This document shows positions 1-39,221 of a stretch of 39,221 bases of DNA, piece after piece. Position 1 is the stretch's first letter. Every line of letters starts with the position of its first letter. The DNA comes from Rubrivivax sp. GTDB lineage: Bacteria; Pseudomonadota; Gammaproteobacteria; Burkholderiales; Burkholderiaceae_C. The notes beneath the pieces are model-generated. The model saw only the letters and a program-made list of their open reading frames with translations. It was not told where the DNA came from and searched no databases. The stretch covers positions 1-39,221 of the forward strand of contig JAEUPB010000009.1 of the NCBI GenBank assembly GCA_016789955.1, written 5' to 3'. The translations under genes were made by a program, and so were the position numbers.

Positions 1-2
1 AC

Positions 3-146
3 CAGAACTCCAGTCAGCGAACTCGCGCCCTGGCCAGCTGGCAGCATCACTACAACTGGCACCGCCCACATGCAGGCATCGGTGGTGCCTTCCCAATGTC
101 CAGACTCCAATCGTCAAGAAACAACCTCTTGACGGTTCACACCTAG
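3..146 (+). mobile_element. C-terminal end of an IS481-type transposase
   Basis: The frame starting at base 3 encodes 47 residues ending in a TAG at 144-146. It contains YNWHRPHAGIGG followed by MSRLQSSRNNLLTVHT, which is the conserved C-terminal end of DDE transposases of the IS481 family (the RPH motif near the last catalytic Glu, then a short tail with NNL). Only the tail is in the window; the catalytic core lies to the left. In this family the stop codon lies close to the terminal inverted repeat, so the right IS end should be within a few bases of 146. The methyltransferase reading frame resumes directly after it. Confidence 0.7.
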
Positions 147-1216
147 ACCTCACGCTCGCGCGACCGCTGGCAGCGAACCGCGACACGTCGTACTCGGGCA
201 TCCAGAAGACCGGCCCCTTCGAGTTGCCCGGGGACACGGCTCGCACGTGGCTCGCACAGCCGAACCCTGGCGGGCGTTCGAACAGCGAAGTCGTTCGGCC
301 TTGGCACAACGGGCTGGATCTGACCCGCCGAGACCGAGACATGTGGATCGTCGACTTCGGAGCAGACATGCCACGCGATGTCGCCGCACTCTACGAGTTG
401 CCGTTCGAGTTCGTCACGACGCACGTGAAGCCGACCCGCGTGGGCAAGCGCGAGGCGCGCACCAACGAGTGCTATTGGCTGTTCCAGTGGTCGCGCCCGG
501 TCATGCGCAAGGCACTGCAGAGCCTGAAGCGATACATCGTCACGCCCGAGGTCTCGAAACATCGGGTCTTCGCGTTTCGACCTGCCGCCGTGATTGCCGA
601 CAAGAACCTTGTCGTGATCGCGAGGTCCGACGATCCGACGATCGGTTCCCTGAGCTGCCGCTTCCACGAACTTTGGTCGCTGCGCATGTGCACGTGGATG
701 GGCAAGGGCAACGACCCCCGCTACACCCCCACCACCTGCTTCGAGACCTTCCCCTTCCCCGCCGGCCTCACCCCCGCCGACACGGCCCACCAGCGCACCG
801 AGGCGCTGCCCACCGGCGCGCTGATCGCGGCCGACCTGCCCGAGCCGCAGCGCACCCACGCCGCCGCCATCGCCGAGGCGGCGTTCCGGCTCAACGCGCT
901 GCGCGAGACCTGGCTGAACCCGCCCGAGTGGACCGAGCGCGTGCCCGAGGTGGTGCCGCTGGGCATGAGCACGTCGCCCTACCCCGACCGCATCGTCGCC
1001 CGCCCCGGCTTCGAGAAGGATCTCGCCAAGCGCACGCTGACCAACCTCTACAACCAGCGCCCCGCGTGGCTGGCGCAGGCGCACGAGGCACTCGACGCCG
1101 CCGTGGCCGCGGCCTACGGGTGGAGCGACTACACGCCGGCGATGCCGGACGACGAGATCCTGCGCCGGCTGCTGGCACTGAATCGCGAGCGGGCCGCAGC
1201 GCAAGGACGGGGGTAG
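147..1216 (+). pseudogene. 5'-truncated DNA adenine methyltransferase (restriction-modification type)
   Basis: The frame continuous with the GTG/ATG-type codons at 224 onward already reads like protein from about base 146 (LDLTLARPLAANRD), directly after the transposase stop. It keeps the middle and C-terminal parts of the large class I SAM-dependent N6-adenine methyltransferases linked to restriction (MmeI-like architecture): GPFELPGD, RPWHNGLDLTRR, WIVDFG, the target-recognition part with GNDPRYTPTT and FETFPFP, and a C-terminal helical segment with TLTNLYN and AAYGWSDY. The SAM-binding motif and the catalytic NPPY motif are absent because they would lie upstream of the IS. About 355 residues of an expected 900 or so remain. 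It is therefore most likely an inactive remnant cut by the IS, unless the missing half lies beyond the element. Confidence 0.75.
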
Positions 1217-1318
1217 CGGGCCGCGAACCGCGGCGGGATCTGTCCGGTCTTGCCCCGGGTTTCCGATAGCAACGGTCGGGACGCGGCTTGCGCGTCTCGC
1301 ACCCCACCGGAGACCCCC

Positions 1319-2347
1319 ATGACCACCGCCACCCTGAGCCGCGAGGCCACCGACGAACTGGCGAATGCCGCCGAGTTCGTGAAGATCATCGAGACCAAGC
1401 GCCACAGGATCGAGCCGCGCTTCGAAAAGTTCCACGCCGGCCTGCAGCGCGGCATCGCCGATGCCAGCGAGCAGGAGATCGCGCTGTACCGCCCGCAGCT
1501 CTCCGCGCTCGGCGACGAGATCGACAACTGCCTGAACAACATCCAGGGCGCGCAGAAGGTGCTCGAGCGCCTGCAGGGCGACCGCGCCGTGCTCGATGCG
1601 GCCTTCGACCGCGTCGAGGCGATGGTGCGCTCGGTGGCCGACGCCCGCAAGCACATGACCGGCATGGCCACCCGCTCGCGCGAGATCGAGGCCGAGGTCG
1701 TCCGCGCTCTGGCCGACATGAAGAAGAGCACCGTGGCCGCCGAAGCCGACCTGGGCGCGCTGCAGTCGCAGGTGAAGTTCCTGGCCAGGCAGGCGCGCGA
1801 GTTCGACGCCGAGGCGACGAAGCTCGACCAGGCGGCCCGCAAGGCGTTCGACCGGAAGGACCAGAAGACGCTGACCGACTCCCGCAACCAGCTGATCGAC
1901 CTGCTGAGCCTGCGCGAGTTCGCGAGCGACATGCGCCACCGCGTCGAGAAGTTCCGCAAGACCTACCCCGACCTCGACCGTGAGCGCAAGGCCGAGGCGC
2001 AGTGGATGCTCGACGACATCGAGCGCGCGGAGGACATCGCCCACCGCATCGACAAGCTGGGCCGCGAGCTGGTCGCACTCGGCCAGGTGCCCAGGGAGGA
2101 GAAGAAGGCCGCGACCCCGAAGTTCGGTCAGGCCGAGGTGCAACGGGTCCTGCTGACCTTCGGCCTGCCGGCCAGCGACTCGGGCAAGCGCACCAAGGCG
2201 CTGAAGATCGTCGTCGAGTGCCCGGTGGACCAGTGGCCGCGCGAGCTGGGCAAGCTCTACGGCACCAAGGAGTCGGAGCTGAAGGGCCGCATGGGCGACG
2301 TGCGCAAGCTGGCGTTCGTGAAGCCGCTGATGCTGATCGACATCTGA
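1319..2347 (+). CDS. Coiled-coil hypothetical protein (342 aa)
   Basis: Not recognised as a named family. The ATG at 1319 was chosen over upstream codons because the preceding residues are low-complexity and the protein-like sequence starts with MTTATLSREATDEL. Residues 15-240 are nearly all charged helix with heptad-like spacing (IETKRHRIEPRFEKF, RSREIEAEVVRALADMKK, LDQAARKAFDRKDQK), so a long coiled coil is likely. The last 80 residues look like a small globular domain (FGQAEVQRVLLTFGLPAS, then LYGTKESELKGRMGDV). No signal peptide or membrane segment is visible. It stands alone between the methyltransferase remnant and a SARP-like box. A structural or effector-type role is possible but unsupported. 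That it is a real gene is likely from codon bias and length. Confidence 0.75.
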   Translation: MTTATLSREATDELANAAEFVKIIETKRHRIEPRFEKFHAGLQRGIADASEQEIALYRPQLSALGDEIDNCLNNIQGAQKVLERLQGDRAVLDAAFDRVEAMVRSVADARKHMTGMATRSREIEAEVVRALADMKKSTVAAEADLGALQSQVKFLARQAREFDAEATKLDQAARKAFDRKDQKTLTDSRNQLIDLLSLREFASDMRHRVEKFRKTYPDLDRERKAEAQWMLDDIERAEDIAHRIDKLGRELVALGQVPREEKKAATPKFGQAEVQRVLLTFGLPASDSGKRTKALKIVVECPVDQWPRELGKLYGTKESELKGRMGDVRKLAFVKPLMLIDI

Positions 2348-2444
2348 GCGGAGCGCGGCAGCGGCCGCGCCTGGCGCAGCCCTCGGGCGGCCGGCCGTCG
2401 CCGCGGGTGGTCGCCGCGGAACGGTGCGCTCGCTGCAGGCCCTC

Positions 2445-2476
2445 GCAACGGCGCCGCAACGGGCCTGCCGGACAGT
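2445..2476 (+). promoter_or_regulatory. SARP-like box 1: two GCAACG units 11 bp apart plus -10-like hexamer
   Basis: Bases 2445-2461 read GCAACGGCGCCGCAACG, two identical hexamers with start-to-start spacing of 11 bp. Nine bases further on is GACAGT (2471-2476), which keeps the A2 and T6 of a -10 hexamer. The 17-mer differs at one base from the element at 15705-15721, where CAAAGT sits at the same distance. Direct repeats one helical turn apart, immediately upstream of -10, are the known binding layout of SARP activators. Assignment to the regulator at 15964 is inference. Confidence 0.45.
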
Positions 2477-2534
2477 CTCGCTGCCGCCGATCCAGGCGGC
2501 GATGCCCGTCATGCCGGGCTGCTGGAGACCTCCG

Positions 2535-2627
2535 ATGAGAACCCCCCTGCCCGCACTGCCGCCCAGTGCCTCGGCCCATGCGGCTGCTGCCGCGCGCGGA
2601 ACCACAACCGGCGAGGTGGCGACATGA
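2535..2627 (+). CDS. Possible small leader ORF (30 aa)
   Basis: A short frame beginning at ATG 2535, preceded by a GGAG at about 2525, encodes MRTPLPALPP and then an alanine-rich tail ending GTTTGEVAT. Its TGA overlaps the ATG of the next gene as ATGA (2624-2627), the usual sign of translational coupling. A start at 2502 would give 41 residues. It lies just downstream of the SARP-like box. Composition is what high-GC noise also produces, so the case rests only on the overlap and the ribosome site. Confidence 0.25.
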   Translation: MRTPLPALPPSASAHAAAAARGTTTGEVAT

Positions 2628-2788
2628 GCGACCTGGCCACCGAATGGGACGTCGGCGCCCCGGCGCAGGCCGGTTCCGACGAGCAGGCGCAGGCCTTCAA
2701 GGCCGCGTTCGCGGGCCGCATGGGCGGCATCGGCGGCAGCCTGCAGTTCACGGCCGCGCATGCCGAGGCCGTGAAGCACGAGCCGCTT
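2624..2788 (+). pseudogene. N-terminal stub of a short unknown gene, cut by a rearrangement
   Basis: The frame begins MSDLATEWDVGAPAQAG with a GAGG about 8 bases before the ATG, and runs through AFKAAFAGRMGGIGG and AHAEAVKHE. After about 53-55 codons the sequence changes into the antisense of a Bug receptor gene (TctC-like codons read on the other strand from about 2789). The frame stays open to 3388 only because the antisense strand happens to lack stops. The native gene therefore lost its 3' part. I do not recognise the family. Its position behind a box shared with the SARP operon makes it a candidate target of that regulator. Confidence 0.5.
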
Positions 2789-3298
2789 GCCCGACGTGGT
2801 GCCCGCGCCGAACGACGCGTAGCTCAGCTTGCCGGGCTGCGCCTTGGCCAGCGCCACCAGCTCGGCCACGCTGTTCGCGGGCAGCGACGGGTGGGCGATC
2901 AGCACCAGCGGCGAACTGCCGATCACGCCGATCGACTCGAAGCTCCTCAGCGGCTCGTACGGCAGCTTCGCCTTCAGCGCCGGGTTGATCGTGAAGGTGG
3001 TGTTCGAGCTGATCAGCAGCGTGTAGCCGTCGGGCTGCGCCTGGGCCACGGCGCCCGCGCCGATCACCGTGCCGGCCCCGGCCTTGTTGTCCACGATGAC
3101 GGTCTGCCCGAGGCGCGCCGTGAGGCCCTTGGCCATGATGCGGGCCACGGTGTCGGTGGCGCCGCCGGGCGGGTACGGCACGACGAGCGTCACGGCCTTC
3201 TCGGGGTAGCCGGCGGCGTCGGCGGTTCCTGCGGCCAGAGCGGCGGCCAGGCAGAGCGCCTGCAGCCACGGCCGGTGTGCGGCGAACGGGGAAGTCAT
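2789..3298 (-). pseudogene. 5' half of a Bug/TctC-family tripartite tricarboxylate receptor
   Basis: Starting at ATG 3298, with GAGGAG seven bases upstream, the frame encodes a signal peptide (ALCLAAALAAGTADAA) and the first lobe of a Bug receptor: YPEKAVTLVVPYPPGG, TDTVARIMA, GQTVIVDNKAGAG and PDGYTLL. These periplasmic proteins bind small carboxylates or similar ligands. About 170 residues are recognisable, up to SYASFGAGTTSG; the other 150 or so are missing, replaced by the antisense of the stub gene. Its ATG overlaps the TGA of the TetR gene as ATGA, so the two formed one operon. The protein cannot fold a second lobe and is presumably dead. Confidence 0.7.
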
Positions 3299-3990
3299 CG
3301 GGGGCTCCTCTTGCGGGGGGATGGGGCAGGCGGCCGAGCGTCGGCGGCGACGCGCCGCGCCAGCAGCGCGGCCAGCGCCCGCAGCTGAGCGGCGCTCTCG
3401 CGCGGGGCCGGGCCGAACAGCCGCACGATGGCGATGCCGCGCAGCGCGGAGAACACGAGGTCGGCCAGCGCGGCGGCGTCGGGACCGGGCGCGAGTTCGG
3501 GAAACACCTCGCGGAAGCGCTTGCGCAGCGCCCGCGACAGCTCGCCGCGCTGCACGCCCACGGCCTCGCGCACCTCGGGTTCCTCGGCACTGCCGAAGTA
3601 GACGCTCCAGGCCGCGAGGAAGCGCGGCGGCTCGTACACGCGCCGCCACAGCGCCTGCACGTAGCGGGCCGCACGCTGGGGCAGCGGCAGCCCGGGCGCG
3701 GGCCAGGCCACGCCGGCGGCGTCGCTGCTGCGCAGGATCTCGGCCGTCACCGCCATCATCAGCGCGGCCTTCGAGCCGAAGTGGTGCTGCAGCGCGCCGT
3801 GCGTGAGCCCGGCGGCCTTGGCCACCTCGAACACGGTGGCACCCCGGTAGCTGCGGTCCTGCAGCAGGTCGATGGTGGTGGCGATCAGGCGCGCCCGCGT
3901 GGCCTCGCTGCGCTCGGCATGGCTGCGCCGGACGCGGCGCGGCGGGGACGATGCCGGCGCGTCGGCGGCGGCACGGGCGTGTCGAGGCAT
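3295..3990 (-). CDS. TetR-family transcriptional regulator
   Basis: 231 residues. The N-terminal helix-turn-helix is clear around residues 25-75 (RARLIATTIDLL, then GATVFEVAKAAGLTHGALQHHFGSKAAL), the canonical TetR DNA-binding domain with the xxYxHFxxKxxL-type end. The C-terminal ligand domain is helical and not assignable to a ligand. The basic, alanine-rich first 20 residues suggest the true start could be slightly downstream. It is the first gene of a two-gene unit with the Bug receptor fragment (ATGA overlap). It diverges from the chromate operon across about 150 bp that include an AT-rich stretch at 3993-4025, a likely promoter for this gene. It probably controlled the receptor and itself. 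Confidence 0.85.
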   Translation of the reverse strand: MPRHARAAADAPASSPPRRVRRSHAERSEATRARLIATTIDLLQDRSYRGATVFEVAKAAGLTHGALQHHFGSKAALMMAVTAEILRSSDAAGVAWPAPGLPLPQRAARYVQALWRRVYEPPRFLAAWSVYFGSAEEPEVREAVGVQRGELSRALRKRFREVFPELAPGPDAAALADLVFSALRGIAIVRLFGPAPRESAAQLRALAALLARRVAADARPPAPSPRKRSPR

Positions 3991-4100
3991 GCCGCAGCAT
4001 ATACGTTATGGATGACATGTAAAAGGTGCCGCCGGACGGGCCGAGGGCGGCGTGCACGGCCGCGACCACCGGGCATGACGATTCGGCAGGGGCATTTGCG

Positions 4101-4133
4101 ACATTCATTGCAACATTCATCGCACTGTGCGAT
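4101..4133 (+). promoter_or_regulatory. Candidate chrB operator: tandem repeat plus palindrome
   Basis: Two near-identical 12-mers follow each other, ACATTCATTGCA (4101-4112) and ACATTCATCGCA (4113-4124). The second overlaps a perfect palindrome, ATCGCA-CTG-TGCGAT (4119-4133), which ends nine bases before the chrB start codon. The stretch is much more AT-rich than its surroundings. ChrB is known in related bacteria as a chromate-responsive regulator that binds upstream of its own gene, so this is the natural operator candidate. No Shine-Dalgarno sequence is visible before the ATG at 4143. Confidence 0.45.
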
Positions 4134-4142
4134 ATTTGCTGC

Positions 4143-5099
4143 ATGTCCACGACATGGCTTGTGCTGTCGGCCACGCTCCCCACGCACCCCAGCGGGCTGC
4201 GCGTGCGGGTCTGGCGGGCCCTCAAGGCCACCGGCGCGGGCACGCTGCGCGAAGGCGTCTACGTGCTGCCCGAACACGCCGCCAGCGCGGCGACGCTCTG
4301 GGAGCTGGAGCGCACCATCGTCGAGGCCGGGGCGCAGGCGCACCTGCTCGTCCTCCCCGCGCGCGACGAGGCCCAGGAGCGGTCCTTCCGCGCGCTGTTC
4401 GACCGCTCGGACCTCCATGCCGAGCTCCTGCAGTCGATCAAGAACGTGCGCAGCCGCCTGCGCCTGGCCACGGAAGGCGAGCTGCGCAAGGGCCTGCGCG
4501 CGCTGGAGGCCCAGCTGGCGGCGCTGCAGTCCACCGACTTCTTCCCCGGCAAGGACAGCGAGAAGTCGGCCGCCGCACTGGCCGCGCTGCGGCGCGAGGT
4601 CGAGCTGCAGCTGTCTCCCGACGAGCCGGCCTCGAGCGCGGTCGCGATTCCGCCGCGTGCCGCCTCCGACTACCAGGGCCGCACCTGGGCCACGCGCAAG
4701 CGACCCTGGGTGGACCGCATCGCCACGGCGTGGCTGGTGCAGCGCCGCATCGACGGGCGGCCCACCTTCATCTGGCTCTCCGACGTGCGCAGGTGCCCGA
4801 AGTCGGCGCTCGGCTACGACTACGACGGGGCCACGTTCACGCACGTGGGCGACAAGGTCACGTTCGAGGTCGTGGCCGAGAGCTTCGGGCTGCTCGCGGA
4901 CCCGGCGCTGCGCAGGCTCGCCGCCCTCGTGCACTGCATCGATGTCGGCGGCCCTCCCGTCGACGAGGCCCCCGGCTTCGAGATGCTCGTCCGCGGCCTG
5001 CAGCTGCGGCATGCCGACGACCACGCGCTGCTCGCCGCAGCCCTTCCGGCGTTCGACGCCTGCTACGCCGCCATGCAGGCGCCGCATGACGACTCCTGA
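4143..5099 (+). CDS. chrB: Chromate resistance regulator ChrB
   Basis: 318 residues. The N-terminal domain (about 1-150) has the ChrB pattern WLVLSATLPTHPSGLRVRVWRALKATG with LREGVYVLPE, thought to act in chromate sensing and DNA binding. The C-terminal domain (about 175-315) has WATRKRPWVDRIATAWLVQRRID, YDYDGATFTHVGDKVTFEV and the closing histidine/aspartate-rich part (ALVHCIDVGG), matching the family. The ATG at 4143 is chosen because homology begins at MSTTWL; an upstream GTG at 4026 would add a non-conserved 39 residues. The 3' end overlaps chrA by 14 bases. Its product probably represses or activates the operon through the repeat at 4101-4133; which of the two is not visible in the sequence. 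Confidence 0.9.
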   Translation: MSTTWLVLSATLPTHPSGLRVRVWRALKATGAGTLREGVYVLPEHAASAATLWELERTIVEAGAQAHLLVLPARDEAQERSFRALFDRSDLHAELLQSIKNVRSRLRLATEGELRKGLRALEAQLAALQSTDFFPGKDSEKSAAALAALRREVELQLSPDEPASSAVAIPPRAASDYQGRTWATRKRPWVDRIATAWLVQRRIDGRPTFIWLSDVRRCPKSALGYDYDGATFTHVGDKVTFEVVAESFGLLADPALRRLAALVHCIDVGGPPVDEAPGFEMLVRGLQLRHADDHALLAAALPAFDACYAAMQAPHDDS

Positions 5100-6462
5100 G
5101 TCCTCCTCCGCTGCGGCTCCGGCCGCGCCCCGCGGGCCGACGCGGGCCGAGGCCTTCCGCTTCTGGCTCAAGCTCGGCTTCATCAGCTTCGGCGGGCCGG
5201 CGGGGCAGATCGCCGTCATGCACGAGGAACTGGTGGAGCGGCGCCGCTGGATCTCCGAGCGCCGCTTCCTGCACGCGCTGAACTACTGCATGGTGTTGCC
5301 CGGCCCCGAGGCGCAGCAGCTGGCCACCTACCTCGGCTGGCTGATGCACCGCACGGTGGGCGGCCTGGTCGCCGGCGGCCTCTTCGTGCTGCCGTCGCTG
5401 TTCATCCTGATCGCGCTGTCGTGGGTGTACCTGGCCTACGGCAGCGTGCCGGTGGTGGCCGGCTTCTTCTACGGCATCAAGCCGGCGGTGACGGCGCTGG
5501 TGGCGCACGCAGCCTGGCGCGTGGGGTCGCGGACGCTGAAGAACGCGTGGCTGTGGGCCATCGCCACCGGGGCGTTCGTGGCGCTGTTCGCGCTCGACCT
5601 GCCGTTCCCGCTGATCGTGTTCGCCGCCGGGCTCATCGGCTGGGTCGGGGGGCGCGTGGCGCCCGGGAAGTTCGTCGCTGGCGGCGGGCATGGCTCGGCG
5701 GCGCAGGGCCATGGCCCGGCCTGCATCGACGACCACACGCCGACGCCGACCCATGCGCGGTTCACGTGGGCGCGGTTCCGCGCGGTGCTGGTCGCGAGCC
5801 TGGGCCTGTGGGCCCTGGCGCTCGGCACCTTGACCGCCGCCTACGGCTGGCACGGCGTGCTCGCGCAGATGGGCTGGTTCTTCACCAAGGCCGCGCTGCT
5901 CACCTTCGGCGGCGCCTATGCGGTGCTGCCGTACGTGTACCAGGGCGCCGTGGAACACCACCAGTGGCTCACCGCGGGGCAGATGATCGACGGCCTCGCG
6001 CTGGGCGAGACCACGCCCGGCCCGCTGATCATGGTGGTGGCCTTCGTCGGCTTCGTCGGCGGCTGGACGAAGGCGATCTTCGGCACCGACGCGTTGTTCC
6101 TCGCCGGCGCGGTGGCGGCCAGCGTGGTGACCTTCTTCACGTTCCTGCCGTCGTTCTGCTTCATCCTGCTCGGCGGGCCGTTCATCGAGTCCACGCACGG
6201 CAAGCTGGGCTTCACCGCGCCGCTCACGGGCATCACCGCCGCGGTGGTGGGCGTGATCGTGAACCTCGCCGTGTTCTTCGCGGTTCACGTGCTGTGGCCG
6301 CGCGGCCTCGGCGGCCCGTTCGCGTGGGGCGCGGCCGCCATCGGCCTGGCGGCCGGCGTGGCCCTGTTCCGCTACAAGCTGGGCGTGATCCCCGTGGTGC
6401 TCGGCTCCGGCGTGGCCGGGCTCGCGCTGCAGGTCGTGCGCTCGGCATTGGCCGGTTCCTGA
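5086..6462 (+). CDS. chrA: Chromate efflux transporter ChrA
   Basis: 458 residues, the usual size of two-domain (long-chain) CHR proteins. Inner-membrane chromate exporter that lowers cytoplasmic chromate. The two homologous halves are visible: the first with FWLKLGFISFGGPAGQIAVMH and MVLPGPEAQQLATYLG, the second with FFTKAALLTFGGAYAVLPY and LALGETTPGPLIMVVAFVGF. The FGGP / GPxxxQ and GGAYAVLPY / TPGP motif pairs are diagnostic. A hydrophilic His-rich linker lies between the halves (HGSAAQGHGP). The ATG at 5086 lies inside the end of chrB, suggesting coupled translation. Confidence 0.95.
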   Translation: MTTPESSSAAAPAAPRGPTRAEAFRFWLKLGFISFGGPAGQIAVMHEELVERRRWISERRFLHALNYCMVLPGPEAQQLATYLGWLMHRTVGGLVAGGLFVLPSLFILIALSWVYLAYGSVPVVAGFFYGIKPAVTALVAHAAWRVGSRTLKNAWLWAIATGAFVALFALDLPFPLIVFAAGLIGWVGGRVAPGKFVAGGGHGSAAQGHGPACIDDHTPTPTHARFTWARFRAVLVASLGLWALALGTLTAAYGWHGVLAQMGWFFTKAALLTFGGAYAVLPYVYQGAVEHHQWLTAGQMIDGLALGETTPGPLIMVVAFVGFVGGWTKAIFGTDALFLAGAVAASVVTFFTFLPSFCFILLGGPFIESTHGKLGFTAPLTGITAAVVGVIVNLAVFFAVHVLWPRGLGGPFAWGAAAIGLAAGVALFRYKLGVIPVVLGSGVAGLALQVVRSALAGS

Positions 6463-6492
6463 CCGGTTCCACCTGACCCTCGGAGTGCCCGC

Positions 6493-6828
6493 ATGAATCC
6501 CTCGAGCCCTGCCCCCGGCGCGACACCCGACGAGGCCGACGGCGTCCGCCTGATCGACGTGCGCCGCGCCGCGGCCTACGCACAGTCCGACTTGGCGCTG
6601 GCCGGCGCCGAGTGGCGCGACCCCGTGCAGGTGGAGGCATGGGCCGCGGAGGTGGCGCAAGCGTCGAACGGCCGGCCGGTGATCGTCTACTGCGTGCACG
6701 GCCACGAGGTCAGCCAGACCACCGCAGCGCGCTTGCGCGCCGCGGGCATCGACGCGCACTACCTCGTCGGCGGCATCGAAGGCTGGCGCGCCGAGGGCCG
6801 GCCGGTCGTCGCCAAGACGCGGGGCTGA
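6493..6828 (+). CDS. Rhodanese-like sulfurtransferase in the chromate operon
   Basis: 111 residues, a single rhodanese domain. LIDVRRAAAY gives the CH2A-type strand and the active-site loop is CVHGHEVS with Cys67, six residues long as in persulfide-carrying rhodaneses; GGIEGWRAEGRPV closes the fold. Cytoplasmic. It sits 30 bases after chrA and four bases before the next gene, so it is part of the operon. Rhodanese genes (called chrE in Cupriavidus metallidurans) occur in other chr clusters, where a role in handling chromate-thiol products has been suggested; the exact function here is inference. Confidence 0.8.
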   Translation: MNPSSPAPGATPDEADGVRLIDVRRAAAYAQSDLALAGAEWRDPVQVEAWAAEVAQASNGRPVIVYCVHGHEVSQTTAARLRAAGIDAHYLVGGIEGWRAEGRPVVAKTRG

Positions 6829-6832
6829 ACCC

Positions 6833-7855
6833 ATGGGCCCGCTGACTGCCCCGCGCATCGCCCTGCTCTACCCCGGCGACCGCACCGCACGCGACCGCGC
6901 CGACCCCGTCGCGAGCCGCTTCGCCGCGCTGTTCGAGGCGTACTCGGCCGCCGGCGTCACTGCCGAGCCGGCGGTCTGGCACGACGACTTCGCCGACGAA
7001 GTGGCCGCGCAGCTGCGCAGCGTGCAGGCGGTGCTGGTGTGGTGCAACCCGATCGAGGACGGGCGGCGGCGCGACACGCTCGACGCCGTGCTGCGCGAGG
7101 CCGCAGGACGCGGCGTATTCGTCAGTGCGCACCCGGAAGCGGTTCAGCGGATCGGCACGAAGGACGTGCTGTTCGAGACGCGCCACCTGCCCTTCGGCAG
7201 CGACGTGCACCGCATCGGGAGCCTCGCGCAGCTCGCCGCCGAGCTGCCGCAGCGGCTGCAGGCCGGGCCGCGCGTGCTGAAGCAGCACCGTGGGCACAGC
7301 GGCATCGGCGTCTGGCGAGTCGAAGCCGCGGCCTCGGGCCAGCTGCTCGTGCGGCACGCCCAGCGCAGCAGCGCCACGCACGTGATGGACACGGCCGCCT
7401 TGCTCGCCACGCTGGCGCCGTACTTCGAGCCGGATGCCGGGGGCCACCTGATCGACCAGGCCTGGCAGCCGCGCCTGGCCGAAGGCATGGTGCGGGCCTA
7501 CCTCGTGGGCGACCGCGTCGCCGGCTTCGGCCACCAGGCGATCAACGCGCTGCACCCCGACGAACCGCAGCCGGGACCGCGCCTGTACCACGGCCCCGAC
7601 GATTCGAGATTCCAAGTACTGCGGCTGCAGCTCGAGTCCGGTTGGGTGGAGCAGCTTCGCGTGTGCGTGGGCTTGGCGGCCGAGCACCTGCCGCTGCTGT
7701 GGGACTGCGATTTCCTGCCCGGGGCGATGGAGCCTGCAGAACCCGAGCGGCACGTGCTGTGCGAGATCAATGTCAGCAGCGTGTCGCCGTTCCCGCCGAG
7801 CTGCATCGGGCCGATCGTCGAGGCGACGCTGCGGCGCCTGCGCGCGGCGGCGTGA
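6833..7855 (+). CDS. Cj0069-family, ATP-grasp-like protein of the chromate operon
   Basis: 340 residues, starting four bases after the rhodanese stop. The N-terminal part (IALLYPGDRTARDRA, then VLVWCNPIEDG) and the core RVLKQHRGHSGIGVW followed by EINVSSVSPFPPS near the end fit an ATP-grasp-like fold: a Lys in the lid and an acidic ExN-type metal site. It matches what is annotated as the Cj0069 family, whose substrate is unknown. ATP-grasp enzymes join a carboxylate to an amine or thiol, so a glutathione- or peptide-like ligation is conceivable. Last gene of the unit, followed immediately by a terminator-like hairpin. Confidence 0.7.
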   Translation: MGPLTAPRIALLYPGDRTARDRADPVASRFAALFEAYSAAGVTAEPAVWHDDFADEVAAQLRSVQAVLVWCNPIEDGRRRDTLDAVLREAAGRGVFVSAHPEAVQRIGTKDVLFETRHLPFGSDVHRIGSLAQLAAELPQRLQAGPRVLKQHRGHSGIGVWRVEAAASGQLLVRHAQRSSATHVMDTAALLATLAPYFEPDAGGHLIDQAWQPRLAEGMVRAYLVGDRVAGFGHQAINALHPDEPQPGPRLYHGPDDSRFQVLRLQLESGWVEQLRVCVGLAAEHLPLLWDCDFLPGAMEPAEPERHVLCEINVSSVSPFPPSCIGPIVEATLRRLRAAA

Positions 7856-7859
7856 TCTG

Positions 7860-7883
7860 GGCCCGGCGGGCCGCCCCCCTTTT
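7860..7883 (+). terminator. Rho-independent terminator of the chromate operon
   Basis: GGCCC-GGC-GGGCC (7860-7872) forms a perfect 5-bp GC stem and is followed by C-run and TTTT (7880-7883), five bases after the stop of the last chr-operon gene. The U-run is short, so termination may be partial. Confidence 0.5.
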
Positions 7884-7934
7884 CTGCCTGGGGTTGTCAT
7901 CGAGGCGTGGGCCCGCGCTGCACACAATGGTGCA

Positions 7935-8300
7935 GTGGCTTATCGACTGACGTGGGAACCGAGCGGCGTCTATCGCGCTTACTTCGGCGACGTGAGCATC
8001 GCCGAGCGGCTGGCCTCGTTCAACGCGATCCTCGGCGACCCGCGCTTCGACGAACTGCGCTACACGATCACCGACTACCTGGCGGTGCGCGCGTACGAGA
8101 TCACGCCCGACGCCACGGCCGAGATCGGCGCGATGCACATCGGCGCGCTGGCCACCAACCCCCGGATCCGGATCGCCGCGGTGGCCGTGCGGCCCGACGT
8201 GCTGGGCGCGATCGCCGACCTGCAGGCTCAGCGGTTCTTCACGCAGCCCTACCGGGTGTTCGCCACCGTCGAGGAAGCACGGCGCTGGGTGCATTCGTGA
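7935..8300 (+). CDS. Small hypothetical protein, possibly STAS/SpoIIAA-like
   Basis: 121 residues from a GTG at 7935, chosen because the protein-like sequence begins AYRLTWEPSGVYRAYFGDVS. The pattern (beta-rich start, LASFNAILGDPRFDELRYTITDY, then AVRPDVLGAIADLQ and YRVFATVEEARRWV) resembles the SpoIIAA-like/STAS proteins in which an alternating alpha/beta fold ends in 'F.t.eeA..WL'. No catalytic residues or membrane segments are visible. It stands alone after the chr terminator and converges with the next gene. Confidence 0.6.
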   Translation: MAYRLTWEPSGVYRAYFGDVSIAERLASFNAILGDPRFDELRYTITDYLAVRAYEITPDATAEIGAMHIGALATNPRIRIAAVAVRPDVLGAIADLQAQRFFTQPYRVFATVEEARRWVHS

Positions 8301-8321
8301 GGCCGGCGGCCGGCGCGCGCC

Positions 8322-8720
8322 TCAGAACCTGCCCTTCAGGATGAGGCTGGCCTCCTTCTTCTCCACGCTCAGGTCGCCCCACAGCTTCACGTCGCCGCCG
8401 AGGTCGATGCCGGAGTCCTTGTCGACGATGTCGGCGTACCACTTCACGAGGCCTCGCGCGTCCTTCTGGTCGAAGGTGTACTTCTTCAGGTTCGCCTTGA
8501 TCACCGCGCAGCTGGCCACGGCGCTCTTGGAGCACTCGTCGGTGAGCGCCTTCAGCCGAAGGTCGATCTCCTTGAGCTTGTCGGCATCGGCCTTCTTGTC
8601 GAGATCCTTCTTCTCCAGCCGCAGGGCCACCGCTTCGGCGAGCGTGGGCTTGGTCTTCGTGCGGAACTTGGAGAGCTCGAGCTTGACGTCCTTCTGGAAC
8701 AGCTCTGCATCGCCGGACAT
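8322..8720 (-). CDS. Hypothetical lysine-rich protein (132 aa)
   Basis: Not recognised. A strong GGAGG lies six bases before the ATG at 8720, which fixes the start. The first 75 residues are charged helix (DVKLELSKFRTKTKPT, RLEKKDLDKKADADKLKEIDLRL); the second half looks beta-rich (YTFDQKDARGLVKWYADIV, IDLGGDVKLWGDLSVEKKEASLILKGRF). It contains two cysteines (CSKSAVASC). No signal peptide. Its lysine and aspartate content is well above that of neighbouring genes, which otherwise favour arginine. Single gene, 20 bases from the convergent gene on one side and 104 bp from the aldehyde dehydrogenase on the other. Confidence 0.7.
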   Translation of the reverse strand: MSGDAELFQKDVKLELSKFRTKTKPTLAEAVALRLEKKDLDKKADADKLKEIDLRLKALTDECSKSAVASCAVIKANLKKYTFDQKDARGLVKWYADIVDKDSGIDLGGDVKLWGDLSVEKKEASLILKGRF

Positions 8721-8824
8721 GGGTTGCCTCCAGGGGTGCGCACTCGTGCGCGGAAGCCCATCGTAGGCAGCGGCCCGCGCCGCGGCCATCCCACGGTCGG
8801 CGCCCGGGCGCCAGTGCCGACGCC

Positions 8825-10258
8825 CTAGCCGTGGTAGTGCACCAGCGTCTTGGTGCTGCTCACTTCCTCCAGCGCCAGCAGGCCCTTCTCGCGACCGTGT
8901 CCGCTGCGCTTGGTGCCGCCGAAGGGCAGCTCCACGCCTCCGCCGGCGCCGTAGCAGTTCATGAACACCTGGCCGGCCTTCACGGCCTTGGCGACGCGGT
9001 GCAGCCGGCCGGCGTTCTCGGTCCACACGGCGGCGAGCAGCCCGTAGTCGGTGCCGTTGGCCAGGCGAATCGCGTCGGCCTCGTCGTCGAAGGGCATCGC
9101 CGCGAGCACCGGGCCGAACACCTCCTCGCAAGCCAGCGCTGCGGTGCGCGGCACCGGGCCGAAGAGGGTCGGCTTGATCCAGTAGCCGGTCTGCGGCACG
9201 TCCGGCGCGATCGAGCCCTCGGCCAGCACCGGGATGCCGGCCGCGCGCGCGCCGTCGATGTAGCGCTGCACGCGCCGGTGCTGCGCCGGGTTCATCACCG
9301 GGCCGCAATCGAGGTCCATCGCCGGCGTGCCCACGCGCACCTTGGCGAAGGCTTCCGCCACCTGCGCGGTGAAGCGGTCGTGGATCGAGCGCTGCACCAG
9401 CAGCCGGCTGCCGGCGGTGCAGGTCTGGCCGGCGTTCTGCACGATGGCCCGCACGACGATGGGCACGGCGCGCGCCGCATCGACGTCGTCGAACACGATC
9501 TGCGGCGACTTGCCGCCGAGTTCCAGCACGCACTTCACCGCGTTCTTCGCCGCGGCCTGCTGCACCAGCGTGCCGACCTCGTTGGAGCCGGTGAACGAGA
9601 TGAAGTCGATGCCGGGGTGCGCGGCCAGCGCCGCGCCGGCTTCCTCGCCCAGGCCGGTGACGATGTTCAGCGCACCTTCGGGCAGGCCGGCGGCGGTGAC
9701 GATCTCGGCGAAGCGCAACGCCGAGAGGCTGGTGTCCTCGGCGGGCTTCAGCACCGTGGCATTGCCCATCGCCAGCGCCGGGGCCACCGTGCGGCCGAGC
9801 ATCTGCGCCGGGTAGTTCCACGGGATGATGTGCGCGGTGACGCCCAGCGGCTCGCGCAGCAGGCTCACCTGGTGGCCGGCGAGGAACGGAATCGTCTCGC
9901 CGTGCACCTTGTCGGCGGCGGTGCCGTAGAACTCGAAGTAGCGCGCCAGCACGACGATGTCGTTGCGCGCGGTGCTCATCGGCTTGCCGGTGTCGCGCGC
10001 CTCGATCTGGGCCAGTTCCTCCTTGTGCGCGAGCACGGCCTCACCGATCTTCACGAGGATGCGGCCGCGCTCGGTGGGCGCCAGGCAACCCCAGGGCCCC
10101 TCGAGCGCGGCGCGGGCCGCGGCCACGGCCAGATCGACCTCGTGCGCGGTGCCGCGCGGGATCTGGTCGAAGGCCTCGCCGTCGGCGGGCGAGACCACTG
10201 GGATCGTGCGGCCGTCGCGCGCGGGCAGCCAGCGGCCGCCGATGAACATCTGCTTCAT
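8825..10258 (-). CDS. NAD(P)-dependent aldehyde dehydrogenase
   Basis: 477 residues, the usual size for the superfamily. Oxidises an aldehyde to the acid with NAD(P)+. All catalytic features are present: Asn148 in the IPWNYP motif, Lys171 (VLKPAE), Glu246 in LELGGKSP, and the nucleophile Cys280 in QNAGQTCTAGSR; the C-terminal PFGGTKRSGHGREKG is also conserved. The ATG at 10258 (MKQMFIGG) is preferred over a GTG-type extension because the family starts there. Betaine-aldehyde/gamma-aminobutyraldehyde type dehydrogenases look most similar, but substrate cannot be set from sequence alone. It appears monocistronic. Confidence 0.92.
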   Translation of the reverse strand: MKQMFIGGRWLPARDGRTIPVVSPADGEAFDQIPRGTAHEVDLAVAAARAALEGPWGCLAPTERGRILVKIGEAVLAHKEELAQIEARDTGKPMSTARNDIVVLARYFEFYGTAADKVHGETIPFLAGHQVSLLREPLGVTAHIIPWNYPAQMLGRTVAPALAMGNATVLKPAEDTSLSALRFAEIVTAAGLPEGALNIVTGLGEEAGAALAAHPGIDFISFTGSNEVGTLVQQAAAKNAVKCVLELGGKSPQIVFDDVDAARAVPIVVRAIVQNAGQTCTAGSRLLVQRSIHDRFTAQVAEAFAKVRVGTPAMDLDCGPVMNPAQHRRVQRYIDGARAAGIPVLAEGSIAPDVPQTGYWIKPTLFGPVPRTAALACEEVFGPVLAAMPFDDEADAIRLANGTDYGLLAAVWTENAGRLHRVAKAVKAGQVFMNCYGAGGGVELPFGGTKRSGHGREKGLLALEEVSSTKTLVHYHG

Positions 10259-10349
10259 GAAGGGACTCCCCGCCGTGCCCGGCGCGTGGCGTTGCGGGCG
10301 CACTGTAGGCAGCGGCGCACCCCGGCGGAATCAGAAACTCGGCAACGGC

Positions 10350-10370
10350 GCCTTGCGCGGCGCGCAAGGC
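10350..10370 (-). terminator. Strong hairpin between lipase and aldehyde dehydrogenase genes
   Basis: GCCTTGCGC-GGC-GCGCAAGGC is a perfect 9-bp inverted repeat with a 3-base loop, located 29 bases past the lipase stop. No T-run follows on the minus strand, so it could act as a Rho-associated 3' structure rather than a classic terminator. Confidence 0.35.
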
Positions 10371-10398
10371 CAGGCGGATCTGACGCCGGACTCCAGCG

Positions 10399-11445
10399 TC
10401 AACTCGGGCCGCCGAGGAAAGGGCGGCGGGTCCTGGCACCCAAGGCCTCGGCGTAGCCCACCATGCTGTGGTAGCCCACCGCCTTGGCCAGCGCGCCGAG
10501 CCAGGCCGCCATGTACAAGGCCACCCACCCGAGCGGGCCGTAGGCGACGGCCATGGGCTTGAAGGACGGGACCAGCGCCTCGATCGCATGGGGAGGCCCC
10601 ATGTCGGGCGCGGAGCGCGCCAGGCCGCGCAGATAGCCCGGCTCGGAGACAGGGATACCCGCGGGCGCCATCACGGCCGTGGCCGCCTGGGCGAACGAGC
10701 CGGGCACCTGCCGCTGTGGCACGCCACCACGGTCGATCCGCTCCACGGGCTCGAGCGGCTCGTAGCCCAGCAACATCGGCAGCTTCCAGCCGATCGCGTC
10801 GGTCAGCATCAGGTAGCGACGAGTCCGGTGTTCCAACAATCCCTCCTCGTCGCCCAATGACGATTCGACGATCAGCCGATTGAACTCGGCACCTCCCAGC
10901 ATCGGCGTGGCAAACAGCACCACCTGCTCGATGCGCTGCGTGTGCCGGAGGTCCAGCGCGGCCAACTGGGCCAACGCGGCGCCCATCGAGTGGCCGGTCA
11001 GTGCAACGGACTGTGGGCGGTGCTCGGCAAGCCAGCGCTCGATCTGGGGCCGCAACACGTCCCAGGCGGCCGCGAAACCCGCATGACGCGCCGGTTCTCC
11101 GACATGACCGGCCTTCAGGTTGACCTTCCGCCAGTTGCACGAAAGGCCGAAGACGCCGACCGTGCCGCGAAAGGCCACCGTGGCTCGCCCATCAGCCAGC
11201 TTGGCCAGCGCACGGAGGTTCAGGCCCGTGTCGCGGAACTCGAACACCTCGACCCCTGCCGACGCCCCGCTCGATCCGGATCGCTCGCCGTATGCGTCCA
11301 AAGCCAGGCACACGCAGTCGTGAAAGCGCTCCAGCCAGACCTGCGCGGCCTGTCGAGCCGCTGCATCGTCGGGCGCCGGAGCTGCCTCCGCGAGGGTTGC
11401 GGGCGGCTCGAGGAACCGGACCGGCCGCGCCGGCTGGAGTCGCAT
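10399..11445 (-). CDS. Class 3 lipase-family alpha/beta hydrolase
   Basis: 348 residues. The fungal-type class 3 lipase signature is present: an oxyanion-hole strand ATVAFRGT (about 88-95) and the nucleophile elbow TGHSMGAALAQLAAL with Ser153. A downstream Asp (LMLTDAIGW) and a His late in the chain could complete the triad. No convincing signal peptide, so the enzyme is probably cytoplasmic. The C-terminal part has a short hydrophobic stretch (LGWVALYMAAWLGAL), a possible membrane anchor. The ATG at 11445 was chosen because conservation starts soon after; no good ribosome site precedes it. Natural substrate unknown. Confidence 0.8.
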   Translation of the reverse strand: MRLQPARPVRFLEPPATLAEAAPAPDDAAARQAAQVWLERFHDCVCLALDAYGERSGSSGASAGVEVFEFRDTGLNLRALAKLADGRATVAFRGTVGVFGLSCNWRKVNLKAGHVGEPARHAGFAAAWDVLRPQIERWLAEHRPQSVALTGHSMGAALAQLAALDLRHTQRIEQVVLFATPMLGGAEFNRLIVESSLGDEEGLLEHRTRRYLMLTDAIGWKLPMLLGYEPLEPVERIDRGGVPQRQVPGSFAQAATAVMAPAGIPVSEPGYLRGLARSAPDMGPPHAIEALVPSFKPMAVAYGPLGWVALYMAAWLGALAKAVGYHSMVGYAEALGARTRRPFLGGPS

Positions 11446-11494
11446 GATCGTTTCAGTGTGCCATCGAGTTGCGACAGGCAGCTCTCCGACAGGT

Positions 11495-12008
11495 TCAGGC
11501 CGGGATGTAGGGCCTGGTGGTTGCGAAGGACGGCCGCGCGTTCCACGCCTGGGCCAGCGCCTGCAGCCGTGGCGTCTTCGGCAGCCACGCCTGGTCGGCG
11601 TGGCGCAGCTGCTGGTAGTCGAAAACGTCACCGCCGCGATCACGTCGAACAACGTCGGCGCGGTGACCTTGCGGGTGATGATCGTGATCGTCGATGCCTC
11701 GATCGCACCGAGCGCGATGCCGGCCCGCGACAGGATGCCATCGGCGGCCGCGCCGGTGCCCAGCAGCGCCGGCCACTCCGGCACCGGCCGAGTCACCTCC
11801 AGCCATTGCACGATGAGCAGGGCCTCGGTGAGCGGCGTGCCATCGTCGAGAACCAGCGTCGGCACGCGCGTGGCGGCGTGGCCGCGCGCAGCCGCGCATC
11901 GTCGGCCCAGGGGTCGACGAGCGTGGGCTCGATGTCCAGGCCCTTCTCGAGCATCGCGGTGCGCACGATGCGCACGAAGGGGGAGGTGGTGTTGGCCAGC
12001 AACTGCAT
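11495..12008 (-). pseudogene. Glutathione S-transferase gene with two frameshifts and an internal gap
   Basis: A GGAGG six bases upstream supports the ATG at 12008. The sequence reads MQLLANTTSPFVRIVRTAML and LVDPWADDARLRAAT in one frame. It continues as TRVPTLVLDDGTPLTEALLIVQWLE and TIITRKVTAPTLFDVIAAVT in a second, and ends VFDYQQLRHADQAWLP and FATTRPYIPA in a third. Each switch is explained by loss of one base, near 11880 and near 11635. The N-terminal thioredoxin-like GST domain (with the Ser-Pro active-site region SPFVR) is nearly complete. In the C-terminal domain about 30 residues expected between TLFD and VIAAVT are missing. This is a pseudogene if the sequence is right; two single-base losses could also be sequencing error, but the gap could not. 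Confidence 0.75.
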
Positions 12009-12045
12009 GCGTTCCTCCGCGGCCCGCACTCTCGGCCGTGCGGCC

Positions 12046-12849
12046 TCACACGAACGCGAGCGGCTCCCGCGTGCCGGCCATGCGCCGCAGCGAGGCCCAT
12101 TGCGATTCGATCATCTCGGTGCCCGAGACGCCCTGCGCCGGCTGTTCCTTGCGCAGGTGCAGCAGCGAACCGTCGCGGCCGCGCGCCTGCACGTCCGCGA
12201 TGGCGCAGCGCAGCGCCGGGTCGGTCACCAGCACGGCGCGGCAGCGGTCCAGCCCGATCGTGGCCAGCGCGCAGGTCACCATCGTGTTGACGTTGCGCGG
12301 GAAGCGCGCGGCGATGCCGCGCACGGGGCCGTCGTACAGCGTGGTCGCATGCTCGTAGGGTCCGGCCGGCAGGCCCGACGCGCTGAAGTCGATGTTGGCC
12401 GGATGCTTGTGGAAGGCGATCGTCACCTCCTCCCACGCATGGCGCCACTCGTGCAGGCTGTCGAGGCCCATCAGCGCGCCATGGGGCACGCCGAGCACCG
12501 TGCCCGCGGCCTGCGCCTGCGCCTGCAGGCGCCCGCGCAGCGCGTCGTCGGCCAGCGCCGTCACCGAGAGCGGCAGGTAGTCGGCCACCTGCAGGATGCG
12601 CTCGCCCCACTGCTGCGTGGTCGACGGGTGCGCCATCTCGACGACGAGGTCGGGCTGGTGGCGAGCGAAGTCCGCGAGGTCGGCCAGGCGCTGCGCCGGC
12701 GGCACTGCGGCCAGCGCCTCGGGGCTGCGGTTGTGCACGAAGGCGATCTCCAGGTCCGCATCGGCGCCGGCGACGATACGCCGCCACATCTCCCGGCCGA
12801 TGTAGCCGAAGCCGATCAGGCCGATGCGGCGGCGGCGCGCGGCCCTCAC
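12046..12849 (-). CDS. Aspartate dehydrogenase-like oxidoreductase
   Basis: 267 residues from a GTG at 12849 that overlaps the TGA of the upstream Bug receptor gene (GTGA). The N-terminal Rossmann fold shows IGLIGFGYIGREM; then VVEMAHPSTTQQWGERIL, LPLSVTALADDALRG and the domain around GVPHGALMGLDSLHEW and HKHPANIDFSASG match the NadX/aspartate dehydrogenase family, which catalyses NAD(P)-dependent conversion of L-aspartate to iminoaspartate/oxaloacetate. With a carboxylate-binding Bug receptor as operon partner, the true substrate may be an aspartate-like acid. The GTG start is preferred to an ATG at 12888 because the Rossmann motif follows closely. Confidence 0.8.
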   Translation of the reverse strand: MRAARRRRIGLIGFGYIGREMWRRIVAGADADLEIAFVHNRSPEALAAVPPAQRLADLADFARHQPDLVVEMAHPSTTQQWGERILQVADYLPLSVTALADDALRGRLQAQAQAAGTVLGVPHGALMGLDSLHEWRHAWEEVTIAFHKHPANIDFSASGLPAGPYEHATTLYDGPVRGIAARFPRNVNTMVTCALATIGLDRCRAVLVTDPALRCAIADVQARGRDGSLLHLRKEQPAQGVSGTEMIESQWASLRRMAGTREPLAFV

Positions 12850-13844
12850 TGCGGCACCCAGCCCGACGCGCGCACCACCGGCTCCCACAGCGCCGTGCCG
12901 TCGCGCACCAGCTGCTCGAGCTGGCGGCCGTCGCCCGGCGCCGGCTCGAAGACGATCTTCTGCAGCCGTTCGCGCACGTCGGCGCGGCCCAGCGCCCGCG
13001 CGGCTGCGGCGCGCACGCGCTCGACCTCACCGCCCGGCGTGCCCTTGGGTGCGAACAGGCCCAGCCAGTACTCCCAGTCCAGCTTCAGCCCCTGCTCGGC
13101 GAAGGTCGGCACGAACGGCAAGGCCGGCGAGCGTCGCGAGCCCAGCACACCGATCACGCGCAGCCGCCCGGCGAGGTGCGGCTCGACGAAGTCGCCCAGC
13201 GCCGTGGTGCCGGCGGTGAGCTGCCCGCCGATCAGCTCCTGCACCATCGGCGCCGAGCCGCGGTAGGGCACGGAGACCAGCGGCGCGCCGCTGTCGCGCG
13301 CCAGGCGGTGCACGATGAACTGCGGGATGCTGCCCGGCGCCGGCACGCCGATGTTGGCCTGCGCCGGGTTCGCCTTCGCCCACGCCAGGAACTCCTCGAG
13401 CGTCTTCGCCGGCACCTGGGGCGAGACCGCCAGGCCGCCAGGATAGCGCGCCACTTGCGCCACCGGCTCGAAGTCGGCCAGCGGCTGGAAGCCCGCGGTC
13501 TTCACGGTGAGCGGCAGCATGACCATCGTGTGGTCGGGGCTCAGCAGCAGCGTGCGCCCGTCGGGCGCGGCCTGCTTCAGCGCCTGCGCCGCGATCTGCC
13601 CGCCGGCACCGGGTCGGCTGTCGACGATCAAGGTGCCGCCGAGGTCGTCCTTCATCGTGTCGGCGAGCACGCGCGCCACCACGTCGATGGTGCCGCCGGC
13701 CGGGAAGCCGACCAGCAGCCGCGTGACGGTGGCCTGGGCCGACGCCGTTCGCGGCCGCCACAGCGCGGGCGCGGCCACCAGCGTGGTGGCGGCGGCACCC
13801 AGCACGAGGCGGCGCCGGACGGGGGATCTGCGGACAGGGCTCAT
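12846..13844 (-). CDS. Bug/TctC-family periplasmic substrate-binding protein
   Basis: 332 residues, full length. The N-terminus has an RRRLVLG segment then a hydrophobic core and ASAQA, a signal peptide that could use the Tat route. The mature protein shows LLVGFPAGGTIDVVARVLAD, GGTLIVDSRPGAGG, PDGRTLLLSPDHT, a PYRGSAPMVQELIGGQL loop and VPTFAEQGL, all typical of Bug receptors, which bind carboxylates or related ligands. Betaproteobacteria carry many of these as orphans without a TctAB partner. GGAG precedes the ATG at 13844. Its stop overlaps the aspartate dehydrogenase start, suggesting it delivers or senses that enzyme's substrate. Confidence 0.92.
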   Translation of the reverse strand: MSPVRRSPVRRRLVLGAAATTLVAAPALWRPRTASAQATVTRLLVGFPAGGTIDVVARVLADTMKDDLGGTLIVDSRPGAGGQIAAQALKQAAPDGRTLLLSPDHTMVMLPLTVKTAGFQPLADFEPVAQVARYPGGLAVSPQVPAKTLEEFLAWAKANPAQANIGVPAPGSIPQFIVHRLARDSGAPLVSVPYRGSAPMVQELIGGQLTAGTTALGDFVEPHLAGRLRVIGVLGSRRSPALPFVPTFAEQGLKLDWEYWLGLFAPKGTPGGEVERVRAAAARALGRADVRERLQKIVFEPAPGDGRQLEQLVRDGTALWEPVVRASGWVPQ

Positions 13845-13856
13845 CGGTATGCTCCG

Positions 13857-14321
13857 GTGGTGGCTTCAAGGAAACGGGCGATCGCGCAGTTCCAGCTCGG
13901 GCGGCACCTGCCGCACCTGCTGAGGCGCGCGCACTTCGAGGCCGAGGCGCGCTTCGTCGACGTGTACGGGCCGGAGATCACCTCGCGACAGCTCGCGCTG
14001 CTCGTCAGCGTGGCGCAGCATGGGCCTCTGTCGCAGGCCGAGGTGGCGCGCCGCATCGGGCTGGACGCCAACACCTGCAGCGACCTCGTGCGCCGCGCCG
14101 TGCAGCGCGGCTGGCTGCTGCGCCGCGCCGACCCGGCCGACGCGCGCGCCCGCGTGCTCGAGCTGAGCGTGGCCGGGCTGCAGGTGGTCGAACACATCGC
14201 GCTGCCGGGCGCGGCGCCCTATGCCGACGCCGTGGCCGGGCGGCTCACCGCCGCCGAAGGGGCGCGGCTGGTCGCGTTGCTGCGCAAGCTGCTCGGGTTG
14301 CACGACGAGCCTCCCGGGTGA
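13857..14321 (+). CDS. MarR-family transcriptional regulator
   Basis: 154 residues from the first of two adjacent GTG codons (13857, 13860). The winged-helix core is clear: ITSRQLALLVSVAQHGPLSQAEVARRIGLDANTCSDLVRRAVQRGWLLRR, then the wing DPADARARVLELS and the C-terminal dimerisation helix (LTAAEGARLVALLRKLL). It diverges from the Bug receptor gene with only 12 bases between the two proposed starts, so the GTG overlaps the receptor's ribosome site on the other strand. Such tight spacing implies promoters inside the opposite gene, or a later start that I cannot see. It probably controls the receptor/dehydrogenase unit. Confidence 0.8.
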   Translation: MVASRKRAIAQFQLGRHLPHLLRRAHFEAEARFVDVYGPEITSRQLALLVSVAQHGPLSQAEVARRIGLDANTCSDLVRRAVQRGWLLRRADPADARARVLELSVAGLQVVEHIALPGAAPYADAVAGRLTAAEGARLVALLRKLLGLHDEPPG

Positions 14322-14358
14322 ACGGGTGATCCCGACGCCACCCGCACCGGAACATTAC

Positions 14359-14370
14359 TACGTATACGTA
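14359..14370. promoter_or_regulatory. Perfect 12-bp palindrome TACGTATACGTA
   Basis: Located 38 bases after the MarR stop and 57 bases before the TPR gene start, in a short AT-rich island (AACATTACTACGTATACG). A perfect 12-base palindrome of this composition is rare in such GC-rich DNA and has the look of a dimeric repressor operator. No partner regulator can be assigned. Confidence 0.35.
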
Positions 14371-14426
14371 TCGACCACAAGATCGCCGCGATCCCGCCCT
14401 CCACCCAGCGGACGGATCAACCCATC

Positions 14427-15680
14427 GTGCACACCGAGATCACCGCGCTCAGCAACGACGGCCTGCGCCTCGCACAGTCCAGCGACCGGGACGGTGCCGA
14501 GCGGCAGCTGCGGCAGGCGCTCGCGCTGGCCGAGCGGCACCTCGGCGCCGACGATCCGATGACGGGCGTGTGCCTGAGCAACCTCGGCGACTTCCTCGGC
14601 CAGGACGGGCGCACGGAGGAAGCCGAATCGCTGATGCGTCGCGCGGTGGCCGCGGAGGAGCGGCTGCACGGCCCGGAGGCCCTGGAGACGGCCTACGCGC
14701 TGAACAACCTCGCGCTCGTGCTGCGGCGCGCCGGCCGGCTGGCCGAGGCCGAGGCGCTGTACCGCCGCGTGCTGCCGATCTTCGAGCGCGGCCCCGGCCC
14801 CGAGAGCCCCGAAGCCGCGAGCGTGATGAACAACCTCGCGCAGGTCTGCCAGCACAGCGGGCGGTCCGAGCATGCCGAGCCGCTGATGCGCCGCGTGATC
14901 GAGGTCTTCGAGCGCCAGCGCGGCCCGCGCCATCCCGATGTGGCGGTGGCCCTGAACAACCTGGCCCGGCTGCTGGAGGACAGCGGCCGCGCCCGCGAGG
15001 CCGAGCCGCTGTCGCGCCGCCACCTGCGCATCTTCCAGGAGCACGAGAACGAGACCGGCCGGCCGCACCGGCACAAGCGCGCAGCCATCGCCGCCTATGG
15101 CGACCTGCTGCTGGCCCTGGGGCTGGACCGGCGCCGCGCGCAGCAGCGCATCGACGACCTGCTGCTCGGCCGCGAGGTGCACGAGCTGCCCGACCCCGCC
15201 TCGCCGGCCGCAACGGCCCCCGACGATGCCGGCCCCGCGGAGACCCCCGACTTCGATCGTCTCTCCGCCTTTGCCGACGATGCCGGCGCGTCGATCGACG
15301 ACCAGAACGCCCTCTTCCGCGCGGCCTTCCGGCTGAACGAGTGGTACTTCGTCGCCCGCGGCGAACTGCCCGACGTGCGACCCTACGTCGCGAGCAACCC
15401 GACCATCGCCGGCGGCGCGCCGATGGTGAAGGCCTTCACCGACACGCGGCGGCTGCACGCCTACGCCCGCGAGAACGCGCTCACCGGCCCCGAGGGCGAC
15501 GTGCAGATCCTGGCGCTGCCGGTGCACACGATCCTCTTCACCACCGCCGACCTCGAGACCCAGGGCGTGACGCACATCCACTTCAACGGCGACGCAGCGA
15601 GCCACGGCTTCTACATCCCGCTGGCGCAGCTGCCGCTGGTGCAGCGCCACCTGAAGCGACTGGGGCTGGTGCCGGGCTGA
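14427..15680 (+). CDS. Tetratricopeptide-repeat protein with unknown C-terminal domain
   Basis: 417 residues from a GTG at 14427. Residues about 5-210 hold four to five 42-residue repeats of the kinesin-light-chain type, each with a core like NNLALVLRRAGRLAEAEALYRRVL and a linker ending GPESPEAA or GPRHPDVA. A Pro/Ala/Asp-rich linker (about 245-275) leads to a domain of about 130 residues (LNEWYFVARGELPDVRPY, MVKAFTDTRRLHAYA, GVTHIHFNGD, GFYIPLAQL) that resembles SseB-like modules in layout only. Likely cytoplasmic and a protein-protein interaction scaffold. It is followed 67 bases later by the SARP operon, so a functional link to that regulator is possible. Confidence 0.85.
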   Translation: MHTEITALSNDGLRLAQSSDRDGAERQLRQALALAERHLGADDPMTGVCLSNLGDFLGQDGRTEEAESLMRRAVAAEERLHGPEALETAYALNNLALVLRRAGRLAEAEALYRRVLPIFERGPGPESPEAASVMNNLAQVCQHSGRSEHAEPLMRRVIEVFERQRGPRHPDVAVALNNLARLLEDSGRAREAEPLSRRHLRIFQEHENETGRPHRHKRAAIAAYGDLLLALGLDRRRAQQRIDDLLLGREVHELPDPASPAATAPDDAGPAETPDFDRLSAFADDAGASIDDQNALFRAAFRLNEWYFVARGELPDVRPYVASNPTIAGGAPMVKAFTDTRRLHAYARENALTGPEGDVQILALPVHTILFTTADLETQGVTHIHFNGDAASHGFYIPLAQLPLVQRHLKRLGLVPG

Positions 15681-15703
15681 GAGCGTGAGAGGCCGGGCAG
15701 GCC

Positions 15704-15736
15704 TGCAACGGCGCTGCAACGTCTCGGCGGCAAAGT
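15704..15736 (+). promoter_or_regulatory. SARP-like box 2 in front of the SARP operon
   Basis: TGCAACG-GCGC-TGCAACG (15704-15721) is a pair of identical heptamers with a 4-bp spacer, 11 bp start to start. CAAAGT (15731-15736) follows after nine bases and would place transcription start near 15743, only about four bases before the ATG at 15747. The 17-base core matches 16 of 17 bases at 2445-2461. This layout suggests autoregulation by the regulator encoded just downstream. Confidence 0.5.
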
Positions 15737-15746
15737 GCGGGCCACC

Positions 15747-15941
15747 ATGGACCCCGCTGCCCCGCCCTCCCCGGCCACGCGCCAGGTGCTGCTGTCGGTG
15801 TGGTGCCCGCGCGTCGGCGAGTTCGCGGCGCGCGTGGTGCTGGCCGACGGCACGCTGCGCGACTTCGACAGCCCGTTCGAGCTGATGCGCTTCCTCACCG
15901 CGCCGCCGCTGCCGCCCCCCGGGCGTGGCGGCCTGCGGTGA
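15747..15941 (+). CDS. Small hypothetical protein (64 aa) ahead of the SARP gene
   Basis: 64 residues from ATG 15747. After a Pro/Ala-rich start the core is RQVLLSVWCPRVGEFAARVVLADGTLRDFDSPFELMRFL, with a mid-chain that looks like a compact three-strand-plus-helix unit. Similar short proteins ending in a 'dF.SPfELmrFL' motif are common in Burkholderiales as uncharacterised ORFs. It lies directly behind the SARP-like box, with too little room for a normal 5' leader, and 22 bases before the SARP ATG. The two genes therefore almost certainly share a transcript. Function unknown. Confidence 0.6.
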   Translation: MDPAAPPSPATRQVLLSVWCPRVGEFAARVVLADGTLRDFDSPFELMRFLTAPPLPPPGRGGLR

Positions 15942-15963
15942 CCGTGCCCGCCACAATGCGCGC

Positions 15964-18900
15964 ATGAGTGCCCCCGGCCCGGCGCGCATGGACCTGCAGT
16001 GGCTCGGCCCGCCGCGGCTGCTGCTGGATGGCCAACCGGTGGCGCTGCCGACGCGCAAGGCCTGCGCGCTGCTGTTGCTGCTGGCCGTCGGGGGCAGCGT
16101 TGCGCGGCCCCGGCTGTGCGCGTGGTTGTGGCCCGACCTGGACGAATCCAGCGCGCGCCGCAACCTCCGCCGCGAGCTGGCACGCCTGCGCGAGGTGGGT
16201 GCGGGAGCGGCCGTACGAGCCGACGGCGACCGGCTCCTGCCCGGCCCTGACCTGACCCACGATCTCGCCCGGGCCGAGGCCCTGGTGTGCGCCGGCGAAC
16301 CCGAGGCAGCGCTGGCGCTGTGGCGCGGCGACGCCGCCGAGGGGTTGGTGGCCGACGGCGGCGACGACATGGGCCTCGCCGCGTGGCTGGCCGAACAGCG
16401 ACAGCACGCGCGGGCCCTGCACCGGCGCGCACGGGAGACCAGCGCAGAAGCGGCCGAAGCGCGCGGCGATCTGGCCACCGCGCTGGCGAGCGTCCAGGCA
16501 CTGCTGGCCGACGATGCGCTGCAGGAGCGCCAGCACCGGGCCGCGATGCGGCTGCTCGCGGCGTCCGGCGACCGCGCCGGGGCGCTGCGGCAGTTCGAGG
16601 CGTGCCGCGCGCTGCTGGCGGCGGAGCTGGGGCTGGAGCCGGCACCCGAGACGGCGGCGCTGGCGCAGTCGCTGCGGGCGCCGGCGCCGACACGGCCCAC
16701 GGCGTCGGTGGCGGAACTGCCGCCGGCACACCCGCCGTCCCCGGAACCGGCCCTTTCCGCCGTGCGCCTGCCGCAGCACCTGCCCTTCGTGGGCCGCGTG
16801 GACGAGGTGGCGCGGATGCAGAAGGCCTGGTCGCGCCGCCAGCCGGTGATCCTGGTGGGCGAGTCCGGCGTGGGCAAGACCCGGCTGGCCGCCGACTTCG
16901 CGGCCACGCAGGGGCCGTACGCCGTGCTGCGGGCGCAGCGCGGCGACGGCCAGATGCCGCTGGCGAGCTACGCCCGTGCGCTGCGCGAGCTGGCGGGCGA
17001 TCCGGCCGACCTGTCGGCGCTGGAGCCCTGGGTCGCGGCCGAGCTGGCGCGCCTGCTGCCGGAGCTGGGCCCGCCGCTGCCTCCGCTGCGCAATGCCGAG
17101 GACCGACGGCGCTTCGACGAGGCCTGCCTGCGCGCCTGGCATGCCCTGGCCGGTGCCAGCTTCGACACCGTGGTGCTCGACGACTGGCAGTGGGCGGATG
17201 CCGCGAGCCGCGCGCTGTGGGCGCGTGCCGCCGCGCGTCGGCGCAAGGAAGGCGGCGGGGCGATCGAGATCCTGACCTGGCGCGGCCACCCCGACGAGGC
17301 CGAGCTGCTGGCCAGCACGGACGCGATGGGCGCCGAGATGCTGGTGCTGGCGCCCCTGGACGACGCCGCCGTGCAGGAACTCGTGCGGCAGCTGTCCGGC
17401 TCGGCCGATCCGCTGCGCTTCGCGCAGCGGCTGCGCAGTGCCACCGGCGGTCATCCGTACTTCATCGACGAGACGCTGCGCGACCTGGCCGAGCGCGCGC
17501 TGCTGCGTGGTGACATGGCCGGCCGCTGGTGCACGCCGTTCGACGACGACGCCGCCGGGTACCAGGACCTGCCGCTGCCGCCGAGCGTGCGCGACGCCGT
17601 GCAGGCGCGCGTGCGGCGGCTGGGCGCCGCGAGCCTGCGGCTGCTGGAAGCGGCGGCGCTGGCGGCCGAACCGTTCGGCGCCGCCGGGCTGGCCCAGGCC
17701 TGCGCGCTGTCGGAGCTGGAAGCCCTCGACGCGCTGGACGGTGCGGTGCGGGCGAACCTGGTGACGGCCAGCGACGGCGGCGGCTACGCCTGGGCCCATG
17801 ACCTCGCGCGCAGCGCGCTCGCCTCGACCCTCGGCCCGACGCGCCGCCGGCTGCTGCATCACCGGCTCGCGGTGGCGGCCGAGGCACAGGGGGCTCGAGC
17901 GGAAGCGGCACGTCACTTCGAGGCCTGCGGCGAGCCTGCACGTGCCGTGCCGCACCGGCTCGCCGCGGGCGACACCGCACACGCGCTGCATGCACCGGCC
18001 GAGGCCGCGGCGCAGTGGCGGCTGGGGCTGGCCGACGGCCCCGCGCGTGCCGACGAGGCCGTGCTGCTCGCACGGCTGTGCGAGGTCGAATGGCTGCAGG
18101 GCCATGCCGACGAGGCGCGCGCGCTGCATGCGCGCCTGCGGGATCTGCTGTCACGGCCTCCCGAGGCTGCGGTCCCGCCCGACGTCCGCCTCGACGTGCA
18201 GCTGGCCGCCGTCGACTACCTCAGCAAGTGCGGCCAGCTGCCGCAGGCGCTGGCCGAGCTGGATGCCCTGGCGATGCCGCCGAGCGGCCCGGCGCGGCTG
18301 CGCTGGTGGCGCATGCGCGCCAACGTGCTGCACCAGCTCGGGCGGATCGAGGAGGCGGTTGCTCAGGGAGAGCAGGCGCTGCTGAACGCACCGCCTCACT
18401 CGCGCGAACGGGCAGAGGTGTTGTTGTCGCTCGCCACGGCGGCCCACTCCGGCGGCCGGATGGCCGATGCGGTGGCCCATGCCGATACGAGCATTGCGCT
18501 GTTCGACCGGCTCGGTGATCCCACCGGCCGCGCGCGGGCGCAGTTCTACCGCGGCATCGCGCGGATCGAGCAGGGCGACATCCCCGCCGCCGAGGCCGAC
18601 CTGCGTGGCACGGCCTCCACCGCGGCGCAGCGCGGAAACGTCTACCTGCAGCGCCTGGCGCTCTACAACCTGGCGGCCGCCCACTCCAACCATTCCCGGC
18701 CGGCCGAGGCGCTGGCGGTGGCACGTGAAGCCTGGCCGACGATGGCCGATGCGCCGCACGAAGAGATGACGCTGGTCTTCCGATCGATGTTCATCGAGTG
18801 CCACCATCAGCTCGGCGACTGGGGCCCGATGTGGGATCACCTGGTGCCGGCCGTCTCCGGGGCGATGGCCGGTTCCTCGGCGATGCTGCGCATGAGCATC

Positions 18901-19449
18901 GCCAACTGCGCGCCGGAACCCGCGGCCCTGCTGGGCCGCTGGGACGTGGTGGAGCCGCTCGTGCAGTTGCTCGACGACACCGGGGTCTTCGACGAGGTGC
19001 CGGTGGCTGCCGAGATCGCGCTCGGCTGCGCGCACGCGGCCCGCGTGCGCGGCGACCTGGCCGGTGCCGCCGCCTGGCTGGCGCGCGTGCACCCGCAGGG
19101 CGAGGCCGAGCACCCGCGCGTGCGCTGCCGCGCGGCGCTGCTGCGCGTCGAGCAGGCCCTGGATGCCGGCGCGGGCCCCGAGGCCCTGCACGCGCTGCCC
19201 GCCGACGACGCGCCCGGCATGAGCCCCGAGTTGCGGATGCGCGCGTTGCTGCCGCGCTGGCGCGCCGGCGCCGTGCCGCAAGAGGTGCTGCTGGCGGCGC
19301 TGGAGGACCCGTCGGCCCACGTCGGCGTGGCTTTGCTGCTGGCGCGCGCGCTCGGCGGCGAGGTCGAGGCACGGCATCGAGAGCGGGCCGCGGCGAGCCT
19401 GGCCGGCTGGCCGGAGCTGCAGCGCAGCTTCGTCGCGACCTGGCGCTGA
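15964..19449 (+). CDS. SARP/AfsR-like regulator: winged helix, BTAD, AAA ATPase and TPR domains
   Basis: 1161 residues. Residues about 10-95 are an OmpR-like winged helix (LDGQPVALPTRKACALLLLLAV, then ESSARRNLRRELARLR), and about 100-240 are the bacterial transcriptional activator domain (RHQ-type helices and AALRQFEACRALLAAELGLEPAPET). A P-loop ATPase follows, with Walker A GESGVGKT near 300 and a Walker B-like VVLDDWQWADAAS near 403. The C-terminal 500 residues are TPR-like helices. This is the architecture of AfsR and related SARPs, which bind direct repeats and recruit RNA polymerase. No ribosome site precedes the ATG, 22 bases after the 64-aa gene. The effector signal is unknown. Such large SARPs are far less studied in proteobacteria than in actinomycetes. 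Confidence 0.9.
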   Translation: MSAPGPARMDLQWLGPPRLLLDGQPVALPTRKACALLLLLAVGGSVARPRLCAWLWPDLDESSARRNLRRELARLREVGAGAAVRADGDRLLPGPDLTHDLARAEALVCAGEPEAALALWRGDAAEGLVADGGDDMGLAAWLAEQRQHARALHRRARETSAEAAEARGDLATALASVQALLADDALQERQHRAAMRLLAASGDRAGALRQFEACRALLAAELGLEPAPETAALAQSLRAPAPTRPTASVAELPPAHPPSPEPALSAVRLPQHLPFVGRVDEVARMQKAWSRRQPVILVGESGVGKTRLAADFAATQGPYAVLRAQRGDGQMPLASYARALRELAGDPADLSALEPWVAAELARLLPELGPPLPPLRNAEDRRRFDEACLRAWHALAGASFDTVVLDDWQWADAASRALWARAAARRRKEGGGAIEILTWRGHPDEAELLASTDAMGAEMLVLAPLDDAAVQELVRQLSGSADPLRFAQRLRSATGGHPYFIDETLRDLAERALLRGDMAGRWCTPFDDDAAGYQDLPLPPSVRDAVQARVRRLGAASLRLLEAAALAAEPFGAAGLAQACALSELEALDALDGAVRANLVTASDGGGYAWAHDLARSALASTLGPTRRRLLHHRLAVAAEAQGARAEAARHFEACGEPARAVPHRLAAGDTAHALHAPAEAAAQWRLGLADGPARADEAVLLARLCEVEWLQGHADEARALHARLRDLLSRPPEAAVPPDVRLDVQLAAVDYLSKCGQLPQALAELDALAMPPSGPARLRWWRMRANVLHQLGRIEEAVAQGEQALLNAPPHSRERAEVLLSLATAAHSGGRMADAVAHADTSIALFDRLGDPTGRARAQFYRGIARIEQGDIPAAEADLRGTASTAAQRGNVYLQRLALYNLAAAHSNHSRPAEALAVAREAWPTMADAPHEEMTLVFRSMFIECHHQLGDWGPMWDHLVPAVSGAMAGSSAMLRMSIANCAPEPAALLGRWDVVEPLVQLLDDTGVFDEVPVAAEIALGCAHAARVRGDLAGAAAWLARVHPQGEAEHPRVRCRAALLRVEQALDAGAGPEALHALPADDAPGMSPELRMRALLPRWRAGAVPQEVLLAALEDPSAHVGVALLLARALGGEVEARHRERAAASLAGWPELQRSFVATWR

Positions 19450-19480
19450 CGGCCCGCGCCACTCGCCGGGCGCCGGGACA

Positions 19481-20662
19481 TCACCGACCCGGCCCCACCG
19501 CCCCGAAGAACGCCTGTGGCGCGATCGTGCCGGCGTTCATGCGCACGAAGGCGTCCATCGGCTCGCGCCGGCCGGCGATCGAACCGAGCAGCGCCTGCAT
19601 CGGCGGCGGTGGCGGCTCGAGCGTGGCCAGCTCGCAAGTCATCTCGTACATCGGCAGGCAGCTCTGGTCGCGCTCGCGCGTGGCCGCGGCCATCGCGTCG
19701 TCGAGGCTGCGGCGGCCGGCCAGCGCGTCGTCCACCGCGCCGGCCACGCGCTCGGCATCGACGAAGGCGTCGCTGATGCCCTGGGCGGTGATCGGATCCT
19801 TCGTGTAGCCCGCGTCGCCCACCAGCACCCACCCCGGCCCCCACGGCTGGCGGAAGAAGTTCTCCACCGACGCCCCGTTGATGCGGCTCTCGCGGCGCGC
19901 GCCGGCGAGCCGCTCGGCGAAGGCCGGCGAGAGCGCGAGCGTCGCAAGGTAGGAGCGCTCGACGTCGCCCTTGTTCGCCTCGAACTCGGCGCGCGGCCAG
20001 CCGGCGATGACGAGCGTCTGCCCGTCGTGCGTGGGTGCTGCAGCGAAACCGCGTCGCGGCCGGATCGTCGTCTCGAAGCGGCCGTGCATCGGCAGCCCGC
20101 TCCAGTAGGCGTAGTAGCCGCACAGCAGCGGCGGCCGCTCGTGATGGCTCGGCGGCCGCACCGCCGCCGCGACGGCCGAGTGGCGGCCGTCGGCGCCGAT
20201 CACGACGCGCGCCGTCTCGAGCACCGTCGAGCCGTCGTGGCCGTGGCCCCGCACGCCCGCGATGCACTCGCCTTCCCGCGCCAGCCCCTCCACCGCGAAG
20301 CCCTCGCGCAGCGTGGCGCCGGACGCCACGGCCGCATCGACGAGCAGCTTGTCGAGCACCGTGCGGCGCGGGCAGTACGCGACGGGCGAGGCCTCGGTGC
20401 CCGGCTCGCCCTCGATCGTGATGGGCCCGAAGTCGAACGCATAGGTCGAGATCGGCGGGCAGCCGGTGGCGGCGAGTGCGTCCGCCAGGCCCCAGCGGGC
20501 GAGCGCCGCCACGCCGCGCGGATGCACGACGTGCGTGGAGATCGTGTCGCTCGGGAAGCTCGCCCGGTCGACCAGCAGGACGCGCCAGCCGCGCCGCGCC
20601 AGCAGCATCGCGGTGGGGGCTCCGGCGCAGCGCGCGCCGACGACGATGGCATCCCAGTCCAT
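19481..20662 (-). CDS. FAD-dependent oxidoreductase (geranylgeranyl reductase/monooxygenase type)
   Basis: 393 residues. The N-terminal dinucleotide-binding motif is AIVVGARCAGAPTAMLLARRG with an acidic end VLLVDR. A middle motif, VVIGADGRHSAVA, is the DG motif of group A flavoprotein hydroxylases and reductases. The third FAD motif is VLVGDAGYTKDPITAQGISDA. An AGGAG seven bases before the ATG at 20662 fixes the start. It lacks the transmembrane or BCHP-specific features needed to name a substrate. It is divergently arranged with a LysR gene over about 110 bp containing a LysR-type box, so it is likely that regulator's target. Confidence 0.88.
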   Translation of the reverse strand: MDWDAIVVGARCAGAPTAMLLARRGWRVLLVDRASFPSDTISTHVVHPRGVAALARWGLADALAATGCPPISTYAFDFGPITIEGEPGTEASPVAYCPRRTVLDKLLVDAAVASGATLREGFAVEGLAREGECIAGVRGHGHDGSTVLETARVVIGADGRHSAVAAAVRPPSHHERPPLLCGYYAYWSGLPMHGRFETTIRPRRGFAAAPTHDGQTLVIAGWPRAEFEANKGDVERSYLATLALSPAFAERLAGARRESRINGASVENFFRQPWGPGWVLVGDAGYTKDPITAQGISDAFVDAERVAGAVDDALAGRRSLDDAMAAATRERDQSCLPMYEMTCELATLEPPPPPMQALLGSIAGRREPMDAFVRMNAGTIAPQAFFGAVGPGR

Positions 20663-20741
20663 GGCAGGCTCCTGCAACAAGGTGCCCGCAGCCTAGGCGC
20701 GCGACGATGCGCGGGGAAGCCTGCGTCGGCGAAATGGGCTG

Positions 20742-20756
20742 TTTCCGCGCGGGAAA
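20742..20756. promoter_or_regulatory. LysR-type box between FAD oxidoreductase and LysR genes
   Basis: TTTCC-GCGCG-GGAAA is a 15-base inverted repeat containing a T-N11-A core, the usual LysR-family recognition form. It lies 19 bases upstream of the LysR start and 80 bases upstream of the oxidoreductase start, a typical position for divergent control. Confidence 0.4.
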
Positions 20757-20774
20757 GAGTGGCACGATGGACCG

Positions 20775-21695
20775 ATGGACCGGCTGCACGCGATGCAGGT
20801 GTTCGTGCGGGTCGCCCAGCACCTGGGCTTCGCGGCCGCGGCTCGCGAACTGCACCTCTCGGCCGCCAGCGTCACGAAGGCGGTGAGCGCGCTCGAAGCA
20901 GGTGTCGGCACGCGGCTGCTCGACCGCACCACGCGCCGCGTGGCGCTCACCGAGGCCGGCCGCATCTACCTCGACCGCTGCATCGAGGCGTTGCAGGCGC
21001 TGGACGATGCCGATGCGTCGCTCGCCGAGTTCTCCAGGCAGCCCGCCGGCACGCTGCGTCTGACGGCGCCGCTGGACTTCCGCGAGAGCCTGATGCCGGT
21101 GGTGGCCGACGTGATGGCTGCGCACCCTGCGCTGACGGTGGACCTGCGGCTGTCGAACCGCGTCGTCGATCTCGTCGAGGAGGGCGTGGACCTCGCGGTG
21201 CGCGCCGCGCACGTGCTGGACGGCCGCTACGTGGCCCGCCCGATCGCGCGCACGCGGCTCGCCGTGTTCGGCGCCCCGGCCTACCTGCGCACGCACGGCC
21301 GGCCCGCGCATCCCGACGACCTGGCGGCCCACCGCTTCCTGGTCTTCACCGAGCCGCGCCCGCTGCTCGAGCTGCCGCTGCGCCGGGGCGCCGACGAGCG
21401 GCGCGTGCACTTCGCCCCGACGATGCTGTGCAACGACGGCGACGCGATCCGAATCGCGCTGCGCCGCGGCCTGGGCCTGGCGGTGGCGCCGAGCTTCCTC
21501 GTCGCGCCCGACCTCGCCGACGGCACGGTCGAGCCGCTGCTGCCGGGATGGACGCTGCCGACCTTCGGCGTGTATGCCGTCTACCCGCACCGACGCTTCG
21601 TGTCGCCGAAGGTGCGCGTGCTGCTGGACGCGCTGGCGGCGCGGTTCGGGGACGGGACGGCCGACCCGTGGTGGAGCGGCCGCGAAGCCCGCTGA
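20775..21695 (+). CDS. LysR-family transcriptional regulator
   Basis: 306 residues, full length. The N-terminal helix-turn-helix is MQVFVRVAQHLGFAAAARELHLSAASVTKAVSALEAGVGTRLLDRTTRRV (residues 7-56). The co-inducer domain follows with GTLRLTAPLDFRESL, the VDLRLSNRVVDLVEEGVDLAVRA block and LAVFGAPAYLRTHG, as in the PA2206/CrgA-type LysR group. Divergent from the FAD oxidoreductase, which it probably regulates. A tandem GATGGACC repeat covers the start codon region; the other ATG there is out of frame. Confidence 0.92.
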   Translation: MDRLHAMQVFVRVAQHLGFAAAARELHLSAASVTKAVSALEAGVGTRLLDRTTRRVALTEAGRIYLDRCIEALQALDDADASLAEFSRQPAGTLRLTAPLDFRESLMPVVADVMAAHPALTVDLRLSNRVVDLVEEGVDLAVRAAHVLDGRYVARPIARTRLAVFGAPAYLRTHGRPAHPDDLAAHRFLVFTEPRPLLELPLRRGADERRVHFAPTMLCNDGDAIRIALRRGLGLAVAPSFLVAPDLADGTVEPLLPGWTLPTFGVYAVYPHRRFVSPKVRVLLDALAARFGDGTADPWWSGREAR

Positions 21696-21890
21696 CGGGC
21701 GTGAGGGATGCACGCCGGGCGTTCGGAACCGCCCCCGGGTGGGCTGCCACACGTCAGTCGATCGCTACGACATCGACCGCGTGGCTGTTGGCCCTCGGGC
21801 TGGTGGGCGCGACGCACCGGCGCTTGCGCAGACGCTGACGGCACCGGCCGCGTCTACAGTTCCGGTCCCAACACCCGGACTGTCGACGCG

Positions 21891-23264
21891 ATGAACCCTG
21901 CCCGTGCCCAACGCCCACGCACCACGCCCCTGGCAGCCTGGTGCCTGGCCTTGTCGATGGGGCTGTCCGCCTGCGGATCGCCGCCGACGGCCCCGCCTGC
22001 GGGGGCGTCCAGCGCGCCGCAATCCGCTGCATCGATGGTCCCGCCGGACACGGCGCTGCGGGAGCAGACCCAGGCCGAGGCGGCGGCCTACCTGAAGACG
22101 CTGGAGACGCTGGTGGGCATCGAGTCCGGCAGCCGCGACCTCGACGGCCTGCAGAAGCTGGCCGGCGTGGTGGCCGATCGCCTGCGCGCGGCGGGCCTGC
22201 AGGTGCAACTGAAGCCCACGAGGGCACCCGAGTTCCACCCGCAGCTCAAGGGCGCGCCGCTCGGACCCATGGTCTACGGCACGAAAGCCGGCACGGGCAC
22301 GCGGCGGGTGCTGCTGATCGCGCACATGGACACCGTCTACCAGAAGGGCATGGGCGCGAAGCAGCCCTTCCGCGTCGACGGCGACCGCGCCTACGGCCTG
22401 GGCATCGCCGACGACAAGCAGGGCGTGGCCCTCGTGCTGCACGCGGTGGAACTGCTGGCCCGCCGCGGCTACACCGACTATGCGCAGTTGGGCGTGCTGA
22501 TCAACGCCGACGAGGAGGTCGGCTCGCCCGGCTCCAATGCCTTCATCACGCAACTGGGCGGCGAGTACGACGCGGTGCTGTCGTTCGAAGGCGGCGGCAG
22601 CGCGACGGCCGGTGGCGTCGACACCGTGCGCCTGGCCACCAGCAGCATCGCCATCGTGGAGATGAAGGTCACCGGCAAGGCGAGCCACGCCGGTGCCGCC
22701 CCGGACATGGGCCGCAACGCGCTGTACGAACTCGCGCACCAGATGCTGAAGAGCCGCCAGTTCGGCGACCCCGCCAAGGGGTTGCAGATCCACTGGACCG
22801 TGGCCAGCGGCGGCGGCTCGCGCAACGTGATCCCGGCCGAGGCCTCGGCCATCGCCGACGTGCGCTCGCTGACCAACGAGGACCTCGACCTGATGGAGGC
22901 GGCGCTGCGCAAGTCCATCACCGAGAAGCTGATCCCTGACACGAAGATCGAGCTGACCTTCTACCGCAGCCGGCCGGCGTTCGTCTCCAACGCGGTGTCG
23001 CGGGCCCTGGCGCAGCACGCAGTGCAGGTGTACGGCGGCCTGGGCCTGAGGCTCGATGTGCGCGAGCGCGCCACCGGGGGCGGCACGGACGCCGCGTTCG
23101 CCGGCCTGCGCACGCGCGGCGGCGTGCTGGAAGGCTTCGGCCTGCGCGGCTTCGGCGGGCACTCCAACGACAACGAGTACATCCTCGTGCCCAACATCGC
23201 GCCACGGCTGTACCTGGCCACGAAGATGGTGATGGACGTGGGCAGCGGCCGCGTGCGCTGGTAG
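21891..23264 (+). CDS. M20-family metallopeptidase lipoprotein (glutamate carboxypeptidase type)
   Basis: 457 residues. The N-terminus has a lipoprotein signal peptide with a lipobox around LSAC (LALSMGLSACGSPP), so the enzyme is probably membrane-anchored in the periplasm. The di-zinc hydrolase motifs are present: HMDTVY (metal His/Asp), GIADDKQGVALVLH (bridging Asp), NADEEVGSPGS (catalytic and metal Glu) and the C-terminal GFGGHSNDNEYI with the last His. The dimerisation domain has GKASHAGAAPDMGRNA. Carboxypeptidase G2-like enzymes of this type remove C-terminal glutamate from peptides or folates; substrate here is not certain. Monocistronic in appearance. Confidence 0.9.
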   Translation: MNPARAQRPRTTPLAAWCLALSMGLSACGSPPTAPPAGASSAPQSAASMVPPDTALREQTQAEAAAYLKTLETLVGIESGSRDLDGLQKLAGVVADRLRAAGLQVQLKPTRAPEFHPQLKGAPLGPMVYGTKAGTGTRRVLLIAHMDTVYQKGMGAKQPFRVDGDRAYGLGIADDKQGVALVLHAVELLARRGYTDYAQLGVLINADEEVGSPGSNAFITQLGGEYDAVLSFEGGGSATAGGVDTVRLATSSIAIVEMKVTGKASHAGAAPDMGRNALYELAHQMLKSRQFGDPAKGLQIHWTVASGGGSRNVIPAEASAIADVRSLTNEDLDLMEAALRKSITEKLIPDTKIELTFYRSRPAFVSNAVSRALAQHAVQVYGGLGLRLDVRERATGGGTDAAFAGLRTRGGVLEGFGLRGFGGHSNDNEYILVPNIAPRLYLATKMVMDVGSGRVRW

Positions 23265-23442
23265 CGGCCGGCTGCATGCGCGCGGCGGTCGCCGCGAGGC
23301 TGCGCGGCGTGCGGGCGCCGTGCGTGCCCAGGCCACGGGACCACATCGTCGATGCGTCCTGTCCGTTCACGCCCGGCTCGCGCATCCATGGCCAGGTGCC
23401 GCGCGGTGCGGCACCATCCACCGTCACCGAAGGACACCCGCC

Positions 23443-23799
23443 ATGGAATTCGTGCTCACCTTCCAGCAGCCGCAAGAGGTCTATGAAGCCAACGCCGATC
23501 CGGTCACCGGCCCGGCCGCACTGGAGCCGTGGATGCTCTACATGCGCGCCCTCTCCGAAGCCGGCGTGATGCGCGGCGGCAACCGGCTCGACGTGCTGCA
23601 CGCCACCCGCGTGCGCGTGCGCGACGGCCGCCGCATGGTGCAGGACGGCCCGTTCGCCGACACCAAGGAACTGCTCGGGGGCTACGTGCTGATCGACGTG
23701 CCCTCGCTCGACGAAGCCCTCACCTGGGCCGAGCGCGCACCCAGCGCCGGGCGCGGCAGCTGCGAGGTCTACGCGCTCAAGGCCGCCAGCAGCCTGTGA
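23443..23799 (+). CDS. YCII-related DGPF-domain protein, partner of the sigma factor
   Basis: 118 residues with AAGGA a few bases before the ATG. The family signature is VQDGPFADTKELLGGYVLIDV, followed by a helix (SLDEALTWAERAP) and a final strand with CEVYALK. DGPF proteins have a ferredoxin-like YCII fold and are repeatedly encoded next to ECF42 sigma factors; their biochemical role is not established. The TGA overlaps the next gene's start as GTGA, so the two are translationally coupled. Confidence 0.9.
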   Translation: MEFVLTFQQPQEVYEANADPVTGPAALEPWMLYMRALSEAGVMRGGNRLDVLHATRVRVRDGRRMVQDGPFADTKELLGGYVLIDVPSLDEALTWAERAPSAGRGSCEVYALKAASSL

Positions 23800-25070
23800 C
23801 CGGGGCCGCCGCCGCACGCGCCGCCGAGCAGGCCGTGCGCCAGCACCGCGGCCGGCTGGTGGCCTGGCTGGCCTGGCAGTGGCGCGACATCGCCGCTGCC
23901 GAGGACGCGCTGGCAGAGGCCACCGCCCGGGCGCTGGCCCGCTGGCCGGTGGACGGCGTGCCGGCGTCGCCCGCAGGCTGGTTGCTGGCCACTGCCCGGC
24001 ACGAGCTGCTGATGGCGGCGCGCCGCCAGCGGCTGGCCGAGGACCCGGCGCTCACCATCCTGTGGCCCACGGCCGACACGCCGGCGGACGAGCCCGCGGC
24101 GGTGCCGGACCAGCGCCTGGCGCTGCTGTTCGTCTGCGCGCACCCGGCCATCGATCCGCAGATCCACAGTGCGCTGATGCTGCAGGTGGTGCTGGGTCTG
24201 GACGCCGCGCGCATCGCCAGCGCCTTTCTCGTGAAGCCCGACGCGATGGGCAAGCGGCTGACGCGCGCCAAGGCCAAGGTGAAGGCCACCGGCATCCGAT
24301 TCGAATTGCCCGAAGCGCGCGAGCTACCAGAACGAATGGCCGCGGTGCTTGAAGCGATCTACGCCGCGTACACGCTGCACTGGGATGCCGCCGAGCCGCA
24401 TGCCGGTGCGCTGGCGGTCGGCGAAGATGCCGGTGACGACCTGGCCACCGAAGCCCTGTTCCTGGCGGAACTCGTGGCCGCACAACAGCCCGACAGCGCC
24501 GAAGCGCTGGGCCTCGTGGCGCTGCTGTCGCTGTGCGAGGCGCGACGGCCGGCGCGCCGCGACGCAGCGGGCGCCTTCGTGCCGCTGGACGAGCAGCAGC
24601 CGTCGGCCTGGGACGCACGCCTGGTCGACGCGGCGCACGAGGCGCTGCGCCGCGCCGCCGCACTGCAGCAGCCCGGCCCGTTCCAGCTCGAGGCCTGTAT
24701 CCAGGCGCTGCACATGCACGGCCGCCGGCAGGGCCGTGTCGACTGGCCGGACATCGTGGCGCTGTACGACGGCCTCATCGCGATGGCCCCGACGCTCGGC
24801 GCGCACATCGGGCACGCCGTGGCGCTGGCGCGCGCCACCGAGATTCCACGCCGCGGCCTGCAGGCGCTGGACGCGCTGGCCGAGGCGCACGCCGAACGGC
24901 TGACGCAGCACCAGCCCTGGTGGGCGGCGCGCGCGCACCTGCTGGCCGCAGCGGGTGAAGCCGAGGAGGCGCGCGTGGCCTACGACCGCGCCATCGCGCT
25001 CACGGTGCAGCCGGCGTTGCGGGCGTGGCTGGCGAAGCAGCGGGGCATCAGCCCGTCTTCATCCCGTTGA
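23796..25070 (+). CDS. ECF42-type RNA polymerase sigma factor with C-terminal TPR-like extension
   Basis: 424 residues from a GTG in the GTGA overlap. The sigma2 region (VRQHRGRLVAWLAWQWRDIAAAEDALAEATARALARWP, then GWLLATARHELLMAARRQRL) and sigma4 (LMLQVVLGLDAARIASAFLVKPDAMGKRLTRAKAKVK) are clear. A long helical extension follows (ELPERMAAVLEAIYAAYT, ALGLVALLSLCEARRPAR, EEARVAYDRAIAL), typical of ECF42, in which the extension is thought to replace an anti-sigma factor. No anti-sigma gene is present nearby, which fits. The sigma2 helix is somewhat degenerate. Its end overlaps the convergent Fic gene by 23 bases. Confidence 0.88.
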   Translation: MTGAAAARAAEQAVRQHRGRLVAWLAWQWRDIAAAEDALAEATARALARWPVDGVPASPAGWLLATARHELLMAARRQRLAEDPALTILWPTADTPADEPAAVPDQRLALLFVCAHPAIDPQIHSALMLQVVLGLDAARIASAFLVKPDAMGKRLTRAKAKVKATGIRFELPEARELPERMAAVLEAIYAAYTLHWDAAEPHAGALAVGEDAGDDLATEALFLAELVAAQQPDSAEALGLVALLSLCEARRPARRDAAGAFVPLDEQQPSAWDARLVDAAHEALRRAAALQQPGPFQLEACIQALHMHGRRQGRVDWPDIVALYDGLIAMAPTLGAHIGHAVALARATEIPRRGLQALDALAEAHAERLTQHQPWWAARAHLLAAAGEAEEARVAYDRAIALTVQPALRAWLAKQRGISPSSSR

Positions 25071-26424
25071 CCTTGAGCTGCCCTTCCTTGATGGCCTTGC
25101 GCAGCTCCTCGCGGGACTGGCCGATCATGATCCCCTGATCCTTCAGCAGCGTGGGCGGCAGGCCGTTCTCCAAGAGCAGCTTGGCCATCACGCCGAACAT
25201 GATCAGGCGGCCGTTGGCATCCTTGAACGGATGGATCTGGCCGAGCCCGCGGCAGCAATCGATGATCGCGTCGAGCTTGTCGTCCTCGGTCTCGGCGTTG
25301 CGGATCGTGCGTTCGTACTCGTCCAGCACATGCGTCATCAGCTTCATGACGACGGGCTGGATCTTCGACTTCTCCAGCTTGTCGCCGACGTTCACGACGT
25401 CGACGGTCACACTGCCCATCTCCTGCTCGGACTTCGTGAAGTACGGGACGTCGATCACCGGCTCCTCCCCCTGCTCCAGCACCTTCTGCAGGCGTTCGCG
25501 CATCTCGGCCAGTTCCTTGAGTCCCTCCTTCGAACCTTCCTTGGAGGTGCCCCATCCGTTCCAGCCGGTCTTCAGGCCCTGCTCCTGGAAGCAGCCGGAA
25601 CCGCTGGACATCAGCGGCGAACCGTTGAACGCGAAGTTCGAGGCGGTCTCGGTGGTGACGTGCTGGCTCATCGCCTTGTGCAGGTCCTTGATGAAGTCGA
25701 TCGACACCTTCTCGTCGACCCGATCGACGATCAGCTCCAGCCCGCTCATCATCCCGGCCATGTAGCCCGATGAGCGGTCGTAGCAATGCTTGTCGGGCGG
25801 GTCCTTCTGGGCATTGCCGTCGATGAGCAGCCGCCAGTACTGCTCGGGCGGCAGGCCCTTCAGCGGCGCCAGCTTCGGGTTCCGGGACTGCGCGACCTTG
25901 TCGCCGACCACGGCTTCCAGCACCTCGGTCTTCTGCTTGAACAGCGCCTCGTGCACCTCCAGCGACATGCCGGTCTTGCTGGAGGCCAGGTCGTTGGCCC
26001 GCCGCTCCAGTTCCCGTGCGGTCTCCTTCGTCTTCGGCAGTTCCTGGATCTCCGCCTTCTGCTCGGCCGCCTCGTTCAGGGCCTTCTCGAGATCCTTGGC
26101 CCTGCCCAGCAGCTTCGACACCTTGTCCTTGGCATCGTCCCGATCCTCGGGCGTGTTGGCGACCTTCGTCTGCGCGAGATCGTTGATCTCCTTCGTCAGC
26201 CTCCGGAAGGTCTCGTTGCGCTGCGTGTCCGGGCGGTCGGCGAGACGGTCGTGCACCCCGCGCAGGTCGTCGTACGCCTGGATCAGCGACGTCGCTTCCT
26301 CGGCCCACCCCGACCACCCTCGAAGGCAGATCCAGGCCAGCGGGCGCATCTCGGTCCAGCCGTAGTCGAGCTTCAGGCTGCGCGCGATGGCCCGCCCCAC
26401 GGCCGACGTGCCGTTGCCGCTCAT
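25048..26424 (-). CDS. Fic-domain protein with variant active-site motif
   Basis: 458 residues. The motif HPFKDANGRL begins at about residue 398 and matches the Fic consensus HPFx(D/E)GNGRxxR. The first Gly is replaced by Ala, and the last Arg is absent (Met at that place). The preceding helix (AIIDCCRGLGQI) also fits the Fic fold. Fic enzymes transfer AMP or other phosphate-containing groups to proteins; the catalytic His398 and Asn404 remain. Residues 1-300 are unusual for Fic: long charged helices (LIQAYDDLRGVHDRLADR, ELEKALNEAAEQKAEIQEL) and a Gly/Ser-rich centre. No inhibitory helix motif (S/T)xxxE(G/N) was clearly seen. The gene is richer in lysine and AT than its neighbours. It is translationally coupled to the small gene upstream. 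Confidence 0.75.
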   Translation of the reverse strand: MSGNGTSAVGRAIARSLKLDYGWTEMRPLAWICLRGWSGWAEEATSLIQAYDDLRGVHDRLADRPDTQRNETFRRLTKEINDLAQTKVANTPEDRDDAKDKVSKLLGRAKDLEKALNEAAEQKAEIQELPKTKETARELERRANDLASSKTGMSLEVHEALFKQKTEVLEAVVGDKVAQSRNPKLAPLKGLPPEQYWRLLIDGNAQKDPPDKHCYDRSSGYMAGMMSGLELIVDRVDEKVSIDFIKDLHKAMSQHVTTETASNFAFNGSPLMSSGSGCFQEQGLKTGWNGWGTSKEGSKEGLKELAEMRERLQKVLEQGEEPVIDVPYFTKSEQEMGSVTVDVVNVGDKLEKSKIQPVVMKLMTHVLDEYERTIRNAETEDDKLDAIIDCCRGLGQIHPFKDANGRLIMFGVMAKLLLENGLPPTLLKDQGIMIGQSREELRKAIKEGQLKVNGMKTG

Positions 26425-26804
26425 TCCGGCAGCTCCTGCATCAGCGGCGACAGCGCCCGCAGCAGAGGTTCACGCAAGACCACCTCGATGCCGTAGCCGT
26501 TCGGCATCTCGGCCTCGGTGATGATGTCGTCGGTGCTCAGGTACCGGTTCAGTTCGGCCACGGCCCGCCGATGGGCCGGCTCCGGGGTCAGGTTCTTCGC
26601 GATCGCCTCGAGCAGGATCACCGCGGCGTCGGCCTCCGGGTCCTCCACCGCCTGGATGGCCCGGCCGAGCCGGCGCAACTGAGCGACGGCATCGGCCCGC
26701 GCCTGCTTCCAGGCTGCGATGGCTGCGCCGCCGGAGCGGCGCTCGCTGGCCACGGAAACGCCGAGCACGCGTTCCAGCCAGGCGTTCTGGGTCGGATCGG
26801 CCAT
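26421..26804 (-). CDS. Small hypothetical protein coupled to the Fic gene
   Basis: 127 residues. Its TGA overlaps the Fic ATG (ATGA), so the pair is one operon. The sequence is mostly helical (WLERVLGVSVASERR, IAAWKQARADAVAQLRRLGRAIQAV, AAVILLEAIAKNL), with a C-terminal part LSTDDIITEAEMPNGYGIEVVLREPLL. No DNA-binding motif, signal peptide or membrane segment. By position it could be an antitoxin, immunity protein or chaperone for the Fic protein, but it does not show the (S/T)xxxE(G/N) inhibitory motif of known Fic antitoxins, so that is inference. Confidence 0.75.
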   Translation of the reverse strand: MADPTQNAWLERVLGVSVASERRSGGAAIAAWKQARADAVAQLRRLGRAIQAVEDPEADAAVILLEAIAKNLTPEPAHRRAVAELNRYLSTDDIITEAEMPNGYGIEVVLREPLLRALSPLMQELPE

Positions 26805-26916
26805 GAATCACTGTCCTCAAGGTACAGGTGATCGTACGGTCGAGCACGGCGCCCTGCGAGCGGCCGTGCCGGCTGGCGCGGTCGTACCGCGCCGCGACGT
26901 CGTCGGCGCGCTGCCG

Positions 26917-27552
26917 CTATGGGCTGCGCCCGCCGGGCGGGCCCGCTGTCAGCCGCCCGATCTCGGCCTCGAGTTCCGCGATGCGCCGGTCCCGCGACGC
27001 GAGGGCCTCGCGCACGTCGGCCGCATCGATGCGCTGCGGAATGTGCTGGGGGCAGTTCACGTCCCACGCCGTGACCGTGAAGAGCACCACCTGCTCGGGC
27101 CGCGCGCGATAGCCCTGCGGCATCAACCGGCGCACCAGGTCCTCGTCGCCCTCCACCACGCGCGCCGTGCCCCACACCTTGATGCGGCGCTGGTGTGCGT
27201 AGTCGATCAGGAACAGGTGGGCCTTCGAGTTCTCTTCGAGGTTGCCCTGGGTGATGTACTGGCGGTTGCCCGCGTAGTCCACGAAGCCGACGGTGTGCTC
27301 GTCCAGCACTCGCAGGAACCCGGCCGGTCCGCCGCGGTGCTGGATGTAAGGCTGCCCGTCAGCGCTGGCCGTGGCGATGAACACGCTCGTCTGTGCCTCG
27401 ATCTCGCGCCGGAGGTCGGGGGTGATCGCCTGCTCCCAGGAGCCGCCGGCCTCCATGCGCGCGTAGGCCGCGCGCGAGCCCTTGCGGGCCTGGATCGCCT
27501 TCACGGTGTCGGTGAACGCCACATCGCTGGCGTAGGTGGGCGTGGCCGGCAT
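26917..27552 (-). CDS. Pyridoxamine 5'-phosphate oxidase-family flavoprotein
   Basis: 211 residues, with a GAGGAG eight bases before the ATG at 27552. The split-barrel FMN-binding fold shows SVFIATASADGQPYIQHRGG, VGFVDYAGNRQYITQGNLEENSKAHLFLIDY and RIKVWGTARVVEG, typical of the PNPOx-like general stress/nitroreductase-type family rather than of PdxH. The C-terminus ends in a coiled coil (SRDRRIAELEAEIGRL). Substrate unknown; such proteins often reduce quinone or heme-related ligands. It follows the AhpD-like gene by 25 bases in the same direction and is likely co-transcribed with it. Confidence 0.85.
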   Translation of the reverse strand: MPATPTYASDVAFTDTVKAIQARKGSRAAYARMEAGGSWEQAITPDLRREIEAQTSVFIATASADGQPYIQHRGGPAGFLRVLDEHTVGFVDYAGNRQYITQGNLEENSKAHLFLIDYAHQRRIKVWGTARVVEGDEDLVRRLMPQGYRARPEQVVLFTVTAWDVNCPQHIPQRIDAADVREALASRDRRIAELEAEIGRLTAGPPGGRSP

Positions 27553-27577
27553 GGTCGGATCTCCTCGAGCAGGAAGG

Positions 27578-28126
27578 TCAGGCCGCCAGGGCCTGCGCGA
27601 CGGGGAAATCGATCTCGGTCTGCGCCACCGAGTTCACGTAGTTGGTCCAGGTGTTCAGGGCCACGTGCTGCACGATCTCGATGATCTGCCCGTCGTCGTA
27701 GCCGGCCATGCGCACGGCCTGCACGTCGGCGTCGGACACGTGCCCGCGCTCGAGCACCACCTTCGCCGCGAAGCGCACCGCGGCATCGGCCTTCGGATCG
27801 AGCGAGCCGCCATGACGGTTGGCGGCGATCTCGGCATCGCTCAGCTTCGCCAGGTGCTTGCCCATGTAGCCGTGGGCCGAGAGGCAGTAGCCGCAGTCGT
27901 TGATCTCGGCCACGGCCAGCGCGATGCGTTCGCGGGTCTGCGCCGGCAGGCGGCCCTTGGCGAGGGCGCCGGACATGCCGAGGTAGCCCTCCAGCGCCGC
28001 CGGGCTGTTGGCGACGAGGCGGAACAGGTTCGGCACGCTGCCGATCTGGGCGTGGACGGCTTCGAGATGCGGGCGCGCCGCGGCAGGGGCGGCGTCGATG
28101 CTGGCGGGAGTGGCGAGTCGGGACAT
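27578..28126 (-). CDS. AhpD-like carboxymuconolactone decarboxylase-family protein
   Basis: 182 residues, with AAAGGAG nine bases before the ATG at 28126. The motif NDCGYCLSAH gives Cys78 and Cys81 with His85, the CxxCxxxH active site of AhpD-type peroxidase-like alkylhydroperoxidases; ALAKGRLPAQTRERIAL and the final NYVNSVAQTEIDFP are conserved. Such proteins reduce peroxides using thiols. It diverges from a LysR gene and heads a unit with the PNPOx-like flavoprotein; together they look like a small redox stress module under that LysR. Confidence 0.9.
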   Translation of the reverse strand: MSRLATPASIDAAPAAARPHLEAVHAQIGSVPNLFRLVANSPAALEGYLGMSGALAKGRLPAQTRERIALAVAEINDCGYCLSAHGYMGKHLAKLSDAEIAANRHGGSLDPKADAAVRFAAKVVLERGHVSDADVQAVRMAGYDDGQIIEIVQHVALNTWTNYVNSVAQTEIDFPVAQALAA

Positions 28127-28202
28127 GGTGTGGGCTCCTTTGGGGGTTGCGTGGGCCGGTGCATCCGGTGGAGAGACTGTAGATATTCCCGTTCTCGACA
28201 AC

Positions 28203-28212
28203 TAGACGTCTA
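28203..28212. promoter_or_regulatory. Palindrome TAGACGTCTA in the LysR/AhpD divergent region
   Basis: A perfect 10-base palindrome inside an AT-rich stretch (28176-28235) between the divergent AhpD-like and LysR genes, 32 bases before the LysR start. The position suits a regulator site for the divergent pair. It does not have a clear T-N11-A core on its own. Confidence 0.3.
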
Positions 28213-28244
28213 ACATTGCAATCTTTCTACCGATATCTGGAACA

Positions 28245-29291
28245 ATGGATCGTCTCGACGCCATGTCCGTTTTCGCTGCGATCGTCGACGGTGGCAGCCT
28301 GTCGGCGGCCGGCCGCCGGCTCGGCCTGCCGCTGGCCACGGTCAGCCGCAAGCTCGCCGACCTGGAAGCGCATCTCCAGACTCGCCTCATCACGCGATCG
28401 ACGCGCAAGCTCGAGCTGACCGATACAGGCCGCGAGTACCTGGAGGCGTGCCGCCGCATCCTGGAACAGGTCGACGAAGCCGAACGGGCCGCGTCGGGCG
28501 CCTATGCCCACGTGCATGGACAACTGGTGGTGGCGGCGCCCGTCGTGTTCGGGCGCCTGCACTTGGTGCCGGTGGTGGCCGCCTTTCTCGACGCGCACGC
28601 CGACGTCGACATCCAGCTCCGACTGGGCGACCGCAACGTGCATCTCATCGAGGAGCACATCGACGTGGCGCTGCGCATCGGTGCCCTGCCCGACAGCAGC
28701 CTCGTGGCGACGCAGGTGGGTGCGATCCGCCGCGTGGTGTGCGCGAGCCCGGCCTACCTGGAGCGCCACGGCACGCCGCGGTCGCTCGACGAGCTCGCCG
28801 CGCATCGCTGCATCACCTTCGACGGGCTCGACGCCGCCGCCGCGTGGACCTTCGTGCCTGCAGACGGCACCCGGCGGCGCACGTCGGTGCGCTCACGCCT
28901 CACGGTGTCCACCGCCGATGCCGCCATCGAGGCGGCACTGCTCGGCTTCGGCCTCACGCGCGTGCTGTCGTACCAGGTGGCTGACGCCGTGCAGGCCGGG
29001 CGCCTGGTCCGCGTGCTGGTCGACGACGAGCCGCCAGCCGTTCCCGCGAGCCTGATCTACCCCGGCCAGGGGCGCCTGCCGATGAAGACACGCGCCTTCA
29101 TCGACCACGCGGCGGGCCGGCTGCGTGAGCGCCTTTCGAAGCTCGAGTCGCCACCGGCCCCGTCGACCCCCGCACCACGAACGACACCTCGACCTCCGCG
29201 GCCGGCGGCGGCTCGCGGCCGTCGAGCAGCGCGAGCACGTGCTCGGCGGCACGCCGCCACATCGTCTCGGCCGGCACGTGCACGGTGGTGA
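28245..29291 (+). CDS. LysR-family regulator with a non-native C-terminal tail
   Basis: 348 residues. The helix-turn-helix (MSVFAAIVDGGSLSAAGRRLGLPLATVSRKLADLEAHLQTRLITRSTRKL) and the co-inducer domain up to PMKTRAFIDHAAGRLRERL are normal for LysR proteins of the PA2206/CrgA type, which are about 300 residues. After residue 300 or so, near base 29150, the tail turns into PAPSTPAPRTTPRPPRPAAARGRRAARARARRHAA, which is the antisense of the convergent LacI gene. The native stop has been lost. DNA binding and ligand sensing should survive. It is divergent from the AhpD-like gene, its probable target. Confidence 0.88.
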   Translation: MDRLDAMSVFAAIVDGGSLSAAGRRLGLPLATVSRKLADLEAHLQTRLITRSTRKLELTDTGREYLEACRRILEQVDEAERAASGAYAHVHGQLVVAAPVVFGRLHLVPVVAAFLDAHADVDIQLRLGDRNVHLIEEHIDVALRIGALPDSSLVATQVGAIRRVVCASPAYLERHGTPRSLDELAAHRCITFDGLDAAAAWTFVPADGTRRRTSVRSRLTVSTADAAIEAALLGFGLTRVLSYQVADAVQAGRLVRVLVDDEPPAVPASLIYPGQGRLPMKTRAFIDHAAGRLRERLSKLESPPAPSTPAPRTTPRPPRPAAARGRRAARARARRHAATSSRPARARW

Positions 29292-30168
29292 GCGCGGGCT
29301 GCACGTGCGAGGCGAGCTCGAGGTCGTCGAAGCCGACGATGGAGAGGTCGCGCGGCACCTGCAGGCCCAGGCGCTGCGCCTCGAACAGCGCGCCGAAGGC
29401 CAGCACGTCGTTGCCGCAGACGATGGCCGTGGGCGGCGGCGTGGCTTCCATCAGCCGCTGCAGCCCCTCGCGCGCCTCGGCCAGCGCGTAGCGGCGCTCC
29501 ACCACGCGGCCTGCCGGCAGCGGAAGGCCCGCGGCCTCGAGCGCGGCGCGGACGCCGGTGAGCCGCGCGGCGGCGCGGTCGTTGTCGCGCGTCAGGCCGG
29601 CCAGCATCGCGATGCGGCGGTGGCCCAGGTCCATCAGGTAACGCACCACCGGCGCCATCGCGCGCGCGTTGTCGAAGCCCACGCAGGCCAGGCCCGGCGG
29701 TGGCGGCCAGCTCATCACGTGCACCACCGGTACACCGCGCGCCCGCAGCCGCGCCAGCAGCGCGGGCCGCTGGCCGGTACCGCACAGCACCAGCGCATCG
29801 GCGCCGCGCGTCAGCAGGTTGACCGCCTGGCTCTCCTCGGTGGCGGGGCTGTAGTCGTGCGTGGCGATGAGCAGCTGGTGCCCGGCCTCGGCCAGGCGGT
29901 GCTGCAGCGCGTCGATGGCCTTGGCGAAGATCGCGTTGTCCACCGTCGGGAAGATCGCGCCGATGGTGCCGGTGCGGCGCGACTTCAACGTGCGTGCGCC
30001 GGCGTGCGGCACGTAGCCGAGTTGCGCGATGGCCGCCTCGACCTTGGCGCGCGGAATCTCGCGCACGCTGTCGGGCTGGTTCACCACGCGTGACACCGTG
30101 GCAGTGGAGACGCCGGCGCGGCGCGCCACGTCGCCGATGGTCGGGAGGGTCGGCGCGTCGCGGCTCAT
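29098..30168 (-). CDS. LacI-family regulator of the downstream catabolic operon
   Basis: 356 residues. The N-terminal DNA-binding domain is TIGDVARRAGVSTATVSRVVN with the hinge helix (GARTLKSRRTGTIGAIFP). The periplasmic-binding-protein-like effector domain runs to VVRGSTGPVA. After that come about 19 residues (TRASKGAHAAGPPRGR) that read antisense to the LysR 3' end; the native stop is missing. It diverges from the transporter operon; a perfect LacI-family operator lies in front of that operon. Effector unknown, presumably the substrate or an intermediate of the pathway. Confidence 0.9.
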   Translation of the reverse strand: MSRDAPTLPTIGDVARRAGVSTATVSRVVNQPDSVREIPRAKVEAAIAQLGYVPHAGARTLKSRRTGTIGAIFPTVDNAIFAKAIDALQHRLAEAGHQLLIATHDYSPATEESQAVNLLTRGADALVLCGTGQRPALLARLRARGVPVVHVMSWPPPPGLACVGFDNARAMAPVVRYLMDLGHRRIAMLAGLTRDNDRAAARLTGVRAALEAAGLPLPAGRVVERRYALAEAREGLQRLMEATPPPTAIVCGNDVLAFGALFEAQRLGLQVPRDLSIVGFDDLELASHVQPALTTVHVPAETMWRRAAEHVLALLDGREPPPAAEVEVSFVVRGSTGPVATRASKGAHAAGPPRGR

Positions 30169-30184
30169 CGCGCTGCGAATGTAC

Positions 30185-30197
30185 TCGTTTGCAACGA
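30185..30197. promoter_or_regulatory. Inverted repeat before the LacI gene
   Basis: TCGTT-TGC-AACGA lies 17 bases upstream of the LacI start. Its half-sites resemble those of LacI-family sites, so it may serve in autoregulation. The odd spacer makes it less convincing than the site at 30293. Confidence 0.3.
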
Positions 30198-30292
30198 ACG
30201 GGTGCGACGGTGGCTCAGGCCGTCGTCTAGGGAAAGTCCGCATCGGAAACCCCCGCGGCCACCCTTGACGGCCCGGACCACGGGCTCGAAAC

Positions 30293-30306
30293 TGAAATCG
30301 TTTACA
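30293..30306. promoter_or_regulatory. LacI-family operator of the catabolic operon
   Basis: TGAAATCGTTTACA matches the LacI-family pattern TGNAANCGNTTNCA at every fixed position. A TTGACG at 30265-30270 is a plausible -35 element, with the operator on or just after the weak -10 region (about 30288). Binding here would block transcription of the permease-to-dehydrogenase operon that starts at 30353. Confidence 0.65.
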
Positions 30307-30352
30307 AGTGCGCGGCCTGCGTCCGGCCGTTCCCAGAGCCCCGCCTCTTCCG

Positions 30353-31189
30353 ATGCCCGCCACCGCCGCCACCTCCACCGCCGTCGCTGCCGCTGCGCCG
30401 CGGCCGGCTGCCGCGCGCGGGTGGCCCACGCGGCTGGCGCAGGTCGTCGTCACGCTGGCGATCGTGCTGGCGCTGTGGCACGTGCTCACCGCCGTCACCG
30501 GCATCGTGTCGCCGGCGCGCTTCCCCACGCCGGCCGAAGTGGGCACCGCGCTGAAGCAGATCGCGGTGGACGGCTACAGCAACGGCCGGCTGCACCAGCA
30601 CGTGCTGCGCAGCGTGCTGCTCGTGACGATGGGCTTCGTGGTGGCGTCGGCGGCCGGCGTGGCGCTGGGCCTGGCGATGGGCGCCAGCCGCGCGGTGGAA
30701 GCCTTCGTGAACCCGATCTTCCTGGTGCTGCGGCCGATCCCGCCGCTGGCCTGGATCCCGCTGGCCATCGTCTGGCTGGGTCTGGGCGACGCCGCCAAGA
30801 TGATGGTGATCTTCGTGTCGGCGTTCGTGCCCTCGGTGATCAACAGCTACACCGGCGTGCGGCAGATCGACAAGCCGATCTTCGAGGCCGCCGCGATGCT
30901 CGACGCGACCGGCCTGCGCTACTGGCGCGAGGTGCTGGTGCCCGGTGCGCTGCCGAGCATCTTCACCGGCCTGCGCCTGTCGCTGCAGGCGTCGTGGACC
31001 ACGCTGGTGGCGGCCGAACTCGTCGGCGCCGTGGCCGGGCTCGGGCAGATCCTCAACCAGGCCGCGCAGGACATCTACCCCGCGATGATCCTGGTGGGCA
31101 TGTTCAGCGTGGCGCTGTGCGGCTGGCTGATGACGCTGGGCCTGGGCTGGATCGAGCGCCGCGTGATGCCGTGGCGGACGCACGGATGA
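30353..31189 (+). CDS. ABC transporter permease (SsuC/TauC-like)
   Basis: 278 residues from ATG 30353; a GTG at 30308 would add 15 residues. About six membrane helices. LRSVLLVTMGFVVASAAGVALGLAMG and the coupling loop EAAAMLDATGLRYWREVLVPGALPSIFTGLRLSLQASW (EAAxxxGxxxxxxxxxVxLPxAxPxI type) are typical of BPD-type permeases for nitrate/sulfonate/taurine. It overlaps the next permease gene as ATGA. The two permeases form the heteromeric channel of one transporter. Induction is expected through the LacI operator 47 bases upstream. Confidence 0.88.
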   Translation: MPATAATSTAVAAAAPRPAAARGWPTRLAQVVVTLAIVLALWHVLTAVTGIVSPARFPTPAEVGTALKQIAVDGYSNGRLHQHVLRSVLLVTMGFVVASAAGVALGLAMGASRAVEAFVNPIFLVLRPIPPLAWIPLAIVWLGLGDAAKMMVIFVSAFVPSVINSYTGVRQIDKPIFEAAAMLDATGLRYWREVLVPGALPSIFTGLRLSLQASWTTLVAAELVGAVAGLGQILNQAAQDIYPAMILVGMFSVALCGWLMTLGLGWIERRVMPWRTHG

Positions 31190-31968
31190 TCGCCGCGCCG
31201 CTGCCGCCCGCCCGCTTCTGGGGCCTCACGGCCGCCGGAGCGGCGGCGTTCGTCGGGCTGTGGTCGGCAGCGGCGCTGGCGGGGCTGACTTCGCGCGCCT
31301 TCCTGCCGGCGCCATGGGACGTGCTGGCGCGCTTCGCCGAACTGGTGGCGCAACCCTTCGCCGGCTATCGGCTGCACGAGCACCTGCTGTCCAGTCTGCA
31401 GCGCTTCGCGATGGGCTTCGGCCTCGCGGTGGTCGTGGGCATCCCGCTGGGCCTCTTGATGGCTTGGTTCCGCTGGGTCGACCGCATCGTCTCGCCGGCC
31501 TTCGAGGCGGTGCGCTTCGTCGCGCCGATCGCCTGGGTGCCGTTCGCCGCGCTGTGGTTCGGCACCGGCATCGGCGGGCCGGTGCTGATCATCTTCATGG
31601 GCGCCTTCCCGCCGGTGCTGATCAACACCCATCGCGGCGCGAAGCAGGTCGACCGCAAGTACATCGAGGCCGCGCAGATGCTGGGCGCCAGCGCCTGGCG
31701 CGCGATGACCGAGGTGCTGCTGCCGGCGGCGGTGCCCTCGATCGTGGCGGGGCTGCGCATCTCGGCGGGGCTGGGCTGGCAGTCGCTGGTGGGGGCCGAG
31801 CTGATCGTGGCCTCCAGCGGCGTGGGCTACCTGATGGTCAAGGGCCAGGCGGCGATCTCCACGGCCACCGTGATGAGCGGCATGGCGGCGATCGGCGCGG
31901 TCGGCCTGCTCATCGACATCGCCTTGCGGCGGCTGCAGCGGGCCATCGAGCGCCGCCGCGGCATCTGA
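31186..31968 (+). CDS. Second ABC transporter permease (SsuC/TauC-like)
   Basis: 260 residues, overlapping the previous gene as ATGA. Six membrane helices by eye; LLSSLQRFAMGFGLAVVVGIPLGLLMAWF and the EAAQMLGASAWRAMTEVLLPAAVPSIVAGLRISAGLGW coupling motif match the binding-protein-dependent permease family. Having two distinct permeases, rather than a homodimer as in SsuC, is a feature of this operon. Followed 16 bases later by the ATPase gene. Confidence 0.88.
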   Translation: MIAAPLPPARFWGLTAAGAAAFVGLWSAAALAGLTSRAFLPAPWDVLARFAELVAQPFAGYRLHEHLLSSLQRFAMGFGLAVVVGIPLGLLMAWFRWVDRIVSPAFEAVRFVAPIAWVPFAALWFGTGIGGPVLIIFMGAFPPVLINTHRGAKQVDRKYIEAAQMLGASAWRAMTEVLLPAAVPSIVAGLRISAGLGWQSLVGAELIVASSGVGYLMVKGQAAISTATVMSGMAAIGAVGLLIDIALRRLQRAIERRRGI

Positions 31969-31984
31969 CGGAGACACCCACACG

Positions 31985-32782
31985 ATGGCCCACATCCAGT
32001 TCCAGGGCGTGCAGCGCGTGTTCGAGCAGAACGGGCAGCGCTTCGTCGCGCTGCAGGACATCGACCTGGTCGTGCAGGACCGCGAGTTCGTGGCCATCGT
32101 CGGCCCCTCGGGTTGCGGCAAGACCACCTGCATGCGCATGGCCGCGGGCCTGGAGCATCCCACCGGCGGCCAGGTGCGCGTGGGCAGCGAGATCGTCACG
32201 CGGCCCGGGCCCGACCGCGCCGTGGTGTTCCAGCAGTTCGCGCTGTTCCCGTGGAAGACCGTGTGGGACAACATCGACTTCGGCCTCAAGTCGCTGGACG
32301 TCGACGCGGCCGAGCGCCGTCGGCGCATCGAGCAGTACATCGCGCTGATGGGGTTGAACGGCTACGAGCATGCGTTCCCGCACCAGCTCTCCGGCGGCAT
32401 GCAGCAGCGCGTGGCCATCGCCCGCGCCTACGTGCTCGACCCGCAGGTGCTGCTGATGGACGAACCCTTCGGTGCGCTGGACGCGCAGACGCGCGTGGTG
32501 ATGCAGGAGGAACTGGTGCGGCTGGCGCGCAAAAACCCGCGCACGGTGCTCTTCATCACACACGCGGTGGAGGAGGCCGTGTACCTGGCCGACCGCATCG
32601 TGGTGATGTCGCGCCGGCCCGGCACGGTGCGCGAGATCATCGACGTGAAGACCGTGCGCGAAGCCGACGACTGGGACTCGCACACGCGCATCGAGGACGT
32701 GATGGACCTGCCCAGCTTCATCCATCTGCGCACCCACGTCTGGAAGCTGCTGCGCGACCAGCAAGGCGGCGACGCGCACTGA
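31985..32782 (+). CDS. ABC transporter ATP-binding protein (SsuB/TauB-like)
   Basis: 265 residues. Walker A is GPSGCGKTT (40-48), the ABC signature LSGGMQQR is near 137, and Walker B is VLLMDEPFGALDAQTR; a Q-loop (VVFQQFALFPW) and the H-loop (VLFITHAVEEA) are present. This is the ATPase of nitrate/sulfonate/taurine-type importers, powering the two permeases encoded upstream. Cytoplasmic. Operon continues with the binding protein 53 bases downstream. Confidence 0.95.
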   Translation: MAHIQFQGVQRVFEQNGQRFVALQDIDLVVQDREFVAIVGPSGCGKTTCMRMAAGLEHPTGGQVRVGSEIVTRPGPDRAVVFQQFALFPWKTVWDNIDFGLKSLDVDAAERRRRIEQYIALMGLNGYEHAFPHQLSGGMQQRVAIARAYVLDPQVLLMDEPFGALDAQTRVVMQEELVRLARKNPRTVLFITHAVEEAVYLADRIVVMSRRPGTVREIIDVKTVREADDWDSHTRIEDVMDLPSFIHLRTHVWKLLRDQQGGDAH

Positions 32783-32835
32783 ACATCCCCGCCCATCCAA
32801 CCCCGACCCCACCCACCCCACGAGGAGACAACCCG

Positions 32836-35203
<2,368 letters not shown>

Positions 35204-35211
35204 CGGGCTGC

Positions 35212-35979
35212 ATGAAGCTGGCCAAGCTGTTCGACCTGGCCGGCCGGCGTGCGCTGGTCACCGGCGGCAACTCCGGCATCGGCGAGGCGATGGCGCGCGC
35301 GCTGGGGTTGGCCGGTGCGCGCGTGCTGCTGGTCGCAAGGCGCGAGGCCGAGCTGGACGCCGCCGCGCGCCGGCTGCAGGCCGAGGGCATCGATGCCTCT
35401 TGGCTCGCTGCCGACCTGGCCGACGCCGAGGCCACGCGCACCGCGGCGCAGCAGGCCGAGGCGCGCCTGGGCGGGATCGACATCCTCGTCAACGCCGCGG
35501 GCGTGAACCTGCGCGAGCCTTTTGCCGAGGTCACGCCGGCGTCCTGGCAACTGCAGTTGGCGCTGCACCTGGGTGCGCCGTTCTTCCTGACGCAGGCGCT
35601 CGCGCCGGGCATGAAGGCGCGCGGCTGGGGCCGCATCCTGAACATCGCTTCGCTGCAGAGCACCCGCGCGTTCGCGCGCAGCGCGCCCTACGGCGCGGCC
35701 AAGGGCGGCATCGTGCAACTGACGCGCGCGATCGCGCAGGAATGGTCGGCGCACGGCATCACCTGCAACGCCATCGGCCCCGGCTTCTTCCCGACCGCGC
35801 TCACCGCGCCGGTGTTCGCCGATGCCGGGCTCGCCGCGCGCCACGCCGCGCAGACCTGCATCGGCCGCAACGGCGCGCTCGACGACCTGGCCGGCGCGAC
35901 CGTCTTTCTGTGCAGCGACGCCAGCGCCTACGTCACCGGCCAGACGCTGATGGTCGACGGCGGCTATACCGCCAGATGA
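35212..35979 (+). CDS. Short-chain dehydrogenase/reductase
   Basis: 255 residues. The nucleotide motif is [17 protein letters not shown], the NAAG motif is ILVNAAGVN, and the catalytic Tyr160/Lys164 stand in [20 protein letters not shown]; the C-terminal [11 protein letters not shown] is standard for classical SDRs of about 250 residues. The start codon follows the hpsN-like stop by eight bases. With HpsN-type and zinc-dependent dehydrogenases in the same operon it may interconvert the 2-hydroxyl and 2-keto forms of the substrate, as hpsO/hpsP products do for dihydroxypropanesulfonate; that is inference. Confidence 0.9.
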
Positions 35980-36067
35980 CGGCCCCTCGCTCGCTACGCT
36001 CGCACTCCCCCGCGGGGAGGCTCGGGCCGACGCTTGGGAGCGGCCCGGCGCTGGCCCGAGCCCTGCG
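35980..36067 (+). repeat. Structured extragenic repeat inside the operon
   Basis: The 88 bases between the SDR and aminotransferase genes contain a perfect 10-bp inverted repeat, GGCTCGGGCC (36019-36028) and GGCCCGAGCC (36053-36062), with a smaller stem CGCT-TGGG-AGCG between. Upstream are CTCGCTCGCTACGCTCGC and CTCCCCCGCGGGGAG. The 'ctcgctacgctcgc ... ccccgcgggg' composition resembles dispersed extragenic repeats of Burkholderiales genomes. The stem ends five bases before the aminotransferase ATG, so it could limit its translation or stabilise the 5' mRNA. Confidence 0.5.
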
Positions 36068-37392
<1,325 letters not shown>

Positions 37393-37396
<4 letters not shown>

Positions 37397-38394
37397 AGGC
37401 TCTCGTCTACACCGCCCCCAACGAAGCGCAGCTGCACGAGCTGCCCGACCCCGCACTCGTGCCCGGAGAAGTGGTGCTCCGGATCGAGGCCGTGGGCATC
37501 TGCGGCTCGGACATGCACGCCTGGCACGGCCACGACCCGCGGCGCAAGCCCGGGCTGGTGCTCGGGCACGAGTTCGTCGGCCGCATCGCCGAATCGGCTG
37601 CGCCCGGCTTCGAGCCCGGCACGCGCTTCACCGGCAACCCGCTCATCACCTGCGGCCGGTGCGAGTACTGCGTGCAGGGGCGCAACAACCTGTGCAGCGA
37701 CCGCGGCATGGTCGGCATGACGCGCGCCGGCGCCTTTGCCGAGTACATGAGCATCCCGGCGGCGTCGCTGATCGCGATGCCGCAGGACTTGTCGGCCCGC
37801 GCCGCCGCGCTCACCGAGCCGGCAGCGACCGCCTGGCACGCGCTCAACCTGGTGATGCGCGCCCTCGTGCGGCCGATCCACGAATGCTCCGTGCTCGTGA
37901 TCGGCGGCGGCGCGATCGGCATGCTCTCGGCGCTGCTGCTGCGCCGCCTCGGCGCCGCGCGGGTGCTGCTCGCCGAGCTGAACGCGCTGCGCCGCGACGC
38001 CGTGGCGCGCCATGCCGGCGCCGAGGTGACGGACCCGCGCGCCCAGCCGCCTGCGGAGTCGGCCTTCGACGTCGTCATCGACGCAGTGGGCGCCAAGGCC
38101 ACGCGCCACCAGGCCATCGCCGCGGTCAAGCCCGGCGGCGTGGTCATGCACGTCGGCCTGCAGGACTGGGCGAGCGAGATCGACATGCGCAAGCTCACGC
38201 TGGCCGAGGTCACGCTGCTGGGCACCTACACCTACACCACCGCCGACCTGCGCGCGACGGTCGCTGCGCTCGCGCGCGGTGCCTTCGGCGACCTGGCCTG
38301 GGTCGAGGAGCGGCCGCTCGCCGAAGGCGCGCAGGCCTTCGTCGACCTCGACCAGGGGCGCTGCGCTTCGGCGAAGGTGCTGCTCTTGCCCTGA
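37393..38394 (+). CDS. Zinc-dependent alcohol dehydrogenase (MDR family)
   Basis: 333 residues. Catalytic zinc ligands are Cys37 (GICGSDMHAWHG) and His59-Glu60 (GHEF); the structural zinc is held by Cys87, Cys90, Cys93 and Cys101 (ITCGRCEYCVQGRNNLC). The Rossmann motif is VLVIGGGAIGML. It belongs to the threonine/sorbitol dehydrogenase-like branch acting on secondary alcohols of small polar substrates. It ends the operon (ATGA overlap with the aminotransferase gene) and probably oxidises a C2 hydroxyl; the pairing with the SDR would allow epimerisation through the ketone. Confidence 0.93.
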
Positions 38395-38412
38395 CAGCTT
38401 CCCGGCCCCGCG

Positions 38413-39006
38413 TCAGCCCTTGGCGCGCGCCCAGGCCAGCGCGTCCTCGAGCCGGTCGTCGCCCCAGAACAGCTCGCCGGACACGACGAAGGAGGGCGCG
38501 CCGAAGATGCCGCGCTCGAGGGCGCGCGGCGTCTGCGCCTTGAGCGCCTCCTTGTTCGCAGGCGAGTTCGCGCGCTCGAGCACCTCGGCCGCATCCAGCC
38601 CGAGCGTCGCGAGGGCCTGGCGCAGGTTGTCGTCGCTGCCGATCAGGCAGCCTTGCGTCCAGTGCAGGCGAAACACCTCCTCGGTGAAGCGCTGGCACCA
38701 GCCGTCCGCCTTGCCGGCGAGGGCCACGCGCGCGCTGGGCAGCGAGTTCACCGGATAAGTCTGCGGGCGCCGATAGGGCAGCCCGAGGCTCGCCGCGCGG
38801 CGTTCGAGGTCGCGCCACATGTAGGCCGTCTTCGCCGACGCTTCGGGGAACGGGAAGCCCAGGCCCTGCTGCTCGCGCACCGGCGGCAGGAAGAAGGGCT
38901 GCCAGTCCAGCGCCACGCCCTGCTGCGCGGCCAGGCGCCCGATGCGCGCCACCGTGAGATAGGAGTACGTGCTCGAGTACTCGATCCAGACTTCCATGGC
39001 CGGCAT
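38413..39006 (-). CDS. 2-hydroxychromene-2-carboxylate isomerase/DsbA-like protein
   Basis: 197 residues from ATG 39006, chosen because AGGAG lies six bases upstream; an ATG at 39042 lacks such a site. The thioredoxin-like kappa-GST/HCCA-isomerase fold is seen in VWIEYSSTYSYLTVARIG (Ser in place of the DsbA cysteines), WQPFFLPPVREQQG, SLPSARVALAG and ALERGIFGAPSFVVSGELFWGDDRLEDAL, the last being diagnostic. Such enzymes use glutathione to isomerise aromatic-ring-cleavage intermediates or related compounds. It converges on the operon's last gene with 18 bases between stops. Confidence 0.88.
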   Translation of the reverse strand: MPAMEVWIEYSSTYSYLTVARIGRLAAQQGVALDWQPFFLPPVREQQGLGFPFPEASAKTAYMWRDLERRAASLGLPYRRPQTYPVNSLPSARVALAGKADGWCQRFTEEVFRLHWTQGCLIGSDDNLRQALATLGLDAAEVLERANSPANKEALKAQTPRALERGIFGAPSFVVSGELFWGDDRLEDALAWARAKG

Positions 39007-39221
39007 GACGACTCCTGTGACGCGGGAGTTGAACGATGCCATGGATCGGGCGCGGCCGCGAGCATTCAGGGCGCCGGCAGCCCCATCCGCCCGGCCAGCG
39101 CGTCGAGCCGCGAGATCAGGGGCTCGGGCGGGTCGGCGGCGGACGCCGTCTCGCAGGGCGGTCAGGCCGGCTCGCCGCGCGCCGGGCCGGCGCGCCCCGG
39201 CGCGTCGGGCACGAGGATCCA
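39007..39221. other. Right edge without a supportable gene
   Basis: The region begins with the promoter side of the isomerase gene. On the minus strand, codons ending LISRLDALAGRMGLPAP and a TGA at 39066-39068 look protein-like, but the frame is closed by another stop at 39162-39164. A second short frame (ILVPDAPGRAGPARGEPA) enters from the right edge. These could be the end of a gene continuing to the right, possibly with a frameshift, but nothing can be assigned. Confidence 0.3.

Follow-up and report, generated by a model that had tools for sequence, protein, structure and literature searches.

Direct repeats ahead of weak -10 elements as probable operators of SARP-type activators in Rubrivivax and its relatives

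What purpose do the two nearly identical pairs of short direct repeats in this locus serve, and which protein would read them? The window, i.e., the whole stretch of 39,221 nucleotides analyzed here, is the complete contig C74 of a Rubrivivax sp. genome (5.26 Mb in 116 contigs, 79.6% complete). The sequence-only reading of this DNA had picked out GCAACG-N5-GCAACG at two positions, each followed after nine bases by a hexamer with the A2 and T6 of a -10 element, and had proposed a proteobacterial SARP regulon. Both positions were right (Table 1), the two copies agree at 16 of 17 bases, and GACAGT and CAAAGT stand nine bases past them. The copies also share the layout of a SARP box, for which PMC10936776 places the 3' repeat about 8 bp from the -10: The direct repeats lie 11 bp apart, and the -10 follows 9 bp from GCAACG, or 8 bp from the heptamer GCAACGN, as it does at all 10 places of the genome.

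Table 1. Features of the window discussed in the text.
Feature	Position	Strand	Remarks
Second SARP box, two 11-bp units	2444..2465	+	Repeat core 2445-2461 = GCAACGGCGCCGCAACG
-10-like hexamer GACAGT	2471..2476	+	9 bases past the core at 2445-2461
5' part of ORF behind the second box	2624..2785	+	Cut near 2785, probable contig misjoin
SARP box, two 11-bp direct repeats	15704..15725	+	Units 15704-15714 and 15715-15725; core 15705-15721 = GCAACGGCGCTGCAACG
-10-like hexamer CAAAGT	15731..15736	+	9 bp past GCAACG; A2/T6 at such spacing in 10/10 genome places
64-aa ORF, small family ending GLR/GIR	15747..15941	+	Between box and SARP; no Pfam or NCBIfam match
SARP-type regulator, 1161 aa	15964..19449	+	Winged helix + BTAD, AAA_16, TPR; possible start 15988
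Recognition helix	16144..16194	+	Residues 53-69 counted from 15988
Arg62 (counted from 15988)	codon 16171-16173	+	Aligned with AfsR T88 by helix alignment

Exact repeats in the genome, the genus and the order

Exact copies of the repeat are enriched in the window, where two are present versus ~0.015 expected by chance, an expectation based on how often GCAACG occurs in 216 kb of this genome (~2.0 pairs genome-wide). A window scan that allowed up to two mismatches showed no enrichment (7 matches versus a shuffle mean of 10.97), and a genome scan for two-mismatch copies with a -10 gave 40 matches versus 48 in mirrored orientation, i.e., noise. We therefore used exact cores and did not count inexact copies. 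Across the genome, GCAACG-N5-GCAACG occurs 11 times at 10 places, and NANNNT stands exactly 9 bp past the second GCAACG at all ten (CACAGT, GATGCT, TAAGGT, GAGGAT, GATCCT, GACCAT, CACAGT, GACGAT, GACAGT, and CAAAGT; binomial P ~7e-17 at a chance of 1.9% per site, derived from the base composition of the window). On contig C84, where three copies stand in a row, the outer one is the single repeat without a -10. This triple GCAACG at 11-bp steps (L029 7830-7841; G000:C84:129813-129840) is found where a SARP gene ends, upstream of a PEP-CTERM gene, and has space enough for three SARP domains.

Because GCAACG reads the same backwards, the same pattern with the -10 on the wrong side provides a matched control. 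Box and -10 occurred 10 versus 0 times in the genome itself and 45 versus 2 times in 81 genomes of the genus, while 398 other genomes of the order yielded 12 versus 11, which is background, and never more than one match in the true direction per genome. Ten further genus genomes, picked for having sites or a related SARP, contained 51 bare repeats, 30 of them with a -10 at 9 bp. Each of the ten places in the own genome lies upstream of an ORF when read on its own strand, and with a simple gene caller eight fall between genes, one overlaps a further ORF call, and one lies within the last 45 bases of a SARP ORF; the random scatter in coding DNA against which the regulon idea had been set was not seen. 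A logo from 44 sites consists of the unit Y-GCAACG-S-C-N-N twice at 11 bp, followed by NANNNT-G, in which the A and T of NANNNT were required by the search. The base after the -10 is G in 33 of the 44 sites, and 7 bases on, A is the commonest base (17/44). These 44 include the single sites of five genomes (G014, G016, G074, G086, and G091), which may be chance, and leave out one more genus site (G013:C245:33711), as its stretch was too short for the scan. At four loci (L161, L177, L179, and L184), the GCAACG repeats run into a GGCYCAAT-like end, with the -10 perhaps one base further on; the L161 repeat adjoins an Arg-type SARP with His in its helix.

SARP genes near the boxes

The SARP/AfsR-like protein of 1161 residues that the earlier reading had seen behind the box is indeed encoded there. 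Its ORF matches BTAD (5e-18) and AAA_16 (2.6e-14), with TPR_1 and TPR_12 below the Pfam cut-off. With an OmpR-type winged helix at the N terminus followed by BTAD, it belongs to the SARP family, and with the added ATPase and TPR regions (the TPR matches being below cut-off) to the large SARPs. The predicted fold of its SARP domain is that of AfsR and EmbR (PDB comparison by VIA-align 2). Three paralogues in the genome (on C74, C37, and C84) have nearly identical recognition helices, so that any of the three may act at a given site. Directly ahead of the box lies the gene of a 417-aa TPR protein (window 14427-15680), which resembles part of the FxSxx-COOH system TPR protein (3e-30) and part of AfsR (7e-10), both below cut-off.

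Close relatives of this SARP, defined by a score of at least 160 bits (a cut chosen after seeing a gap in the scores), are present in 9 of the 81 genus genomes. At least two sites were found in 8 of these 9 versus 1 of the 72 others (P 2.5e-9). The ninth genome, G085, holds only a SARP fragment on an 8-kb contig, and the one exception among the 72, G094, has SARP pieces at two contig ends, perhaps of one split gene, each adjoining a site. Sixty-six of the 72 are without a box; six have one, five of them a single box only, which may be chance or belong to another SARP. Conversely, a GCAACG box with its -10 accompanies 20 of the 22 SARPs that scored above 260 bits, within a range from 6 kb ahead of the domain start to 10 kb behind it. 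Most of these boxes lie 26-374 bp ahead (on the gene strand or divergent) or immediately follow the gene, and some are 1-2 kb ahead. The other two are L159, with no box in 15 kb and seven sites elsewhere in its genome, and L160, at a contig end. Presence of the box mostly goes with presence of the gene, both among genus genomes and at orthologous SARP genes, as the regulon proposal had implied. Outside the genus, Pelomonas sp. Root405 and Root1237, Roseateles toxinivorans, and an unclassified Burkholderiales assembly likewise have the box near their SARP genes. The link is looser in Aquabacterium terrae, where boxes lie 1.2 and 2.2 kb ahead of the SARP; in part, the -10s of the Pelomonas, Roseateles, and Aquabacterium strains are fuller (TATCGT, TATCTT, TACCGT, and TAGCCT).

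The position of the boxes qualifies the further proposal that the SARP activates its own operon. This arrangement fits the window but is not general: Among 44 exact boxes no more than 420 bp from either end of a SARP gene, only 6 lie ahead on the strand of the gene, versus 29 behind on the gene strand and 9 ahead in divergent orientation. Where a box follows a SARP gene within 420 bp, it never points back at that gene (0 versus 29). Among the 65 SARP-like ORFs considered, 28 lack an exact box in the 420 bp next to their ends, and three of these 28 have a box with a single mismatch; some of the box-less ORFs sit at contig ends, and several do not (e.g., L159). No AACG box turned up in the loci of distant SARPs from Chloroflexota, Gemmatimonadota, and others (L223, L228, L229, and L232-L234). 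In the own genome, 7 of the 10 GCAACG places have no close SARP gene next to them, and five of these are on contigs where no such gene was detected; sites therefore occur at a distance, too.

Variant boxes, the recognition helix and rival explanations

The GCAACG repeat stands as first described, but it is not the sole form; it is one of a family NNAACG-N5-NNAACG. A de novo search near distant SARPs returned TCAACG twice beside the SARP on C95, and GTAACG behind the SARP on C35 and in L214. When only the core AACG-N7-AACG with a -10 was demanded, and not equal first letters, the own genome gave 16 matches versus 1 in the control, namely, the 10 known places and 6 more, of which five have equal first two letters (TC, TC, TC, GT, and GA) and the sixth has GG/CG. 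A spacing of 10 yielded just 8 versus 3, including GGAACG beside the SARP on C34. In partly overlapping loci that add up to 1.47 Mb, 8 non-GC boxes begin with the same two letters in both halves, versus 0-3 for 11 permuted cores, where the maximum of 3 came from GCAA, which overlaps the GCAACG box. Among the matches listed from the genus-wide core-only search, many are background, and a different, unrelated repeated element of the type AACGNTNGNCNAACGGTCG appears in many genus genomes.

The letters of the box vary with one residue of the recognition helix. In the helix alignment, the variable residue (Arg62 in the window) falls on Thr88 of AfsR, which contacts a base in the cryo-EM structure (PMC10936776). 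With covariation restricted to exact boxes within 420 bp of gene ends, 37 of the 65 SARP-like ORFs qualify: Arg goes with C as the second base in 23 of 24 SARPs, Lys with A in six and with G in two, and Gln with T in 5/5. Overall, residue and base fit in 36 of 37 SARPs, compared to 29 in the best of 100,000 shuffles. The fit persisted upon single-linkage clustering, at 32/33 (80% identity), 23/24 (60%), 11/12 (50%, P 0.0002), and 7/7 (45%, P 0.005), and Gln with T appears in two separate branches of the tree, one of them nested near Arg-type SARPs. A post hoc refinement that takes in the next residue gives Arg-Glu with C (23), Lys-Val with A (6), Lys-Ala with G (2), and Gln-Glu/Arg with T (5); the single exception to the one-residue rule, L169, is Arg-Ala with halves GG/GA. 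The mapping of base contacts to AfsR is off by ~1 bp if the afsS -10 is assumed to lie at -12 to -7. The pairing of Arg with C and of Gln with T would conform to classical contacts, to the G and the A, respectively, on the opposite strand.

The rule was written down beforehand and was right in all five new cases. Boxes with GT/AT (L278) and TT/AT (L279) predicted Gln, which was present; GG/GG at two loci (L282 and L283) predicted Lys, which was present; and CT/CT at L311, 1.3 kb behind the gene, predicted Gln, again present. Four of these five places were on the pre-written list, and L311 was added afterwards from the same source listing. The prospective set comprised 40 stretches, 36 with a box place (6 of them places from the spacing-10 search in the own genome) and 4 that were extensions of earlier loci. 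Equal second bases were found at 20 of the 36 places, and a SARP model matched at 6 of these 20 versus 0 of the 16 others; the helix was readable in five of the six matches, and the remaining 14 equal-base places had no SARP-model match in their stretch. One misfit fell outside the formal test: At L254, CAAACG boxes lie 1.5 kb behind a SARP whose helix has His where Lys was expected.

We conclude that the repeats are very probably operators of SARP-type activators at AfsR-like promoters, with several specificities per genome, binding and activation being deduced from the patterns above. The proposal of a proteobacterial SARP regulon thereby gains ground on four sides: the nonrandom occurrence across the genome, the co-occurrence with close SARPs, the neighborhood, and the matched changes of helix and half-site. 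Direct repeats are also bound by other activators, HilA of Salmonella being one, and OmpR/PhoB-type response regulators likewise bind direct repeats ahead of the -10. The boxes might thus belong to such a response regulator, with SARP genes merely among its targets. The two kinds of regulator have the class of DNA-binding fold in common, and in G074, a genome with a single site, an OmpR-type response regulator stands directly behind the box (L156). Yet the half-site changes track the helix of the neighboring SARP, with the rule right in 5/5 new cases, and the box is lacking in 66 of the 72 genus genomes without a close SARP and at background in the rest of the order, which makes this explanation quite improbable.

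Inherited linkage could produce the same agreement of helix and box without any contact, if a SARP and its box-bearing neighbors moved as a block. SARPs and boxes are indeed clustered, related SARPs have both letters in common, and just seven clusters are left at 45% identity. However, the agreement survives clustering (23/24, 11/12, and 7/7), Gln with T stands in two branches, and, of the 10 own GCAACG places, 7 stand apart from any close SARP gene, 5 of them on contigs without one found; we regard descent alone as very improbable. That no dedicated activator is involved, the repeats being of a mobile or structural kind or a variant of a promoter, appears scarcely credible: The genus does have other repeated AACG elements, but the polarity and spacing relative to the -10 are fixed here (10 versus 0), the sites lie upstream of ORFs, and their number elsewhere in the order is at background level.

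Proposed promoters, their genes and related systems

At the operators of SARP-type activators proposed here, two SARP domains would sit side by side on the two 11-bp repeats, in place of a -35 element, and the pair would bring sigma region 4 and RNA polymerase to a weak -10, in the manner of AfsR at afsS. This -10 would start 9 bp after the second hexamer, or after 8 or 10 bp in the variants. According to PMC10936776, AfsR binds two 11-bp repeats centered at -29.5, keeps sigma region 4 away from the -35, and turns on a promoter whose -10 is CACTGT. Counted from the A that is commonest 7 bases past the -10, the center of the boxes described here lies ~28.5 bases upstream; compared to the -29.5 of AfsR, this geometry therefore allows the same sigma adaptation. 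In the own genome, GCAACG boxes would be read by the SARP at 15964 and probably also by its paralogues on C37 and C84, while other SARP paralogues would read their own NNAACG-N5-NNAACG boxes. The residue at the AfsR T88 position and its neighbor would set the second base (Arg-Glu C, Gln T, Lys-Val A, and Lys-Ala G). The contact geometry, and the sensing of a signal by the AAA/TPR part, are deduced as well.

To characterize the genes behind the boxes, we considered same-strand ORFs within 260 bp, which follow 37 of the 44 sites with a -10 at a median of 61 bp; the 7 sites without such a gene start, including that at window 2445, were left out. Twelve of the 37 first genes match the PEP-CTERM model TIGR02595 at E 0.01 or better and nine match the Pfam PEP-CTERM model at 0.001, while a PEP-like tail string occurs in 13/37 versus 11/306 background genes (taken from other loci, with a minimum of 100 aa). 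The own genome has a PEP-CTERM tail in only one of nine readable first genes, and the PEP-CTERM link is therefore mainly a feature of the relatives. Seven of the 37 are small ORFs ending in GLR. A profile built from these seven found more members, ending in GLR or GIR, next to SARPs of several classes and also with boxes of the TC and GT types; they usually lie beside a SARP gene and are often first behind the box. The member in the window had no match in Pfam or NCBIfam. Behind the ten boxes of the own genome, the first ORF ends in GLR twice (C74 and C37) and once in GIR (C75), the latter resembling the GLR ORFs by eye though missed by the profile. Six others encode a PEP-CTERM protein (C84), a rhomboid, an M48 protease, two coiled-coil-like products, and a 146-aa repeat protein, and the last is the truncated ORF at 2624.

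This last ORF is the short gene at 2.5-2.8 kb that had been named as a target. The box does stand ahead of it, but the ORF is incomplete: The plus-strand ORF and an opposing TctC gene, whose Pfam match covers 118 of 274 positions, break at a common point (window 2780-2795, near 2785), which is probably a contig misjoin and possibly a real rearrangement. The box at 15705 would drive the small GLR ORF and the SARP itself, from a transcript start predicted near 15743, and the other own-genome boxes would drive another GLR ORF, the PEP-CTERM protein, proteases, and coiled-coil proteins; in relatives, the box would drive mainly PEP-CTERM proteins and GLR ORFs. The start codons of several GLR ORFs lie ~6-13 bases past the -10 (window 15731-15747; L024, L154, L202, and L222), such that their messages would be leaderless or nearly so. 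We consider it likely that, in the Rubrivivax-Roseateles group, SARPs have expanded into parallel, largely separate switches, in which two helix residues (the AfsR T88 position and the next) predict each NNAACG repeat by classical chemistry and the typical targets are an unnamed small GLR/GIR protein beside the SARP and exported PEP-CTERM proteins.

Compared to AfsR with its afs box in Streptomyces coelicolor (SARP-TIC; PMC10936776), the repeat letters differ, Arg, Gln, or Lys takes the place of Thr88, the ATPase part matches AAA_16, unlike that of AfsR, and the host is a betaproteobacterium with surface and small proteins as targets rather than antibiotic regulation. EmbR of Mycobacterium tuberculosis (PDB 2fez) is alike by fold and differs by an FHA domain (PMC10936776). 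GSU1771 of Geobacter sulfurreducens is a studied SARP-family regulator outside actinomycetes, and in its deletion mutant the levels of exosortase (epsH) and PEP-motif genes change; it differs by a receiver domain and another architecture, and the passages considered from PMC10599522 mention no direct-repeat box. RpoN with PrsK-PrsR governs a PEP-CTERM protein in the related betaproteobacterium Aquincola, but through a sigma-54 -24/-12 promoter rather than a SARP box (PMC9850573). Among the matches listed from the open-licence literature (titles and starts of abstracts), there was no SARP box outside actinomycetes and no helix-to-box rule, and only two papers on Geobacter brought SARP and PEP-CTERM together.

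SARPs are known mainly from actinomycete antibiotic clusters, and a betaproteobacterial operator set would put the same promoter logic to use for other genes, including cell-surface ones. With the rule, targets of an unstudied SARP could be guessed from its helix, and the several specificities could supply distinct activator-promoter pairs for gram-negative hosts. The boxes would also offer a first handle on the small conserved GLR/GIR family and a second possible route of PEP-CTERM gene control besides sigma-54. In three genomes, exported proteins of ~650 aa are encoded behind boxes (L138 3690-5621, L151 12613-14571, and L155 5605-7608), and these probably correspond to the three that match Beta-lactamase2 and BTRD1. 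The 146-aa ORF behind a box at L023 5997-6437 contains several repeats of the GGDDGAF type.
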